Shown: piece by piece, positions 1 to 64,000 of the stretch
Numbering within the stretch: position 1 is the stretch's first letter
How the letters are laid out: each line of letters opens with the position of its first letter
Assembly (NCBI RefSeq): GCF_001617365.1
Contig: NZ_LVJR01000014.1
Location: 1 to 64,000 of the forward strand
Direction of reading: 5' to 3'
Source of the DNA: Rhodanobacter sp. FW104-R8
Lineage (GTDB): Bacteria > Pseudomonadota > Gammaproteobacteria > Xanthomonadales > Rhodanobacteraceae
DNA length: 64,000 nt
Program-made: the position numbers and the translations under genes
Notes under the pieces: generated by a model
What the model was told of the DNA's origin: nothing
Databases searched by the model: none
What the model saw: only the letters and a program-made list of their open reading frames with translations

Positions 1-893
1 TCCACCCCCCCGCCGATGGAAGCGGATGCGGACGCGACGCGCCCGGTCGAGGCCACCCACGGCAGCAGCATCGCCGGCAGGATCGGCAGGTACCACCACC
101 AGGGGCGGGCATGCGCGAAGCTCTGCACTACACGCCCCAGCGTCTGGTGCAGGAAGATCGCACCCGCATACTGGGCGCCGCCCGCCCTGGCGGCGGGCAA
201 TGCCCAGGCCAGCGCCAGCAGCACGGCACCGAGCAGCGCACCGAGCAGCCGCAGCCAGGTCGCGAGCGGCCGCGCCTGCGGCAGCCACCACGGCGCCAGC
301 AGCGCCGGCACGCCGCCCACCAGCAGGGCGACCGGGCCCTTGACCAGGACCCCCGCACCCAGCGCCACGGCCATCGCCGCGAGGGCAAGCGGCCAGCGCC
401 GACCCGCCAGCGCAGGCGTGGCCCGCCACGCCGCCAGCGTGCACAACGTGAGCAGCATGTCGAACATCACCACGCCCGCGTACACCGCGCCCGCGGCGCA
501 GCCCAGCCACAGCCACAGCGAGGCCTGCACGCCCGTCCGCTCGACGCCCAGCCGCCGGCCGAGCGAGGCGAGCAGCGGGAGGGTGGCCAGCGTCACGAAC
601 AGCTCCAGCAGGCGCGCCGCCCAGGCGTGCACGCCGGTCACCGACCACGTCAGGTTGATCAGCCAGAACAGCAGCGGCGCCTTGTCCGAATACGGCGCGC
701 CGTCCAGCCACGGCACCAGCCACTGCCCGCTCAGGTGCATGTTCCACGCCACCGCGAGGTAGCGCGTCTCGTCGATCGGCACCGGGAACAGGAAGAACAC
801 CGGCGGCAGCAGCAGGATCAGTGCCGCGATCCCGTGCAGTCGCGGGTCCTCGCGGAACCTGCTGGTGATGCCCGTGTGCTGCACTGCTGTCAT
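1..893 (-). CDS. ArnT-like GT39 family glycosyltransferase (partial, C-terminus off the left edge)
   Basis: A polytopic membrane protein of the GT39/ArnT superfamily, which transfers a sugar from an undecaprenyl-phosphate carrier to an envelope acceptor on the periplasmic side. The start is the ATG at 893 (N-terminus MTAVQHTGITSRF). It is followed by a hydrophobic segment rich in L, I and P, and then the first periplasmic loop with DETRYLAVAWNMHLSGQWLVP and the Y-S-D-K-A-P-L run, which is the family's conserved acidic and lysine region near the active site. About 297 residues are visible; the family is usually 450-550 residues, so the C-terminal half lies outside the window. It sits 139 bp downstream of, and on the same strand as, a DegT-type aminotransferase and two SMR proteins resembling ArnE/ArnF, which supports a lipid-linked amino-sugar role. 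The exact sugar and acceptor cannot be read from the sequence. Confidence 0.8.
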   Translation of the reverse strand, partial: MTAVQHTGITSRFREDPRLHGIAALILLLPPVFFLFPVPIDETRYLAVAWNMHLSGQWLVPWLDGAPYSDKAPLLFWLINLTWSVTGVHAWAARLLELFVTLATLPLLASLGRRLGVERTGVQASLWLWLGCAAGAVYAGVVMFDMLLTLCTLAAWRATPALAGRRWPLALAAMAVALGAGVLVKGPVALLVGGVPALLAPWWLPQARPLATWLRLLGALLGAVLLALAWALPAARAGGAQYAGAIFLHQTLGRVVQSFAHARPWWWYLPILPAMLLPWVASTGRVASASASIGGGV

Positions 894-1032
894 GCCGCCC
901 CCTGTGGAAACTGCGTGGAAACCGTCGTCGGCGCTGGCGCCCGGACGCCGGCAAACCGGGCGACATTCTTGCGGGTGGAAGATTTCGTCCGTGTGAATTG
1001 GCGGCGGCGCGACGGCGCGACGGACGGGCGCC

Positions 1033-2238
1033 TCAGCCGCACTCGAGCACGCCGCAGATCGTTTCGAGGTCCGTGTCGGTCATCCACGGGCTGTTGCCGA
1101 TGGTGAGGCTGCGCGCGGCGAAGTCGCGGGCATGCGGCACGTTCTGCGCGGGCACCATGCCGGCGAGGTAGGGGTAGTCGGGCAAGGCGTGGATGAACAG
1201 GCGGCTGACGCCGAGGCCGGAGCGCCACAGCTGCGCCAGCGCGGCGTCGCGGCGGCGCCGGTCGGGCAGCAGCAGCAGGAAGAACGGCCAGGTGCCGTGC
1301 GCGCCGGCGGGGTCGTCGAGCACGCTGACACCGGGGAGGCGGCGCAGCCGCGGCAGGTGGCGGCACGCCTGCGCCGACAGCTGCCCGAGGAAGGCCGGCA
1401 GGCGCACCACGGCATGCGCGCCCACCGCCTGGCGCCAGCGGCCCACCGCATGCAGCGGCAGCGGCAGCGCGAAGTCGTCGCCCACCGCGGCGACCTCGTC
1501 GCCGTGGCGCAGCGCGCGGCGCAGCGGATCGCCGTAGGCCAGGCGCAGGCCGCGCGGACGGTATAGCGCGGCATAGCCGACGAGTTCGAGGCTGCGGCGC
1601 AGTTCCCAGCTCAGGCTATGGGGCGCGATGCGCGCGGCGGTGCGCGCCAACCGTTCGCGCAGCGCCGGGTCGCGCGCCAGCAGCAGGCCGCCTTCGTAGA
1701 TCGACAGGCCCTTGCCGGCGGCAAGACTGAAGAAGCCGACGTCGCCGGCCAGCCCCACGCTGGCCTCCGCGCGGCGTGCGCCCAGCGCCTGGGCGGCATC
1801 CTCGATCACCCAGGCGCCGACCTGGCGCGCGACGGCGAGCGCATCGGCGACATCGGCGACGCGACCGGCCAGGTGGGTGGGCACGATCGCCAGCGTGCGC
1901 TCGTCGCAGGCGGCGCGCAGCGCGGCCGGGTCCATGTCGTAGTGACCGGGACGCAGGTCGCACAGCTGCAGCTCCAGCCCGGCCTGGTGCACCGCCAGCG
2001 CCACCAGCGGGCAGGTGTAGGCGGGCACCACCACGCGACGGCGCTGCGGCTGCGCCTCGCGCAGCGTCGCCAGCGTGATCAGCAGTGCGGCGGTGCCGGA
2101 GCAGGCGAGCTGCAGCGGCGGCGTGCCGATCAGCGCGGCGACATCGTCGGCCAGCGTGGGCGCGCCCGGGCGCAGGTCGGCCAGCCGCAGCGGCAGGCCG
2201 GCGGTGGGCGGCAGTTCATGGCGGCGACGGGGCAGCAT
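1033..2238 (-). CDS. DegT/DnrJ/EryC1-family PLP-dependent aminotransferase
   Basis: Predicted soluble PLP enzyme of 401 residues, close to the family's usual 370-400. Family members make amino sugars by transaminating keto-sugar nucleotides. Visible landmarks are the cofactor-phosphate region LACSGTAALL (residues 43-52), VVVPAYTCPLVA (69-80), the PLP-contacting Asp in VIEDAAQALGA (Asp147), and the Schiff-base lysine in SLAAGKGLSIYEGG (Lys176). The motif around the lysine departs from the usual S-x-x-x-x-K-x-L-T-T-G-E-G-G, having S-I-Y in place of T-T-G, so the substrate may differ from classic ArnB/WecE. The gene lies 22 bp downstream of a small SMR protein and reads toward the GT39 gene, probably in one transcript. 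Family certain; substrate unknown. Confidence 0.85.
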   Translation of the reverse strand: MLPRRRHELPPTAGLPLRLADLRPGAPTLADDVAALIGTPPLQLACSGTAALLITLATLREAQPQRRRVVVPAYTCPLVALAVHQAGLELQLCDLRPGHYDMDPAALRAACDERTLAIVPTHLAGRVADVADALAVARQVGAWVIEDAAQALGARRAEASVGLAGDVGFFSLAAGKGLSIYEGGLLLARDPALRERLARTAARIAPHSLSWELRRSLELVGYAALYRPRGLRLAYGDPLRRALRHGDEVAAVGDDFALPLPLHAVGRWRQAVGAHAVVRLPAFLGQLSAQACRHLPRLRRLPGVSVLDDPAGAHGTWPFFLLLLPDRRRRDAALAQLWRSGLGVSRLFIHALPDYPYLAGMVPAQNVPHARDFAARSLTIGNSPWMTDTDLETICGVLECG

Positions 2239-2260
2239 GCGCGCAGCGTACCGCGGCGGC

Positions 2261-2668
2261 TCAGGTGTCCGCGGCGGCCGGCCCGGGCGCGGCGGCGTGC
2301 TCGCTGTTTTCGGCGAAGCCGAGACAGACGATGCCGGCGATGATCGCGCTGGCGCCCGCCACGCGGACCAGGGTGAGCTGCTCGTCGAACAGCCACACCG
2401 ACAGCAGCATCACCGACACCACTTCGAGGTGCGAAGCGGCGAACGCGGGGCCGATCGGCGCGTGCTTGAGCAGGGCCATCCAGGTGAAGAACGCGCCGAC
2501 ATAGCCCACGATGGCGCCGTAGACCCACGGCTGGCCGAACACGCGCAGCAGCCAGGCCACATTCACCTCCACCGGCAGCGCCTGGGTCCCGGCGTACTTG
2601 AAGCTGATCTGCGCCAGGCTGTCGAAACCCATCAGCAGCAGGAAGCCGAACAGGTAGAAGCGCCTCAT
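2261..2668 (-). CDS. Small multidrug resistance / ArnF-like membrane protein
   Basis: A 135-residue protein with four apparent hydrophobic segments (about residues 3-20, 36-60, 74-95 and 99-119), the size and layout of SMR-family subunits such as ArnE/ArnF, which flip undecaprenyl-phosphate-aminoarabinose. The Q-I-S-F-K stretch at about residues 20-24 is the family's conserved N-terminal segment. Its ATG overlaps the stop of the upstream SMR gene (ATGA), so the two are probably translationally coupled and may form a heterodimer. The tail (SEHAAAPGPAAADT) is a low-complexity extension. Assignment to ArnF rather than a generic EamA/SMR exporter rests on pairing and neighbourhood, not on a diagnostic residue. 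Confidence 0.75.
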   Translation of the reverse strand: MRRFYLFGFLLLMGFDSLAQISFKYAGTQALPVEVNVAWLLRVFGQPWVYGAIVGYVGAFFTWMALLKHAPIGPAFAASHLEVVSVMLLSVWLFDEQLTLVRVAGASAIIAGIVCLGFAENSEHAAAPGPAAADT

Positions 2669-3042
2669 CCGCCGAGCCCCACGATCGCCACGCCGAGGGT
2701 GACCAGCAGGATGCCGGCGATGCGCAGCCGGGTGAGCTTCTCGCCGAACAGGATGCGTCCGGCCACCATGATCGCCACGATGTTGATCGAGCCCAGCAGC
2801 ACGCCCTCGGACAGCGGGACCAGCGACAGGAACGCGATCCACACCAGGAACTCGATCACGTAGCAGCCGACGCCCAGCCACAGCCACGGCCGCGCCGCCA
2901 TGTGCTTCCAGCGCGCCAGCCCGTCGCCGGCGGTCTCGTCGCCGGCGGCGGCCTTGAACGCCAGCTGGCCGCCGCTGTCGAGCACGATGTTGAGCAGCCA
3001 CAGACCCGCGACCAGGGGGGAGATGCTGTCGCCCGCCGGCAT
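2665..3042 (-). CDS. Small multidrug resistance / ArnE-like membrane protein
   Basis: A 125-residue four-segment membrane protein, partner of the overlapping downstream SMR gene. It starts at the ATG at 3042, two bases after the stop of the esterase gene; a longer reading frame upstream merely runs into the esterase coding region. The segment LDSGGQLAFKAAAG (about 21-34) matches the N-terminal Q-x-x-F-K-x-A signature of EamA/SMR proteins, and I-N-I-V-A-I-M-V-A-G (86-95) is typical of their third segment. Two consecutive four-segment SMR genes are the arrangement of arnE-arnF. In this context it is a candidate flippase subunit for a polyprenyl-linked sugar. Confidence 0.75.
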   Translation of the reverse strand: MPAGDSISPLVAGLWLLNIVLDSGGQLAFKAAAGDETAGDGLARWKHMAARPWLWLGVGCYVIEFLVWIAFLSLVPLSEGVLLGSINIVAIMVAGRILFGEKLTRLRIAGILLVTLGVAIVGLGG

Positions 3043-3044
3043 GT

Positions 3045-3929
3045 TCAGGCCGCGGCCGCGATGTGCGGTGCGTGGCCGGCGGCGACCACGCGCTCGAAGA
3101 ACGCCGCCGAGCGGTCGATCAGGGTGCGCCGCTCGCGGTCGATGGTGATCATGTGGTAGCTGTCCTCGAGCAGCAGCAGCTCGGTCGGCGCGGCGACATG
3201 GCGCAGCACCAGTTCGGCATTCTTCGGGCTGGCCACGTCGTCGTCGCTGGCGTGGGCGACCAGGCACGGCGCGGTCACCTGCGGCAGCTGGCTGCGTACC
3301 GCGGCGGCGAGGCTGTACATCTCGGCCAGCGAGTACCACGGGTTGCCGGGCAGGCCGGCGGCGGCGCTGTCGCCGCCGAGCATGGCGGTGCTGACCTGCG
3401 CGCGCAGGCGCTCGTCGCGGATGCCGTAGGGCGGCTGCTCCATGAAGCTGCGGCCGCGGCCGATGCCGAGCTTCTTCAGCAACGGCAGCAGGAACGACAG
3501 CCGCGCCATCCGCGGAATGCTCCAGCCGTCGTAGCGGAAGGTGGCGCCGTACACGCCGACGCCGGCGACCTGCCCGGGGCGGTCGGCGGCCAGCTTCAGC
3601 GCCAGCAGCGCGCCCATCGACAGGCCGCCGACGAACAGGTGGTCGACCTTTTCGAGCAGCGCGTCGGCGGCCTGCTCCACGCTGGCGTACCAGTCGCGCC
3701 AGCCGGTGGCGAGCAGGTCCTCGACGTTGCCGCAGTGGCCGGCCAGCTGCATGCCGTGCACGGTGAAGCCGGCGCGGTTGAGGCCCTTGCCAAGCAGCTT
3801 CATTTCCATCGGCGTGCCGGTGAGGCCGTGGATCAGCAGCACGCCACTGCGGCCACCCTCGAAGAAGAAGTCAGTCTGCTGGATCACGCGTTTGCCTTGC
3901 GGGGATGGGTCGCGGCGATTTTCATGCAT
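3045..3929 (-). CDS. Alpha/beta hydrolase, Est30-like carboxylesterase
   Basis: A cytoplasmic serine hydrolase of 294 residues. It has the oxyanion-hole segment LLIHGLTGTP (31-40), the nucleophile elbow GLSMGA (Ser104), a candidate acid in HASDDDVAS (Asp229-231) and the catalytic histidine in DSYHMITID (His259). The W-R-D-W block and the S-Y-H-M-I-T-I-D ending are hallmarks of the Bacillus/Geobacillus Est30-type carboxylesterases. No signal peptide is seen. It sits 25 bp after the exporter adaptor gene and 2 bp before the first SMR gene, in the same direction, so it is probably co-transcribed. In that setting it may deacylate a lipid intermediate; that is inference. Confidence 0.85.
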   Translation of the reverse strand: MHENRRDPSPQGKRVIQQTDFFFEGGRSGVLLIHGLTGTPMEMKLLGKGLNRAGFTVHGMQLAGHCGNVEDLLATGWRDWYASVEQAADALLEKVDHLFVGGLSMGALLALKLAADRPGQVAGVGVYGATFRYDGWSIPRMARLSFLLPLLKKLGIGRGRSFMEQPPYGIRDERLRAQVSTAMLGGDSAAAGLPGNPWYSLAEMYSLAAAVRSQLPQVTAPCLVAHASDDDVASPKNAELVLRHVAAPTELLLLEDSYHMITIDRERRTLIDRSAAFFERVVAAGHAPHIAAAA

Positions 3930-3954
3930 GGCATGGTCGCAGCCGGCGGTTTCC

Positions 3955-4935
3955 TCAGTCTTTCGCGGGCGGCGCGGCGGGCGGCGCCTTGCCGAAACGC
4001 ACCATCACGCGCTGGCCGATGCGCAGGCCCCGGGTTTGACCGGGGTCGGGCTGGTCGAACGCCAGCACGCATTCCACCGTGCGGGCATTGGCGCGCACCT
4101 GCGGGTCGTTCTCCAGCGTGGCCGGGCCGTACACCTTGCCGACGCGCAGCACGTGCGCGCTCCAGGACGCGCCGGCGCGCCCACTGTCGGCGCTCACTTC
4201 CGCCGGCATGCCGGGCTGGATCGCGCCGACGAAGCTGTCGTTGAGTTCCGCGCGCACGATCCGCGGCTTCTGCGGCAGCAGGGTGAACACGGCGCCGGAG
4301 GCGGACGACACGCTGGCGCCGGGCTGCGCCGACACGCGCACCACCTCGGCGTCGAACGGGGCCAGCAGGCTGCGCTGCTTCAGCTCGTAGCGGGCCTCGT
4401 CCAGCTTCTGGCTGGCCATGTCCAGCGCCGCGCGGGCCGCCTGCTGCTCCGCGTCGAGTTGCGCGGCGGCCTCGCCGGCGTCGTCGGCGCTCTGGCCGTC
4501 GCCGGCACCGGCAGCCACGGCCGCGGCCAGCCGCTGCGCGCGCTGCTTCGCCGCCGCCTGCTTGATGCCGAGCAGTTTCAGCTGCGCCTGCGCCTGCTCC
4601 CGCTGCGCTTGCGCGGCATCCACCGCCAGCCGGGCCGGCTCGTCGTCCAGCGCGGCCAGCAGCTGGCCCTGCCGGACATGGTCGCCCTCGTGCACCGCGA
4701 CCCTGGCGAGCACGCCCTCGCGCGGCATCGACAGGCTCAGCAACCCGCCTTCGACGTCGATGCGGCCGCGCGCCACCGCGGCATAGGCGGCGACCGGGCC
4801 GGCAGCGGGACCGGCCGGCGCGGCCGGCCGTGAACAGCCCGCGGCCAGCCAGGTGCTGCACAGCGCCAGCGAGCCGAGCCGTAGCCACCGGGAGACGGCA
4901 GAGCGTTGCGATGGATGGGACAGGAGCGGTTTCAT
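3955..4935 (-). CDS. Periplasmic adaptor (HlyD/DevB-type membrane fusion lipoprotein)
   Basis: A 326-residue membrane-fusion protein linking an inner-membrane ABC permease to an outer-membrane channel. It begins MKPLLSHPSQ and has a lipoprotein signal ending in LAAGC (Cys at about 34), so it is probably lipid-anchored. Then come a biotinyl-lipoyl half (REGVLARVAVHEGDHVRQGQ), an Ala/Gln-rich coiled-coil hairpin (about residues 105-195), the second lipoyl half (LLAPFDAEVVRVSAQPG) and a beta-barrel domain. The ATG at 4935 overlaps the stop of the ATPase gene (ATGA), marking it as the last subunit of the tripartite exporter. Such adaptors serve DevBCA/MacAB-like systems that export lipids or peptides. 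Confidence 0.85.
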   Translation of the reverse strand: MKPLLSHPSQRSAVSRWLRLGSLALCSTWLAAGCSRPAAPAGPAAGPVAAYAAVARGRIDVEGGLLSLSMPREGVLARVAVHEGDHVRQGQLLAALDDEPARLAVDAAQAQREQAQAQLKLLGIKQAAAKQRAQRLAAAVAAGAGDGQSADDAGEAAAQLDAEQQAARAALDMASQKLDEARYELKQRSLLAPFDAEVVRVSAQPGASVSSASGAVFTLLPQKPRIVRAELNDSFVGAIQPGMPAEVSADSGRAGASWSAHVLRVGKVYGPATLENDPQVRANARTVECVLAFDQPDPGQTRGLRIGQRVMVRFGKAPPAAPPAKD

Positions 4936-5684
4936 GAAGGATTTCCGTGGCTGTCGGTGGCCGGCGCCTGGCTGCGCCGGTCGCTGAGTATGCGGCCGTC
5001 CTCCATCGCCAGCACGCGGTCGGCGTGGATGACCAGGCGCGGGTCGTGGCTGACGCACAGCACCGTGGTGCCGTGGTTGCGCGCGATGCGATGCAGGATG
5101 TCGATGATGACCTGGCCGTTGGCGGCGTCCAGCGCGCTGGTCGGCTCGTCGGCGAACAGCAGCTCCGGCCGCTTGGCCAGTGCGCGGGCGATCGCCACGC
5201 GCTGCTTCTCGCCGCCGGACAATTCGGACGGGCGCAGCCGCATGCGGTGCGCCAGGCCGACCTCCTCCAGCGATTGCTGCGCGCGGCAGCGCGCCTCCTC
5301 GCGCGACAGGCCCATGTGGTTCAGCGGCAGCTCGACCTGTTCGAACGCGGAGAGCGCGGGGAACAGGTTGAAGCCCTGGAACACGAAGCCGGTGTGCTGC
5401 AGGCGGAACCGCTCCAGCGCGCGCAGGTCGAGCTGGCCCAGTTCGCTGCCGAGCGCGCAGACGCGGCCGCCGTCGACCTTCTGCAGGCCGCTGAGGACCG
5501 CCAGCAGGGTGCTCTTGCCGCAGCCGGACGGGCCGGAGATCAGGGTTAGTTCGCCGGCCTCGATGTCCAGCGTGAGACCGTCCAGCACCTGCGTGCGCTG
5601 TTCGCCGGACACGAAGGCCTTGCTGACGTGTTCGGCACGCAGCGACGGCGGGCGGGCGGATTCAATGACGGTGGCGGCCTGCAT
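4932..5684 (-). CDS. ABC transporter ATP-binding protein (DevA/MacB-NBD type)
   Basis: A 250-residue nucleotide-binding subunit that powers the adjacent permease. It shows Walker A GPSGCGKST (51-59), the Q-loop FVFQGFNLFP (100-109), the signature LSGGEKQR (155-162), Walker B LLFADEPTSALD (176-187) and the switch histidine in VSHDPR (about 213). The N-F-P after the Q-loop and the GGEKQR signature are typical of the MacB/LolD/DevA group. It starts at 5684, six bases after the permease stop, and overlaps the adaptor start by four bases. Part of a six-gene sensor-plus-exporter operon. Confidence 0.92.
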   Translation of the reverse strand: MQAATVIESARPPSLRAEHVSKAFVSGEQRTQVLDGLTLDIEAGELTLISGPSGCGKSTLLAVLSGLQKVDGGRVCALGSELGQLDLRALERFRLQHTGFVFQGFNLFPALSAFEQVELPLNHMGLSREEARCRAQQSLEEVGLAHRMRLRPSELSGGEKQRVAIARALAKRPELLFADEPTSALDAANGQVIIDILHRIARNHGTTVLCVSHDPRLVIHADRVLAMEDGRILSDRRSQAPATDSHGNPS

Positions 5685-5689
5685 CGCGG

Positions 5690-6820
5690 TTACCTCAGCA
5701 AGGTGGCGGGGTCGGCGCGGCGCAGGCTGCGCATCGCGGCCAGGCCGGAGACGGCGGCCAGGCCCATCACCAGGATGATGCAGGCCAGCGCCGCCGTCAC
5801 GTTCAGCACCACCGGCACATCCTGGCTGCGCGCCAGCAGCATCAGCGCGATGCCGAGCACGCTGGCGCCGAGCAGCCCCAGCGCGCCGACCCAGAACGCC
5901 TGCTCCAGCACCACCTTGCGCAGGGCGCCCACGCCCACGCCGAGCGCATTGAGCGTGGCGTACTCGCGCACCGAGCCATTGACCGCGGCGATCAGGGTCT
6001 GGCTGGTGATCGCTGCGCCGACCAGGAACACGATGCCGGCCAGGAACAGCACGCCGGCGCCGGCGCCGGTGTCGAATAGCCAGTAGCGCACCGAGATGTT
6101 GGCGAAATCGCGGGCGCTCCATGCGGTGTACGGGCCAAAGGCGGTATCGCCGCGCAGGCGCGCGGCCACCGCTTCGGCCTGGGCCGGATCGCGCAGCTTC
6201 GCGACCAGGTAGGTCGGGCCATCGTCGCTCGGGTCGCTGTCCAGATGACGCGCGGTATCCAGCGAGCACAGCACGTTGACGCCGCCCAGCGCGCGCAGGC
6301 CGGTGCTGATGCCGACCACGCGCACCTGCCGGCCGTTGATGGTGGCGGTCTGGCCGATATCCACGCCGAGCTGGTCCATGGCGGAGCGGTCGACCACGAT
6401 CGCGTCCGGCTCGGCCAGCCGCGCCCGCAGCGCGGGCGACAGCACCCTGGAATACATCAGGCCGTCGGCGCGGGTGTCGATGCCGGAGACGAACACCGAC
6501 ACGCCGCCGGTTTCATGCGCCCCGCGCCAGTCGCCGTCGACCCACAGGTACGGTTCGACCCGTTCCACGGCCGGATCCATCAGGACGCGCGACTGCAGGT
6601 CGGCATTGATCGCGCGGCCCAGGCTCACGCTTTGCGTGCCGGGAAAACCCACCCACACGTCGGCCGACGAGCCGGTGATGTACAGGCTGGTGCTGCCGAA
6701 GATGCCCAGCACCAGCGCGATCTGCAGCAGCTGCAGCAGGCCGGCGAAGCCGACCGCCAGGATCGCCGGCAGGAAGCGCCGCCATTCGTAGACCAGGGTC
6801 TTGCGCGCGAGGGCAACCAT
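5690..6820 (-). CDS. ABC transporter permease, DevC/FtsX-like
   Basis: A 376-residue permease with four apparent transmembrane segments in the FtsX/MacB layout: one N-terminal (about 17-45), a large periplasmic domain (about 46-250), then three C-terminal segments (about 255-280, 305-330, 340-365). The segment just after TM1, SADVWVGFPGTQSVSLGR, closely resembles DevC-type permeases (A-D-I-W-V-x-x-P-G-T-x-S), used by cyanobacterial glycolipid exporters. Its ATG shares one base with the stop of the outer-membrane factor gene (TGATG), indicating translational coupling. The substrate is unknown; the DevC resemblance and neighbours suggest an envelope lipid or glycolipid. Confidence 0.85.
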   Translation of the reverse strand: MVALARKTLVYEWRRFLPAILAVGFAGLLQLLQIALVLGIFGSTSLYITGSSADVWVGFPGTQSVSLGRAINADLQSRVLMDPAVERVEPYLWVDGDWRGAHETGGVSVFVSGIDTRADGLMYSRVLSPALRARLAEPDAIVVDRSAMDQLGVDIGQTATINGRQVRVVGISTGLRALGGVNVLCSLDTARHLDSDPSDDGPTYLVAKLRDPAQAEAVAARLRGDTAFGPYTAWSARDFANISVRYWLFDTGAGAGVLFLAGIVFLVGAAITSQTLIAAVNGSVREYATLNALGVGVGALRKVVLEQAFWVGALGLLGASVLGIALMLLARSQDVPVVLNVTAALACIILVMGLAAVSGLAAMRSLRRADPATLLR

Positions 6821-8271
6821 CAGCGGTCCGCCTGTCCCGCGGCGACCGGCGCGGGCGATGCATCCGGCGCCGGCGCGCCCGGCCGCGGCGCGCCGCCGAG
6901 CGCCTTGAACAGCGCCACGTAGGCCAGGCTGTGGCTGGCGCGCGCGTCGGCCAGTTCCAGCGCAGCCTGGTCCGCGGCGATCTGGCTCTCGACGCGATCG
7001 AGCGGGCTGCCCAGGCGCAGCCCGACGCGTTTCTGCACGGTCTGGTCGACGCGCTGCAGCGCCTGCCATGCGAGCTTGCTGTGCTGCTCGCGCTGCTCTT
7101 GCTGCTGCAGGCTGCCGAGCGCGGTCTCCACCTCGGCGACGCCCTGCAGCACGGCCTGCCGGTAGGCCAGCACGCTGGCCTTCAGCTCGTGGTCCCTGGC
7201 GTGCTTGGCCGCCACCCGCATGCCCCAGTCGAACAGCGGGATGTTGATCGCCGGGCCCACCGACGCGATGCCGTTGGGGGTGGTGGAAAAACGGTGGTTG
7301 TTGTTGATGTCGGTGGCCCAGACCATCGACGCGCCTAGGTCGATGCTGGGATACATATCGGCATGGGCCAACGCCAGCTCGCCGGCGGCGCGCAGCACGT
7401 CCGCCTCGGCGTGCGCGATCTCGGGCCGCGTGCGCAGCAGGTCGGCCGGGGTGCCGTCGATCCGCCAGCTGCCCACTTCGGGGGGCGAACCAGCCTGCAA
7501 CCAGGCCGGATCGGGCTGGTTGCGGCCGAGCAGCACGGCCAGCCGTTGCGCGTTGGCGTCGATCGCCTGACGCGGCGCTGCCAACGCGGCCTGAGCCTGC
7601 GCGAAGGCGGCCTGGGCCTGGTCCACCGCGCCCGGCGAGGCCAGTTGCAGGCGCTCGCGCGTCTGCACCAGTTCCCATTCGTGCTGGCGGGCCTGGCTCA
7701 CCTGCAGCAGCAGCTGTTCCTGCTGCTGGGCGGTGCGCAGGCCGATCCACTCGCGCACCACCTCGGCGACCAGGCTGACCCGCGCGGCCCGCAGATCGGC
7801 GAGGCTGGCATCCAGTTCGCCCTGCGACAGGCGCCGGGTGCCTTCGGCGCGGCCGAACAGCCCCAGTTCCCAGGTGGCGTCGAAGCCGGTGACGAAGTAC
7901 GAGGCGCTGGCGTCGGGGTCGATCGCATCGTTGGTGCGCGCGACCAGGCTGGGCAGGTAGCGTGCGCCGGAATGCTTGCGCAGGATCCGCGCCGCGCGCA
8001 TGCGCTCGACGGCCTGTGCCACGTCGAGGTTGTCGGCCAGCGCGCGATCGACCAGCGCATCGAGCCCCGGATCAGCGAAGGCGTGCCACCAGCCGTGCAG
8101 GTCGGTCGGCGGGGCCGGCTGCGAGGCCACCGCGTGCTGCCACTGCGCCGGCACCGGCGGCGCCAGCTTCGGCAGCGGTGCGGCGCAGCCGGCCAGCCCG
8201 CAGAGCAGCGCACCGAGCAGGCCGGTGCGCAAGCGGTTGCCGGAGATGGCCCTGCTCGATCGGGGTGACAC
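6820..8271 (-). CDS. Outer-membrane efflux lipoprotein (NodT/OprM family)
   Basis: The TolC-type channel of the tripartite exporter, with two OEP repeats: a first half around WWHAFADPGLDALVDRALAD and a second half around TRPEIAHAEADVLRAAGELA. The signal sequence ends in CGLAGC, so the mature protein is an N-terminally lipidated channel of OprM type. I place the start at the GTG at 8271 (483 aa; SPRSSRAISG then the signal). An ATG at 8409 overlaps the kinase stop (ATGA) and would add 46 residues of unconvincing sequence. The 8272-8405 stretch reads instead like a spacer with an inverted repeat, so the later start is preferred, but the alternative is open. Confidence 0.82.
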   Translation of the reverse strand: MSPRSSRAISGNRLRTGLLGALLCGLAGCAAPLPKLAPPVPAQWQHAVASQPAPPTDLHGWWHAFADPGLDALVDRALADNLDVAQAVERMRAARILRKHSGARYLPSLVARTNDAIDPDASASYFVTGFDATWELGLFGRAEGTRRLSQGELDASLADLRAARVSLVAEVVREWIGLRTAQQQEQLLLQVSQARQHEWELVQTRERLQLASPGAVDQAQAAFAQAQAALAAPRQAIDANAQRLAVLLGRNQPDPAWLQAGSPPEVGSWRIDGTPADLLRTRPEIAHAEADVLRAAGELALAHADMYPSIDLGASMVWATDINNNHRFSTTPNGIASVGPAINIPLFDWGMRVAAKHARDHELKASVLAYRQAVLQGVAEVETALGSLQQQEQREQHSKLAWQALQRVDQTVQKRVGLRLGSPLDRVESQIAADQAALELADARASHSLAYVALFKALGGAPRPGAPAPDASPAPVAAGQADR

Positions 8272-8342
8272 GTCGGACGGATTCCATGACGACGCCTCGC
8301 GGAAGGCGTGTGTGTCGGTAGGTGGTGGGGATACTCGCGCGT

Positions 8343-8380
8343 ATTGTCGTCGTGAAATCTTACTTCCTCCTGACGACGAT
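8343..8380 (-). promoter_or_regulatory. Inverted repeat between sensor kinase and exporter genes
   Basis: ATTGTCGTC and GACGACGAT face each other across a 20-bp spacer in a locally AT-richer stretch upstream of the exporter's outer-membrane gene. Eight of nine positions pair. It could be an operator for the adjacent response regulator, an mRNA hairpin, or chance. No confident -10/-35 pair is seen on the minus strand. Confidence 0.35.
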
Positions 8381-8405
8381 GGGGTGGGGGTCGCGCGGGA
8401 CGTGG

Positions 8406-9815
8406 TCATGATGGAGAGGCCAAGGCGGGCGGCGGGGGTGGAAAGTGTACGTCCACACGCAGGCCGCGTTCCTGTCCGTTTCGAAAGACGACCTCGGCAT
8501 GATGGCGTCCGGCGATGCGCCGGACAATGGCCAGGCCGAGTCCGCTGCCCTGCTCCTGGCTGCCGCCGACACGGAAAAAACGCTCGCTCAGCCGCGGCAG
8601 CAGCTCCGTCGGCACGCCCGGCCCGTTGTCCTCCACGCTGAGGGTGGCGCCGCCGCCCTCCCGCGCCTGCAGCCGCACCGTGATGACGCTGCCGCGACCG
8701 GCATAGCGCACGGCGTTGTCGATCAGGTTGTCCAGCAGGTCCTGCAGGCCGGCCGCGTCGCCCAGGATGTACAGCGGCTCCTGGCGGCCCTCGTAGCCGA
8801 GGTCGACGCCGGCGCGGATCGCCTCGTACACGCGCTGCGACACCGCCTCGGGGATCAGCCTGGCGAGGTCGAGCAGCCGGTAATCGCCGGTATCCGCCGG
8901 AGCCGCCTGCGCACGGGTCAGCGCGAGCAGCTGCGAGGAGGTACGCGCGGCGCGCCGGGTCAGCCGCTGGATGTGGTCGAAAGCGTCGGACAGCGTCTCC
9001 GGCCGCGGATCGGCGAGCGCACGGTCGACGTGCAGGCTCAGCCCCGCCAGCGGGGTGCGCAGCTGGTGCGCGGCGTCGGCGATGAAGCGGTCGTGCAGGG
9101 CCAGCATGCCGCGCAGGCGGCCGAACAGCGCGTCGATGGTGCGGGTCAGCGGCTGGATCTCCTGCGGCACGTCGGGACCGTCGATCGGCGCCAGTTCGTC
9201 CGGGCGGGTGGCCAGCCGCGCGGTCAGCGGATCGAGCACGCGCAACCCGCGGCTGACCCCGAACCAGACCAGCGACAGTACGCAGGCGATCAGGAAGGTC
9301 TGCATGACCACCGCCAGCAGCAGGATCTCGCGGGCCTGCTCGTGGCGGTCGCGCAAGGTCTCGGCGACGACGATGGTGAGGCTGTCGCCGGGGTCGTCCG
9401 ACGGCGTCACCCGGACATCCGCGGCACGCAGGGTGTGCCCGTCCAGGCGGGTGTCGTACAGGGTGGGCGTGGCGTCGGGCGCCGACGCGGCCACCGGTCG
9501 CGCCAGCCGGCCGTCGCCGGCCAGCAGGCCGTGCCGGGAACTGCTCACGCTGAAATAGCTGCGGCCGACCGGATCGTATTCGAGCAGGAAGCGCGCCTGC
9601 GGCGTCAGCCGGTCGGCTTGCGGGTCCTTGCCAAGCATCTTGGCCAGCGTCAGCGCGTCGCCGCCGAGGTCGCGGTCGTGCACCCGGTTGGCGTAGGTCA
9701 GCGCCACGCCATAGCTCAGCAGCGCATCCAGCAGCAGCAGCACCGCCATCGGGATCAGCAGGAACACCAGCAGCCGGCGGCGCAGGCTGGGGCGCGATGG
9801 CGACGACCGCTTCAT
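8406..9815 (-). CDS. Two-component sensor histidine kinase (QseC/TctE-like)
   Basis: A 469-residue membrane kinase. TM1 lies at about 14-38, a periplasmic sensor domain at about 39-163, and TM2 at about 164-187. Then comes a HAMP-like linker, the phospho-acceptor H-box FIADAAHQLRTPLAGL (His250), the N-box LLDNLIDNAVRYA, G1 VEDNGPGVP, the F-box ERFFRVGG and G2 GSGLGLAIV. The Q in A-A-H-Q-L-R-T-P-L is the variant seen in QseC/TctE/PmrB-type kinases. Its ATG overlaps the regulator's stop (ATGA), so the pair is coupled. It is positioned to control the exporter just downstream; the signal is unknown. Confidence 0.92.
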   Translation of the reverse strand: MKRSSPSRPSLRRRLLVFLLIPMAVLLLLDALLSYGVALTYANRVHDRDLGGDALTLAKMLGKDPQADRLTPQARFLLEYDPVGRSYFSVSSSRHGLLAGDGRLARPVAASAPDATPTLYDTRLDGHTLRAADVRVTPSDDPGDSLTIVVAETLRDRHEQAREILLLAVVMQTFLIACVLSLVWFGVSRGLRVLDPLTARLATRPDELAPIDGPDVPQEIQPLTRTIDALFGRLRGMLALHDRFIADAAHQLRTPLAGLSLHVDRALADPRPETLSDAFDHIQRLTRRAARTSSQLLALTRAQAAPADTGDYRLLDLARLIPEAVSQRVYEAIRAGVDLGYEGRQEPLYILGDAAGLQDLLDNLIDNAVRYAGRGSVITVRLQAREGGGATLSVEDNGPGVPTELLPRLSERFFRVGGSQEQGSGLGLAIVRRIAGRHHAEVVFRNGQERGLRVDVHFPPPPPALASPS

Positions 9816-10501
9816 GCCGACTCGCTTCCGCCTTCGGCAAGCTCTTCCAACAGGTAGCCCAGTCCGCGGATCGTGCGCACGCCGGTGCCGCTGCCGTCCA
9901 GCTTGCGGCGCAGGCGATGGATGGCGATGTCCAGCCCGTTGTCGGTCAGCTCCTGGTCCCAGTCGCACAGCGCCTCGACCAGTTGCGCGCGGCTGGTGAC
10001 CCGGTCGGCGCGCAGCGCCAGCGCCTCCAGCAGGCCGAACTCGCGCGCGGTGAGCTCCAGCGGCGCCTGGTCGACCCAGGCACGATGTCCGGGCAGGTCG
10101 AGCCGCAGCCGGCCGAGCTGCAGTTCCGGCTTGCCCTGGCTGCTGGCCCGCCGCAACAGCGCGCGCACGCGCGCCTCGAACTCCGCCAGCTCGAACGGCT
10201 TGACCAGGTAGTCGTCGGCGCCCAGGTCGAGCACGCGGACACGATCGGGCAGGCCGTCGCGCGCCGTGATCACCAGCACCGGCAGGCCGGTGCCGCGGTT
10301 GCGCAGGCGCTGCAGCACCTCGCTGCCGTCGAGCACGGGCAGGCCGAGGTCCAGCACCAGCAGGTCGTAGCCGTGGTCGCGCAGGGCCGCATCGGCGAGG
10401 CTGCCGTTGACCACGTGGTCCACCGCATGGCCGCCATGCCGCAGCGAGGCACGGATGCCTTCGGCAATGGACATGTCGTCCTCGGCCAGCAGAATGCGCA
10501 T
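9812..10501 (-). CDS. OmpR/PhoB-family response regulator (QseB/PmrA/TctD-like)
   Basis: A 229-residue DNA-binding response regulator. The receiver domain has the acidic pair Asp8-Asp9, the phospho-acceptor Asp51 in LLVLDLGLP, and Lys101 in YLVKPF. The C-terminal winged helix (about 127-220) carries LTAREFGLLEALA and the recognition region ELTDNGLDIAIHRLRRKL with the terminal TIRGLGYLL. The start is the ATG at 10501 (MRILLAEDD), the canonical start for the family. It is the first gene of the kinase-exporter array and probably regulates it; the QseB/PmrA kinship parallels regulators of lipid A modification in other Proteobacteria. Confidence 0.92.
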   Translation of the reverse strand: MRILLAEDDMSIAEGIRASLRHGGHAVDHVVNGSLADAALRDHGYDLLVLDLGLPVLDGSEVLQRLRNRGTGLPVLVITARDGLPDRVRVLDLGADDYLVKPFELAEFEARVRALLRRASSQGKPELQLGRLRLDLPGHRAWVDQAPLELTAREFGLLEALALRADRVTSRAQLVEALCDWDQELTDNGLDIAIHRLRRKLDGSGTGVRTIRGLGYLLEELAEGGSESA

Positions 10502-10667
10502 GGAAACTCCGGGTTGCACGCGAATGTGCCGCATCATGGACCACCGGGTCGATGCTGTCTCGTGCGGCTCGGCGGCGTGGATGGGGGCGCGGCGGACCGG
10601 TTTCCAGTCTTCGGCCGCGTCCATTCAGACAACGCCGGCGGCCCGCAGTTCGCGGCGCGGCGCCCGC

Positions 10668-11390
10668 TCAGTCGGCCACGCGCACCTGCAAGGCGCTGAA
10701 CGCGCCGCTGCGGGCCAGCGCGGTGATGGTATGCGGGCCGGGCTGCGGCAAGGTCAGGCTCCGTGCCGCCGCGCCGTCGCTGCTGCCCTGCAGGCGGCCG
10801 TCCAACAGCCACTGCACCTCGCCCTGGACGCCCAGGGCCTTCAGCGTCACGCGCAACGGATGGTCCGCCGCTTCGCCGCCGCGGAACACCGGCGCGATCA
10901 CGCAGACGTCGTGACGTTCCCGCTCCTTCGTCACCGGGATCTCGAAGGTGGCGCCGGCCTTCGCCTCGATAGTTCTTCGCGTAGAGCATGATGATCCGAT
11001 TTCGCCAGCAACACGCCGGGGCCATCGTGCGGCGGCGTCACGCCGACCTTCATGGTGTCGCCGGGCGTGGTAGCGCGCCTTGTCCAGCGCCAGCTTCACC
11101 TTGTCCGGGCGCGCCGCCTTGCCCAGGTTCTCGTCGTCCCGGCCGTAGCCGGCGATGAACGGGGACACCGCGGTGAGTTTCATGGACGGGGCATACACCT
11201 CGACCCGGCAGCTGCCCCACTGCACCGGGCATTCCACCTGGGCCGACTTGCCGGCGGCCGCGTCGACGCCCTTTTCGTCGATCAGCTGCAGGCGCTGGTT
11301 CGCGTTCGGCGGCCAGCCGCCGTTGCGCTCGTGCTACCGGTAGAAGTGGCGCGGTTCACGTTGCAGGCGGGCATCGGGCGCGCCGGTTGC
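10668..11390 (-). pseudogene. Relic of a yfhM-pbpC operon (alpha-2-macroglobulin fragment joined to a PBP1C tail)
   Basis: The minus strand retains pieces of the C-terminal region of a YfhM-type bacterial alpha-2-macroglobulin: HERNGGW near 11330-11312, LTAVSPFIAGYGRDDEN, ARPDKVKLALDKARYHA and IEAKAGATFEIPV. The pieces are broken by an in-frame TAG at 11336-11334 and by frame changes between about 11085 and 10970; the missing stretch GDTMKVGVTPPHDGPGVLL is in another frame. At about 10862 the sequence passes from FRGGEAAD directly into KALGVQGEVQWLLDG and PGPHTITALARSGAFSAL, which resemble the C-terminal domain of penicillin-binding protein 1C. yfhM and pbpC are adjacent in E. coli, so this looks like an internal deletion of that operon followed by decay. 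Confidence 0.7.
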
Positions 11391-11419
11391 GCGGCGCGGC
11401 AGTTACGCCTGCGTCGATG

Positions 11420-12289
11420 TCACTCCGGCGTCTGCCGGCCCAGCCAGTCGCCCAGCTGCATCAGCACCTGGCCGCGCCCCGGTTCGGCCTCGTTGAACAG
11501 CTCGTGGTACAGCGTCGAGAAGAAACGCGTGGTCAGCCGGCCCGTCGCGGCCGCCCGGCGGGCAAACTCGCGGCTGCCGGACGGGTCCACCAGCTCGTCG
11601 CTGTCCGCCACCAGCAGCAGGGTCGGTTGCGCCAGGCCGGCGGCGTCGGCGATGCACGTGGCGCCGGCACGGAAGATGAAATCGGCCAGCCGCGGCGTGA
11701 TCCAGCCGTGCTGCAGCCGGTCGCCGCGGTAGTCGATCACCACCTGCCGGTCGTGCGACAGCTTGTCGACGGCCAGTCCGTTGCGCAGCGGCAGGCTCGG
11801 CGCGACGCGATTCAGCAGCCGCGCCAGGGCGATCATCCGCGGCGACTCCCAGCTGCGCAGCGCCGGCGAGGACAGCACCAGCGCCGGCGGCGCCACGCGG
11901 CCATCCAGCGCCGCGCGCAGGGCGACCAGCCCGCCCATGCTGTGGCCGAGCAGCAGCGGCGGATGCGGCAGGCCGTTGGCGTAGTCGTGGTAGGCGGTGG
12001 CGAGGTCTTCCAGCAGGTCGTCGCCGTGGCGCAGGCGGCCGCGGCGGCCCGGGGTCTGGCCATGGCCGCGCTGGTCGTAGCCGCGCACGGCATAGCCGCG
12101 CTGGTTGAACCACCGCGCCAGGCGCCGGTAGCGGCCGCTGTGTTCGCCCAGCCCGTGCACCAACAGCACCGCGCCGCGCGCCTGCGGCAGCGGCCAGTCG
12201 CGCAGGAACAGCCGCTGGCCGTCGGCCAGGTCGAGCCAGGACGTGGGTTCGGTGCCGTCCGCAGGACGGTTCTGCAGTGCCGCGTGCAT
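11420..12289 (-). CDS. Alpha/beta hydrolase, lysophospholipase / monoacylglycerol lipase-like
   Basis: A 289-residue PldB/MGL-type serine hydrolase acting on lysophospholipids or monoacylglycerols. It has the oxyanion segment LLVHGLGEHSGRY, the YDQRGHGQTPGRRG block typical of the family, the nucleophile elbow LGHSMGG, an acid in VADSDELVDP and a catalytic histidine in LYHELFNE. No signal peptide is seen, so it is presumably cytoplasmic. It starts at the ATG at 12289; the preceding 96 bp hold a strong hairpin that probably terminates the upstream protease transcript. The upstream relic and this gene are not obviously linked in function. Confidence 0.85.
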   Translation of the reverse strand: MHAALQNRPADGTEPTSWLDLADGQRLFLRDWPLPQARGAVLLVHGLGEHSGRYRRLARWFNQRGYAVRGYDQRGHGQTPGRRGRLRHGDDLLEDLATAYHDYANGLPHPPLLLGHSMGGLVALRAALDGRVAPPALVLSSPALRSWESPRMIALARLLNRVAPSLPLRNGLAVDKLSHDRQVVIDYRGDRLQHGWITPRLADFIFRAGATCIADAAGLAQPTLLLVADSDELVDPSGSREFARRAAATGRLTTRFFSTLYHELFNEAEPGRGQVLMQLGDWLGRQTPE

Positions 12290-12341
12290 GGGTGGTTCGC
12301 GTCCGTTTTGGGGTCCGGCGCCGCCGCGCGTGCCGTATGGG

Positions 12342-12377
12342 CAGGCGCGAATCCCGGTTGGCCGGGATTCGCGCCTG
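12342..12377 (-). terminator. Strong 16-bp hairpin after the protease gene
   Basis: CAGGCGCGAATCCCGG is followed by a 4-base loop and its perfect reverse complement. It begins nine bases after the protease stop on the minus strand and is not followed by a T run, so it may act as a 3'-end stabiliser or an atypical terminator. Confidence 0.55.
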
Positions 12378-12385
12378 GGCCTCCA

Positions 12386-14395
12386 TCAGTGTTCCGTGAC
12401 CCGCATGTCCTTCGTCAGCAGGTCGAGCTTGCCCTTCATGTCGGCCTGGGGCTGGGTGCCCGCGGTGCCGTAGAAGGCGGTGTACAGCACCGTGGACGAA
12501 CTGCCGCCCGCGGCGGCCGGGGCGACCACGGCGTTGATCATCATCAGGTCGTTCTCGTAGCGCGCCACGGCATTGTAGGGATACTGCCGCTCCGCCAGCT
12601 TGCGCCAGCGGCTGCTCAGGTCGTCGTCCAGCCCCGGCGGCGGCGCGACGTGGCGCTGGACGTTGACGTTGTTGTGGTCGTCGGAGGCCGAGTCCTTCCA
12701 GACGTTCACGTCACCCACGTCCCACACCGGCTTGCCGCCGTCCAGGAAGAAGCGGAAGCCCAGCCACAGCAGGTTGTCCGGCTTGACCTCCTGCAGGGTG
12801 GACGGATAGGAGAACGCCACCCGCGGCGAGCTGTAGCTGAAGCGGCGGTCGTACTCGGCGTCGATGCGGATGCCCTTCAGCGTGACCGGCTGCAGCGCCG
12901 GGTTGCCGAGGAAATCCTTCCACTGCGCGAGGGTGCCCTGGTAGGTGACGTAGACGAAGCTGCTGAGCTCGTCCAGGTCCAGCATGGTGTCGTGCTCGTG
13001 GGCGGGCGGCGTGAAGCGCACCAGCATCACGCTGCCGTCCGGCACCGGCAGCGAATACGCCACCACCAGCGCGTTGGCGTAGGGCAGCGGCCACACGGCG
13101 ACGTGCCAGGGCCGCTGCCAGCGGTCGAGGCGGGTCGACTCGCGCACGGGCTTGCCCAGCGAGGTGAGCTTGACCTTTTCGCCGGCGACCGCGCGATGGA
13201 ACATGCCGGTCCGTGCCAGCAGGTCCATGCGCGTCTTCGCGTCACCGTAGAACGTCGCCGCGGCCATCCCGTCGGGCCGGCGCAGGCGCACCAGCCCGTT
13301 GCGCGCGACTGCGCCGGTGGCCACGTAGCCGTTGCCGTCCAGCGCGAAATGCTGCGCCTGCTCGCCGACGCGCCGCCATTCGCCGTCGCTGCCGCGCACG
13401 ATCAGCGAGGGAAAGCCATTCAGTTGCGTCTGCTGGTGCAGCAGGCGCGCCGAACCCGCGCCATTCGGAAACAGGTTGGCGGACTCCTTGGCGAGCAGCG
13501 CCTTCAGCTGCGCATCGCTGTTGGCGTCGATGCGCGACTGGAATTCGCGATAAAAGTCGTCCAGGCCGACCGGCAACGCGAACTGCGCCTTGAACTGGCT
13601 GTTCTCGACCGTGTCGAACAGGTCGATCTGGTAGGCGAGGCGCGAATCCATCACGGCCCGGCCGGACGGTGCGTCCAGCACTTCGCGGATCGGCAGCGCG
13701 TAGTTGAGGTTCTCGTTGGCCGACTTCATCAGCACCACGCCGATCAGCTTGCCGTCCTTGTCCAGCAGCGGCCCGCCGCTGTTGCCGGGCGAGGCGGCGG
13801 CGGAGAAGCGCATCCACTTCCAGGCGCCATTCAGCTGCTCCGGCGTGTCGGAGGTGTACAGGCCGTCGCGGATCACCACGCCGGTGCCCAGCGCGTTGCC
13901 CACCGCGTAGACCACCTGGTTGAGCGCCGGGCTGGCGTCGACCTCCAGCGCGGCGTCGCCCGCCGGCGGCTGCGCCAGCGTGAACACCACGAAATCCTTG
14001 CCCAGCGAGAACTTCTCGATCCTGCCGATCGGGTACACGCGGCCGGCGGCGTCGCGCAGCTCGGGCACCCCCCACAGGCTGCCCGTGCCGGCCAGCAGCA
14101 CGTGGGCGGCGGTGACATAGCGGTTGTGGCCGATCGCGAACGCCGTGCCGATGGAATAATACTTGTCGGTACGCTCCTGGTAGGGCAGCAGGTCCAGCGG
14201 CAGCGGCCGCTCGTAGCTCAGCGGATCGCTGGTCGGCTTGGCCTGCACCACTTCGAAGGTGGCCGCCTGGATCTTCGGCAGCATCGCGGGATCGAGGCTG
14301 GCCGCGCGTGCCGCCGGCACTCCCGCCAGGCCCAGGCCGCACAGCAACATCAGCACGCCGAGCCGGCGGATCGCTCCCTCATACCATGTACGCAT
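12386..14395 (-). CDS. Secreted trypsin-like serine protease
   Basis: A 669-residue protein with an N-terminal signal peptide (hydrophobic core about residues 11-26, cleavage near AARA-A). The protease domain follows, with catalytic His98 (YVTAAHVLL), Asp134 (LGKDFVVFTL) and Ser206 (SPGNSGGPLL), the HtrA/trypsin-like order. The remaining roughly 430 residues are unrecognised and contain no obvious PDZ domain, so this is not a standard DegP. The start at the ATG at 14395 is supported by a Shine-Dalgarno-like AAAGGA about six bases upstream. The long C-terminal region may bind substrate or envelope. Probably periplasmic or surface-exposed; substrate unknown. Confidence 0.75.
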   Translation of the reverse strand: MRTWYEGAIRRLGVLMLLCGLGLAGVPAARAASLDPAMLPKIQAATFEVVQAKPTSDPLSYERPLPLDLLPYQERTDKYYSIGTAFAIGHNRYVTAAHVLLAGTGSLWGVPELRDAAGRVYPIGRIEKFSLGKDFVVFTLAQPPAGDAALEVDASPALNQVVYAVGNALGTGVVIRDGLYTSDTPEQLNGAWKWMRFSAAASPGNSGGPLLDKDGKLIGVVLMKSANENLNYALPIREVLDAPSGRAVMDSRLAYQIDLFDTVENSQFKAQFALPVGLDDFYREFQSRIDANSDAQLKALLAKESANLFPNGAGSARLLHQQTQLNGFPSLIVRGSDGEWRRVGEQAQHFALDGNGYVATGAVARNGLVRLRRPDGMAAATFYGDAKTRMDLLARTGMFHRAVAGEKVKLTSLGKPVRESTRLDRWQRPWHVAVWPLPYANALVVAYSLPVPDGSVMLVRFTPPAHEHDTMLDLDELSSFVYVTYQGTLAQWKDFLGNPALQPVTLKGIRIDAEYDRRFSYSSPRVAFSYPSTLQEVKPDNLLWLGFRFFLDGGKPVWDVGDVNVWKDSASDDHNNVNVQRHVAPPPGLDDDLSSRWRKLAERQYPYNAVARYENDLMMINAVVAPAAAGGSSSTVLYTAFYGTAGTQPQADMKGKLDLLTKDMRVTEH

Positions 14396-14576
14396 AGGTT
14401 TCCTTTGCCCCGGGGCGGCCGCCCACGGACTCCCCTCGGCATCCTCGCGGGCAGCGGCCGGCATGCATCTTGGCATGGCCGCACGCCGCTTGCATGGCGG
14501 GCGCGGGCCGCGGCGCGGGCATGGACGGGACACCCGCCATACCGGCCGCTGGCGCGACGGACACCGGCGCTTCCGG

Positions 14577-16820
<2,244 letters not shown>

Positions 16821-16952
16821 GGTCGGTCCTTTTGTCGAGGGAGGGGACGACCGCAGTGCGGCCCACTCCGACGCCGCGTCGTCAACGCATTGTCATACAG
16901 CCGACCCTTTTGTGAAAGCGAGCCGAAGCATCCCCAGGGAAGCTCTGATTTG

Positions 16953-16986
16953 GCCCGCCATTCCGGCAAAGGCAGGAATGGCGGGC
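16953..16986. repeat. Intergenic palindrome (GCCCGCCATTCC type)
   Basis: GCCCGCCATTCC and its perfect complement GGAATGGCGGGC flank a 10-base loop in the 191-bp gap between the GH3 and TonB-receptor genes. The sequence resembles the 'CATTCC...GGAATG' intergenic palindromes dispersed in many Proteobacteria. It may serve as a transcript 3'-end hairpin. Confidence 0.6.
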
Positions 16987-17011
16987 AAAAAGCCGATTGG
17001 CCAGACCTTCC

Positions 17012-19243
17012 CTAGCGCTGCATGCCGGCGGGAAAGACCCCGGGCAGCCGCAGCTTCGCCTGCTGCTCGATCTGCGCCGAGGAATGGCCGAGCAGCAGGT
17101 GGCAGGCGCCGGCCGCGACGCGCCAGCCATGGTCGCGTTCGTCGTAGCGCGCAAAACGCACCGCCGGCAGGGCGAGACGGATCCGCTTCGTCTCGCCCGG
17201 CTGCAGCGCCACCTTCTGCCAGCCGACCAGCCGCGATGCCGCCTCGCCGGGGAGCCGCGCATAGAGCTGCGGCACGTCGGCGCCGGCGCGCCGGCCGGTG
17301 TTGGTGACCGTGAACGACGCCGTCACCGCGCCGGTCGCATCCGTCGCGACGGCCAGCGGGCCATAGCCGAACGTGGTGTAGCCGAGGCCGTAGCCGAACG
17401 GGAACAGCGGCTTCTCGCCACGGCGCTGGAACCAGCGGTAGCCGACGTCGGCGCCCTCGATGTCGTAGTCGACCGTATCGGCAGGCTTGCCCTGCGGCGG
17501 CAAGCCGATCTCGGCCAGGCCGGCACCGGCGATCGCCGGGCGCGGCAGCTGCGACTCGTCGCGCGGCCAGCTGAGCGGCAGCCGGCCGGAGGGATCGACT
17601 TCGCCGAACAGCAGCCGCGCGATCGCCTCGCCGCCGGCGTTGCCGGGATACCACGCCTCCAGCACCGCCGCGGTCTGCGCCAGCCACGGCATCGCCACCG
17701 GGCCGTTGTTCTCCAGCACCACCACGGTGCGCGGGTTGGCCTTGGCGACGGCGGCGACCAGCGCATCCTGGTTGCCGTCCAGCGCCATGCCAGGACGGTC
17801 GAACGACTCGGCCGCCCACTGCTGCACGAACACCACCGCCACCTCGGACGACGCCGCCAGCTCCGCCGCAGCCGCGATGTCGGCGCCGCTGGCGTAGCGG
17901 GCGTTCCCGCCCACGCGCCGGGCGATCGCCGCCAGCGGCGCGGACGGGTGGTACTTCACCGGGCCGGGCCAGGCGGTCGGCGCCAGGCCGACCACCGGGT
18001 TGCCGCCCGGCGCGGTCACCGCGGACGAACCGCCGCCGGCCAGCACGCCCTTGTCCGCGTGCGCGCCGATCACTGCCACCGACTTCAGCGTGCCCGCCAG
18101 CGGCAGCAACCCGCCCTCGTTGCGCAGCAGCACCGCGCCCGCTTCGGCGGCGTCCTGCGCCACCTTCGCGTCGGCGGCGTAGTCGATCGGCGCCGGCCCG
18201 GCCGGGTGGTCGATCGCGCCGACCGCGAACAGGCTACGCAGGATCCGCTGCACCATGTCGTCCAGCCGCGCCTGCGGCACCTCGCCCGCGGCGACCGCCT
18301 CGCGCAGCGGCCCGTCGAAGTAGACCTGCGGGTCGAACGTTTCGCCGGCCGATTCCTGGTCGAGCCCGGCCAGCGCCGACTTCGCCGCGCTGTGCACCGC
18401 GCCCCAGTCGGACATCACGAAGCCCTTGAAGCCCCAGTCGCGCTTGAGCACCTGGTCGAGCAGCCACTCGTTCTCGCAGGCATAGGTGCCGTTGACGCGG
18501 TTGTACGCGCACATCACCGAGCCCGGCTCGCCGATGCCCAGCGCGATCTCGAACGCGCGCAGGTCCGATTCGCGCGCGGCGACCGGGTCGAGCTTCGCGT
18601 TCATCGTGTTGCGGCCGGTTTCCAGGTCGTTGACGGCGTAGTGCTTGAGCGTGGACACCACGTGCTGCGACTGCACCCCGCGCACCGCATGGCCGGCCAT
18701 GATGCCGGCCAGCAGCGGATCCTCGCCGGCGTACTCGAAATTGCGGCCGTTGCGCGGATCGCGCAGCAGGTTGACGCCGCCGGCCAGCAGCACGTTGAAG
18801 CCCTTGCGGTGCGCCTCGAGGCCGATCATCGCGCCGCCGGCCTCGGCCACGGCCGGGTCCCAGCTGGCCGCCGTCGCCAGGCCGGAGGGCAAGGCCGTGG
18901 CGCCATCGCTGCTGTGGGCATTGAGCGGGCGCGCCACGCCCAGTCCCGCGTCGGTTTCCTGCAGCGCCGGCAGGCCCAGCCGCGCCAGCGCCGGCACGAA
19001 GCCCGCCGAACCCAGCGCGCCGTCCGGCATCGGCCGGCCGTCGGAGCCGCTGCCGTAACGGGCGGTAATCAGCTGGAATTTCTCGTCCGGGGTCATCGCC
19101 TGCACCACCAGGGCGGCGCGCGCATCGGGCGACAGCGCGGCGTCCATCCACGGCCGCGCCGGCGGCGGTTCCCCGGCGGCGGCGCCGGCCACCACGGCGA
19201 GGGCGATGGCGCTGGCAAGCAGGTACGGCGAACGACGGGACAT
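17012..19243 (-). CDS. Periplasmic beta-glucosidase (glycoside hydrolase family 3)
   Basis: A 743-residue exported GH3 enzyme that hydrolyses beta-linked glucosides from the non-reducing end. It has a signal peptide (about residues 1-24), the (beta/alpha)8 domain with the catalytic nucleophile Asp279 in FKGFVMSDWGA, upstream landmarks LGLPALQETDAG and KHYAVNDLETGRN, then the GH3 C-terminal alpha/beta domain (VLLRNEGGLLPL, SVAVIGAHAD) and a fibronectin-like tail (FPFGYGLGYTTF, FTVTNTGRRAGADVPQLY). The start is the ATG at 19243, directly before the signal sequence; a longer frame reaching 19393 crosses what looks like the promoter. It is divergent from lhr. Confidence 0.9.
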   Translation of the reverse strand: MSRRSPYLLASAIALAVVAGAAAGEPPPARPWMDAALSPDARAALVVQAMTPDEKFQLITARYGSGSDGRPMPDGALGSAGFVPALARLGLPALQETDAGLGVARPLNAHSSDGATALPSGLATAASWDPAVAEAGGAMIGLEAHRKGFNVLLAGGVNLLRDPRNGRNFEYAGEDPLLAGIMAGHAVRGVQSQHVVSTLKHYAVNDLETGRNTMNAKLDPVAARESDLRAFEIALGIGEPGSVMCAYNRVNGTYACENEWLLDQVLKRDWGFKGFVMSDWGAVHSAAKSALAGLDQESAGETFDPQVYFDGPLREAVAAGEVPQARLDDMVQRILRSLFAVGAIDHPAGPAPIDYAADAKVAQDAAEAGAVLLRNEGGLLPLAGTLKSVAVIGAHADKGVLAGGGSSAVTAPGGNPVVGLAPTAWPGPVKYHPSAPLAAIARRVGGNARYASGADIAAAAELAASSEVAVVFVQQWAAESFDRPGMALDGNQDALVAAVAKANPRTVVVLENNGPVAMPWLAQTAAVLEAWYPGNAGGEAIARLLFGEVDPSGRLPLSWPRDESQLPRPAIAGAGLAEIGLPPQGKPADTVDYDIEGADVGYRWFQRRGEKPLFPFGYGLGYTTFGYGPLAVATDATGAVTASFTVTNTGRRAGADVPQLYARLPGEAASRLVGWQKVALQPGETKRIRLALPAVRFARYDERDHGWRVAAGACHLLLGHSSAQIEQQAKLRLPGVFPAGMQR

Positions 19244-19293
19244 GGACGACCTCGAGATGGGAAAGGGGTGGCGTGGCGGTGACCCACAGGGTG

Positions 19294-19313
19294 CTAACGT
19301 AACGTTTTCATCG
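19294..19313 (-). promoter_or_regulatory. Possible LacI-type operator upstream of the GH3 gene
   Basis: On the minus strand the sequence reads GATGAAAACGTTACGTTAGC, centred on the AACGTT core common to LacI-family operators. Only the left half is well formed. It lies about 50 bp upstream of the GH3 start, in the divergent gap with lhr. Confidence 0.35.
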
Positions 19314-19386
19314 CAAGCCACTTGCGTCACGGTCCGGTGCTCCGCGCTTGCGTGCCGCGCCGATGGTACCCATCTCCGGGAGACCC

Positions 19387-22300
19387 ATGTCATCCCCGCT
19401 CGCCGATTTCCATCCTGCCGTCGCCGCGTGGTTCCGCGGCGCCTTCGCCGCGCCCACCGCGGCGCAGGCGGCGGCGTGGCCGTCGATCCGCGCCGGCCAG
19501 CACACCCTGGTCGCCGCGCCGACCGGCTCGGGCAAGACGCTCACCGCCTTCCTCGCCGCGATCGACGCGCTGGTGCGCGAGGGCGTGGCGCATGGCGGCG
19601 TGCTGGCCGACGCCACCACGGTGGTCTACGTGTCGCCGCTGAAGGCCTTGTCGAACGACATCCACGTCAACCTGGAAGCGCCGCTGGAAGGCATCCGCGC
19701 CGAGCTGGAACAACTCGGCCTGCCCGACGTGGCGATCCGCACCGCGGTGCGCACCGGCGACACCCCGCAGGCGGAACGCAACCTGCTGCGCAAGCTGCCG
19801 CCGCACATCCTGGTGACCACGCCCGAATCGCTGTACGTGCTGCTGGGCTCGGCCTCCGGCCGCGCCATGTTGTCCGGCGTGCGCACGGTGATCGTCGACG
19901 AGATCCACGCCATCGCCGGCAGCAAGCGCGGCGCGCACCTGGCGCTGTCGCTGGAGCGGCTGGAGTCGCTGTGCCGGCGGCGCTTGCTGCGGATCGGCTT
20001 GTCGGCGACACAGAAGCCGATCGAGATGGTGGCTGATTTTCTCGTCGGCACCGGCGAGCACCCCGCTCTTGCCCCTCCCCCTGCCGGCAGGGGGAGGTTG
20101 GGAGGGGGTAAAGCTTTTGATCTTCTTGAAGCAAAGAGCACCCCTCCCCAACCCTCCCCTGCGAGCAGGGGAGGGAGCACAGCAACCATCATCGACGTGG
20201 GCCACAGCCGTCCGCGCGACCTCGCCATCGAAGTGCCGCCGGTGCCGCTGGAAGCGGTGATGTCGAACGATGGCTGGGCGCTGGTCTACGACCGCCTCGC
20301 CCAGCTGGTGCGCGCGCACCGCACCACCCTGGTCTTCGTCAACACGCGGCGCATGGCCGAGCGTGCGGCGCGGCACTTGTCCGAACGGCTGGGCAAGGAA
20401 CACGTGGCGGCGCATCACGGCAGCCTGGCCAAGGAGCTGCGGCTGGACGCCGAGCAGCGGCTCAAGCGCGGCGAACTGCAGGTGCTGGTGGCCACCGCCT
20501 CGCTGGAGCTGGGCATCGACATCGGCGAGGTCGACCTGGTCTGCCAGCTCGGCTCGCCGCGCTCGATCGCCGCCTTCCTGCAGCGCGCCGGCCGCTCCGG
20601 CCACAGCATCGACGGCACGCCGAAGGCGCGGCTGTTCCCGGCTACCCGCGACGACCTGATCGAATGCACCGCCCTGCTCGACTGCGTGCGCCGCGGCGAG
20701 CTGGACGCGCTGGTGATGCCGCCGCAACCGCTCGACGTGCTGGCGCAGCAGATCGTCGCCGAAGTCGCCTGCGCCGAATGGGGCGAGGACGCGCTGTACG
20801 CGCTGGTGCGCCGCGCGCATCCGTACCGCGATCTCGCACGCGGCGAGTTCGACGCGGTGGTGCGCATGCTGGCCGAGGGCTTCACCACCCGCCAGGGGCC
20901 GCGCGCGGCGTATATCCACCGCGACGCGGTGAACCGGCAGCTGCGCCCGCGGCGCAGCGCGCGGCTCACCGCACTGACCTCCGGCGGCACCATTCCCGAC
21001 ACCGCCGACTACAAGGTGGTGCTGGAACCGCAGGCGATCATCGTGGGCACGGTGAACGAGGATTTCGCGGTCGAGAGCATGGCCGGCGACATCTTCCAGC
21101 TCGGCAACGCCAGCTACCGCATCCAGCGCGTCGAGCGCGACCGGCTGCGGGTGGAGGATGCGCACGGCGCGCCGCCGAGCATCCCGTTCTGGCTGGGCGA
21201 GGCGCCGGGGCGCAGCGACGAGCTGTCGCTCGGCGTGTCGCGTCTGCGCGAGGAAATTTCCGCACAGCTGGATGTCGGCGGCGTGCCCGCAGCGATGGCC
21301 TGGCTGTGCGAGCAGCTCGGCCTGGACGAAGCCGCCGCGCAGCAGCTGGTCGACTACCTCGCCCGCGCGCAGGCCGCGCTCGGCGTGCTGCCCAGCCAGC
21401 GCACGCTGGTGCTGGAGCGCTTCTTCGACGAATCCGGCGGCACCCAGCTGGTGATCCACACGCCGTGGGGCAGCCGCATCAACCGCGCCTGGGGGCTGGC
21501 GCTGCGCAAGCGCTTCTGCCGCCAGTTCAACTTCGAACTGCAGGCGGCGGCCACCGAGGACGCGATCGTGCTTTCGCTGTCCACCAGCCACAGCTTCCCG
21601 CTGGAGGAAGTGGCGCACTACCTGCACTCGAACACCGCCGAGCACGTGCTGATCCAGGCCCTGCTCGATGCGCCGCTGTTCCCCGCGCGCTGGCGCTGGA
21701 ATGCGGTGACCGCGCTGGCGCTGCCGCGCTTCACCGGCGGCAAGAAGACCCCGCCGCCGCTGCAGCGGATGAAGAGCGAGGACCTGCTCGCCGCGGTGTT
21801 TCCCGACCAGGTCGCCTGCCTGGAAAACATCGTGGGCGAGCGCGAGGTGCCCGATCACCCGCTGGTCAACCAGACCCTGCACGACTGCCTGCGCGAGGCG
21901 ATGGACGTGGACGGCCTGCTGGCCATCCTGCGCCGGCTCGAAGCCGGCGACATCGCCATCGTGGCGCGCGACCTCACCGCACCCAGCCCGCTCGCCGCCG
22001 AGGTGCTGAACGCCGCGCCTTACGCCTTCCTCGACGACGCGCCGCTGGAGGAGCGCCGCACCCAGGCCGTGCAGACGCGCCGCTGGAACAGCGCCGACGG
22101 CGCCGACGACCTCGGCCGGCTCGATCCCGACGCGATCGCCGGCGTGCGCGAGGAAGCGTGGCCGCGCGTACGCGACGCCGACGAGATGCACGAGGCGCTG
22201 ACCCTGCTGGGCTGCGTCACGGCCGATGAAGTCGCCGCCAACCCCGGCTGGAACGAGTGGCTGCGCGCACTGGCGCGGGCCGCGCGCGCCACCTTGCTCA

Positions 22301-23877
22301 CGGTAGGAGCGCACCCTGTGCGCGATGGCTCTTCGTCACCCGACGAAAGAGCATCGCGCACAGGGTGCGCTCCTACCGCGATCTGGACGTCGGCCGAGCA
22401 GTTGCCGCTGTGGCAGGCGCTGCATCCCGACGCCGCCATGCAGCCGCCGATCGATGCGCCGGCCGAGTACGCCGCGCAGTCGTGGACGCGCGAGGACGCG
22501 CTGCTGGAACTGGTGCGCCATCGCCTCGGTGGACTCGGTCCGGTCACCGTGGATGAACTGGCGCAACCCATCAACGTCGACGCCGGCGAAGCGGAGCAGG
22601 CACTGCTGCGGCTGCAATCCGAGGGCTACGTGATGCAGGGCCGCTTCACGGCCAATGCCGCCGACACCGAATGGTGCGAGCGCCACCTGCTGGCACGCAT
22701 CCACCGCTACACCATCGGCCGGCTGCGCCGCGAGATCGAGCCGGTGAGCCGGCGTGCGCTGATGCGCTTCCTGTTCGACTGGCAGCACGTGTCGGCAGCC
22801 ACCAGGCTGAGCGGGCCGGACGCGCTGGCCGCCACGCTGGCGCAGCTGGAAGGCTACGAGGCCGCGGCCGGCGCGTGGGAGACCGAGCTGCTGCCGGCGC
22901 GCATCGATGACTACTCGATCCACTGGCTGGACGAGTTGTGCCGCGCCGGCCGGATCGGCTGGGCCCGCCTGCGTACGGGCAGCGGTGGCGGCGGCGGTCC
23001 GGTGCGCAGCACGCCGATCGTGCTGTTGCCGCGACGCGAAATGGCCGTCTGGACGTCCGCCGCCGGCGAGCCGCAGGAGGCCCTGTTGTCGTCGCGCGCA
23101 CAAGCCGTCGCCGATGCACTGCAGGAACATGGCGCGCTGTTCTTCGACGAACTGCTCGACCTCGCCCACCTGCTGCGCACCGAACTGGAGGACGCGCTGG
23201 GCGAACTGGTCGCCGTCGGACGGATCAGCGCCGACAGCTTCGCCGGCCTGCGCGCCCTGCTGCTGCCGGCGGCGAAGCGCGACGGCGGCCGGCATCGCCG
23301 GCTGCGCCGGCACCAGCTCAGCGGCATCGAGGATGCAGGGCGCTGGGCACTGGCGCGCACGGCGGCAACGGGTAACGGCAAGGCCGAACCCGACGCCATC
23401 GAACACATCGCGCGCACCCTACTGCGCCGCTACGGCGTGGTGTTCTGGAAACTGCTGGAGCGCGAGGCGCCGTGGCTGCCACCATGGCGCGAACTGCTGC
23501 GCGTGTACCACCGGCTGGAGGCGCGCGGCGAGATCCGCGGCGGGCGCTTCGTCGAAGGCCTGGTCGGCGAGCAGTTCGCGCTGCCCGAGGCGATCGCGCC
23601 GCTGCGCGCGGTGCGCTCGCGCGCGGACGACGGCGAGCTGGTCTGCCTCAGCGGCTGCGACCCACTGAACCTGGTCGGCACCGTGCTGGCCGGCGACAAA
23701 GTGCCGGCGCTGGCCGGCACGCGTGTGCTGTATCGCGATGGCGCGCCGATCGCCGCGCTGGTCGGCGGCAAGCCCGCCGCACTGATCGAGTTGTCGGCTG
23801 CCGACACCCAGCTGGCGAAGCACGCCTTGCTGCGCTACCCGCCGTCGCTGCCGGAAACCCGGGCCGCCGCACACTGA
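19387..23877 (+). CDS. lhr: ATP-dependent helicase Lhr (large helicase-related protein)
   Basis: A 1,496-residue superfamily 2 DNA helicase, similar in length to E. coli Lhr (about 1,540), involved in DNA repair. Visible motifs are Walker [10 protein letters not shown] (43-51), DEIH in [11 protein letters not shown] (about 170), motif [13 protein letters not shown], the RecA2 segment [18 protein letters not shown] and motif [12 protein letters not shown]. These are followed by the long Lhr winged-helix, DUF4145-like and C-terminal regions. The ATG at 19387 follows a GGGAG Shine-Dalgarno. Two segments do not belong to the family: about residues 223-264 ([16 protein letters not shown] onwards) and about 972-997 ([17 protein letters not shown]). 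Both coincide with palindromic repeat elements, yet the frame stays open through both. The gene is divergent from GH3 and is followed after 4 bp by a small membrane-protein gene. Confidence 0.95.
20072..20177 (+). repeat. Two-hairpin repeat element, in-frame copy inside lhr
   Basis: Two GC-rich hairpins (CTCCCCCTGC/GCAGGGGGAGG and CCCTCCCCTGC/GCAGGGGAGGG) flank a spacer with GGGAGGGGGTAAAGC and CACCCCTCCCCAACC. A clearly related copy, in the opposite orientation, lies between emrA and emrB (42725-42838). Here it is translated as an extra loop of about 40 residues between helicase motif III and the RecA2 domain. Confidence 0.85.
22303..22376 (+). repeat. GTAGGAGCGCACC palindrome, in-frame copy inside lhr
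   Basis: A 74-bp element bounded by GTAGGAGCGCACCCTGTGCG and its reverse complement, with a loop of about 23 bases. The same arms, extended to a perfect 27-bp stem, occur at 62539-62611 between nagA and the deaminase gene. In lhr it encodes about 25 residues in a linker region ([16 protein letters not shown]) without breaking the frame. Confidence 0.9.
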
Positions 23878-23881
23878 CGCC

Positions 23882-24040
23882 ATGGGCTGCCTGCCGATCC
23901 TGCTGCTGTTCCCGCTGGGCTTCGGCATCGGCTACCTGATCGATGGAGAAATCGGCGGCCTGTGGGGTGCAGGCATCGGCTTCGTGCTGGGGCTGCTGTC
24001 GATGGCGCTGTTCATCCTGGCACTGCGCCGGCGCCACTAG
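23882..24040 (+). CDS. Small membrane protein of unknown function
   Basis: A 52-residue protein with two hydrophobic segments (about residues 3-21 and 28-47) and a basic C-terminus (RRRH). It starts with the ATG four bases after the lhr stop, so it is probably co-transcribed with lhr. Its TAG overlaps the stop codon of the convergent acyltransferase gene in the shared CTAG. I do not recognise the family. The clean two-helix pattern, close packing and full use of the gap argue that it is real. Confidence 0.6.
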   Translation: MGCLPILLLFPLGFGIGYLIDGEIGGLWGAGIGFVLGLLSMALFILALRRRH

Positions 24041-25101
24041 AGCTTGAGGTGGATGCCGCGCCAGTCCATCGCCCGCACGATCAGCCACCACAGCGCCACG
24101 AACGCCGCGGCGAATGCCAGCGACGGCAGGTATGGGCCGAACCGCGGCGTCATCCAGCCGGCGAACAGGTGCCGGTAGATCGGCGGCTGCCAGCCCAGCG
24201 CGGGCAGCAGGATCTGCATCAGTTCGGAACCGGCGTAGGCGGCGATCGCGTTGATGCCGAAGCGGCGTCCCCATGCCGGCCAGCCGCGCCGGTCGATCAG
24301 TGCGTGGAACGCCAGCAGCGCCAGCGTGGCCCAGCCCGTGGTCCACAGCACGAACGAGGGCGTCCACAGGTTCTTGTTGAACGGCAGCCACGGTGACCAC
24401 GACGCGCCGAGCAGCAACGCCAGCAGGCCCGCGAGCAACAGGCGCCGCGTCTGCCCGGCACGCAGCCAGCAGCCGGCGCACAGGCCAAGCAGGCTGCTGG
24501 CGATCGCGCCCAGCGTGCTGAGCAGGCCTTCCGGATCGTGCACCTGCCCCGTGATCGCGTTGCGTTCCCATGCGTAGTGGCCGAACACCGCGCCATCGAC
24601 GCGATCGGCGATGTTGATCCATTTCTCCAGCGTGCCACCGGAAAGCAGGATGACGGTATAGCCCACGAGCAGTGCCACGATGGCGACCCACCACACACGG
24701 CGCGGCGCGTAGATCGCCAACATCGCCACCGCGGCGAAACACGCGCCGATGCGTTGCAGCACGCCGGGCCAGCGCATGTCGCTCCCCGGCAGCCACCACG
24801 CCGCCAGCGCGTTGATCAGCACGCCCAATGCGAGAATGCGCAGCGCGCGCCACAGCGCCGCATTGCGCAGCGCGGACGGTGCCACGCCCTGCTCCAGCCG
24901 CGGAAGAATCGCCAGCGCCACCGACACGCCGAGCACGAACAGGAAGAATGGAAAGACCAGGTCGGTCGGCGTGCAGCCGTTCCACGACGCGTGCTCCAGC
25001 GGCCAGTAGACGTGGCTCCAGTCGCCGGGATCGTTGACCAGCAGCATCGCCGCCACGGTGCAGCCGCGCAGGGCGTCGAGCGAGGCGAGGCGCCCGTTCA
25101 T
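24037..25101 (-). CDS. nagX: NagX-like inner-membrane acyltransferase-family protein (DUF5009 / HGSNAT-like)
   Basis: A 354-residue polytopic protein, with about nine or ten hydrophobic segments, of the family related to heparan-alpha-glucosaminide N-acetyltransferase. The N-terminus RLASLDALRGCTVAAMLLVNDPG and the WNGCTPTDLVFPFFLFVLGV segment are diagnostic; the family's conserved Asp and Pro in P-T-D-L-V-F-P are present. In chitin/GlcNAc regulons of Xanthomonas and Shewanella-type bacteria this protein is called NagX and is proposed to help GlcNAc or chitobiose handling at the inner membrane. Its ATG overlaps the stop of the GH20 hexosaminidase (ATGA), so the two are coupled, which strongly supports the role. 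Confidence 0.8.
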   Translation of the reverse strand: MNGRLASLDALRGCTVAAMLLVNDPGDWSHVYWPLEHASWNGCTPTDLVFPFFLFVLGVSVALAILPRLEQGVAPSALRNAALWRALRILALGVLINALAAWWLPGSDMRWPGVLQRIGACFAAVAMLAIYAPRRVWWVAIVALLVGYTVILLSGGTLEKWINIADRVDGAVFGHYAWERNAITGQVHDPEGLLSTLGAIASSLLGLCAGCWLRAGQTRRLLLAGLLALLLGASWSPWLPFNKNLWTPSFVLWTTGWATLALLAFHALIDRRGWPAWGRRFGINAIAAYAGSELMQILLPALGWQPPIYRHLFAGWMTPRFGPYLPSLAFAAAFVALWWLIVRAMDWRGIHLKL

Positions 25102-27407
25102 GGCGCAGGCACCAGCGCCACCCGAGCCAGCGCGTACAGCGGCCCGTCGGTGGGCGCGGTGTAGACCAGGCACAGCACGCGCTCGCCCTGCTGCGCCGGC
25201 AGCGCGGCCTCCAGCGTGAAGTGGCGCGCGCTGCGGGCGGGATCGGGCAATGGCAGGCTGGCCAGTACCGGCCCGTCACACTGGTCGGCATGCACCACCA
25301 GTTCGCCGAACGGCGTGGCGTGCGGGCGTGACACCACCAGCCGCGCCTCGTGCGCCAGCGCGTAATTGCGCGGCAGGCGCACCGCATCGACACGGATCGC
25401 GGCGACCTCGTCCATCCGCGTGGCGGGGAACAGCTGGCAGCTGTCGAACACGTTAACCGCGTACACCGGCCCAGTGCTGGCGGCGTCGGGCAGCGGCTGC
25501 AGGCGCAAGCGGAAGTCGCTACCGGGACAGTTCGCCAGCAGGCTGCCGGGCAGGCTGAGCAGGCTGGCGCGATCGAGCGCGCGCGCGCGCGGGGCGGCCA
25601 GCGCACTGCCGTCTGCGGCGAAACTGGCGGCCCGCACGGTGACGGGCAGCTTCAGCACGAGCGGCGCGCCGTAGCGCGGCGAGGCCGCCGTGGGTGTGCT
25701 GCCATCCAGCGTGTAACGGATCGCGCCGAAGCCGGCCTGGTTGGCCAGCGTCACCGTGGCGCGGCCGGTGGCCAGCGCCACATTGCGATCCGTGGCGATC
25801 TCCACGGCGAAGGCGCTGTCGGCCACGTCGACGTGTTGCGCGCGGTAGCGCCCGAGCTGCGCCGGCAGGCGGGCGAGGAAGCCCGGCCAGTTGTTCGTGA
25901 CGGCAGGCGACCAGGCCACTTCACTGAGCGCGTCCAGCCGCGGGAAGGCGGCGTGTTCCACGTGGGCAAACGTGGGCATGTGCTCGGTCCACAGGTTGGC
26001 CTGCACGCCCAGCACGTGCTTCGCCTGCGCCGCGTCCAGCACGGCGGGCACGGTCGGAAAGCCGTACACGTCCTTCAGTGACTCCACGCCGAGGCGGCCG
26101 GCGTAGTCGTCGGCCAGCGCGCCCTGCACGTGGTCGAAGTACAGGACCGGCGCGGGCGACAGCACCACGTCGTGGCCCAACAGCGCCGCCTTGATCGCGC
26201 CGTCGAGGCCGCGCCACGACATCACCGTGGCGTCGGCCGGCAGGTGGTCGCTGTCGAGGATCTCGTCCCAGCCGATCAGCTTGCGGCCGTGCCGGTCGAG
26301 GTACTGGCCGATGCGGTCGATGAACCAGCCCTGCAGCGCGTTTTCGTCCTTCAGCCCGAGCGCATGCAGCTTCGCCTGCACCGCGGGCGAGGCCTGCCAC
26401 TGGTCCTTGATCGCCTCGTCGCCGCCGACGTGGATGTAGGTCGACGGGAACAGCGCCATCACCTCGTCGAGCACGTGCCCGATGAAGACGAAGGTGGCGT
26501 CGTCGACGTTGTACAGGTACGGGTTGATGCCCCAGTTCGCCGACACCGCCGGACGCTGGCCGGTGACGCCCAGCTGCGGATACGCGGCGACCGCCGCCTG
26601 GGCGTGGCCGGGCATGTCGATCTCCGGCACCACCGTGATGTGGCGCGCGCCAGCGTAGGCGACGATGCGGCGGATCTGCTCCTGGGTGTAGAAGCCGCCG
26701 TAGCGCTGCGGCTCGCCGTCATGCCCGGCATCCGGGGGCGTGCGCCACGCGCCGAGGCGGGTGAGCTCGGGGTAGCGCCTGATCTGGATGCGCCAGCCCT
26801 GGTCGTCGGTGAGGTGCCAGTGGAAGGTGTTGAGCTTGTGCTGGGCCATCTGGTCGAGCAGGCGCTCGATCTCTTCCTCCGTCTGGAAATGCCGCACGGA
26901 ATCCAGCATCAGCCCGCGCCAGGCGAAACGCGGCTGGTCGCGGATGTGCAGCGCGGGTATCCGCACCGCGCCGTGCTCCGCATCGGGGGTGAGCAGCTGC
27001 CACAAGGTCACCGCGCCGTAGAACAGGCCGGCGTCGTCGCGTGCGCTGATGCGGATGCCGTCGGGCGTGACGTCCAGCGCGTAGCCTTCGCGGTCCGCCA
27101 CCGGCGCGGCAGGGTCGAGCCGCAGCATGATCGCGTGCGCGGCGGCACCATCGCGCTGCAGCGGCAGGCGCAGGCCGCGCGTGCGCGCGACCAGGTCGGC
27201 GAGCCAGGCGCCGGTGCGCCGGGTCGGGGCGGTCTGGTCGCCGAGCACGACCGGCGTGCGCGCATCGACGGTGAAGGCGCCGGCGTCGGTCCGCAGCTGC
27301 GCCGGCAGCGGCAGCAGGGAGGGAACCGGCGGATCGGCGGCCCGGACGAGGCCGGCGAAGCCCAGTGCCAGGATCGCGCAGCCGAGCAGGATGAAACGGC
27401 GGGTCAT
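25098..27407 (-). CDS. Beta-N-acetylhexosaminidase (glycoside hydrolase family 20)
   Basis: An exported 769-residue enzyme releasing GlcNAc from chitooligosaccharides. It has a signal peptide (about residues 1-23), a GH20b-type N-terminal domain, and a TIM barrel starting at FAWRGLMLDSVRHF with HKLNTFHWHLTDDQGWR, PEIDMPGHAQ and the catalytic pair Asp330-Glu331 in IHVGGDEA. A C-terminal chitobiase-like beta domain (FGAIRYTLDGSTPTAASPRY) and a further beta-rich end follow. The start is the ATG at 27407, with GGAG about eight bases upstream. A terminator for the receptor gene lies just upstream, so this gene and nagX form their own unit. Together with the adjacent receptor it supplies GlcNAc to the cytoplasmic Nag enzymes. 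Confidence 0.92.
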   Translation of the reverse strand: MTRRFILLGCAILALGFAGLVRAADPPVPSLLPLPAQLRTDAGAFTVDARTPVVLGDQTAPTRRTGAWLADLVARTRGLRLPLQRDGAAAHAIMLRLDPAAPVADREGYALDVTPDGIRISARDDAGLFYGAVTLWQLLTPDAEHGAVRIPALHIRDQPRFAWRGLMLDSVRHFQTEEEIERLLDQMAQHKLNTFHWHLTDDQGWRIQIRRYPELTRLGAWRTPPDAGHDGEPQRYGGFYTQEQIRRIVAYAGARHITVVPEIDMPGHAQAAVAAYPQLGVTGQRPAVSANWGINPYLYNVDDATFVFIGHVLDEVMALFPSTYIHVGGDEAIKDQWQASPAVQAKLHALGLKDENALQGWFIDRIGQYLDRHGRKLIGWDEILDSDHLPADATVMSWRGLDGAIKAALLGHDVVLSPAPVLYFDHVQGALADDYAGRLGVESLKDVYGFPTVPAVLDAAQAKHVLGVQANLWTEHMPTFAHVEHAAFPRLDALSEVAWSPAVTNNWPGFLARLPAQLGRYRAQHVDVADSAFAVEIATDRNVALATGRATVTLANQAGFGAIRYTLDGSTPTAASPRYGAPLVLKLPVTVRAASFAADGSALAAPRARALDRASLLSLPGSLLANCPGSDFRLRLQPLPDAASTGPVYAVNVFDSCQLFPATRMDEVAAIRVDAVRLPRNYALAHEARLVVSRPHATPFGELVVHADQCDGPVLASLPLPDPARSARHFTLEAALPAQQGERVLCLVYTAPTDGPLYALARVALVPAP

Positions 27408-27443
27408 CGGCGGTCTCCGTCGCAGCAGGTGCGTCACGCTAGC

Positions 27444-27478
27444 AAAAAAACGGGCCCGGCAAGGTTTGTCCGGGCCCG
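27444..27478 (-). terminator. Rho-independent terminator after the GlcNAc-locus TonB receptor
   Basis: On the minus strand CGGGCCCGG pairs with CCGGGCCCG across a 10-base loop, and the hairpin is immediately followed by seven T residues before the GH20 start region. It is the textbook form and separates the receptor transcript from hexosaminidase-nagX. Confidence 0.85.
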
Positions 27479-27528
27479 GTTGGGGAGGATGCGGAGCCGT
27501 CCGTGGCCCGCTTCGCGGTGGAACAGGC

Positions 27529-30249
27529 TCAGAGCTTGAAGCGCAGGCTCAGGTAGTACTGCCGGCCGTTGTCGTAGAACGCGTACGGCTGCTTCCCGTA
27601 GGTGGCGTTCTGCGTGTAGTACTTCAGCTTCGGATTGTTGAGGTTCATTGCGTCGAGCGACAGCGAGATGTGGTCGTTGAGCTGGTAGCCCAGCGACACC
27701 GCGAGATTGCCGATGCCCTGCTGGAAGTAGGTGTCGGTACGGCTCACTCCGGCATAGAACGCCGAACGGTAGGTGTAGCTGACGCGGGCGTTGAACTGCT
27801 TGTTCTCGAAGTAGCCCGACACGTTGTAGGTGTTCTTCGAGGTGCCCTGCAGCGGCTTGTTGCCGGTGGCATGGCCGTCGGCATAGGTGTAGTTGGCCTG
27901 CACGCCGAAGTTGTCGCCGATCGGCTGGATGTAGTTCAACTCCACGCCGCGGACCTGGCCGTTGACGTTGGTCGGCACGCTGATCAGGTAGTTCGAGAAC
28001 ACGTCGTGGCCGGCGGCCTGGCTGGCCGGCATGTCCTTGAAGCTGCGGGTCTGGTTGCCGAAGCTGACGTAGTCCTTCAGGTTCATCGCGTACACGCCGG
28101 CCGACAGCAGGCCGCGTGGCGCGAAGTACCATTCCGCCACCGCATCGAAGTTGCTCGACACCAGCGGCCTGAGCTGCGGGTTGCCGCCGCTGCCGGTGTG
28201 GGTGAGGTCGTCGGCCGAGACCGAGCCGGCCAGCGCCGAGTAGTCCGGGCGGGTCATCGTCTGCGACGCGGCGAAGCGCAGCAGCAGGTCGTCGGTGACG
28301 GCGAGCTTGAGGTTGGCGCTGGGCAGGAACTTGTCGTAGCTGTGCCGGTAGGTGTTCCAGTAGTAGTCGCCGAAGGCCGAGCCGGTGATCGGGCCGGTGG
28401 ACGTGGTGGCTTCGCGGTCCGGCGCGGTGCTGCTGTAGCCGATGTCCTCCTTGGTCTTCACGTAGCGCACGCCGATATTGCCGCTGGCGATGCCGGACTC
28501 GAAGTTCAGCTGCAGGTAGGCGGCCGTGTCCTTTTCCCCGACCCGGTAGATGTCGTTGAAGTAGAAGCGCCCCACCGGATCGCGGTTGGCGAACTTCGCG
28601 TCGATCTGCGCCAGCTGGGCCGGCGTCCAGAACCAGATCGGGCCGGGGAAGCTGCCGCCCAGCGAGCCGTTGAAGCCGCCCGGATAGCTGCTGTAGGTGC
28701 CGGTCGGATAGGCGGCCGGGTTCTGCCAGTCGGAAGCCCAGTTCGGGCCCTGCGCCACTTCGAACGGATTGGCGCGGGTGTGCTTGGCGTAGCGGCCGCC
28801 GAACTGCAGCGAGGTGAACGCGTCGTTGTCGAAGCTGAGCTCGCCGTCGAACTGCGCCCAATCCTCCTTGTCCTTCACCTTGATGCCCTGGCCGCCGAAG
28901 ATCCAGCCGGCCGACGGCAGGATGCCCGACGGCGAGCTGTTGTCGCCGCCCAGCGTCCAGTTGATCGGCTGGCCGATGCCGCGCATGCCCCAGCTGGCGC
29001 CGGCGCCGCTGGCGGTACCCAGCTCGATCACGTCCTGGGTCGGGCTGCTGCCGGTGCCGCGGGTGGTGCCGATCTGGCCCTTGAGGTCGAGGTGGTCGGT
29101 GACGCGCCAGTCGGCATCGAGGGTGAGGTACTTCGACTCCGACGACGCGCCGGGGCGGGAGATCTGGTCGTACACGCCGTAGGCGCCGGTGCCGCCGGCG
29201 ATCGAGCCGCTGGTGACCACGTTGTTGTTGATCGCATTGGCGGTCAGCACGCCGCCGTTCGCCAGCGCGCTGCTGGCCCACATCATGTAGTTGCGGTTGT
29301 AGTTGTCGGCCTTGAGCTTGGAATAGAAGCCGCTGAGGTCGAGCGTGAGGTTGTCGGTCGGCTTGACCTGGAAGTCGATCACGCCGCCCTTGCGCTCGCG
29401 CTGCTGGGTGAACAGCACCGCGCCGATCTCGTTCGGGTAATAGGCGGTGTTGCCGCCGACCTTCGTGGGCAGGTAGCCGCCCACCACCTCCTGGCCGTTG
29501 CGCTGCAGGCTGCGCTTCTCGTAGAAGCCCTGCACCAGCACGCCGACGGTGTTGGCGTCGTTCTTCCAGTTGAACAGGCCGCTGAACTGCGGCTTGGTGT
29601 CGCCAGGCAGGTCCGAGTACACGCCGCCGATCGAGGCCTCGGCGGTGATCGGCTTGGCGAACTCCAGCGGCTTGCGGGTGATGATGTCCACCGAACCGGC
29701 GCTGCCGCCTTCGACGATGCTGGCCTCGGAGGTCTTGTGCACCACCACCTGGCTGACGATCTCCGACGGCAGCAAGGTGTAGCTCACGCTGCGGCCCACG
29801 GTCTGCACCTGGCTCAGCACGAACCAGTCGCCGGTGCCCACCGTATGGCCGTTGACCAGGGTCTGGGTGAGGCTGGGCGCGGTGCCGCGCAGGCTCACCC
29901 GGTCGCTCTCGTCGAAACCGCCTTCGCTGGCGCTCGACGAACTGATGTTGACGCCGGGCAGGCGCTGCAGCGTGTCGGCCACGTTCTTGGCCGGCAGCTT
30001 GCCGATGTCCTCGGCGGTGATGACCTCGACGTGCGAGGCCGCTTCCTTCTTCAGCGCCAGCGATTCGGCCTCGCTGTTGCGGATGCCGGTGACGATCACC
30101 GTGCTCAGGGTCCTGGCCTGTTTTTCCTTCGTGTGGTTCTGCCCGGACGGGTTGTCGGCATTCGCCTGGCTGTCCTGCGCATACAGCGCACCGGAAACGC
30201 ACAGGCTGGCGATGATGCTCGCGGCTAGCAATGTCTTACGGTAGTTCAT
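27529..30249 (-). CDS. TonB-dependent receptor, Xanthomonas/Caulobacter carbohydrate type
   Basis: A 906-residue outer-membrane receptor of the family widespread in Xanthomonas and Caulobacter for oligosaccharide uptake. It has a signal peptide (about residues 1-24), a TonB box near LSTVIVTGIRN, and the plug with AEDIGKLPAKNVADTLQRLPGV, VSLRGTAPSLTQTLVNGH and SEIVSQVVVHKTSEAS. The barrel ends in the aromatic C-terminal strand YYLSLRFKL. The D-I-G-K-L-P-x-x-N-V-A-D-x-L-Q-R-x-P-G motif is the family's signature. It lies between the GH20 enzyme and the glucokinase-like gene, so chitooligosaccharides or GlcNAc are the likely substrate. It starts 100 bp downstream of the kinase gene and may share its promoter. 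Confidence 0.9.
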   Translation of the reverse strand: MNYRKTLLAASIIASLCVSGALYAQDSQANADNPSGQNHTKEKQARTLSTVIVTGIRNSEAESLALKKEAASHVEVITAEDIGKLPAKNVADTLQRLPGVNISSSSASEGGFDESDRVSLRGTAPSLTQTLVNGHTVGTGDWFVLSQVQTVGRSVSYTLLPSEIVSQVVVHKTSEASIVEGGSAGSVDIITRKPLEFAKPITAEASIGGVYSDLPGDTKPQFSGLFNWKNDANTVGVLVQGFYEKRSLQRNGQEVVGGYLPTKVGGNTAYYPNEIGAVLFTQQRERKGGVIDFQVKPTDNLTLDLSGFYSKLKADNYNRNYMMWASSALANGGVLTANAINNNVVTSGSIAGGTGAYGVYDQISRPGASSESKYLTLDADWRVTDHLDLKGQIGTTRGTGSSPTQDVIELGTASGAGASWGMRGIGQPINWTLGGDNSSPSGILPSAGWIFGGQGIKVKDKEDWAQFDGELSFDNDAFTSLQFGGRYAKHTRANPFEVAQGPNWASDWQNPAAYPTGTYSSYPGGFNGSLGGSFPGPIWFWTPAQLAQIDAKFANRDPVGRFYFNDIYRVGEKDTAAYLQLNFESGIASGNIGVRYVKTKEDIGYSSTAPDREATTSTGPITGSAFGDYYWNTYRHSYDKFLPSANLKLAVTDDLLLRFAASQTMTRPDYSALAGSVSADDLTHTGSGGNPQLRPLVSSNFDAVAEWYFAPRGLLSAGVYAMNLKDYVSFGNQTRSFKDMPASQAAGHDVFSNYLISVPTNVNGQVRGVELNYIQPIGDNFGVQANYTYADGHATGNKPLQGTSKNTYNVSGYFENKQFNARVSYTYRSAFYAGVSRTDTYFQQGIGNLAVSLGYQLNDHISLSLDAMNLNNPKLKYYTQNATYGKQPYAFYDNGRQYYLSLRFKL

Positions 30250-30349
30250 GATCTCCTCCCCTCAGAGGCTGGCTCGAATCAAGACCGGCATGACGACGGT
30301 CGCGGATGTGGTGCAAAGGCTGGCTCGGCGCCGTGCTGCCGGATGGCGG

Positions 30350-31447
30350 TCATCTCATCGCTCCGTCCCGTCCATCCAGAAACCAGCCTGCGGCGCCGAT
30401 GACACCAAGCTGGCCGTGCTCGATCAGTCGTACTGGAACCTGTTGCAGATAGGCGCGCATCACGCCCTTGTTGAAATAGCGCTCGGCGAACGTGCTGGCG
30501 CGCAGGAACGGCTGGATCTGCGGCAGGATCCCGCCGGCCAGGTAGGCTCCGCCGCGGGCGCCGTACAGCAGCACCAGGTCGCCGACGAAGCTGCCGAGCA
30601 GGCCGCAGAAGACCTCCAGCGCCTCCACCGCGGCGGCGTCGTGGCCGGCCAGCGCGGCGGCGGTCACCTCGGCCGGCGTCAGCGCGCGGGCGCTGCCGGC
30701 ACGCAGCTCGCACAGCGCGCGATAGAGCCTGAGCAGGCCCGGGCCGGACAGCGCGTCCTCGAACGACACGTGCGCGCGCTGGCGGCGGAACAGCCGCAGG
30801 ATCTCGATCTCGCGCTCGCTGCCGGGCGCCAGCGACACCTGCCCCGCCTCGGTGGCCAGCACCTGCGCGCGCGGCTGGCCCGGCAGCAGCACCGCCGAAC
30901 CCAGTCCGGTGCCCGGCCCCATCACCAGCACCGGCCCGGGTGACGGCGGCAGCGTGGCGTCGATGACCGGCTGTGTCTCGTCGGCGCCGATGAACTGGGT
31001 GGCGTAGGCCAGCGCCTCGAAATCGTTGATCACCATCAACCGCCGGATGCCGAGGCCGTCGCGGATCTCGCGGATCGACACCGGCCACGGCAGGTTCTCG
31101 TTGACGATCGCGTCGTCCAGCACGTAGCCGGCGCAGGCCACCGCGCAGTGGCGCAGCTGTCCGCGCAGCGCCGCGTGCGGCGTGCCGCCCAGCTGCTCGA
31201 CGAAATCCTGCAGCATCGCGGCGAGGCCGGACCAGTCGGCGCAGCTGTAGCGGTGGTAATGCAGCACGCTGACCGGCCGCCGGCCGTCCGTCCGGCCCAC
31301 GACCAGGCCGATGCGCGCATGCGTGCCGCCGACGTCGGCCGCCAGGAACGGCTGCCCCGGACCCGGCATGTCCGAGCCGGCCGGATGCGACGCTCCGGCA
31401 GGCGCCGCCGACTCCGCCGCATGACGCTGGTTCGCGACTTCCCCCAC
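30350..31447 (-). CDS. glk: Glucokinase-family sugar kinase (glucose or GlcNAc)
   Basis: A 365-residue Glk-family kinase phosphorylating glucose or, in this setting, GlcNAc. The phosphate-1 loop is LAADVGGTHARIGLV; NENLPWPVSI and VINDFEALAYA hold the sugar-binding Asn and catalytic Asp; MGPGTGLGSA is the adenosine/phosphate-2 region. I use the GTG at 31447, preceded by a good GGGAG box; an internal Met (MPGPGQPFLA) would give a shorter N-terminus. Its promoter region contains a perfect LacI-type palindrome shared with the divergent transporter, so both are likely controlled by the LacI regulator downstream. In Xanthomonas several such kinases are assigned to the nag regulon as nagK. Confidence 0.85.
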   Translation of the reverse strand: MGEVANQRHAAESAAPAGASHPAGSDMPGPGQPFLAADVGGTHARIGLVVGRTDGRRPVSVLHYHRYSCADWSGLAAMLQDFVEQLGGTPHAALRGQLRHCAVACAGYVLDDAIVNENLPWPVSIREIRDGLGIRRLMVINDFEALAYATQFIGADETQPVIDATLPPSPGPVLVMGPGTGLGSAVLLPGQPRAQVLATEAGQVSLAPGSEREIEILRLFRRQRAHVSFEDALSGPGLLRLYRALCELRAGSARALTPAEVTAAALAGHDAAAVEALEVFCGLLGSFVGDLVLLYGARGGAYLAGGILPQIQPFLRASTFAERYFNKGVMRAYLQQVPVRLIEHGQLGVIGAAGWFLDGRDGAMR

Positions 31448-31535
31448 GCTGTTCTCCCGTGGCCGATGGTTACCCGATCCGGACGCGCCGGATCGGCGCG
31501 GGCCGGCCTGATTCGGGCGGAGTCTGTCGCTACGA

Positions 31536-31549
31536 TGACAACGTTGTCA
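31536..31549. promoter_or_regulatory. LacI-type (NagR-like) operator 1
   Basis: TGACAACGTTGTCA is a perfect 14-bp palindrome in the 426-bp divergent gap. On the minus strand it is preceded by T, so TTGACA (a -35 box for the kinase gene) overlaps it. It matches the consensus reported for NagR (LacI family) sites, TGACARCGYTGTCA, as I recall it. Confidence 0.75.
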
Positions 31550-31776
31550 ATCGGGTCAAAGCCGATTTTCGCAACATTCGATGCGGCACCGCGTCATGGC
31601 TGTCGCGGCACTCCTGAGCACGCACCTCAGGTGATCGGATTTTCGGCTTTATGTGACGCGATAACGCTGAAATCACCCGAAGCCCATGGCCTGCTGCATC
31701 GCCACATGAGCCATCGCAAATGGCCGTCCAGACGGCTCGGGCGCGGCGGCAACCGGAAGTCGTCCGTCGGCACGAA

Positions 31777-31806
31777 TTGACAACGTTGCACTTTTCAGCG
31801 AATAAA
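31777..31806 (+). promoter_or_regulatory. Promoter with LacI-type operator 2, for the sugar transporter
   Basis: TTGACA at 31777-31782 is followed after 17-18 bp by GAATAA/AATAAA at 31800-31806. The operator half TGACAACGTT starts at 31778 and continues as GCAC instead of GTCA, so it is an imperfect second copy of the 31536 palindrome lying over the -35 box. Repressor binding here would block the transporter promoter. Confidence 0.7.
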
Positions 31807-31873
31807 GAGACATCCCGTCTGTCCCGGCCATCCGGCCGAAGCGACACGGCCGGGCTCCGGGGAGAACCAGATC

Positions 31874-33160
31874 ATGGCGACAACGCAGGCGGCGATGCAG
31901 GCCGATCGCACCAACCTCGGGCCGATGCTGGTCATCGGCCTGCTGTTTTTCATCTTCGGCTTCGTCACCTGGCTCAACGGGCCGCTGATCGCCTTCGTCA
32001 AGCTGGCGTTCGATCTCGACGATGTGAATGCGTTCCTGGTGCCGATGGCGTTCTACCTGTCGTATTTCTTCCTGGCGCTGCCGTCGTCGTCGGTGCTCCG
32101 CCGCACCGGCATGAAGAAGGGCATGGCGCTCGGCCTGTTCGTGATGGCGGTCGGCGCGGTGCTGTTCGGCCAGTTCGCCACCATGCGGATGTATCCGGGC
32201 GCACTGACCGGGCTGTTCGTGATCGGCGCCGGGCTGTCGCTGCTGCAGACCGCGTCCAATCCCTACATCAGCATCCTCGGCCCGATCGACAGCGCGGCGC
32301 AACGCATCGCCTTCATGGGCATCTGCAACAAGCTGGCCGGCGCGATCGCGCCGTTCGTGTTCGGCGCGCTGGTGCTCAGCGGCATCGGCACGTTCGGCCA
32401 GCAGGTCGAGTCGGCGCCGACGCCGCAGGCACGCGAGGCCCTGCTCGACACGTTTGCCGGCAAGGTGCACCTGCCGTACATGGTGATGGCGGCGCTGCTG
32501 GTGGCGCTGGCGATCTGGATCGCACGCTCGCCGCTGCCGGAGATCAAGCCTGCCGGCGCCAACAGCGAGCAGGCGATCGGCCACCGGGACGGCAGCATCT
32601 TCAGCTTCCCGCACCTGTGGCTGGGCGTGCTGTGCCTGTTCCTCTACGTCGGCGTGGAGGTGATGGCCGGCGACGCGATCGGCACCTACGGCCAGGGTTT
32701 CGGCCTGCCGCCGGACGCCACCAAGCACTTCACCTCGTACACGCTGGTCGGGATGCTGGCCGGCTATCTGGCCGGCCTGGCGCTGATCCCGCGCTTCATC
32801 ACGCAGCAACGCTACCTGGCGGTATCGGCGGTGCTGGGCGTGGCCTTCGCGATCGGCGCCTACCTCACCCACGGCTACCTCTCGGTGGCGTTCGTGGCAG
32901 CGCTGGGCTTCGCCAACGCGATGATGTGGCCGGCGATCTTCCCGCTGGCGATCAACGGGCTCGGCCGCCATACCGAGGCGGGCTCGGCGCTGCTGATCAT
33001 GGGCATCGCCGGCGGGGCGGTGGTGCCGCAGCTGTTCGTGCACCTGAAGCAGCACATCGACTTCCAGCTCGCCTTCACCGCGCTGGTGGTGCCGTGCTAC
33101 CTGTACATCCTGTACTACGGACTGGCCGGCCACCGCGTCGGCCAGCGCGCGGCGCAGTGA
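31874..33160 (+). CDS. nagP: FucP-family MFS sugar transporter (probable GlcNAc permease)
   Basis: A 428-residue, 12-segment inner-membrane sugar:proton symporter of the FucP/glucose-galactose family. Recognisable blocks are FGFVTWLNGPLIAFVKLAF (TM1), RRTGMKKGMALGLFVMAVG, LLQTASNPYISILGP and GFANAMMWPAIFPLAINGLG. The Q-T-A-x-N-P-Y segment is the family signature. The FucP-family permease of the Shewanella/Xanthomonas chitin pathways is NagP; here the operator and LacI gene next door favour that over a plain glucose transporter, but specificity is not proven by sequence. It is divergent from the kinase gene and is followed by a terminator at 33275. Confidence 0.8.
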   Translation: MATTQAAMQADRTNLGPMLVIGLLFFIFGFVTWLNGPLIAFVKLAFDLDDVNAFLVPMAFYLSYFFLALPSSSVLRRTGMKKGMALGLFVMAVGAVLFGQFATMRMYPGALTGLFVIGAGLSLLQTASNPYISILGPIDSAAQRIAFMGICNKLAGAIAPFVFGALVLSGIGTFGQQVESAPTPQAREALLDTFAGKVHLPYMVMAALLVALAIWIARSPLPEIKPAGANSEQAIGHRDGSIFSFPHLWLGVLCLFLYVGVEVMAGDAIGTYGQGFGLPPDATKHFTSYTLVGMLAGYLAGLALIPRFITQQRYLAVSAVLGVAFAIGAYLTHGYLSVAFVAALGFANAMMWPAIFPLAINGLGRHTEAGSALLIMGIAGGAVVPQLFVHLKQHIDFQLAFTALVVPCYLYILYYGLAGHRVGQRAAQ

Positions 33161-33274
33161 GCGCTGGTGAAAACGGGCTCTTAACCCGGCCATGGATGGC
33201 CGGACGCGAGGCGGGCACGCAAATACCGGAGTCGCGGTCGCGAGTACGGACCTGACGCCGGGCTTGCGACCGGG

Positions 33275-33298
33275 AAATCCACCGGAGGTGGATTTTTT
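33275..33298 (+). terminator. Rho-independent terminator after the sugar transporter
   Basis: AAATCCACC pairs with GGTGGATTT and runs into six T residues, about 115 bp after the transporter stop. A second small palindrome (GGCCATGGATGGCC region, about 33190) lies between. It separates the transporter transcript from the LacI gene. Confidence 0.8.
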
Positions 33299-33436
33299 CC
33301 ACAGGCACCGAGCCGCGGATTCGCCACGGTTCGGGCCATACGCTAGGATGCATGCGCCGCCGCGTCCGTGCGCGGCCCCGTCGGCACCATGGCGCGACCG
33401 GCGTATCAGGCCCTTTCGATACACGAGGTTCAGCGG

Positions 33437-34513
33437 GTGCGCAGCGCCACCATCAAGGATGTCGCGGAACGTGCGGGCGTCTCACTGAAGACCGTTTCGC
33501 GCGTGATCAACAACGAGCCGTCGGTGCACCCGCGCACGCGTGCGAAGGTGCAGCGCGAGATCGACGCGCTCGGCTACCGGCCCGACCCTTCCGCGCGCAG
33601 CCTGCGCAGCACCCGCGCCTACGCGATCGGGCTGGTCTACGACAACCCGAACGCGCACTACGTGATCAACCTGCAGCACGGCGTGCTGGCGGCATGCCGC
33701 GCGAACGGCTTCGGCCTGCAGATCCACCCCTGCGACTCCTCCTCGCCGAAGCTGGCCGACGAGCTGCGCGACCTGGCGCAGCGTTCGCGCCTGGCCGGGC
33801 TGGTGCTGGCGCCGCCGATGTCCGAGCAGCCGGCGCTGATCGAGGCGCTGAGCCAGGCGCAGGTGCCGTTCATCCGCATCATCTCGGCGCGCCGGGATCC
33901 GCAGGACGGCCATCCGTGCGTGTACGTGGACGACCGCGATGCGGCCTACGCGATCACCGAACACCTGATCCAGCTCGGCCACCAGCGCATCGGCTTCCTG
34001 TGGGGCGGCCTCGGGCACCGCTCCAGCCAGGAGCGCTACCAGGGCTACGCCGATGCGCTGAAGGACTACGGCATCGCGCTCGACCGCAAGCTGATCGTGC
34101 CGGGCGACTACACCTTCGACGACGGCTTCCGCGGCGCGCGCAAACTGCTGGCGCTGAAGGACCGCCCCAGCGCGATCTTCGGCTCCAACGACGAGATCGC
34201 CGCCGGCGTGCTGGCCGCGGCGCATTCGGACGGCATCAACGTGCCGTACGAACTGTCGATCGCCGGCTTCGAGGACAGCCCGTTCTCCAAGCAGTCGTGG
34301 CCCGCGCTGACCACCGCGCGCCAGGCCACCGAGGAGATCGCGCGGCACGCCGCCCAGCGGCTGATCGGCGACCTGCAGCGCGTGGCCAACGGCGAGCCGG
34401 TCGGCAGCGTCAACGAAGGCTTCAGCCCCGAGCTGGTGGTGCGCGGCTCCACCGCGCCGCGGCACACCGCGCCCTCCGGACGCGGCGGCGGAAGGCGCAA
34501 ACCGGCTACTTGA
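33437..34513 (+). CDS. nagR: LacI-family transcriptional repressor (NagR-like)
   Basis: A 358-residue repressor. The N-terminal HTH is ATIKDVAERAGVSLKTVSRV with hinge NNEPSVHPRTRAKVQREI. The periplasmic-binding-protein-like effector domain follows, with GLVYDNPNAHYV, VPFIRIISAR, VYVDDRDAAYAITEHL, AIFGSNDEIAAGVL and the family ending SIAGFEDSPFSKQSWPALTT. I choose the GTG at 33437 because it puts the HTH at residue 4, as in most LacI proteins, and has GAGG eight bases upstream; longer starts exist at 33368 and 33389. The two operators upstream of the kinase and transporter genes are its obvious targets. It overlaps the convergent S10 peptidase gene by 8 bp. Confidence 0.85.
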   Translation: MRSATIKDVAERAGVSLKTVSRVINNEPSVHPRTRAKVQREIDALGYRPDPSARSLRSTRAYAIGLVYDNPNAHYVINLQHGVLAACRANGFGLQIHPCDSSSPKLADELRDLAQRSRLAGLVLAPPMSEQPALIEALSQAQVPFIRIISARRDPQDGHPCVYVDDRDAAYAITEHLIQLGHQRIGFLWGGLGHRSSQERYQGYADALKDYGIALDRKLIVPGDYTFDDGFRGARKLLALKDRPSAIFGSNDEIAAGVLAAAHSDGINVPYELSIAGFEDSPFSKQSWPALTTARQATEEIARHAAQRLIGDLQRVANGEPVGSVNEGFSPELVVRGSTAPRHTAPSGRGGGRRKPAT

Positions 34514-36107
34514 CGTTGTCGGTCTGCCCGATGAAGCGGGCCACGTTGTCGTGCAGCAGCTTCAGCGACGCCTCGTGCGCGTACACCATGTGCCCGGACG
34601 GGTACCACGCATAGCTGATGTTGCGCTCCAGGCTGGCCGGGATCGGCAGGTGGTGCATCTCGTAGTCGGCGGCGAAGTACGGCGTGGCCAGGTCGTAGTA
34701 GCCGCCGTGCAGATAGACCTTGAGGTTGGGGTTGGTCTTCATCGCCATGGCCAGGTCCGGCATCACGTTGGTCGACGACTGCAGCGCCTCGCCATGCACG
34801 CCGGGCGCCTTGTGCGAGAAGTCCCAGTGGTCGATGTCGGCGAACAGCCGGTACTGCCGGCCCTGGCCGAACTTCAGGTCGCGCCGCACGTAGTCGTTGA
34901 AGGCGGCCACGTAGGCCGAACTGATCGCCGAGGACTGCGGGTCGTATTCGGAGCCCTTGCTCAGCGGGTCGATCGCCGGGCCGGAGAAGCGGCTGTCCAG
35001 CCGGCCGGTGGTGATGTCGCCGTCGGTCTGCAGCTCGTGCTCGAACATGCCGCCGGTCACGCGCAGGTCCGCCTTCAGCAGGTAGGCCACCGGCAGGCCG
35101 GTGTATTCGTGCAGCTTCTGCGCCACCGCCTGCCTGCGCGCGTCGTCGAGGCGCGAGCCGGCCATCAGCGCCTGCGCGTAGTCGCCCAGCGCGTACTGCT
35201 CCACCTCGCGCAGGAACGGCTCCAGCGCAGCCGGCTGCCGCGGCAGCTTGTGGTGGTAGAACGCGGTGGCGGCGAAGGTCGGCAGCGCCAGCTCGTACGG
35301 CAGGTCGATGCCGGGATTGAACTCCGGCCCATCGATGCTGGTGTCGAAGCTGAGGATCTGCGAGAGCAGGATCACCCCGTTGAGATCGACGCTGTCCTCG
35401 TTCTCCAGGATGTTGGCCAGCACCGCCGAGCGGGTGGTGCCGTAGCTTTCGCCGAACAGGTACTTCGGCGAATTCCAGCGGTCGTATTTCGACAGGAAGC
35501 GGGTGACGAACTGGGCGAACGCGTGGCCGTCGCCGTCCACGCCGTAAATCGCCTTCTTGCGATCTTTCATCTGCTCGTCGCGCTTGGCCTTGTCCGTCTC
35601 GGCAACGATCAGCCGGCTGAAGCCGGCGCCGGGGGCGTCGATGAACACCAGGTCGGAGGCATCGAGCAGGCTGTAGTCGTTGTTGACCAGTCCGTACGGC
35701 GCCGCCGGCGTGTGACTGTCGTCGCTGGTGACCACGCGCTTCGGCCCGAACGCGCCCATGTGCAGCCACACCGTGGCCGACCCGGGACCGCCGTTGTAGA
35801 TGAAGGTGACCGGCCGCTTCGTCGCGCTCACCCCCTTCTTGAAATAGGCCACGTAGAACATGCTGACCTGGGGCTCGTCCTCCTTGTCACCCGTGCCGTG
35901 CAGCACCAGCGTGCCGGCCACCGCCTTGTAGTCGACGCGATGCCCTTCGACCGACACCGAACCCTCGCTGGCCGACGACTGCGGCTCGACCAGCGCCGCA
36001 TCGGGCTTCTCCGGCTTGGCCTTGTCGTCCTTCTTGTCCGGGGCGGCGACCGCGACCGCGCTCAACAGCAGTGCGGACAGCGCTGCCGCGAAAGGGAGTT
36101 TGCGCAT
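34506..36107 (-). CDS. Serine carboxypeptidase (peptidase family S10), exported
   Basis: A 533-residue S10-type carboxypeptidase, an alpha/beta-hydrolase protease that removes C-terminal residues. It has a signal peptide (about residues 1-22), the oxyanion segment RPVTFIYNGGPGSATVWLH (residues 98-116, with the family's N-G-G-P-G), the nucleophile Ser221 in YLFGESYGTTR, an Asp in HGGYYDLATPY and the catalytic His in WYPSGHMVYAHE. The charged K/D/E-rich stretch after the signal (DKKDDKAKPEKPD) is a linker. It is transcribed alone, convergent with and overlapping the LacI gene by 8 bp. Nothing ties it to the GlcNAc locus functionally. Confidence 0.9.
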   Translation of the reverse strand: MRKLPFAAALSALLLSAVAVAAPDKKDDKAKPEKPDAALVEPQSSASEGSVSVEGHRVDYKAVAGTLVLHGTGDKEDEPQVSMFYVAYFKKGVSATKRPVTFIYNGGPGSATVWLHMGAFGPKRVVTSDDSHTPAAPYGLVNNDYSLLDASDLVFIDAPGAGFSRLIVAETDKAKRDEQMKDRKKAIYGVDGDGHAFAQFVTRFLSKYDRWNSPKYLFGESYGTTRSAVLANILENEDSVDLNGVILLSQILSFDTSIDGPEFNPGIDLPYELALPTFAATAFYHHKLPRQPAALEPFLREVEQYALGDYAQALMAGSRLDDARRQAVAQKLHEYTGLPVAYLLKADLRVTGGMFEHELQTDGDITTGRLDSRFSGPAIDPLSKGSEYDPQSSAISSAYVAAFNDYVRRDLKFGQGRQYRLFADIDHWDFSHKAPGVHGEALQSSTNVMPDLAMAMKTNPNLKVYLHGGYYDLATPYFAADYEMHHLPIPASLERNISYAWYPSGHMVYAHEASLKLLHDNVARFIGQTDNVK

Positions 36108-36198
36108 GGCCGGGGTTCCGATGGCTGGGACGCCACCGCCCCGAAGCTGCCAGCATAGGCAGCGTGCCATGGCGATTTCATAGCCCAGAAGTCACTGC

Positions 36199-37056
36199 TC
36201 AGCCGCTGGCGATCAGCCCGATCGCCAGCAGCGCCAGCGCCACGCCGGCGAGGTTGAGCCGGCTCAGCCGCTCGCGGAACAGCAGCAAACCGACCAGCGC
36301 GCCCAGCACCACCACGCCGAGGTTCATGCTGGCGAACACCAGCGCCGGGTGCTGCGGCAGCGCGCGGTGGCCGCGCAGGTAGAACAGGATGTTGCCGAAG
36401 TTGGCCAGGCCGAGCAGCAGGCCGGCCAGCGGGCTGCGCGCGGTGAAGCGGGTGTGCCCGCGCGCGCGCCGCCACAGCTGCAGCGCGAAAGCGACCAGCA
36501 GCGCCAGAGCGAACATCGCCTGCAGCGCGGCGCCCAGCGGCACGCCGGCCTGCGCCACACGCTTGAACAGGATATCGATCACGCCGAAACCGCCGAACAC
36601 CAGCAGCGGATACAGCCAGCCGGCCGCGCCGCCCGCGCCTGCACCATGCCCGCCGCGCCAGACCATGCACAGCAGGGCGAGCAGGCCCAGCGCGATGCCG
36701 AGCGCCTTGAAGGCGGTCAGCTGCTCGCCGAACAGCGCGAACGCGGCGAGCAGCGAGAGCAGCAGGGACAGCCGCTGCGCCGCGTCGCTGCGCACGATGC
36801 CGGCATGGCGTACCGAGGCAGCCAGCGCCAGGAAGATCGTCGGCAGCAGCACGCCCAGCGCGGCCAGCGCCAGCCACGGCGAGCCCGGTTCGCGCAGCGT
36901 GGCCAACGACGGCTGCAGCAGCAACGCGGTGAGCGCGCCGGCCACCACGTAGTTCCAGGCGATCGCCTGGCCCACGTCGACCTCGAAACGGCGCGCCAGC
37001 TTCAGCAGCACCGAGACCAGCACGCTGCACGCCACGCTGAGCAGGACGTAGATCAT
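36199..37056 (-). CDS. EamA-family (DMT) transporter
   Basis: A 285-residue inner-membrane protein with about ten hydrophobic segments in two EamA repeats. Examples are WNYVVAGALTALLL in the first half and GLANFGNILFYLRGHRAL in the second, plus the paired LLFRERLSRLNLAGVALA end. DMT proteins export metabolites or amino acids; there is no substrate clue. It starts 52 bp downstream of the MBL-fold hydrolase gene on the same strand, so the two may be co-transcribed. Confidence 0.82.
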   Translation of the reverse strand: MIYVLLSVACSVLVSVLLKLARRFEVDVGQAIAWNYVVAGALTALLLQPSLATLREPGSPWLALAALGVLLPTIFLALAASVRHAGIVRSDAAQRLSLLLSLLAAFALFGEQLTAFKALGIALGLLALLCMVWRGGHGAGAGGAAGWLYPLLVFGGFGVIDILFKRVAQAGVPLGAALQAMFALALLVAFALQLWRRARGHTRFTARSPLAGLLLGLANFGNILFYLRGHRALPQHPALVFASMNLGVVVLGALVGLLLFRERLSRLNLAGVALALLAIGLIASG

Positions 37057-37108
37057 CGGTCACTCCGACGACGGCAGACCGTCGGGTTGCCGCCGCATCG
37101 ACGCCCGC

Positions 37109-37981
37109 TCACAACGCATCCAGCGGAATCTTCAGATAGCGCACGCCGTTGTCCTCGGGCGGCGGCGGCCGGCCGGCGCGCATGTTCACCTGCACCGCGG
37201 GCAGCAGCAGCGCCGGCACCTGCAGCGTGGCATCGCGCGCCTCGCGCAGGCGCACGAACGCGTCCTCGTCGATGCCGTCGCGCACGTGGATGTTGTCGCG
37301 GCGCTCGTCGCCCACGGTGGTCTCGTGCACGAACACGTCGCGGCCGGCGGGCTTGTAGTCGTGGCAGAGGAACACCCGGGTTTCCTGCGGCAGCGCGAAC
37401 AGGTGCCGGATCGAGCGGTACAGCGTGCGCGCGTCGCCGCCGGGGAAGTCGCAGCGCGCAGTGCCGTAGTCGGGCATGAACAAGGTATCGCCGACGAAGG
37501 CCGCGTCGCCGACCAGGTGGGTCATGCACGCCGGCGTGTGACCCGGCGTGTGCAGCGCCACCGCCTCGATGCCGCCGACCATGTAGCGCTCGCCGTCCGT
37601 GAACAGGTGGTCGAACTGGCTGCCGTCGCACTTGAAGCCGGCGCCCGCATGGAACAGCCGGCCTAACGTGTCCTGCACCTCGCGGACGCGTTCGCCGATG
37701 CCCAGCCGGCCACCCAGCTGCTCCTGCACGTACGGCGCCGCCGACAGGTGGTCGGCATGCACGTGGGTATCGATCACCCAGTCCACGTCGAGTCCTCGCG
37801 CACGCACGAACGCGATCAGCGCATCCGCCGACGCGTGGCCGGTGCGGCCAGCGGCCGCGTCGTAGTCGAGCACGCTGTCGAACACGGCGGCCCTGCCGCT
37901 GGCCGGGTCCCAGGCCACGTAGCTGAAGGTATGGCTGGCTTCATCGAAGAAGGCCTGCACGGCGGGACGCGGCATCGTCAT
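37109..37981 (-). CDS. MBL-fold metallohydrolase (persulfide dioxygenase / Blh-like)
   Basis: A 290-residue metallo-beta-lactamase-fold enzyme. It has the metal motif THVHADH (about residues 72-78), then LHTPGHTPACMTHL and GDTLFMPDYGTARCDFPGGD, and a last histidine in FLCHDYKP. The D-T-H-V-H-A-D-H-L-S-A-A-P-Y and M-P-D-Y-G-T-A-R-C-D-F-P-G-G blocks match the Blh/persulfide-dioxygenase subgroup involved in sulfide detoxification rather than lactamases. No rhodanese domain or BigR regulator is next to it, so that role is inferred from motifs alone. Confidence 0.8.
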   Translation of the reverse strand: MTMPRPAVQAFFDEASHTFSYVAWDPASGRAAVFDSVLDYDAAAGRTGHASADALIAFVRARGLDVDWVIDTHVHADHLSAAPYVQEQLGGRLGIGERVREVQDTLGRLFHAGAGFKCDGSQFDHLFTDGERYMVGGIEAVALHTPGHTPACMTHLVGDAAFVGDTLFMPDYGTARCDFPGGDARTLYRSIRHLFALPQETRVFLCHDYKPAGRDVFVHETTVGDERRDNIHVRDGIDEDAFVRLREARDATLQVPALLLPAVQVNMRAGRPPPPEDNGVRYLKIPLDAL

Positions 37982-38095
37982 CTCCCTCCATGGCGCGGTG
38001 ACTTGGGCGCGCGAGGCGCCGGGATGGGAGCCATGATTTCGTTTCCTGTGTGCACGGGCGTGGAGATTATCGCCGTTGTGCGACCGGCCGCCGCA

Positions 38096-38962
38096 TCATG
38101 CCGGTTGCGTGGCCTGTTCCGCGGCGAGGCGCCGGGCGACGCGCGCGAAGCTCGCGGCGGTCGCGGCATTGGCCGGCGCGAAGAAGAATGCGGTGGCGCG
38201 GTCGACGTGGTCGCTGTCGCGGACCGGCAGGCGCATCGAGTGGATGCTGAGGTCGCCGAACGCGGGGTGGAAGAACGGCACCGTGATCGCGCTCAGCGGC
38301 GCGGTGTGGCAGCGCTGCCACAGCTCGACGAACTCCGTGCTGGCCGCGTTCAGCGCCTCGACCAGCTGCTGGAAGCGCGGGTCTTCCGGATGCGCGGCCT
38401 GGTTCATGCGGAACATGCCGAGCAGGTTCAGCGCGCCATTCTCGAAATCCGGGTACAGCCGCCGCCGCGCCGGGTTCATGAACGCGTTCCACAGGTGATT
38501 GTCGGCGAACGGCCCGCCGAACTCGCCGAAGTCGTACAGGCATTCGGCCATGCGGTTCCACGCCAGCACGTCGAATACCGTGTCCAGCACGAAGGCCGGC
38601 GCCTGGTACAGGTCCAGCACCTCCTGCATCACCGGCGGCAGGCCGAAGTGGTGCTCCGGCACGTCGGTGCGCGCCAGTCCCATCAGCGCGAACAGGTAGG
38701 CCTCGTCGGTCGGCGACAGCGCCAACGCGCGGGCGATCCGCGCCAGCGCCGCGGCCGACACGTTGATCGCGCGCCCCTGCTCCAGCCACGTGTACCAGGT
38801 GACGCCGACCTGGGCCAGCGCCGCCACCTCCTCGCGACGCAGACCCGGCGTGAGCCGGCGCGGCCCGCGCGGCAAGCCGGCCACCTCGGGCGTGAGTGCG
38901 GCGCGGCGTGCGCGCAGGAAGGCCTTCAGCTCGGCGCGTTGCATGGAGGTGCTCATGGACAT
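38096..38962 (-). CDS. XRE-family regulator with MmyB-like ligand-binding domain
   Basis: A 288-residue protein with an N-terminal helix-turn-helix: LKAFLRARRAALTP, then TPGLRREEVAALAQVGVTWYTWLEQGRAINVS, the hallmark of the MmyB-type group, where L-R-R-E-E-V-A x L-A-G/Q-V spans the HTH. A C-terminal PAS-like domain (about residues 105-280) contains NRMAECLYDF, NHLWNAFMNPARR and FHPAFGDLSIHSMRLPV. Starts at 38962, 38956 and 38944 are all possible; the first is used. Homologues often control neighbouring oxidoreductases, but here the divergent neighbour is a small unknown gene. Confidence 0.82.
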   Translation of the reverse strand: MSMSTSMQRAELKAFLRARRAALTPEVAGLPRGPRRLTPGLRREEVAALAQVGVTWYTWLEQGRAINVSAAALARIARALALSPTDEAYLFALMGLARTDVPEHHFGLPPVMQEVLDLYQAPAFVLDTVFDVLAWNRMAECLYDFGEFGGPFADNHLWNAFMNPARRRLYPDFENGALNLLGMFRMNQAAHPEDPRFQQLVEALNAASTEFVELWQRCHTAPLSAITVPFFHPAFGDLSIHSMRLPVRDSDHVDRATAFFFAPANAATAASFARVARRLAAEQATQPA

Positions 38963-39192
38963 GCCCGGGTGGTAGTGGGAGTACCAGCAGTGGGGACTGC
39001 CTTCCCATGCTAGCGGCAGCGATCTACCGTCGCCTGTCCCCCAAGTCATGCGCCCCGCGTGACCGTGACGCCGGCGATGCAGCCATGCCCGTCCGCGGCG
39101 CACCTCCCCAGCCGCCACAGCCCGTACTGCAACCGCCTGTCACAGCGCGCCGCGCGCAGACGTCCTTGCGTCAGCCCATGCAGGAGATCGAC

Positions 39193-39447
39193 ATGTCGTT
39201 ACTCCCCGTACCCACCCCTGTCCACGCCTCGCGCGCCGATGCGCTCACCGATTTCGTGGTGCACGCCCAGTTGATGCTGGATCCGGCCACCCCGGAATCG
39301 GTACGCCGCGAAGCGGAACCTCGCCTGCTGGCGCAACTGACGACCTTGCAGGCGCTGGGCGTGTTCGAACTGTTCACCATCCGCGACCCGGCGTTGCGCG
39401 CGCTGGTGCACGACGAGCTGCAGGCGCACCGGATGCGTGCCGCCTGA
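39193..39447 (+). CDS. Small hypothetical protein (84 aa)
   Basis: I do not recognise this protein. It begins MSLLPVPTPVHASRADALTD at the ATG at 39193, which has a good AGGAG Shine-Dalgarno seven bases upstream. It is predicted mainly helical (AQLMLDPATPESVRREAEPR, RDPALRALVHDELQAHRMR), with no membrane segment. It is divergent from the XRE regulator across a 230-bp gap and ends 75 bp before the MarR gene. A divergently transcribed small protein next to an XRE regulator is a common target arrangement. Confidence 0.55.
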   Translation: MSLLPVPTPVHASRADALTDFVVHAQLMLDPATPESVRREAEPRLLAQLTTLQALGVFELFTIRDPALRALVHDELQAHRMRAA

Positions 39448-39460
39448 CATCTTGCTGGAG

Positions 39461-39514
39461 CAAATACATGCCAGAATATATTTGCCTTGACAAATATACC
39501 TGAGGCAATAGAAT
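39461..39514 (+). promoter_or_regulatory. marR promoter with three phased half-sites
   Basis: TTGACA (39487-39492), a 16-bp spacer and TAGAAT (39509-39514) form a strong sigma-70 promoter. CAAATACAT (39461), ATATATTTG (39476) and CAAATATAC (39491) are related half-sites in alternating orientation, each offset by 15 bp, and the last overlaps the -35. They are probably operators for the MarR repressor itself. The -10 ends only 8 bases before the ATG. Confidence 0.75.
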
Positions 39515-39522
39515 GCGCGGCC

Positions 39523-39981
39523 ATGAACACCGAACCGCTCGCCTTCGCCACCCCCAGGGAAAGCCTCGGCGTCCTGCTCGGCCTCGTCCGCACGGAGATC
39601 GTGCGCGCGATGGAGGCCGAGCTGGCGGCCAAGCAGCTGGACCTGCGCTTCACCCAGTTCCTGATCCTCAAGCGGCTGGCCCGGCTCGGCCCGATGTCGG
39701 CCAGCGAGCTGGCCCGCTCGGTGGAACTGGACGGCGGCGCGATGACCCGCCAGCTCGACCAGCTCGAGCACAAGGGCTACCTGCGCCGCTGCCCGCATGA
39801 GCTGGACCGCCGCGCCCTGCGGATCGAGCTGACCGACGCCGGCAACGCGCTGTGGCAGGAGTTGACCGACTGCAACGACCGCGTGCTCACGGCAGCCCAG
39901 CGCTCGCTGGACGAGACCGAACAGGTGCAACTGCACGACTACCTGGAACGCGTGCTGCACGCGCTTCGCGACAAGAACTGA
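39523..39981 (+). CDS. MarR-family repressor of the Emr-type efflux operon
   Basis: A 152-residue winged-helix repressor: FTQFLILKRLARLGPMSASELARS, recognition helix region LDGGAMTRQLDQLEHKGYLRR, and wing CPHELDRRALRIELTDAG. The ATG at 39523 (MNTEPLAFAT) has no Shine-Dalgarno and sits 8 bases after the -10 box, so the mRNA is likely leaderless or nearly so. It is the first gene of a four-gene operon with an outer-membrane factor, EmrA-type adaptor and EmrB-type pump, in the role EmrR plays in E. coli: ligand binding releases repression. Confidence 0.9.
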   Translation: MNTEPLAFATPRESLGVLLGLVRTEIVRAMEAELAAKQLDLRFTQFLILKRLARLGPMSASELARSVELDGGAMTRQLDQLEHKGYLRRCPHELDRRALRIELTDAGNALWQELTDCNDRVLTAAQRSLDETEQVQLHDYLERVLHALRDKN

Positions 39982-40005
39982 CCCTTTCCCCCCCTGGACT
40001 CTTCC

Positions 40006-41496
40006 ATGCGTCTGCATCGACTTGCGGCTGCGGCCGCCCTGACCCTCGCGCTGGCCGCTTGCGCCAGCGGTGGCGGCCTGCACCCGGACGGCAGCCCGAT
40101 CGATCCGTCCACCCTGAACGCCGAACGCAGCCTGGCCGGGGTGAACGTGTCGCCCGCCGGCTGGCCGGCCGGCGACTGGTGGAGCGGGCTGGGCGACCCG
40201 CAGCTCGACGCGCTGATCGCCGAGGCCCTGCACGACAACCCCGGCCTGGGCGTGGCCGACGCGCGGGCCCGCGCCGCCGAGGCCGAAGCCGGCCTGGCCG
40301 ACGCCGCACGCGGGCCGGTGGTGAACGCGGGCGCCAGCGTGGCCGGCGCGCGCCTCCCCACCACCGTGCTGCCGGCCAAGGCCGGCGGCGGCCATTTCGC
40401 CCTGGCCAAGTACGCCGATCTCAGCTTCAAGTGGGGCCTGGACCTGTGGGGCGGCAAGCGTGCCGCCTGGCAGGCCGCGCTGGGCGCCTCGCGTGCCGCC
40501 GAGGTGGATGCCCGCGCGGCGCGCATCGAGCTGTCCGGCAACGTGGCCCGCGCCTATGCCCAGCTCGGCTACGCGTTCACCCGGCAGGACCTGGCCGCCA
40601 GCGAACTGCGACGCGCGCAGCAGTCGCGCGAGCTGACCCGCCAGCGCGTCGCCGCCGGCATCGACAACCTGATCCAGCTGAAACAGGGCGATGCCGAAGT
40701 GGCCGGCGCCGAGCAGCAGGCGGCGCTGGCCAGCCGCGCGGTCGACGCCGCGCGCTCGGCGCTGGCGGTGCTGCTGGGCAAGGGCCCAGACCGCGGGCTG
40801 CAGATCGGCCGGCCCCGGCTGCTGCCGCCGGCCGCGCTGGCGGTGCCGGCCGACCTGCCGCTGGATCTGGTCGGCCACCGCGCCGACCTGGTCGCCGCAC
40901 GCTGGCGGGTCGAGGCCGCCGGCAAGGACATCAAGGCGGCGAAGGCCGAATTCCTGCCCAACATCAGCATCGGCGCGATGGCCGGCGTGATCGCGATGGG
41001 CGGCGGCAACCCGTTCACCCTGCCCGCGCGCTTCTACCAGGTCGGGCCGTCGATCAGCCTGCCGATCTTCGACAGCGGCCGCCTGCGCGCGAACCTCGCC
41101 GGCAAGGACGCGCAGTACGACCTCGCCGTGGCGCAGTACAACCAGACCCTGGTGGGCGCGCTCAACCAGGTCGCCGACGAGCTGTCCGCGCTGCAGTCGC
41201 TGCAGCAGCAGATCGCCGCGCAGCAGCGCGCGCAGGATGCCGCGGCGCAGGCCTGGGAGCTGGCCGAGCAGCGCTACAAGGCCGGCATCGGCAGCTACCT
41301 GGAGTCGCTCAGCGTGCGCCAGCAACTGCTCGCCGCCGAGCAGGGCACCGCCGCGCTGGAAGCGCAGCAGGTCGATCTCTCGGTGCAGTTGATCCAGGCC
41401 CTCGGCGGCGGCTATCGCCCGAACGAGCAGGCCGACCGCGGCGCCTCCCCGGCGCAGGCCGACACCACCCCGTCTCCCCACCCTTCCCGTTCCTGA
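40006..41496 (+). CDS. Outer-membrane efflux lipoprotein (NodT family) of the Emr operon
   Basis: A 496-residue TolC-type channel. The lipoprotein signal ends ALAAC (Cys at about 20). The two OEP repeats are visible: WWSGLGDPQLDALIAEALHDNPGL in the first half, and VGHRADLVAARWRVEAAGKDIKAAKAEFLPN plus PSISLPIFDSGRLRANL in the second. It starts 24 bp after the MarR gene. It gives the EmrAB pump its own outer-membrane exit, so the system is a complete tripartite pump rather than relying on a shared TolC. Confidence 0.9.
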   Translation: MRLHRLAAAAALTLALAACASGGGLHPDGSPIDPSTLNAERSLAGVNVSPAGWPAGDWWSGLGDPQLDALIAEALHDNPGLGVADARARAAEAEAGLADAARGPVVNAGASVAGARLPTTVLPAKAGGGHFALAKYADLSFKWGLDLWGGKRAAWQAALGASRAAEVDARAARIELSGNVARAYAQLGYAFTRQDLAASELRRAQQSRELTRQRVAAGIDNLIQLKQGDAEVAGAEQQAALASRAVDAARSALAVLLGKGPDRGLQIGRPRLLPPAALAVPADLPLDLVGHRADLVAARWRVEAAGKDIKAAKAEFLPNISIGAMAGVIAMGGGNPFTLPARFYQVGPSISLPIFDSGRLRANLAGKDAQYDLAVAQYNQTLVGALNQVADELSALQSLQQQIAAQQRAQDAAAQAWELAEQRYKAGIGSYLESLSVRQQLLAAEQGTAALEAQQVDLSVQLIQALGGGYRPNEQADRGASPAQADTTPSPHPSRS

Positions 41497-41504
41497 GGCA
41501 TCCC

Positions 41505-42713
41505 ATGTCCAGCCAGACCCTCCCCGATCCGAGCGGCGCCGCGAGCGCGGGCACGCCGGTCGTGCCGCCACCGAAGAAGAACCCGCGCGGCCTGCTGCTG
41601 CGCCTGCTCGGCGTCGTGGTGCTGCTCGCCGTCGCCGGATGGGCGGCGTGGTACTTCCTCGAAGGCCGCTGGTACGAGGGCACCGACGACGCCTACGTCA
41701 ACGGCAACGTGGTGCAGATCACCCCGCAGGTGCCCGGCACCGTGGTCAGCATCGGCGCCGACGACGGCGACCTGGTGCACGCCGGCGACGTACTGGTGCA
41801 GCTCGACCCCAGCGACGCCGACGTGGCGCTGGCCGAGGCCAAGGCGAACCTGGCCAACACCGTGCGCAAGGTGCGCGGCCTGTACTCCAGCGTCAACGGG
41901 GCCCAGGCCGACGTGGCCGTGCGCCAGACCGCGGTGGACAAGGCGCGCGCCGACTACGACCGGCGCGTGGCGCTGGCGAAGTCCGGCGCGATCTCGGCCG
42001 AGGAACTGGCGCACGCCCGCGACGCGCTGACCAGCGCCGCGAGCAACCTGGTCACCGCGCAGCAGCAGTACCAGACCAGCAAGGTGCTGGTCGACGACAC
42101 CGTGGTCGCCTCGCACCCGGACGTGCAGGCCGCCTCGGCCCGCCTGCGTGCCGCCTTCCTCGACGACGTGCGGGCCACCCTGGTCGCGCCGGTGGACGGC
42201 TATGTGGCCAAGCGCTCGGTGCAGGTCGGCCAGCGCGTGCAGCCCGGCGCCGCGCTGATGGCGGTGGTGCCGCTGCGCGGCGTGTGGGTGGACGCGAACT
42301 TCAAGGAGACCCAGCTCACCCGCATGCGCATCGGCCAGCCGGTGACGATCGAGGCCGACGTGTACGGCGGCGCGGTGGCCTACAAGGGCAAGGTGCAGAG
42401 CCTGGGCGTGGGCACCGGCAGCGCGTTCTCGCTGCTGCCGGCGCAGAACGCCACCGGCAACTGGATCAAGATCGTGCAGCGCATCCCGGTGCGCATCGTG
42501 TTCGACGACCCGGCCCAGCTGGACAAGCACCCGCTGCGCATCGGCATGTCGCTGAACGTGGACGTGAGCCTGCACGACCAGAACGGCCCGATGCTGTCGC
42601 AGCAATCGCCGACCCAACCCGCCTTCAGCACCGACGTATACAAGCAGCAGCTGGCCAAGGCCGACGCGGTGATCACGCAGATCGTCCACGCCAACATGGC
42701 CGGCGGCAAATAG
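41505..42713 (+). CDS. emrA: EmrA-type multidrug efflux adaptor
   Basis: A 402-residue HlyD-family adaptor. A short proline-rich cytoplasmic N-terminus leads to one transmembrane segment (about residues 28-50), then WYEGTDDAYVNGNVVQITPQ, the characteristic T-D-D-A-Y-V start of EmrA. Lipoyl halves (VPGTVVSIGADDGDLVHAG and TLVAPVDGYVAKRSVQVGQR) surround a coiled coil, followed by VDANFKETQLTRMRIGQPV. It begins 8 bases after the channel gene's stop. It bridges EmrB and the outer-membrane factor. Confidence 0.93.
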   Translation: MSSQTLPDPSGAASAGTPVVPPPKKNPRGLLLRLLGVVVLLAVAGWAAWYFLEGRWYEGTDDAYVNGNVVQITPQVPGTVVSIGADDGDLVHAGDVLVQLDPSDADVALAEAKANLANTVRKVRGLYSSVNGAQADVAVRQTAVDKARADYDRRVALAKSGAISAEELAHARDALTSAASNLVTAQQQYQTSKVLVDDTVVASHPDVQAASARLRAAFLDDVRATLVAPVDGYVAKRSVQVGQRVQPGAALMAVVPLRGVWVDANFKETQLTRMRIGQPVTIEADVYGGAVAYKGKVQSLGVGTGSAFSLLPAQNATGNWIKIVQRIPVRIVFDDPAQLDKHPLRIGMSLNVDVSLHDQNGPMLSQQSPTQPAFSTDVYKQQLAKADAVITQIVHANMAGGK

Positions 42714-42724
42714 CAGCGCAACAA

Positions 42725-42838
42725 CTCCCTCCCCTGCTTGCGGGGGAGGGCTGGGGAGGGGTCGCTGTTGATCCTGAGCCAAGAGCCTTACCCCCTCCCG
42801 ACCTCCCCCTGCCCTGCAGGGGGAGGAGTAAGGCAGAC
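42725..42838. repeat. Two-hairpin repeat element between emrA and emrB
   Basis: CTCCCTCCCCTGC/GCGGGGGAGGG and CCTCCCCCTGC/GCAGGGGGAGG hairpins enclose GGGGAGGGGTCGC and CTTACCCCCTCCCG. Read on the minus strand it aligns over its whole length with the copy inside lhr (20072-20177). It fills the 145-bp gap inside an otherwise tightly packed operon and may reduce or tune emrB expression. Confidence 0.85.
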
Positions 42839-42858
42839 CCACTCACCGACCGATTCTG

Positions 42859-44385
42859 ATGACCACCGAATTCCGCCCGCCCAACCTGGCCCTGAGCACG
42901 ATCGGCCTGTCGCTGGCCACGTTCATGCAGGTGCTGGACACCACCATCGCCAACGTGTCGCTGCCGACCATCGCCGGCAACCTTGGCGTCAGCAACAACC
43001 AGAGCACCTGGGTGATCACCTCGTTCGCGGTGAGCATGGCGATCGCGCTGCCGCTGACCGGCTTCCTCAGCCGCCGCTTCGGCGAGGTGCGGCTGTTCAC
43101 CGCCTGCACGCTGCTGTTCGCGCTGACCTCGTTCCTGTGCGGCGTGTCGCAGAGCATGGGCATGCTGATCCTGTTCCGCGCGCTGCAGGGCGCGGTGGCC
43201 GGGCCGATGTACCCGATCACGCAGAGCCTGCTGATCGGCATCTATCCGCCGGCCAAGCGCGGCATGGCGCTGGCGCTGCTGGCGATGGTGACGGTGGTGG
43301 CGCCGATCGCCGGCCCGATCCTCGGCGGCTGGATCACCGACAACTATTCGTGGCCTTGGATCTTCTTCATCAACGTGCCGATCGGCATCTTCGCCAGCAT
43401 GGTGGTGGCGAACCAGCTGCGCGCGAAGGAGCAGAAGACCGAGCGGCCGAAGGTCGACTACGTCGGCCTGATCACCCTGATCATCGGCGTGGGCGCGCTG
43501 CAGATCGTGCTGGACAAGGGCAATGACGAGGACTGGTTCAACTCCACCTTCATCATCGTCACCAGCATCGTCTCGGCGATCGGCATCGCGGTGTTCCTGA
43601 TCTGGGAGCTGACCGACAAGGATCCGATCGTCGACCTGAAACTGTTCCGCCACCGCAACTTCACCGCTGGCACGATCGCGCTGATCCTGGCCTACGCGGC
43701 GTTCTTCGCGATCGGCCTGCTGGTGCCGCTGTGGCTGCAGCGCAACCTCGGCTACACCTCGACCTGGGCCGGCTTCGCCACCGCGCCGATCGGCGTGCTG
43801 CCGGTGCTGCTGACCTTCTTCGTGGGCAAGTACGCCACCCACTTCGACCTGCGCACGCTGGCCTCGATCGCGTTCATCGTGATGGCCGGTACCTGCTTCA
43901 TGCGTTCGGACTTCTTCATCGGCATCGACTTCTACCACGTGGCTGTCGTGCAGCTGTGGCAGGGCCTGGGCGTGGCGCTGTTCTTCATGCCGATCCTGAC
44001 CATCCTGTTGTCGGACCTGCAGCAGAACGAGATCGCCGCCGGCTCCGGCCTGGCCACCTTCCTGCGCACGCTGGGCGGCAGCTTCTCCGCCTCGCTCACC
44101 ACCTTGCTGTGGGAGCGCCGCGCAGTGGCCCACCACGAGCAGCTGACCGAACACATCACCGCCTACAGCCCGACCGCGCAGGCGGCGATGGGCCAGCTCG
44201 GCCACGGCGACAACCAGCTCGCCGGCGGCATCATCAACGACATGATCACCCAGCAGGCCTACCAGATCTCGTTCAACGAGGTGTTCCACGCGCTGGGCTG
44301 GATCTTCCTCGCGCTGGTGCTGGTGATCTGGCTGGCCAGGCCGCCGTTCACGCCGAAGGCGCGCACCGTTTCCGGCGGGCACTGA
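42859..44385 (+). CDS. emrB: EmrB/QacA-family MFS multidrug exporter (DHA2, 14 TM)
   Basis: A 508-residue drug:proton antiporter with 14 predicted segments. Diagnostic are FMQVLDTTIANVSLPTIAG in TM1, WVITSFAVSMAIALPLTGFL, the GFLSRRFGEVR motif-A loop, and LIGIYPPAKRGMALALLAMV with motif C nearby (VVAPIAGPILGGWI). The start ATG is 21 bases beyond the end of the repeat element. Last gene of the MarR-EmrCAB operon; a stem-loop follows the stop. Confidence 0.93.
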   Translation: MTTEFRPPNLALSTIGLSLATFMQVLDTTIANVSLPTIAGNLGVSNNQSTWVITSFAVSMAIALPLTGFLSRRFGEVRLFTACTLLFALTSFLCGVSQSMGMLILFRALQGAVAGPMYPITQSLLIGIYPPAKRGMALALLAMVTVVAPIAGPILGGWITDNYSWPWIFFINVPIGIFASMVVANQLRAKEQKTERPKVDYVGLITLIIGVGALQIVLDKGNDEDWFNSTFIIVTSIVSAIGIAVFLIWELTDKDPIVDLKLFRHRNFTAGTIALILAYAAFFAIGLLVPLWLQRNLGYTSTWAGFATAPIGVLPVLLTFFVGKYATHFDLRTLASIAFIVMAGTCFMRSDFFIGIDFYHVAVVQLWQGLGVALFFMPILTILLSDLQQNEIAAGSGLATFLRTLGGSFSASLTTLLWERRAVAHHEQLTEHITAYSPTAQAAMGQLGHGDNQLAGGIINDMITQQAYQISFNEVFHALGWIFLALVLVIWLARPPFTPKARTVSGGH

Positions 44386-44413
44386 CGCGGGCGGCCCCGT
44401 CGGGCCGCCCGCG
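44386..44413 (+). terminator. Hairpin after emrB
   Basis: CGCGGGCGGCCC and GGGCCGCCCGCG pair perfectly around a 4-base loop directly after the emrB stop, between two convergent genes (emrB and pagL). There is no T run, so it may work in both directions as a weak terminator. Confidence 0.6.
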
Positions 44414-44432
44414 CAGGTGCATGGCGAAAGCT

Positions 44433-44960
44433 TCAGATGTCGAAGGCGACGCCGACCAGGGCCATCGTCTCGCCGGTATTCGGGCGGTGCAGGCCGCCGT
44501 TGGAAACATGCCGGATCGCCACGCTGAAGTGTTTCGCCTGCCAGCCCAGCGTGCTGACGAACTGGTAGTGGCTGGAGAGCGCGTGGGTGATGTGGTTGGT
44601 GGCGGCGAGCTGCTCGCTGAAGAACAGCGGCTGGTACCAGTCGCCGGCATCGCCCAGGTGGAAGCGCGCGCCGGCGGCAAGCAGGGCGACCGAATCGCGC
44701 GTCGTGTAGCGGTCGCCATTGGCATTGGCCGCGAGGCGGCGGCCGTCGATCCAGCCCAGCGAGACATCCGGCGACCAGGTCAGGCGGGTGTTGCCGAACG
44801 GTTGCGGCGCGAAGATGGCCTCGACGAAGGCGGTGTTCGCGCCGTGGACGTCCATGTAGCTGCGGCCCGCCTGCACTTCGAACCGTGTGGCGGCGGCCGG
44901 CAGGGCGGCGGTGAGCAGCGCCAGGACGATGGCGCTGCGGGTCAGATGGCGTGGGGACAT
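44433..44960 (-). CDS. pagL: Lipid A 3-O-deacylase PagL
   Basis: A 175-residue outer-membrane beta-barrel enzyme that removes the 3-position acyl chain of lipid A. It has a signal peptide (about residues 1-24). The family's active site is visible at the C-terminus: His151 and Ser153 in IRHVSNGGLHRPNTGE, with Glu164 completing the PagL His-Ser-Glu set. Alternating amphipathic strands and a terminal phenylalanine-containing strand (LVGVAFDI) fit an outer-membrane barrel. It stands alone between emrB and the M16 genes. An AT-rich leader (TTTATTTCGTAAAC to TAATAAATAACC) upstream of its ATG probably carries the promoter. Confidence 0.85.
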   Translation of the reverse strand: MSPRHLTRSAIVLALLTAALPAAATRFEVQAGRSYMDVHGANTAFVEAIFAPQPFGNTRLTWSPDVSLGWIDGRRLAANANGDRYTTRDSVALLAAGARFHLGDAGDWYQPLFFSEQLAATNHITHALSSHYQFVSTLGWQAKHFSVAIRHVSNGGLHRPNTGETMALVGVAFDI

Positions 44961-45078
44961 GCGGGGGACCTCGGGGAAGGTGGTTATTTATTACACCGCA
45001 TAGTTTACGAAATAAAACCCGCCGCGAGGAGTACGTCCATGGGTCGATTTCGGCAACGGATTGTTGCGCTGGCGATGT

Positions 45079-45104
45079 AAAAACCCCGGCACGAGGGCCG
45101 GGGT
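45079..45104 (-). terminator. Rho-independent terminator after the M16 gene pair
   Basis: On the minus strand ACCCCGGC pairs with GCCGGGGT around CCTCGT and continues into T5, about 25 bases after the second M16 stop. It ends the M16 operon before pagL. Confidence 0.8.
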
Positions 45105-45130
45105 CCGGATGTCACCGCAAGGGCGGGGAA

Positions 45131-46618
45131 CTACTTGCCGCTGGCCGGCCGCAGGCCCGGGCTGTCCAGGTCCAGCGTGGTCGACTCCAGCAGCGTGGCC
45201 TGCGGATGCGCCTTGCGAATGTCCGCGGCGAACTGCGCGGCGTCGCCGACCACCACCACCGTGCCGGCGCCAGCCGCCAGATGCCTGCCCGCGTACTTCT
45301 CGACCTGCTTGGGCGTCACCGCCTGCACCTTGGCGATGTACCGGCCGATCTCGTCCAGCGGCACGCCGTACACCGCCAATTCGCCGACCTGTCCGGCCAG
45401 CCCCGCGGTAGTCTCCAGGCTGCGGCCGTAGCCGCCGATCAGGGTGGCCTTGCGCGCGGCCAGTTCCTCGGCGGAAACCCGCGTGTCGCCCAGCCGCTTG
45501 AACTCGCCCAGCATCAGCTCGACCACCGGCGCCGCGGACGGGTTCTTGGTCTGCGCCGAAGCCAGCCACAGGCCGGCGTCGCGCAGCGGCTCCAGCCGGC
45601 TGCCGGCACCGTAGGAGAGGCCGCGCTTGATGCGGATCTCCTCGTTCAAGCGCGCCGAGTACGAGCCGCCGAGCACCGCGTTGGCGACCGTGCCCACGTA
45701 GTAGTCGCCATCGCCGCGCGGCGGCGCGGCATGCGCCGCGACCACGCCGGCCTGGCCGGCGCCATGCTGGTCGATCAGCAGCACCGCCGGCAGTTGGCTG
45801 GCGGCCTTGCCCGCCGGCCTGGCCGGCAGCGGCGTGGCCGGCTTCGGCCAATCGCCGAAGCTGGCCTGCGCCAGCTGCTGCGCCTGCGCCGGGGTGACGT
45901 CGCCGGCGAGGATCAGGATCGCGTTGTCCGGCCGGTACAGCGCTGCGTGCAGCCGCTGCACGTCGGCGCGGCCGATCCGCGCCAGCGAGGCCGGCGTGCC
46001 GGCACGCGAATGGCCATACGCGCCGTCGCCGAACACGCCGCGGCTGGCCGCCAGCGAGGCCAGCGCGGTCGGTCGGCTGAGGCTGAGGCGCAGGTCGTCG
46101 ATCGCCTGCGCCTGCGCCCGCTTCAGCTCGGCCGCGCTGAAGTCCGGCCGGCGCACCACCTCGGCCAGCAACTCCAGTGCCTGCGGGAGTTTCGGCGTGG
46201 TCACGGTGATGCCCACCGCGCTCTGGTCCCAGCCGGCGGCGGCATCCAGCGAACCGCCCAGCGCCTCGGCGGCGGCGGCGATCTGCGGCGCGCTCCTGCC
46301 GGCGGCGCCCTTGGTCAGCAGGTTCGCGGTGAGGTCGGCCAGGCCGGCCAGCGGCGGGGGATCCATCTCGCCGCCGCGGCGCAACACCAGCTGCGCGGTG
46401 ACCAGCGGCAGGTCGGCGCGGCGCACGCTGACCACCTGCAGTCCGTTCGCCAGCGTCTGCGTCACCGGCGTCGGCACGCTCAGCGCCGGCGCGGGACCGG
46501 GCGCGGGCGGCGTGGCGGGAAAATCGGCCGCCAGCGCGCCGCCGGAGGCCATCAAGATGGCCGTAAAGACGGCCAGACGGCAGATGTTTTTCCGGCGGCT
46601 CATTTCGTCGCTCTTCAT
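45131..46618 (-). CDS. M16-family zinc-protease-like protein lacking the metal site
   Basis: A 495-residue exported M16 homologue with a signal peptide (about residues 10-31, ending GALA-A). The N-terminal M16 domain is clear (TLANGLQVVSVRRADLPLVTAQLVLRRGGEMDPP), but where the H-x-x-E-H zinc motif belongs it has GLADLTANLL, so it cannot bind zinc in the usual way. The second M16 domain keeps the R-Y-like substrate elements (RIKRGLSYGAGSRLE). In two-subunit M16B peptidases one chain carries the metal and the other the R/Y pair; this is the non-catalytic partner of the overlapping upstream gene (ATGA overlap). Confidence 0.85.
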   Translation of the reverse strand: MKSDEMSRRKNICRLAVFTAILMASGGALAADFPATPPAPGPAPALSVPTPVTQTLANGLQVVSVRRADLPLVTAQLVLRRGGEMDPPPLAGLADLTANLLTKGAAGRSAPQIAAAAEALGGSLDAAAGWDQSAVGITVTTPKLPQALELLAEVVRRPDFSAAELKRAQAQAIDDLRLSLSRPTALASLAASRGVFGDGAYGHSRAGTPASLARIGRADVQRLHAALYRPDNAILILAGDVTPAQAQQLAQASFGDWPKPATPLPARPAGKAASQLPAVLLIDQHGAGQAGVVAAHAAPPRGDGDYYVGTVANAVLGGSYSARLNEEIRIKRGLSYGAGSRLEPLRDAGLWLASAQTKNPSAAPVVELMLGEFKRLGDTRVSAEELAARKATLIGGYGRSLETTAGLAGQVGELAVYGVPLDEIGRYIAKVQAVTPKQVEKYAGRHLAAGAGTVVVVGDAAQFAADIRKAHPQATLLESTTLDLDSPGLRPASGK

Positions 46619-47982
46619 TCCGTCGCTCCCTTGGCAGCCTGCGGCAGGTAGTCGATGGTGACGCTGCGCGCGCCGGTCACGTACTTCTGCAACACCCGGT
46701 GCACGTCCTGTTCGGTAACTTTCTGCAACGCGGCCAGGTCGGTGTTGACGTGTTCCGGGCTGCCGTCTATCAGCGCCGCCTGGCCCAGCGCGAACGCGAG
46801 ACCCTGCGCGGTCTGCCGCTGCTTCAGCTCGCCGGTCAGCAGCTGGGTCTTAACCTTGCCCAGCTCGGCGGCGGGGATCGGCTGGGTCGCCAGCCAGATG
46901 ATCTCCTCGTGCAGCAGCTTCTCCGCCTCGGCCGGCTGGTGGCCGCTGGCGAGGATCGCATAGGCGGTGAACAGGCCCGGGCCGACCCGGCCGTCGGCAT
47001 CGGCGCCGACCCGCTGGGCGACCTGGTGGCGATACACCAGCGACTGGTACAGCCGCGAGGAATCGCCCTGCGAGAGCAGCGCGGCGGCCACCTGCAGCGG
47101 GATGCTGTCAGCCGTGTCGGACGCCGGCGGCAGCAGCCAGGTGAGCGCCACCGCGGGCAGCGGCGCGGTCTCGCTGGTGACGGTGTAGCGCAGGTTCTTC
47201 TTGCGCTTCGGTTCCTGCGCGGTGACCTGCGGGATCGGTGCGGTCGGTTTCGGGATCCAGCCGAAATACTGGTCGACCCAGGCGTCGAGCTGCTTCGGGT
47301 CGAAGTCGCCGGCGACGATCAGGGTGGCGTTGTCGGGTCGGTAGAAGGTCTGGTGGAACGCGATCACGTCCGGCAGCGTCGCCGCTTCCAGGTCCTCGAT
47401 GCTGCCGATGGTCGGGCGCTTGTACGGATGCACGGTGTACGAGTGCGGGTCGATCGCGTTGAACAGCTTGCCGTACGGGTTGGCCAGCACGCTCTGGCGG
47501 TACTCCTCCTGCACCACCGCGCGCTCGGACCTGAAGTTCGCCTCGTCCACGTTGAGGTTGGACAACCGCTCGGCCTCGGCCCACAGCAGGGTCTGCAGAT
47601 GGTTGCTGGGCACCACCTCGAAGTAGTTGGTGACGTCGTCGCCGGTGGAGGCGTTGTTGGCGCCGCCGACGTCCTCGGTCAACCGGTCGAACTGCTCGGC
47701 GTGCATGTGCTTCGTGCTCTTGAACATCAGGTGCTCGAACAAATGCGCGAAGCCGGAACGCCCCTGCGGGTCGTCCTTCGAGCCGACGTGGTACCACACC
47801 TGCACCGCCACGTTCGGGCTGGCGTGATCCTCCACGCTGAGCACCTGCAGGCCGTTCGGCAGGGTGCGCTGGTGGTACGGGATCGGCGGGATGGTCAGTT
47901 CGGCCGCCACCGCGGGCAGCGGGGCCGGCGCGGCGGCGAGGAGGGTGAGGGTGGCCAGCAAGGCGGCCGGGCGCAGTCGCAT
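46615..47982 (-). CDS. M16-family zinc peptidase, catalytic subunit
   Basis: A 455-residue exported metallopeptidase. The signal peptide (about residues 1-27) precedes the M16 domain with the inverted zinc motif H80-x-x-E83-H84 in FAHLFEHLMFKST and the distal glutamate in SERAVVQEEYRQ (Glu159/160). The second domain has LTWLLPPASDTADS and LSQGDSSRLYQSLVYRHQ. The start is the ATG at 47982; a longer frame begins further upstream without a signal peptide. It is coupled to the zinc-less partner, and the two probably form a heterodimeric periplasmic protease for small peptides. Confidence 0.9.
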   Translation of the reverse strand: MRLRPAALLATLTLLAAAPAPLPAVAAELTIPPIPYHQRTLPNGLQVLSVEDHASPNVAVQVWYHVGSKDDPQGRSGFAHLFEHLMFKSTKHMHAEQFDRLTEDVGGANNASTGDDVTNYFEVVPSNHLQTLLWAEAERLSNLNVDEANFRSERAVVQEEYRQSVLANPYGKLFNAIDPHSYTVHPYKRPTIGSIEDLEAATLPDVIAFHQTFYRPDNATLIVAGDFDPKQLDAWVDQYFGWIPKPTAPIPQVTAQEPKRKKNLRYTVTSETAPLPAVALTWLLPPASDTADSIPLQVAAALLSQGDSSRLYQSLVYRHQVAQRVGADADGRVGPGLFTAYAILASGHQPAEAEKLLHEEIIWLATQPIPAAELGKVKTQLLTGELKQRQTAQGLAFALGQAALIDGSPEHVNTDLAALQKVTEQDVHRVLQKYVTGARSVTIDYLPQAAKGATE

Positions 47983-48068
47983 GGGCTTCGTCCGTTCGGC
48001 GGAAAGGGGCCACCATAGCAAGCCGGGGCGGCGGAGAGAGCCATGACAGGAGACAGGGACGCCATTTC

Positions 48069-48108
48069 ACCCGGGTATTATTGACACGTTGTTTAACCCG
48101 GGTAATAT
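48069..48108 (+). promoter_or_regulatory. Promoter with two ACCCGGGT palindromes before the DUF2239 gene
   Basis: TTGACA (48081-48086), a 16-bp spacer and TAATAT (48103-48108) form a near-consensus sigma-70 promoter. ACCCGGGT occurs at 48069-48076 and 48096-48103, exactly 27 bp apart, with the second abutting the -10. A weaker GCCCGGATAA follows at 48124. The sites are probably operators; the binding protein is not known to me. The same 154-bp gap is shared with the divergent M16 operon. Confidence 0.7.
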
Positions 48109-48136
48109 CCACTCCAGATTTTTGCCCGGATAAATC

Positions 48137-48727
48137 ATGCGGCCCGATGCCAACCGCCCTTGCACCGCGTTCGATCATCACCGCCTGCTCGCTTCCGGCC
48201 CGCTCGCCGAGGTAGCGCTGGCGGCCAGACGGGCGCTAGACGCGGGCGCTGCCGGGTCACTGCTGGTCCTCGACGACGCCAGCGGCCTGCCGGTGGAAAT
48301 CGATTTTCGCGGCACACCGGACGAGATGCTGGCGCGGCTGCAGGGCGCTTCGTTGGAGACCATCCCGCGCGGTCCCGGCCGGCCGAAGCTGGGCGTGGTG
48401 TCGCGCGAAGTCACCCTGCTGCCGCGTCACTGGGACTGGCTGGCGCAGCAGCCGGATGGCGCCTCGGCGGTGCTGCGGCGGCTGGTGGAACAGGCCGCGC
48501 GCGGCGGCGACGCCAAGGGACGCGCCCGTCAGGCGGCGGAAGCGGCCGACCGCAGCATGCGCGTGCTGGCCGGCGACCTGGCAGGTTACGAGGAGGCCGC
48601 GCGCGCATTCTGGCGTGGCGAGCGTGCGGGCTTCATCCGCCTGACCGATCATTGGCCGGCGGACGTACGCGACCATCTGCGCCGACTCGCCGCGCTGGCC
48701 TGGGACGCGCAGGCGGAAGCCGACTGA
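48137..48727 (+). CDS. DUF2239 family protein
   Basis: A 196-residue protein of a family known only as DUF2239. The typical core GPGRPKLGVVSREVTLLPRH and WDWLAQQPDGASAVLRRLVEQA is present. The family is predicted helical, soluble and often regulated; members have a basic DNA-binding-like central segment, but no function is established to my knowledge. It begins 29 bp downstream of the -10 of the palindromic promoter. The Ala-rich C-terminal half (RAGFIRLTDHWPADVRDHLR) is the other conserved part. Confidence 0.8.
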   Translation: MRPDANRPCTAFDHHRLLASGPLAEVALAARRALDAGAAGSLLVLDDASGLPVEIDFRGTPDEMLARLQGASLETIPRGPGRPKLGVVSREVTLLPRHWDWLAQQPDGASAVLRRLVEQAARGGDAKGRARQAAEAADRSMRVLAGDLAGYEEAARAFWRGERAGFIRLTDHWPADVRDHLRRLAALAWDAQAEAD

Positions 48728-48808
48728 TCCTGCCCACGGCAACCGACCCTGTCCCGACACGATTTTCCCCTGCAACCCAGCCCGCGCGCTGCGCCCGAGG
48801 ATCACCCG

Positions 48809-50101
48809 ATGCCGTCCATCCCGCCCGGTTCATTGTTTGCCAACCACAACTTCCGCCTGCTGTTCGGCGGCAGCACGATCTCGGCGATCGGCGACCAGTT
48901 CACCCTGGTGGCCTTGCCATGGCTGGTGCTGAAACTCACCGGCGACCCGGCCGCGCTCGGCCTGGTGCTGGCGGCGATGGCGCTGCCGCGTGCCGCGTTC
49001 ATGCTGATCGGCGGCGCGGTGGTGGACCGCATGTCGCCGCGGCGGGTGCTGCTCGGCGCGCGCGCGGTCAACGCGCTGCTGGTCAGCCTGCTCGCCGTGC
49101 TGGTGCTGGCCGGGGCGATCGGGATGGGCATGGTTTACGCACTCGCGCTGGGCATCGGCCTGTCCACCGCGTTCGCCTATCCGGCGGGCTCGGCGATCCT
49201 GCCGCAACTGATCCCGCCGCAGCAGCTGCAGCCGGCCAACGCGCTGTTCATGGGCATGCGCCAGCTGAGCATGATCGTCGGCCCGGCGATCGCCGGCCTG
49301 CTGATCAGCGTCGGCGCGCATGGGAAACACGACAACGGCGTGGCCGATGCCGCCGGACTCGGGCTCGCCTTCGGCATCGATGCGGTGAGCTTCCTATTCT
49401 CGCTCGGCTCGCTGATGCTGATCCGCATCCACAGCGACCATCACCCGAAGGCACCGGTCGGCAGCGTGCTGGCGAATGTCGCCAGCGGCATCCGCAACAT
49501 CTGGGCCGACCTGCCGCTGCGCGCGTTCATCCTCTACGCCGCCGTGGTATCGGTGTTCGTGGGCGGCCCGATCCAGGTCGGCCTGCCGGTGCTGGCCGAT
49601 ACCCGGCTGGACCTGGGCGCCGCGTCGCTGGGCATCCTGATGACCGCGAACGGCGGCGGCATGCTGCTGGGCAGCGCCCTCTCCGGCATCGCCACCCGAC
49701 TGGTGCGCGGCCGGCTCGGCCGGATGGTGCTGGGCATCGACAGCCTCGCCGGGCTGGCGCTGGCCACGATGGCGCTGGTGCACTCGACCTTCGCCGGCGC
49801 CGTGCTGCTGGCCTGCACCGGCGTGCTCGCCGGCATCGCGCAGATCGCCATCGTCAGCTGGATCCAGCGCCGCGTGGCGCCGGAGATGATGGGCCGCACC
49901 ATGAGCGTGCTGATGTTCACCTTCATGGGGTTGGGCCCGCTGGCGGCCGCCATCGCCGGCAGCCTGCTGAAGGTGGTTTCGCTGGCGACCCTGTTCACCG
50001 CGGCGGGACTGACGCTGAGCGCGATCGCCCTCGCCTGCATGACCAGTCCGGCACTGCGGAGCATCGGCGCGGCGCGGCCGGCGGCGGCCGGGGCGGGCTA
50101 A
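48809..50101 (+). CDS. MFS exporter (MFS_3 / EntS-like)
   Basis: A 430-residue, 12-segment transporter of the MFS_3 group, which includes siderophore and macrolide exporters. Recognisable elements are NHNFRLLFGGSTISAIGDQF (TM1), VALPWLVLKLTGDPAALGL, RMSPRRVLLGARAVNALLV (motif A loop) and QLIPPQQLQPANALFMGMRQ. No substrate clue exists nearby. It starts 81 bp after the DUF2239 gene, so they may or may not share a transcript. The downstream intergenic region holds a long palindrome. Confidence 0.85.
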   Translation: MPSIPPGSLFANHNFRLLFGGSTISAIGDQFTLVALPWLVLKLTGDPAALGLVLAAMALPRAAFMLIGGAVVDRMSPRRVLLGARAVNALLVSLLAVLVLAGAIGMGMVYALALGIGLSTAFAYPAGSAILPQLIPPQQLQPANALFMGMRQLSMIVGPAIAGLLISVGAHGKHDNGVADAAGLGLAFGIDAVSFLFSLGSLMLIRIHSDHHPKAPVGSVLANVASGIRNIWADLPLRAFILYAAVVSVFVGGPIQVGLPVLADTRLDLGAASLGILMTANGGGMLLGSALSGIATRLVRGRLGRMVLGIDSLAGLALATMALVHSTFAGAVLLACTGVLAGIAQIAIVSWIQRRVAPEMMGRTMSVLMFTFMGLGPLAAAIAGSLLKVVSLATLFTAAGLTLSAIALACMTSPALRSIGAARPAAAGAG

Positions 50102-50185
50102 AGGGAATTGCAAAAACCTCGGCCACGACACGCCTCACACCTTCCCGGGGGAATGAGTTCGTTGATCAGGTGGCGTTGGACTTCA

Positions 50186-50282
50186 ACGCTTCAGGCGGCG
50201 CAGGGCGGAGACCGCCCGCCGCTCCTGCTCCGCTATTGCCATACATCCCGAGCCGGCGGGCGGTGCCCGCCCTACGAAGCGT
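50186..50282. repeat. Long imperfect inverted repeat between convergent genes
   Basis: ACGCTTC...AGGGCGGAGACCGCCCGCC (from 50186) is mirrored by GGCGGGCGGTGCCCGCCCT...GAAGCGT (to 50282) around a spacer of about 33 bases. It fills most of the 207-bp gap between the MFS and RND genes, which face each other, and could terminate both. The wording CGTAGGGCGGGCACCGCCCGCC is typical of dispersed intergenic repeats in GC-rich genomes. Confidence 0.6.
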
Positions 50283-50308
50283 CTGCCCAATGAACCCGGC
50301 CCGCAGGC

Positions 50309-53300
50309 TTACGCCGTCTGGGGCTTGCCCAACGCCTTGAGCCGTTTCTTCTCCGCGCGCCGTTCCTTGCGCGCCGCCTTGCGGATCTTGCGGTCGTGGT
50401 TCCACAGGTAGATCGCCGGCGTGCTGAGCAGGGTCAGCAGCTGCGACACCAGCAGGCCGCCGACGATGGCGATGCCGAGCGGCTGGCGCATCTCCGAGCC
50501 GATGCCGAAGCCGATCGCCAGCGGCAGCGCGGCGCCCATCGCCACCAGGGTGGTCATGGTGATCGGGCGGAAGCGCACCAGCGCCGCCTCGCGGATCGCC
50601 TCCGGCGCGGGCAACCCGCGTTCGCGCTCGGCGACCAGGGCGAAGTCGACCATCAGGATCGCGTTCTTCTTGACGATGCCGATCAGCATCAGGATCGCGA
50701 TGATCGCCATCATCGAGATCTGCGTCTGGGTCACCAGCATCGCCAGGAACGCGCCGGCGCCGGCGGCCGGCAGGGTGGAGAGGATGGTCAGCGGATGGCC
50801 GAGGCTTTCGTACAGGATGCCCAGCACGATGTACATCGCCAGGATCGAGCCGAGCAGCAGCACCATGCCGTTGGACTGGGCCTGCTTGAGGCGCTGGTTG
50901 GCGCCGGTGAAATCCACCCGCATGCCGGCCGGCAGCCCCACCGCGTACGCGGCCTGCTCGACCAGCTTCACGCCGAGGTCCTGCGGCACGTCCTTGGCCA
51001 GGTTGTAGCTGATCGTGGCCGCTTCGAGCTGGTTGTGGTGGCGCACCCGCAGCGGGCTGATGTTCGGCTCGATCTTCGCCAGCGCGGACAGCGGGATCAT
51101 CCGGCCCTGCTCGTTGCGCACCCGCACGTTCAGCAGCGACTCGGCGCTCACGCTCTGCGCCGCGCCGGTGCTGAGCACCACCGCGTACTGGTTGATGTCG
51201 GAATAGATCTGCGACACCTGGCGCTGGCCGAACGCGTTGTACAGCGCCGAGTCGATCGTGCCGATGCCCACGTGCAGGCGCCCGGCGGCCTCGCGGTCGA
51301 TCTTCAGCAGCTGCTGCTTGCCGACCTGGTCGAAGCCGCTGCTGACGTCGCGGAACTGCTTGATCGTGCGCATCTGCCGCACCATCTTCAGCGTCCACGG
51401 CTGCAGGTCGCCGCCATTGCTGCTGACCAGCTGGAATTCGTACTGGCCGCCGCCGTCGCCGCTGCCGCCGCCGCCGAGGAACTGCACCGGGCTGACCGAT
51501 ACCTTCACGTCGGGCAGGCGGTCGAACTGCTTCGACAGCCGCTCGATCACCTGCTTGATGTTCTCGTGGCGCTGCTCCGGCCCGCTGCCGCGCGGCTTCA
51601 GGTCGACGAACATCTGCGCCGCGTTGCCCACCGCGCCGTCGCCGCCGCCGTTGCGGCCGAGCATGGTGAGCAGGTCCAGCACGGTCGGGTCGGCCTGCAT
51701 CAGCGCCGCCACGTGCTGCACCCGCTCGGCCAGCCGGTCCGGCGAGATGTTGGCGTCGGCGCGGATGTCGACCTGCAGCTGGCCGGTGTCCTCCTGCGGC
51801 ATGAAGGTGCCGCCGGCGGTCTTCGCCACCGCGAAGCCGAGCGCGAAGGTGAGCAGCAGCAGGGTCAGCGGCTGCCAGCGCATGATGCGGCGGTGGTGCA
51901 TCGCCCAGTCCAGCGCCCGCTCGTAGATGCGCAGCAGGCGGCGGTCGAAATTCTCCACCGCGCGCTCGAGCCGGCCCGGCGGCTTGCGGATCGCCGGCTC
52001 GTGCTCCAGCAGGTAGGCGCACAGCGCCGGGGTGAGCGTGAGCGAGACCAGCGCCGAGATCACCACCGCGGCGGCCAGCGTCACCGAGAACTCGCGCAGC
52101 AGCATCACCAACATGTTGTTGCCGAACAGCAGCGGCGCGAACACCGCCACCAGCGACAGGGTGATCGAGATCACCGTGAAGCCGATCTCGCGCACGCCGG
52201 TGAGCGCCGCCTGCATCGGCGGCTCGCCGCGCTCCATGTGGCGCACGATGTTCTCGATCACCACGATCGCGTCATCCACCACGAAGCCGATGCACAGCAC
52301 CAGCGCCACCAGCGACAGGGTGTTGAGCGTGTAGCCCAGCGCCCACATCACCACGAACGCGCCGGCCAGCGACAGCGGCACGCTCAAGGTGGCGATCAGG
52401 GTCGGGCGCAGCCGGCGCAGGAACACCAGCATCACCAGCACCACCATCGCGATCGAGATCAGCAGCGCCACCTGCACCTCGTGCAGCGCGGACTTGGTGG
52501 TCTGGGTGAGGTCGAACACCGCCGACATCGTCACGTTCGACGGCAGCGACGCGCCCAGCTGCGGCAGCCTGGCGCGGATCGCCTCCACCGTGGCCACCGC
52601 GTTCGCCTCCGGCCGCTTGCTGATCTGCAGGCCCACTGTGCGCGCACCGTTGAACCATGCCGCCTGGTACTCGTCCTGCTGGCCGCCGTACACCCGCGCC
52701 ACGTCGGACAGGCGCACCGGCGTACCGTTCTTCACCGAGATCAGCAGGCGGGCGAACTCGGCCGGCGTCTGCAGGCCGTCGCTGGCGCTCACCGTCATCT
52801 GGGTGCGGCCGTTGCTCAGCGTGCCCTGCGGCGAGGTGACGTTGGCCGCGCGCAGCGCGTTGGCCACGTCGTTGGTGGTGAGCCCCTTGGCGGCCAGCGC
52901 GTTGTTGTCCAGCTCGATCCGCACCGAGTGCGGCGTGCCGCCGAACACCTGCACCTGCGCCACGCCGCCGATCTGCGCCACGGCGGGCTTGAGCATGGTG
53001 TCGGCGAGGTCGAACAACTGGTCCTGCGGCAGTCCGGTGGAGGTCAGCGTGAGGAACAGGATCGGGATCTGCGAGGTGTCGAACTTGAAGTACTGCGGCG
53101 GCGTCGGCATGCCGCTGGGCAGGTCGACCGCGGCCGCGTTGATCGCCGCCTGCACGTCGCGCGCGGCGCTGTCGGCGGTGCGGCTCATGGTGAAGCGCAC
53201 CATCACCGAGGCGGAGCCCTCGCTGGCGTTGCCGTACATCTCGTCGACGCCGGGGATGCGGCCCAGGTGCCGCTCCAGCGGCGCCAGGATGGTGTTCGCC

Positions 53301-53476
53301 ATGGTCTGCGCGCTGGCCCCGGGCTGGTTGGCCGCCACGTAGACGCCGGGGAAATCCAGCGACGGCAAGGCGGCCACGCCGAGCAACAGGTACGCCCACA
53401 GCCCGGCCAGTATCAGGCCGAGCGCGAGCAGCGAGGTGCCGACCGGGCGGCGGATCAATGGGGCGAAAATGTTCAT
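50309..53476 (-). CDS. RND efflux pump inner-membrane subunit (MdtC/MuxC-like)
   Basis: A 1,055-residue, 12-segment hydrophobe/amphiphile RND pump. The N-terminus IRRPVGTSLLALGLILAG and LPSLDFPGVYVAANQPGASA place it near MdtB/MdtC/MuxB/MuxC rather than AcrB. The proton-relay aspartates are in LCIGFVVDDAIVVIENIVRH (TM4). The porter domains and the second half (GSILAMYIVLGILYESLGHP) are intact. The ATG at 53476 is chosen; a longer frame adds 18 residues lacking typical sequence. No adaptor or second RND gene is next to it, unlike standard mdtABC/muxABC operons; its neighbours are btuB and an MFS gene. Confidence 0.9.
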   Translation of the reverse strand: MNIFAPLIRRPVGTSLLALGLILAGLWAYLLLGVAALPSLDFPGVYVAANQPGASAQTMANTILAPLERHLGRIPGVDEMYGNASEGSASVMVRFTMSRTADSAARDVQAAINAAAVDLPSGMPTPPQYFKFDTSQIPILFLTLTSTGLPQDQLFDLADTMLKPAVAQIGGVAQVQVFGGTPHSVRIELDNNALAAKGLTTNDVANALRAANVTSPQGTLSNGRTQMTVSASDGLQTPAEFARLLISVKNGTPVRLSDVARVYGGQQDEYQAAWFNGARTVGLQISKRPEANAVATVEAIRARLPQLGASLPSNVTMSAVFDLTQTTKSALHEVQVALLISIAMVVLVMLVFLRRLRPTLIATLSVPLSLAGAFVVMWALGYTLNTLSLVALVLCIGFVVDDAIVVIENIVRHMERGEPPMQAALTGVREIGFTVISITLSLVAVFAPLLFGNNMLVMLLREFSVTLAAAVVISALVSLTLTPALCAYLLEHEPAIRKPPGRLERAVENFDRRLLRIYERALDWAMHHRRIMRWQPLTLLLLTFALGFAVAKTAGGTFMPQEDTGQLQVDIRADANISPDRLAERVQHVAALMQADPTVLDLLTMLGRNGGGDGAVGNAAQMFVDLKPRGSGPEQRHENIKQVIERLSKQFDRLPDVKVSVSPVQFLGGGGSGDGGGQYEFQLVSSNGGDLQPWTLKMVRQMRTIKQFRDVSSGFDQVGKQQLLKIDREAAGRLHVGIGTIDSALYNAFGQRQVSQIYSDINQYAVVLSTGAAQSVSAESLLNVRVRNEQGRMIPLSALAKIEPNISPLRVRHHNQLEAATISYNLAKDVPQDLGVKLVEQAAYAVGLPAGMRVDFTGANQRLKQAQSNGMVLLLGSILAMYIVLGILYESLGHPLTILSTLPAAGAGAFLAMLVTQTQISMMAIIAILMLIGIVKKNAILMVDFALVAERERGLPAPEAIREAALVRFRPITMTTLVAMGAALPLAIGFGIGSEMRQPLGIAIVGGLLVSQLLTLLSTPAIYLWNHDRKIRKAARKERRAEKKRLKALGKPQTA

Positions 53477-53651
53477 GGCGCTTCCGTGGCTCTCAAGCAT
53501 AGCCGCAGGCGCCGCACGCCGGATGCGCACGACGCGTACGCGCGTGGCGAAGGTGCGGCCGGGGCGAGAGTTCCATTCATCATGCCGGCTTTATGCCAGT
53601 CGCCGGCAAGCGGCGAATGTGCCTGAAGTCCACCCGTGCCGGAAGGCAGGG

Positions 53652-53680
53652 GATCGCCCCGGCGAAGACCCGGGGCGATC
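53652..53680 (-). terminator. Hairpin after btuB
   Basis: GATCGCCCCGG and CCGGGGCGATC form a perfect 11-bp stem with a 7-base loop, 17 bases after the btuB stop on the minus strand. There is no T run, but its position suggests transcript end formation before the RND gene. Confidence 0.65.
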
Positions 53681-53696
53681 GCGGTACGGCGGGAGC

Positions 53697-55547
53697 TCAG
53701 CGCGCGGCGGGGCTGTAGCGCAGGGTCAGGAACGCGCTGCGACCGGGCTGGTTGAAGTACCACACGGTCTCGTAGTGGTGGTCGAACACGTTGGCCAGGC
53801 GCGCCTCCACCTGCCAGTCCGGCGCGAAATGCCAGCTGGCGCGCAGGTCGGTGGTGGCATAGCCGCCGAGCCGGTGCCGGTTGGCCGCGTCGTCGAAGCC
53901 GTGCGCGGCGGCGAAGACGGTGGCGCCGACGCCGAAGGGGCCGAAGCGGCGGTCCAGGTCCACCCGTGCGGTGCGCTCGCGCCGGCGCGGCAACACCTTG
54001 CCGTCGTTCGCGCCGCCGTCCTCGTTGCGCGGCTGCAGCCAGGTCAGGTAACCCTGCAGCTGCCAGCCGGCGAGGTTGGCGCCGAGCTGGCCTTCCACGC
54101 CGCGGATGCGCGCCTTGCTGATGTTGGACGGGTAGTAGTTGGCGTCCAGCGCGATCAGCTGGCTGATGCGGGTCTGGTAGGCGTTCACCGCCCAGTTCCA
54201 GCCGGTCAGCTGCTGGCTCAGGCCCAGCTCGGCGCTGCGCGACTTCTCCGGCTTCAGGTTCGGGTTGCCGCTGCCGTACGGGTAGTACAGATCGTTGAAG
54301 GTCGGCGCGTGGAACGCGCTGCCGTAGCTGGCGGACAGCTTCAGGCCGTCATCGAAGTGATAGCCCCACGCCGCCGCGCCGGTGTTGTGGTTGCCGAACT
54401 GGCTGTTGTGGTCGCGCCGCGCCGACAGTGCCACTTCGTTGCGGCCGAACGTGCCCTGGTACTGCGCGTAGCTGCCGGTGTCGCTGCGGTGGCTGGCGAG
54501 GAAGCCGGTATCGCTGTCGATGTGCTCGCCCTGCCAGTCGACGCCGAGCGTGAGCAGCTGGTTGCCGGCCAGGCTGATGTCGTTCTGCCACGACGCCTGG
54601 TTGCGCCGCGAATAGATGTAGCCGACGAAGGCCTGGTTCTCGTAGTTGTCGTAGCGGTCCAGGTTCTGGCCCACGCTCAGCGTGGTCTTCCAGGCCTGCA
54701 GCGGGTTGAAGCTGAGGTGGCTGCCGGCGACCTGCTGCACGGTGCGGCTGCGGTTCTGGTAGCTGCCGTCGTAATGGATCTCGCCCAGGTTGCGCAGCCA
54801 GGTGCCGCCCAGCTCTGCGCCGTTGTCCCAGCGGTAGCCGGCGTTCGCGCTGAGGTTCTTGTTGCGGTAGCCGTCCCGGTCCGGCTCGTCGGTATAGCAG
54901 CCGGCGAACGCCTCGGCGGCGCCGATGCGGCAGGCGTTGATGCCGCGGGTGTGGAGCGCGCCCACACCGAGGTTGTACCAGGCATGCTGGTCGCCGCCGG
55001 ACAGGCCGAACTGCCCGCTCAGCAGCTTGTTGCTGCCGGTGGTGACGCTGAACGAGGGTTGCAGGCCGCCATCGTGCGAGCCGCGACGGGTGAAGATCTG
55101 GATCACGCCGCCGATCGCGTCGGCGCCGTACAGGCTCGAACGCGGGCCGCGCACGATCTCGATCCGCTCGATCTGCTCCACCGGGATCTGCTCGAACGCC
55201 GCCAGCCCGGCGCTGACCGAGCCCACCCGCACGCCGTCGACCAGCAGCAAGGTATGGGTGGAGTTGGTGCCGCGCAGGAACAGCGAGGTCTGCTCGCCGA
55301 GGCCGCCGGTCTGGGCGAACGTCACCCCCGGCAGGCCGGTCATCAGGTCGGACACCGAAACCGGCTGCAGCCGCTCGATGTCGGCACGGGTGAGCACGGT
55401 CACCGAGGATAGCGCATCGTCGGCGGTGATCGCGGTGCGCGTGGCGGTGACGATCACCGGGGCCAGCGGCGCCGCCTCGTTCTGGTCGGCCGCCTGGGCA
55501 GCCATCGTGCAGCTGAGCAGGGCCGCTGCCAGCAGGGTCTTCTTCAT
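53697..55547 (-). CDS. btuB: BtuB-type vitamin B12 TonB-dependent receptor
   Basis: A 616-residue outer-membrane cobalamin receptor, matching BtuB in length. It has a signal peptide (residues 1-19), the TonB box PVIVTATRT (about 30-38), and a plug with VTVLTRADIERLQPVSVSDL, SLFLRGTNSTHTLLLVDGVR and RIEIVRGPRSSLYGADAIGG, the BtuB-type L-V-D-G-V-R and R-G-P-R-S-S-L-Y-G-x-x-A-I-G-G signatures. The barrel ends in SAFLTLRYSPAAR with the penultimate aromatic strand. A cobalamin riboswitch lies upstream on the same strand, which confirms the assignment and implies repression when B12 is plentiful. No btuCDF genes are in the window. Confidence 0.95.
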   Translation of the reverse strand: MKKTLLAAALLSCTMAAQAADQNEAAPLAPVIVTATRTAITADDALSSVTVLTRADIERLQPVSVSDLMTGLPGVTFAQTGGLGEQTSLFLRGTNSTHTLLLVDGVRVGSVSAGLAAFEQIPVEQIERIEIVRGPRSSLYGADAIGGVIQIFTRRGSHDGGLQPSFSVTTGSNKLLSGQFGLSGGDQHAWYNLGVGALHTRGINACRIGAAEAFAGCYTDEPDRDGYRNKNLSANAGYRWDNGAELGGTWLRNLGEIHYDGSYQNRSRTVQQVAGSHLSFNPLQAWKTTLSVGQNLDRYDNYENQAFVGYIYSRRNQASWQNDISLAGNQLLTLGVDWQGEHIDSDTGFLASHRSDTGSYAQYQGTFGRNEVALSARRDHNSQFGNHNTGAAAWGYHFDDGLKLSASYGSAFHAPTFNDLYYPYGSGNPNLKPEKSRSAELGLSQQLTGWNWAVNAYQTRISQLIALDANYYPSNISKARIRGVEGQLGANLAGWQLQGYLTWLQPRNEDGGANDGKVLPRRRERTARVDLDRRFGPFGVGATVFAAAHGFDDAANRHRLGGYATTDLRASWHFAPDWQVEARLANVFDHHYETVWYFNQPGRSAFLTLRYSPAAR

Positions 55548-55689
55548 ATCCGTTCCTCTCTGTACCGCGCACCCGCGCGCGGCTCACGTGTTCGATGAGA
55601 TGGCGGCGGATGCGGAGGGAAGACGGAACGACGGGCAGGCAGGATCGACCGACACGTGGTTCGGCCTCGCCCACCGCGAGCCACCAGGA

Positions 55690-55900
55690 ATCGTTCGGGC
55701 CGGTCTCCGGGCTGGCGAGTGGCCTGCGGCGATCCGCAGGCCGCGAGCGGCGCCTTCCCGTGCATCGCACAGTGGCATTCGCCGTTCGTGGATCTCGCTT
55801 ACCGTTGCGGGGGCAGCGCCGGCCTTGCAGTGCGTAGCGCACAGCGCACCGGCTTCCCGTTTCATCCCGTGAGCGTAACGCCGCCGGGACACCTGAACCG
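55690..55900 (-). ncRNA. Cobalamin (AdoCbl) riboswitch of btuB
   Basis: On the minus strand the conserved blocks follow in order: GGGAAGCCGGTGCGC, CTGCCCCCGCAACGGTAAGC (plus-strand 55798-55816 region), CCACTGTGC, CGGGAAGGCGCC and the B12 box GCCAGCCCGGAGACCGGCC (55698-55716). The element ends about 145 bp before the btuB ATG, leaving room for an expression platform. Confidence 0.95.
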
Positions 55901-55959
55901 CGCAACTCTAGCGCCGGGATGCCACTCGCGCAATCGGGGCGCCGCGTTAAGGGTTCGTC

Positions 55960-56142
55960 CCCCGACTTGATTCCACAACTTCAAATTATCGTCTTTATTA
56001 CACGATTGCCGAGCAAAGCGCAGGATCTTGTAATTGAAATCGCAATTTATTGCTGATTATGTGGTCATCCATCGTAATTATTTACTATTAGTAAAAAACC
56101 TATAAACATTTCATTGACGCCGGCGTTTACGCCGCTTTATGT
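55960..56142 (+). promoter_or_regulatory. AT-rich leader and promoter of the Oar-like receptor
   Basis: About 150 bp (55975-56115) is strikingly AT-rich against a GC-rich background, with runs such as TAATTATTTACTATTAGTAAAAAACC. It ends in TTGACG (56114-56119), 17 bp, TTATGT (56137-56142), a plausible sigma-70 promoter. The resulting 5' leader before the ATG at 56308 would be roughly 160 bases, in which I see no riboswitch. Confidence 0.55.
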
Positions 56143-56307
56143 TCGGCGAGCAGGTCGCTGGACACCGCGAATACAAGCTTCGGCACGTGAGGTTGCCTGC
56201 ACGACATCAGTAACCGGCTGCCAGCATGCATCGGATCGCTGTCCGATGGACTGTTCGGGTTACGCCATTTGGCCTGCGGGCTTTCAATCTGGGGAGATAC
56301 GTTGCTT

Positions 56308-59300
56308 ATGAGCCGTTCCAACAAAATCCATAATCCGAACTGGCGCCACACCGCGCTCGCCGTGGCGCTCAGCATGAGCCTCGGCGGTGTCGCCATGGCG
56401 CAGTCCACCTCGGGCTCGATCTTCGGCCAGGCGCCCGTGGCAGCCGGCGAAACCGTGACCGCCAGCAACTCGTCGGGCGTGTCGCGTGAAGTCGCGGTGG
56501 ACAGCGCCGGCCGCTTCTCGCTGAACAACCTGCCGGTAGGGACCTACACCGTCACCCTGAAGAAGGGCGGTACGGTGGTCGGCACCCGCGAAAAGGTGGC
56601 GATCTCCCCCGGCGGCGGTACCTCGGTGACCTTCGAGGCGGCCTCGCAGAACGTCACCCAGCTGGGCACGCTGAGCGTCACCGCCAGCGCGCTGCCGTCC
56701 ATCGACGTCAGCAGCGTCAACTCCAGCACCGTCATCACCGCCGCCGACCTGCGCAAGCTGCCGGTCACCCGCAACGCGGAGTCCATCGCGCTGCTGGCGC
56801 CGGGCACGGTCAAGGGCAGCAGCTTCTTCGGCAACGCGGTCTCCTTCGGCGGCTCCAGCGTGTCCGAGAACGCGTACTACGTGAACGGCTACAACACCGG
56901 CGAACCGTACAAGAACATCGGCGGCTTCCAGCTGCCCTCTACGGCGCCATCGACCAGCAGGAAACCCTGACCGGCGGCTACAGCGCCAAGTACGGCCGTT
57001 CCGACGGCGGCGTGATCAACCAGATCGGCAAGCGCGGCACCAACGAATGGCACTTCGGCGCCCAGGTGGTCTGGCAGCCGCGCTTCCTCGAAGGAACCCC
57101 GGTCAACAACCGTTATGGCAATCCGACCATCCCCGCGTCGATCGCCAACCCCAACAGCCCTGACGGGTTGACTCATTTCCAGCTGGAAGACCCGAAGAAG
57201 CCGGGCACGCTGAACCAGTACCGCGCCGACAACAAGCAGTGGGAGACGATCTACTCGGCCTACGTCGGTGGCCCGCTGATCCAGGACAAGCTGTTCATGT
57301 TCCTGGCGGCAGAGACCGACAAGACGCAGTCCAACAACGTGGAAAGCGCAGCCGCCCAGAAGGTCCAGTACAACCGGGATCAGAACACCAAGTTCTACGG
57401 CAAGCTGGACTGGAACATCACCGACAGCAACATCCTCGAGCTGACGGCGCTGCAAAACCATTCCCGCACCGGCGCAGGGTCGACCTACAAGTTCGACTAC
57501 AACACGCTGAAGTCCGGCGCCTTCGTGACGAAGAACGACGTCACCAAGGACAACGCCCAGTTCTATCTCGGCCACTTCACCAGCTACATCACCGATGCGG
57601 CCACGCTGAGCATCCTGTACGGCAAGGCCAACTTCCAGGATCCGGTGGTCTACGCCAACACCAGCCCGCTGCCCTTCATTTCCCGTCCCTACAACCAGAA
57701 TCCGGCCTTCCTGCCGCCGGGTACGGGGCCAAACGGCATCGTCAACGCCCAGACCAACACCAGCTGGACCTCACCGAAGGCGAGCAACAACACCCATGGC
57801 CTGCGCGTCGACTTCGACTACAAGCTGGGTGACCACGACCTCGCCGTCGGCATCGACAACATGACCTATGCGGCCAGCCACCAGGGCCCGGACCAGACCA
57901 ACCCGTTCAACCCGTCGATCAACTACTACTGGCGCTACTACCCCGGCAACATCGTGCGCAAGCGCGAGATCGGCTGGGCCACCAGCATGCGCATGACCCA
58001 GAAGGCGTACTACCTGCAGGACGACTGGCAGGTGGCATCCAACGTGCTGCTGAACATCGGCGTGCGCAACGACCACTTCACCAACTACAACGACCAGGGC
58101 AAGCCGTTCGTCGACGAGAAGAACCAGTGGGAGCCGCGCATCGGTGCCAGCTGGGACGTGATGGGTGATTCGTCGTTCAAGGTCTACGGCAATGCGGGCC
58201 GCTACTACCTCGCGCTGCCCGACAACGCGGCCGAGCGTGCGGCCAACATCTCCACCTACGAGATCACCAAGTACAGCTACACGGGCATCGACGCGAACGG
58301 CATCCCGACCGGTCTGAAGCAGATTGGCGGCGTCAGCTCGCCGGATGGCGAGTTCGGCCTGCCCAAGAACCCGCAGGAAGTCACCGCGCGCAACCTGAAG
58401 CCGGAATACGTGGATGAGTTCATCCTCGGCTTCGACAAGAAGTTCAACGACAGCTGGACCTACGGCGCCAAGGCGACGTGGCGCGACCTGAAGACCGCGA
58501 TCGACGACGAGTGCTCGCCGGGCCAGATCGCCACCAAGATGACCAGCATGGGCCTGAATCCGGGCGACTACTCGGATTCGCTCTACGGTGCGTCGTACTG
58601 CCGCCTGATCAACCCGGGCCAGACCAACACCATGCTGATCAACAAGAACGGCGGCGGCAGCAGCGTCCTCGTGTCGATGAGCCAGAAGGACTGGGGCTAC
58701 ATCAACGGCGTCAAGCGCAAGATCGGCTCACTGAACCTGTACCTGGAGCATCCGTTCGACGGCAAGTGGATGGGCCGCGTGGACTACACCTTCAGCCGCG
58801 GCTTCGGCAACACCGAGGGCCAGGTGCGTTCCGACTTCGGCCAGTCCGACGTCTCCAAGACCGAAGACTGGGATTCCTGGCAGCTGATGGACGGCCAGGA
58901 CGGCGAGCTGAGCAACATCCGCAAGCACCAGATCCGCTTCCGCGGCGCCTACCAGATCACCCCGGAATGGCTGGTGTCCGGCACGCTGCTGGCGCAGTCG
59001 GGCACGCCGAAGGAGTGCCTGGGCTACTACGGCCCGACCGGTACCGGCGACCCGACCGGCTACAACGGCGGCGGCAGCGGCAACTACCACTGGTGCCACG
59101 GCGTCCGCATCCCGCCGGGCAAGGCCGGCCACACCCCGTGGACCGAGCAGGTCAACCTCGGCCTGCATTACGCGCCGGCGTTCGCCGACCACAAGCTGGG
59201 CTTCAACCTGGACGTCATCAACGCGTTGAACCAGCATAAGGCGGTGCAGACCGACCCAGCCGGCGAAGCGGCCTTCGATGGCGTCAACACCGTGTACATC

Positions 59301-59375
59301 AACAACAGCTACGGCGACGGGATCTTCTGGCAGCCGCCGCGCATGGTGCGTCTGTCGGTGCAGTACGACTACTGA
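56308..59375 (+). pseudogene. Oar-like TonB-dependent receptor interrupted by a frameshift
   Basis: The first part (56308-56970) encodes a signal peptide (MAQS end at about 32), a carboxypeptidase-like regulatory domain (SGVSREVAVDSAGRFSLNNL, VGTYTVTLKKGG) and the start of the plug (TVITAADLRKLPVTRNAESI, VSENAYYVNGYNTGEP). At about 56932-56945 the frame changes: after NIGGFQLP the sequence CTCTACGGCGCC should continue as Y-G-A-I-D-Q-Q-E-T-L-T-G-G-Y-S-A-K-Y-G-R, but that lies in the +1-shifted frame. A 2-bp insertion or a 1-bp deletion explains it. The rest (to 59375) is an intact barrel ending in PPRMVRLSVQYDY. Whole length about 1,020 residues, normal for Oar-like receptors. Real frameshift or sequencing error cannot be told apart here. 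Confidence 0.8.
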
Positions 59376-59403
59376 TAGGCAACATCGGCTGAAACCGGCC
59401 AGG

Positions 59404-59436
59404 AAAAGCCACCGACCGCGAGGTCGGTGGCTTTTT
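59404..59436 (+). terminator. Rho-independent terminator after the Oar-like receptor
   Basis: AAAGCCACCGACC pairs with GGTCGGTGGCTTT around GCGA and ends in a T run, 30 bases after the receptor stop. The hairpin is very stable and its flanking A/T runs would also serve the convergent sulfotransferase gene. Confidence 0.9.
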
Positions 59437-59532
59437 CTTGGAACAGGGAAAACCCGCGGCGGCGTGCATCCCCGCATTCGCGGGTGGCGACGGACGAAGG
59501 GCAGCGGGCGGACGCACGCCCACACCGCCACC

Positions 59533-61146
59533 CTATGCCGCGGAAGCGCTCGTCGTCAGAGCCAGCCGCAGGGGCTCCAGCTGTTGCGCGTAACGGCGCC
59601 ACTGGCCGACGCCGCGCGTATGGATGGACTCGCGCACCTGGGCGCTGCTCGGCGTGGCCACCGGCGCGGGATTGCGTTCGGGTTGCAGGCAGCCCGCCTC
59701 GAACTGCAGGCCGCAATGCCGGAGCACCTCGCGCAGCGTGGTTTCCGGATCGCGAACCAGCGCGGCATAGGAAACATCGAGCATGGCACCGGGCAGGCTG
59801 GCTCTCCAATGGCGCACCAGCCGCTCGTATTGCCCGTAGTAGTGGGCAAGCGCCTGCAGGTCGTAGCTGTAGGCGGAAATATTGCCGAACATCGCCTTGA
59901 AATTGGAAAAGCACGTATCCATCGGCTCGCGGACCATGTGCAGGATCGGCGCATGCGGCAAGGCCCGACGGATGAACGCGACCATCTGTATGTTGGCCGG
60001 CAGCTTGTCGACATAGAACCGGCGTCCCTGCGCACGCCATTGCGTCTGCCTCAGGTAGCGCGCGCCCACTTCCCCGAAGTCGATATCCGGGCTGCGCCGG
60101 ATCGCCCTCAGCAACCCTTGCGCGCGCACCGGCGGAACATCCGCCACCCAGTGCAGCTGACGCCAGAAATCGATGATCTCCCCGGCGGAAACCACGGCCG
60201 AATGACTCGACAGCATGCGGTCGAGCAAGGTGGTGCCCGAACGGGGCATCCCCACGATGAAGATCGGCAGCGGCCCCTCGGGCACCGGGGCTGGCCCCGC
60301 ACTCGCCTTGCCGATCGCCCCGGACGCACCGATGAGCGCGTCGACGACGGCCGTCTCGGCCGCTGCATCGTATGGATTGATCTGGTGCATGAGCGCATTG
60401 CATCGTGCCAGCGCCGGCCACGCATCTTCATGCCGGCCCAGATCGTCCAGCACCTTGAACCGCGCATATTCGAATTCGGCGCGCACGAACTGGTCGTGGG
60501 GATCCTTGCCGTCCTCCGGCAGGCGCCGCAGTTGTTCCTGCACGAAACCGAGAAGATTCGCATCCGGCTTCTGCCTGCGCAGGTTGGCAAGCGTCATCAC
60601 TGCATCGCCGAAGTGCGGCCAGCGCTGCAGGCAGCTCTCCAGCACCCTGCAGGCCTGCTCGATGTCGCCGCTGAACTGCAGCAGCATCGCCTGCAGGTGA
60701 TATTCACCCGGTGAATCGACGCCGGCCGCCATGGCCCTGTCCACCAGCTTCTTCGCCACCGGCACTTCACCGAGGGCAAAGCGCAGGTTTGCCTGCGCGA
60801 TCAGCAACTCGGGTGGCGGTTCGGGCGCCTGCGCAAGGAAATCGAGGCAGGCACGCGCGCCCAGGACTTCCCCCCGTGCCAGCAGGCGCCGCGCCAGTTC
60901 CATGAGTAGCGGGGCATCCCGGGGAAGCCGCTGCAACGCCTGCAGCAGCGGACCGGTCGAGCCGCGCACCTGCCCCTGCATGAACATGACGTCGGACAGC
61001 TCGATGCAGGTGACCGTGTCGTGCGGCACCAACCGGACAAGCGACTCCAGGGCCGTCTGCGCAGCCTCGAACTGTTCGGCCTTGATGTATTCCCGCGCCT
61101 GCTGGCGAAGACGGGCCGCTGCGGTGGAAATACCCTGGGAATTCAT
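59533..61146 (-). CDS. TPR-repeat sulfotransferase
   Basis: A 537-residue two-part protein. Residues about 8-255 form TPR-like helical repeats (for example EYIKAEQFEAAQTALESLVR and MLLQFSGDIEQACRVLESCL). Residues about 293-537 are a PAPS-dependent sulfotransferase, with the 5'-phosphosulfate loop PIFIVGMPRSGTTLLDRML (about 294-312) and the 3'-phosphate motif VREPMDTCFSNFKAMF (405-420). The fold resembles the protein-tyrosine and carbohydrate sulfotransferase class (Sulfotransfer_3). Such fusions often use TPRs to bind a protein substrate. It is convergent with the Oar-like receptor, a pairing often seen in Xanthomonadaceae, so a sulfated surface or secreted substrate is plausible but unproven. 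Confidence 0.85.
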   Translation of the reverse strand: MNSQGISTAAARLRQQAREYIKAEQFEAAQTALESLVRLVPHDTVTCIELSDVMFMQGQVRGSTGPLLQALQRLPRDAPLLMELARRLLARGEVLGARACLDFLAQAPEPPPELLIAQANLRFALGEVPVAKKLVDRAMAAGVDSPGEYHLQAMLLQFSGDIEQACRVLESCLQRWPHFGDAVMTLANLRRQKPDANLLGFVQEQLRRLPEDGKDPHDQFVRAEFEYARFKVLDDLGRHEDAWPALARCNALMHQINPYDAAAETAVVDALIGASGAIGKASAGPAPVPEGPLPIFIVGMPRSGTTLLDRMLSSHSAVVSAGEIIDFWRQLHWVADVPPVRAQGLLRAIRRSPDIDFGEVGARYLRQTQWRAQGRRFYVDKLPANIQMVAFIRRALPHAPILHMVREPMDTCFSNFKAMFGNISAYSYDLQALAHYYGQYERLVRHWRASLPGAMLDVSYAALVRDPETTLREVLRHCGLQFEAGCLQPERNPAPVATPSSAQVRESIHTRGVGQWRRYAQQLEPLRLALTTSASAA

Positions 61147-61362
61147 CTGCCGATGATATCTTGATCGCCGGATACCGTGCGCCGCCCGGAACCGTTTCCA
61201 GGCGCTGCGTTCGCAGTCCTGCTCCAACACGCCGCCGCAGTCACCCTGCCGCCAACACGCTGACTTCCACGCCATGGCGGAGCGCGATTCGGCTTCCGGT
61301 CAGCGGCCTTCCACCTCGAAACGCGCTGGCCGGCCGCGCCACGCCGCGACCGGCTTCCGCGC

Positions 61363-62511
61363 TCAAGGCGCTGCATCGCCCACGCCGCCGATCCAGCTGC
61401 GCTGCACGCGGTATTCGTCGTCCAGCGCCACCAGGTCGGCCCGATAGCCGGGGGCGATGCGGCCGCGGCTTTCGCCGAGGCCGAGGAAATCGGCGGGATA
61501 GGCGCTGGCCATGCGTGCCGCCTCGTCCAGCGGCAGGCCGAGCAGTTGCACGGCGTTGCGCACCGCGGTGGCCATGTCCAGCGCGGAGCCGGCCAGCACG
61601 CCTTGCGCGGTCTGGCAGATGCCGTCCTTCACGGTGATGGTCTCGCCGTTGAGCACGTAGCTCGGATCGGCCGCGCCGACCGGCGGCATCGCGTCGGTGA
61701 CCAGCAGCATCCTGCCGCGCGGCTTGGCGGCGATCGCCACGCGCAGGCTGGCCGGATGCACGTGGTGGCCGTCGACGATGATGCCGCACCAGCTGCCGGC
61801 ATCCTCCAGCGCGGCGCCGACCACGCCCGGTTCGCGGCTGCCGAACGGGGTCATCGCGTTGAACAGGTGGGTGAAGCCGCGCACGCCGGCATCGAGCGCG
61901 GCGCGGGTGGTGGCGTAGTCGGCCGCGGTGTGGCCGGCGCAGACGATCAGCCCCGCGTCCACCAGCGCGCCGATGCCGGCCAGCGGCACCTGGTCCGGCG
62001 CCAGCGTGATCAACCGCACGCCGCGGTGCGGCGCGCACAGCAGCGCCAGCTCGTCGCGGCCCGGCGCGTGGAAATATTTCGCGTCGTGCACGCCCTTGCG
62101 CGCCGGCGCCAGGTACGGACCCTCCAGGTGGATGCCGAGCACGCCGGGCACGCCTTCGGCCAGTGCCTGCTCCACCGCGGCCAGCGCCGCACGCATCACC
62201 TCCACGCGGTCGCTGATCAGCGTAGGCAGGAAGCCGGTGGTGCCGAAGCGCCGGTGCGCCGCGCCGATCCGGCGCAGCGCCTCGACCGTGGGGGCCTCGT
62301 TGAACAGCACGCCGCCGCCGCCGTTGACCTGCACATCGATGAAGCCGGGCAGCAGCATGGCGCCGCGCAGATCGTGCTGCGGCGCTGAGCGCACGCGTGG
62401 ATCGGATGGCGGCAGCAGATCGGCGATGCACCCGCCGTCGAGCAGCACGGCGAGGTCACTGCGCCAACCATCAGGGGTGAGTACGCGGGCGTTGGTGAGC
62501 GAGTGAAGCAT
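61363..62511 (-). CDS. nagA: N-acetylglucosamine-6-phosphate deacetylase NagA
   Basis: A 382-residue amidohydrolase converting GlcNAc-6-P to GlcN-6-P and acetate in the cytoplasm. It shows PGFIDVQVNGGGGVLFNE, the metal-binding LGIHLEGPYLAPARKG with the catalytic-site Glu, VCAGHTAADY, the THLFNAMTPFGSREPGVVG block, GIIVDGHHVHP and LLVTDAMPPVG holding the catalytic Asp. The ATG at 62511 is used; an earlier in-frame start would have to translate the adjacent palindromic repeat. It lies downstream of the SIS-type deaminase and a GntR regulator gene on the same strand, separated from the deaminase by the 73-bp repeat. Confidence 0.95.
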   Translation of the reverse strand: MLHSLTNARVLTPDGWRSDLAVLLDGGCIADLLPPSDPRVRSAPQHDLRGAMLLPGFIDVQVNGGGGVLFNEAPTVEALRRIGAAHRRFGTTGFLPTLISDRVEVMRAALAAVEQALAEGVPGVLGIHLEGPYLAPARKGVHDAKYFHAPGRDELALLCAPHRGVRLITLAPDQVPLAGIGALVDAGLIVCAGHTAADYATTRAALDAGVRGFTHLFNAMTPFGSREPGVVGAALEDAGSWCGIIVDGHHVHPASLRVAIAAKPRGRMLLVTDAMPPVGAADPSYVLNGETITVKDGICQTAQGVLAGSALDMATAVRNAVQLLGLPLDEAARMASAYPADFLGLGESRGRIAPGYRADLVALDDEYRVQRSWIGGVGDAAP

Positions 62512-62538
62512 GACGATGACCCATGGAAGCGATGAACC

Positions 62539-62611
62539 GTAGGAGCGCACCCTGTGCGCGATGCTTTTGCGCAACGTGACGAAGAGCATCGCGCACAGGG
62601 TGCGCTCCTAC
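62539..62611. repeat. GTAGGAGCGCACC palindrome, intergenic copy
   Basis: A perfect 27-bp stem (GTAGGAGCGCACCCTGTGCG onward, ending GATGCT) with a 19-base loop fills the gap between the deaminase stop and nagA. The arms match the in-frame copy inside lhr at 22303-22376. In this operon it would form a very stable mRNA hairpin that could set the nagB:nagA ratio. Confidence 0.92.
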
Positions 62612-62615
62612 ATGA

Positions 62616-63647
62616 TCAGACCGTTTCGGTGACCTTGTTGAGATGCGGCGGCACGTCGGGGTTGAAGCCGCGGCGCAGCGACAAGGCGCTGGCGGCGCGG
62701 TAGAAGCTCTGGATGGTCAGCAGTGGCGTGCACAGTGCGGGCAGGCCGCCGGCCACCGGCAAGGTGCCGGCGCCCTGCAGCCCGGGCGCGGCCACGAATA
62801 CCTGCGCGCCGCGGCCGCGGAATTCGCGCGCCACCGCCAGCGTGCCGTCCAGGGTGTCGTCGTCCTGGGCGAAACACAGCACCGGGAAATCCGGGCCGAC
62901 CAGCGCCATCGGGCCGTGCTTCACCTCGGCCGCGCTGAACGCCTCGGCGTGCAGGCCGCAGGTTTCCTTGAACTTCAGCGCCGCCTCCAGCGCGATGCCG
63001 AGGCCGTAGCCGCGGCCGACCACGAACAGGTTGTGCGCAGCGGCCAGGCCGTCGACCAGCGCCGACCAGTCGGCGTCCCAACCGGCGCGCAACGCATCCG
63101 GCAACGCGCGCAGCGCGGCGCCCAGTTCCCCGTCGCCGCGCCAGCGGGCGCACAGGTGCAACACCGCGGCCAGTGCGGCGATGTAGCTCTTGGTCGCCGC
63201 CACGCTGCGCTCCGGCCCGGCGTGCAGCGGGATCACCGTGTCGGCCAGCGCCGCCAGCGGCGAATCCTCCACGTTCACCAGCGCCAGCACGCGCGCGCCG
63301 GCGACCTTCGCGGCCTGCGCATTGCGCAGCAGGTCGGGGCTCTTGCCCGACTGCGAGATCGCGATGAACAGCGCGCCCTGCCACTGCTGCTCGGCCGCGT
63401 ACACCGAGGTGACCGACGGCGAGGCCGACGCGGTGACGATGCCGAGCTGGGTCTCGAACACGTACTTCGCGTACGCCGCGGCGTGGTCCGAGCTGCCGCG
63501 CGCGCAGGTGACGATGAAGCGCGGCGGCTGCGCGCGCAGCTCGCGCGCCAGCGCACTCACCACCGCCTCGTTGGCGGCGAACTGGCGCGCGACCACCGTG
63601 GCCGATTCGTGCGCTTCCTGGTACATCAGGGTGTCGCGGGCGTCCAT
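62616..63647 (-). CDS. nagB-II: SIS-domain glucosamine-6-phosphate deaminase (NagB-II type)
   Basis: A 343-residue GlmS-like double-SIS protein lacking the glutaminase domain. It shows IVTCARGSSDHAAAYAKYVFE, LFIAISQSGKSPDLL, AATKSYIAALA, VVGRGYGLGIALEAALKFKE and EVKHGPMALV, the usual sugar-phosphate-binding landmarks, with the S-G-K/Q-S-x-D region. In Xanthomonas and Shewanella this type (NagB-II) replaces classical NagB to convert GlcN-6-P to Fru-6-P and ammonia. The ATG at 63647 is nine bases from the upstream GntR gene stop, so they are co-transcribed. Classical NagB features are absent. Confidence 0.88.
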   Translation of the reverse strand: MDARDTLMYQEAHESATVVARQFAANEAVVSALARELRAQPPRFIVTCARGSSDHAAAYAKYVFETQLGIVTASASPSVTSVYAAEQQWQGALFIAISQSGKSPDLLRNAQAAKVAGARVLALVNVEDSPLAALADTVIPLHAGPERSVAATKSYIAALAAVLHLCARWRGDGELGAALRALPDALRAGWDADWSALVDGLAAAHNLFVVGRGYGLGIALEAALKFKETCGLHAEAFSAAEVKHGPMALVGPDFPVLCFAQDDDTLDGTLAVAREFRGRGAQVFVAAPGLQGAGTLPVAGGLPALCTPLLTIQSFYRAASALSLRRGFNPDVPPHLNKVTETV

Positions 63648-63656
63648 CGGGATCCT

Positions 63657-64000
63657 TCAGTCGGTCTGCAGTTCGGCCACGAAATCGTAGATGTCGCCGC
63701 GGTACCAGGAACAGGTGAACTCGACCACGCGGCCGTCGTCGAGGAAGCTGCGCCGCTCGATGTTCAGCCCGGCGCTGCCCACCCCGACGTGGAGCAGCCG
63801 CGCCTGCTGCGCGTTCAGTGACACCGCGCGCAGCCGCTGCAGCGCACGGCGCGGGCGGGCATCGAGTTTTTCCAGCGCCTCGTACAGGGAGTCGCGCACC
63901 AGGTGCGGGTCGGGCAGCACGCTGGCCGGCACCACGCTGCGCTCGATCGCCAGCGGCTCGTCCTGGCCGTAGCGCACGCGGTGCAGCCGCACCACCAGCG
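63657..64000 (-). CDS. nagQ: GntR/UTRA-family regulator (NagQ-like), N-terminus off the right edge
   Basis: Only the C-terminal roughly 114 residues are visible. They match the UTRA ligand-binding domain of HutC/NagR-type GntR regulators: the VRYGQDEPLAIERSVVP strand pair, LVRDSLYEALEK, the GVGSAGLNIERRSF segment and the ending VEFTCSWYRGDIYDFVAELQ. The family's effectors are phosphorylated amino sugars. The winged-helix half lies outside the window. As first gene before nagB-II and nagA it is the likely local repressor, the role of NagQ in Xanthomonas; that name is inferred from context. Confidence 0.82.
   Translation of the reverse strand, partial: LVVRLHRVRYGQDEPLAIERSVVPASVLPDPHLVRDSLYEALEKLDARPRRALQRLRAVSLNAQQARLLHVGVGSAGLNIERRSFLDDGRVVEFTCSWYRGDIYDFVAELQTD

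Follow-up and report, generated by a model that had tools for sequence, protein, structure and literature searches.

The window, a stretch of 64,000 nucleotides from Rhodanobacter sp. FW104-R8, contains on its minus strand 0.7 kb without an intact gene between a hydrolase gene and a response regulator gene. With a probability of about 95 %, this interval is a dead remnant of two genes, yfhM and pbpC, shaped by at least two deletions and by free decay thereafter, thus a case of ordinary gene loss. The features of the locus are, from the hydrolase side:

11420-12289, minus strand: alpha/beta hydrolase (Hydrolase_4; Pfam PF12146, E 1.4e-61), intact upstream flank
11361-11369, minus strand: joint of deletion 1, from the hydrolase-yfhM spacer to yfhM codon ~672, with a ~9-base overlap alike in both parents
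10861-11369, minus strand: yfhM relic, residues 672-840 of an intact 1665-residue protein, bMG6 and the first part of the bait-region domain
11334-11336, minus strand: in-frame TAG in the yfhM relic, the one TAG counted within the match
10861-10884, minus strand: joint of deletion 2, from yfhM codon ~840 to pbpC codon ~725, with a ~24-base imperfect overlap
10668-10862, minus strand: pbpC relic, BiPBP_C domain, comprising the final 64 codons with the stop
9812-10501, minus strand: OmpR-type response regulator (Pfam Response_reg and Trans_reg_C), intact downstream flank; the start at 10501 is our choice, the ORF was listed from 10624

The larger relic shares 87 % DNA identity over 509 columns with the yfhM gene at the same locus of genome G021, and 75-87 % with the nine genus relatives that carry the gene. 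These nine were found among 24 other genus members searched, with E values from 3.4e-93 to 7.6e-175, far beyond chance; in other genera of the same order (G036, G025) the relic was matched at 70-73 %. The protein of G021 comprises a bMG6 domain (633-746), a bait-region domain (762-904), an A2M domain (979-1056), a bMG10 domain (1516-1647) and the motif CIEQ. Placed on this protein, the relic spans most of bMG6 and runs into the first part of the bait-region domain, while the A2M domain, the CIEQ motif and bMG10 all belong to the portion absent from the window. A complete member of the family has MG domains, bait region and A2M in one reading frame; of this, only residues 672-840 are present, with a stop and frame changes. 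The thioester motif CxEQ of YfhM proteins is missing in the relic, and Pfam called no MG domain in the 189-residue frame of the relic. The smaller relic matched BiPBP_C (PF06832) at 10683-10862, covering domain positions 31-88 of 90, with an E value of 3.9e-8 above the cut-off of the family (2.7e-8 in a second search), the sole match to this domain in the genome. It is 70-79 % identical on the DNA level to intact pbpC ends over 166-198 columns in 11 of 12 relatives, in the twelfth, G043, over just 68 columns. The transglycosylase and transpeptidase domains of intact PBP1C lie before residue 549 of 794, and both are gone from the relic. On these matches, the identity of the relic as yfhM and pbpC is secure. 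The initial annotation had proposed a YfhM-type macroglobulin followed by PBP1C on the minus strand, with a switch between the families near 10862, an internal TAG at 11336 and frame changes, and in all these points it agrees with the domain match and the alignments to intact relatives. It was wrong in calling the yfhM part a C-terminal region, and of its extent (10668-11390) the end at 10668 stood, while the relic starts only at ~11369.

In the relatives, intact yfhM is preceded by the very hydrolase gene that adjoins the relic. Of 25 relative loci, 21 contained it; most of these loci had been picked by a match that included the hydrolase end. The best matches of the hydrolase in named genomes were mostly to Rhodanobacter, then to Dyella, and for this reason the genome of the window is placed in the Rhodanobacter group. 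Directly ahead of the hydrolase, and close to the vanished protease trap, lies a frame of 715 residues (12386-14533) in which a trypsin-like peptidase domain was recognised. A link between this protease gene and the pair was considered and dropped, as the protease matches among the 25 loci occurred both with the pair (e.g., L028, L034) and without it (e.g., L030, L031).

Comparison with the intact locus of G021 resolved the relic into three overlapping BLAST pieces: 11600-11361 with hydrolase and spacer, 11369-10861 with yfhM, and 10884-10676 with the pbpC end, the last running from 10884 to 10628 in the comparison with G006. Measured on G021, from which the lost ancestor may have differed, the first deletion comprises ~2.1 kb with the spacer and yfhM up to codon 671 (G021 locus ~3227 to 5294), the second ~4.8 kb with yfhM from codon ~841 and pbpC up to codon ~725 (~5799 to 10612). 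By this alignment at least two deletions are needed to derive the relic from an intact pair. The loss by an internal deletion, as initially proposed, describes the joining of the yfhM middle to the pbpC end; the 5' part of yfhM was removed by a second one. At both joints the parent sequences overlap in a short, imperfect manner over ~9 and ~24 aligned bases, which would fit deletion between microhomologies. The ancestor would have had the order hydrolase, yfhM (~1665 codons), pbpC (~790 codons) and response regulator. One deletion would have taken the spacer and the yfhM 5' part including the start, another would have brought the central yfhM codons next to the last ones of pbpC, and slippage or end-joining at the short similar sequences may have produced both joints. 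The remnant, deprived of start region, thioester, transglycosylase and transpeptidase, would then have gathered changes in its yfhM part regardless of codon position; the function lost with it was presumably that of a periplasmic protease trap and a cell-wall synthase. We infer both the mechanism and the order of these events, and several orders are possible, including a point mutation that preceded both deletions.

Codon positions were evaluated for the yfhM part only (window 10885-11369). Against four close intact genes, the changes private to the window were distributed 15:17:8 over codon positions 1:2:3 (152:154:118 comparable columns), compatible with every column changing at the same rate (chi-square p 0.51), whereas the intact genes of G021 and G009 differ from each other by 5:6:21. 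When the comparison was made with all 13 intact genes, 13:15:1 changes remained private to the window; pooled private changes of the intact genes amounted to 14 at positions 1 and 2 versus 25 at position 3. Fisher tests gave p values of 1.1e-4 for the pairwise and 1.3e-7 for the pooled contrast, which are to be taken as guides, the sites being few and the genes related. According to these counts, the yfhM remnant evolves neutrally and has lost its codon-position constraint.

This pattern also bears on the idea of a living small chimera, in which part of bMG6 and the bait domain would be fused to BiPBP_C. On the minus strand, 189 codons starting at a GTG (221 if counted between stops) are open between the TAG and the pbpC stop and cross both relics, and the yfhM part (11369-10885) has against G021 three one-base extras and no missing base, so that the extras together preserve the frame. 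Little weight was given to this frame, because frames of this kind abound here: 10 kb are overlapped by 60 ORFs of at least 60 aa. The start region of yfhM is gone, one stretch of the 189-codon translation is no longer like the yfhM protein of G021, and the private changes are spread evenly over the codon positions of the yfhM part; a functional chimera is thus extremely improbable. Scarcely more probable is an error of assembly, by which an intact yfhM-pbpC pair would have been collapsed. The genome is a draft of 124 contigs, and the pair of G002 demonstrates how contig ends may cut pbpC in two. The relic, however, lies inside its contig, further pieces of yfhM or pbpC elsewhere in the genome were absent among the matches listed, and the yfhM remnant deviates by 13 % from its closest intact copy, is changed at all codon positions, and has a stop and differences in length.

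A decayed remnant of a formerly intact pair finds its counterpart in the relatives. Type I yfhM was present, in full or split by contigs, in 22 of the 45 genomes of the genus, in 20 of them as one uninterrupted match, and type I pbpC occurred in the same 22 genomes among the matches listed. In 20 of 38 scanned loci (the scan left out those of G047 and G054) yfhM follows directly behind the hydrolase and pbpC comes next; in G002 the latter runs off the contig. Three of the 38 loci (G006, G044, G049) present the order hydrolase, yfhM, pbpC and response regulator, with a regulator of 87-91 % identity, the exact frame from which the window lost its middle. Intact genes, for which the initial annotation had suggested to look in related strains at this position, are thus retained. 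In the rpoB and gyrB tree (45 rows, 8 without rpoB) the genome of the window falls within a clade rich in intact pairs. The same three genomes are, among 12 relatives, the closest to the window in their pbpC ends (77-79 %) and regulator regions (84-87 % on the DNA level). At 9600-10862 of the window, over the end of pbpC and the regulator/kinase region behind it, these three are the nearest, while neither rpoB and gyrB nor the yfhM part single them out; a mosaic locus or an ancestral regulator may be the reason.

Within the genome of the window no A2M domain was detected at E values up to 1, in a search whose controls were positive in 6 of 14 known genomes. The type II and type III macroglobulins of the relatives found no match either, in searches without a positive control, for which an empty answer is uninformative alone. 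Three genes with a transglycosylase domain were found, with frames of 904, 786 and 340 codons, which we take by their length to be of the PBP1A, PBP1B and MtgA types; two of them resemble PBP1C at just 31 % and 37 % over part of the PBP1C length, among the matches listed. Relatives thus keep an intact counterpart where the relic lies, and no other intact copy was found in the relic's own genome, as is characteristic for a unitary pseudogene. The loss of the pair in this lineage, as first proposed from the window, is supported because the relatives are intact at the locus, no other copy was found and the yfhM remnant changes neutrally.

The window is not the only locus with such a remnant. In G024 (L038:3010-3210) the hydrolase spacer is joined directly to roughly the final 25 codons of pbpC, and in G048 (L111:600-1600), where just the inner part of the hydrolase matches, yfhM residues ~23-129 are joined to pbpC from residue ~671. 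These relics are like that of the window in that the end of pbpC was left near the hydrolase and most of the pair was lost, but they differ in their joints. G048, placed by part of gyrB only, is sister to G003 with a support of 0.99. Since this sister keeps an intact pair, G048 lost its own independently of the genome of the window. A TGA in the pbpC match of G003 was considered as a sign of early decay and discarded, since it is the own stop of this pbpC, read through by the alignment. As judged from the joints and the tree, the pair was deleted at least twice at this locus, in different ways. For the window and G024, which is near to it in the tree, one or two loss events are possible. A single founding deletion, older than the lineage of the window, would explain why the left joints of both fall in the spacer no more than ~10 bases apart, and the two as a clade were not rejected by rpoB and gyrB (p-AU 0.4; 17 of the 45 rows). 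The right joints differ, however, yfhM was not found in the G024 locus, and the free tree does not join the two, with weak support; we consider a common deletion unlikely. A motif of 10 bases in the spacer, at the left joint that both have in common, was tried as an enriched element and rejected, with two occurrences in the window versus 1.87 expected. The end of pbpC is kept in all three relics, for which the control region of the next gene, just behind it, would be a simple reason.

Across the genus, 33 of 45 genomes were seen to carry a macroglobulin-PBP1C pair and 12 to lack it (for PBP1C among the matches listed), where seven of the 45 stay short of the mark set for completeness or contamination and three type I pairs are split by contigs. 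The 12 are the three relic carriers (G000, G024, G048) and nine genomes with neither gene among the matches listed; the locus scan, in which alone the small relic of G024 was visible, took in six of these nine (G005, G010, G011, G014, G019, G023; the contig of G010 ends at the hydrolase) and not G016, G022 and G056. A single partner alone was seen in none of the 45 genomes, on the PBP1C side among the matches listed, and on the macroglobulin side with a yfhM query that missed the macroglobulin of G012, so that a lone one of this type could escape the count. Besides type I, a distant macroglobulin (type II; frames of ~1800-2110 codons, 24-27 % identical) occurred in 12 genomes, and the same 12 carry a PBP1C of 38-39 % identity among the matches listed. 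The type II partners share a contig in 11 of the 12 and are on different contigs in G059; in the two loci read, L209 (G020) and L211 (G017), they are direct neighbours, with C-S-E-Q or C-T-E-Q in the macroglobulin. Only these two genomes, G017 and G020, combine types I and II, among the matches listed. A third type in G012 (L210) has a macroglobulin frame of 1465 codons without a CxEQ match beside a PBP1C with all three domains. Tentatively, and at somewhat less than even odds, the pair may be regarded as an all-or-none, exchangeable module with three non-orthologous versions, of which a genome holds one, rarely two, or none, and whose proteins act as one unit. If so, the partners would be useless singly, and the pair dispensable in some habitats.

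A published report of this relic was not found among the papers listed in searches on yfhM/pbpC, on bacterial alpha-2-macroglobulin/PBP1C and on Rhodanobacter macroglobulins. In itself the relic is an ordinary pseudogene, and the wider interest lies in the comparative pattern alone: the genus contains genomes that possess the pair and others that lack it, among them three relic carriers, a natural collection for asking what bacterial macroglobulins do. According to passages in two publications, yfhM is often in an operon with the gene of PBP1C, the pairing in E. coli included, and for the E. coli pair it is proposed that the trap binds proteases entering the periplasm while PBP1C repairs the wall (PMC4498604, PMC3328433). 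Strict pairing and joint loss in the genus agree with the proposal that YfhM and PBP1C work together, with the caution that adjacent genes tend to be lost together even without a common function. On that view, the lineage of the window would have lost a trap and repair unit. Intact relatives share the gene order of yfhM-pbpC in E. coli and have, as seen in G021, MG domains, bait region, A2M, bMG10 and CIEQ. The window, in contrast to E. coli, keeps fragments only, and neither gene could make its protein.

Follow-up and report, generated by a model that had tools for sequence, protein, structure and literature searches.

In-frame palindromic repeats of unrelated families at four sites of the helicase gene lhr in Rhodanobacteraceae

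Introduction

In-frame palindromes within bacterial genes were first reported as Rickettsia palindromic elements (RPE; Ogata et al. 2000, 2002, as cited in PMC3733652 and PMC10969869); according to these citing accounts, nearly half of the RPE first reported lay in ORFs. A 2013 study of intragenic GTAG/CGTC REPs described GTAG REP dimers in ORFs that encode 20-30 residues, many of them in replication and repair genes, and different REPs at about the same recB site in two Xanthomonas species (PMC3733652). The authors proposed that intragenic REPs in linkers are neutral and left open whether palindromes in repair genes are an accident or useful (PMC3733652); lhr and HrpA are unnamed in the main text of that study. 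Other related systems are REP/BIME elements with a RAYT transposase (PMC2817692, PMC8266576) and MITEs such as ERIC and RU elements (PMC2759123, PMC10969869), which are small, transposase-free and able to fuse in frame.

Here we analyzed a window of 64,000 nucleotides from Rhodanobacter sp. FW104-R8, in which lhr carries two palindromic elements. GTAG REP dimers inside ORFs are the feature shared with the 2013 cases. In contrast to those, GTAG and non-GTAG families return here to the same four sites in a single gene throughout a whole bacterial family, and occupancy, evolutionary rate and comparison genes were measured. In one of the lhr elements two GTAG-tagged palindromes stand head to head, as in REP/BIME systems, but no Y1_Tnp gene was found in its own genome. 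The other, family A, resembles the MITEs in the properties named above, but has two internal hairpins and is known here by its hairpin anatomy alone. As far as the citing papers describe RPE, the likeness lies in several palindromic families, dispersed and in frame within genes for likely functional proteins. The difference is that the share of copies in ORFs is low here, at about 5% (4/80), and that the host is GC-rich and free-living. The Rhodanobacter repeats act like RPE and are not classed as RPE; the resemblance drawn by the first-pass annotation of this DNA holds for the mode of action. A literature search on Rhodanobacter repeats returned nothing specific. The case is an unusually rich variant of the in-frame intragenic palindromes already described.

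Two palindromic repeats in lhr and their sister copies

The gene, its two repeats and their sister copies are located as follows (window positions and strand):

19387..23877, + strand: lhr (large helicase-related protein), 1496 aa, start chosen by codon usage
about 20069-20182, + strand: family A two-hairpin element at site S1 of lhr, 114 nt, 38 codons, in frame
22303-22376: GTAG REP pair at site S3 of lhr, 74 nt, in frame
22303..22327, + strand: first unit of the GTAG REP pair (GTAGGAGCGCACCCTGTGCGCGATG), in-frame peptide VGAHPVRD
22352..22376, - strand: second unit, inverted, peptide ..SRTGCAPT
42725..42838, - strand: intergenic sister copy of family A, between genes 41505-42713 and 42859-44385
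62539..62611, no strand given: intergenic sister copy of the GTAG REP pair, between genes 61363-62448 and 62616-63647

The lhr ORF runs uninterrupted across both repeats (19348-23877; 1509 aa when counted from the TTG at 19348). Its product contains DEAD, Helicase_C, WH_Lhr, DEAD_assoc and WH3/WH4_Lhr domains, the complete Lhr order, which together with purifying selection on the gene (see below) identifies it as an Lhr helicase. The nearest solved structures are 7lhl and 5v9x, of M. smegmatis Lhr. Orthologs were present in nearly all congeners searched. No close ortholog was found in three of them (G026, G037 and G043), and given this absence lhr looks dispensable in Rhodanobacter.

The family A element in lhr forms hairpins at about 20074-20097 and 20152-20175. 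The REP reads GTAG-GA-GCGCAC-CCT-GTGCGC-GA from 22303 and, inverted, from 22376. In an inverted-repeat search, 22298-22337 paired with 22342-22381 at 88%, 22328-22376 paired with 62539-62587, and 20140-20177 and 20086-20119 paired with 42725-42762 and 42780-42813, respectively, at 91-92%. Hairpins in the two lhr copies are very stable (-76 and -68 kcal/mol). Positions, inverted-repeat search and open ORF thus agree with the first-pass annotation, which had reported two unrelated palindromic families in frame in lhr and sister copies of both in intergenic regions of the window. Its figures of ~40 and 25 added residues compare with 38 codons measured for family A and a net gain of 75 nt (25 codons) at S3, taking congeners with a short linker as reference. 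Rfam at gathering scores yielded no match to the repeats in the 64-kb window; the sole match was an ordinary cobalamin riboswitch (RF00174; 55681-55911, - strand) upstream of a TonB-dependent receptor gene.

Copies across the genome

The FW104-R8 genome (G000; 3.72 Mb in 124 contigs) contains the GTAG pair in about 40 separate places and the two-hairpin element in about 40. For 40 copies of each family, 80 in total, the flanking sequence was assessed by a codon-usage model that had been trained on the window, and a copy outside any continuous reading frame was called intergenic. On this basis 76 of the 80 copies are intergenic (39/40 GTAG pairs and 37/40 two-hairpin elements), many of them directly after a stop codon. 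Because genes cover ~90% of the window, the repeats are strongly depleted from genes, and the bias towards genes considered in the first-pass annotation is not supported. The four intragenic copies (1/40 GTAG pairs, 3/40 two-hairpin elements) reside in lhr (twice), in an HrpA-type helicase carrying DUF3418 and OB_NTP_bind, and in LpdA (L216:1192-2988), where half a family A element occupies the linker that joins the lipoyl domain to the dehydrogenase part. The reading frame is preserved in each of the four, and no clear gene break was seen among the 80 copies. On average 3.3 and 3.8 of the six frames are open per element in the two families, and the chance of a random hit keeping the frame open is 0.18-0.21.

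The S3 element has the GTAG tag beside a palindromic stem, and its relatives occur as inverted, multicopy and mostly extragenic pairs (about 40 pairs, 39 intergenic). RAYT association of REPs is usual, though not universal. No RAYT gene was detected in the FW104-R8 genome by Y1_Tnp (PF01797) match. Y1_Tnp genes are present in congeners; the flanks of those congener loci that were read were without a matching REP. The S3 element fits a GTAG REP pair at the DNA level, and its mobilization is putative.

Four insertion sites in Lhr

In an alignment of about 115 distinct Lhr ORFs, repeat-derived inserts from at least four distinct families were found at four places only:

S1, 20038..20196, + strand: linker from RecA-like domain 1 to domain 2; 53 aa here
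S2, 21259..21300, + strand: behind the winged-helix part; empty here; family B (CCCTCTCCC) insert in 12/39 congeners
S3, 22270..22380, + strand: junction of Lhr core and C-terminal domain; 37 aa here
S4, 23359..23390, + strand: C-terminal region; empty here; family A or B/C in 18/39 congeners

S1 measures 12-20 aa in many repeat-free species and up to 90 aa in others, and S3 is 12 aa in several congeners that have no insert. For each of the two places there are Lhr orthologs that lack the segment, so the segments are extra. They had been described as interrupting or extending conserved regions; instead, both lie in length-variable linkers that separate conserved blocks.

A recognizable repeat was present in Rhodanobacter Lhr at S1 in 34/40, at S2 in 12/39, at S3 in 12/38 and at S4 in 18/39 cases, and 31 of the 33 Rhodanobacter genomes with all sites readable had at least one filled site. 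Families A, B/C and others are present at S1, the GTAG types E and F plus B/C at S3, and families A and B/C at S4; composites of two families occur at several sites. Mapped on a tree built from the backbone (105 rows), repeat presence changed at least 17, 10, 18 and 22 times at S1-S4, counts that pool gains and losses and may be inflated by recombination or labeling noise. The proposal that lhr tolerates inserts is supported by this recurrent use of four sites across the family Rhodanobacteraceae.

Could these linkers merely be GC-rich, low-complexity sequence that resembles the repeats? The genome is GC-rich and the linkers vary in length. However, motifs of families A and B/C were found in 0 of 896 backbone windows (159 nt each) and that of family E in two, and perfect inverted arms of at least 10 nt were present in 85% of long inserts compared to 5% of backbone windows. 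Chance resemblance, to which we assign a negligible probability, is ruled out by these near-zero backbone counts and by the occurrence of close relatives of each element at about 40, mostly intergenic, places. Note that the family G (ATTCC) motif occurs in 48/896 and the F motif in 21 backbone windows, making these labels weak when the full palindrome is missing.

Some inserts are reduced, with one hairpin in G034 and G028 and a possible REP scar in G001; these forms suggest in-frame loss. Two copies of lhr are broken. In a metagenome assembly (L049, 260-470), the family A element at S1 contains a TAA stop. In G040 (L136, reverse strand, about 3500-4900 from the 5' end), a transposase ORF follows the GTAG REP at S3 and splits the gene; from reading the protein, we take the transposase to be of IS110 type. 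Insertion sequences that target REPs are known.

Selection and predicted structure

Among 262 Lhr pairs with alignable inserts, pN/pS was 0.60 for the insert, a value biased downwards by the requirement of at least 60% identity, and 0.22 for the backbone. In the same pairs pS was nearly equal (0.33 and 0.36, respectively), and backbone pN/pS between near relatives was 0.07-0.2. Purifying selection acts on lhr, and the inserted peptides are near neutral. The suggested selection for open loops is best understood as acting on the host gene; selection on the encoded peptide is not supported. AlphaFold2 predicted the S1 insert as coil without secondary structure (pLDDT 32-38) and gave pLDDT values of 52-73 for S3. 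S2 was placed inside a high-confidence helix in the S2-empty FW104-R8 protein; given this prediction, tolerance at S2 would be less obvious.

Is lhr simply decaying, so that insertions stay? No close ortholog was found in three congeners, and the copies in L049 and G040 are broken. However, inserts are restricted to the four sites, nearly all ORFs are open, and the low backbone pN/pS of near relatives largely refutes a pseudogene reading of lhr. We regard decay as very improbable.

Conserved REP arms at S3

In nine species (L009, L016, L027, L029, L035, L059, L127, L132 and L144), the start of the family E REP falls on the identical S3 nucleotide, always in phase 0 (GTA GGA GCG), and two family F REPs start 9 nt further on. 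The GTAG copies in HrpA and Mfd share this phase, which is partly forced because one alternative frame reads TAG. Where both arms are intact (seven species), the S3 arms differ by 3.4% on average, compared to 35% at third codon positions, and the spacer between the arms is unalignable. The REP pair is missing from intermixed species. The arm conservation could stem from insertion having recurred at a single nucleotide, from conversion by other copies of the REP, or from constraint acting on the palindrome itself.

Origin of the inserts

In the reading that we consider probable, miniature palindromes insert widely and persist only where they strike a permissive loop of a functional gene without disturbing the frame. 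Several palindromic families would disperse through Rhodanobacteraceae genomes, presumably by transposition, landing anywhere, and most genic hits would be purged. To survive, a hit would need a length and frame compatible with an open ORF, for which the random chance is about one in five, and a position within a flexible surface linker. Being large, modular and dispensable enough, Lhr may offer four such places and so accumulate unrelated families; the inserts would then shrink, be replaced or be lost, in frame, while the enlarged protein would still be made and work. In support of this reading, the repeats are identified as such, lie in frame, recur at four sites and are depleted from genes, the insert codons evolve near-neutrally, and S1 is predicted to be disordered. 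Counting against it, no transposase for either element was found (the FW104-R8 genome has no Y1_Tnp match, and this REP does not flank the congener Y1_Tnp loci that were read), S2 lies within a confidently predicted helix, and the S3 REP arms are far better conserved than expected of a neutral, tolerated insert.

Alternatively, the sites would be preferred landing or conversion targets, resident palindromes receiving others or being overwritten by them through gene conversion, with occupancy reflecting targeting plus tolerance. The single start nucleotide, the conserved arms, the two-family composites at several sites and the IS110-type element that followed a REP into S3 in G040 all point in this direction. 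On the other hand, the bases adjoining the REP at S3 have no visible consensus, the presence of unrelated families at common sites argues against a single target sequence, and one old insertion followed by repeated loss could yield the same position. Targeting, and with it the first-pass suggestion that lhr attracts repeats, is possible, though clearly less likely than the survival of random hits. A more specific version, which we hold to be rather doubtful, is that REP palindromes in lhr and HrpA are kept homogeneous and placed to the nucleotide via re-insertion or conversion from the genomic REP pool, with helicase linkers as privileged targets. If true, mobile palindromes would repeatedly overwrite coding sequence with the frame preserved. 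The inserts might also serve a function, either by tuning the helicase through a peptide loop or by slowing ribosomes at domain boundaries through mRNA hairpins, different families being recruited for the same job. The sites do lie at or near domain boundaries, the hairpins are very stable and three helicases are among the hosts. However, near-neutral insert codons, decayed stems in several species, the many empty sites (some species having none filled) and the absence of an evident common property among the peptides of unrelated families make usefulness unlikely.

The lhr gene is a natural record of bacterial proteins absorbing foreign DNA. Inserts have come or gone dozens of times at its four defined sites, each with empty-site relatives, and the gene therefore makes neutrality, function and targeting directly testable. 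Length differences between orthologs in Rhodanobacteraceae are often repeat insertions rather than new domains.

Other host genes

The notion of lhr as a unique host does not hold, as Mfd, HrpA and ValS carry inserts too. Mfd has them in 12/30 Rhodanobacter genomes at a single site, from four or five families; HrpA in 10/30 genomes at two main sites; and ValS in 5/30 genomes, one of the five with a weak G motif alone. No repeat inserts were found in UvrA (30 genomes), CarB (29) or RecB (28) of Rhodanobacter. Among the seven genes tested, lhr is the richest. That UvrA, RecB and CarB are insert-free and the helicases insert-rich counts against survival in permissive loops as a full account, as linker tolerance alone does not predict it; seven genes are too small a sample for claiming a helicase preference.

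HrpA (L224, L249, L243 and others) contains in-frame PRAQDAQERPLDMDV peptide repeats at alignment site about 938, their number varying between species. In Mfd (L281, L276), a palindrome of CATTCCGGCGAAAGCCGGA type at site about 448, encoding the peptide RNPV..FRRNDEQ, represents a further unrelated family.
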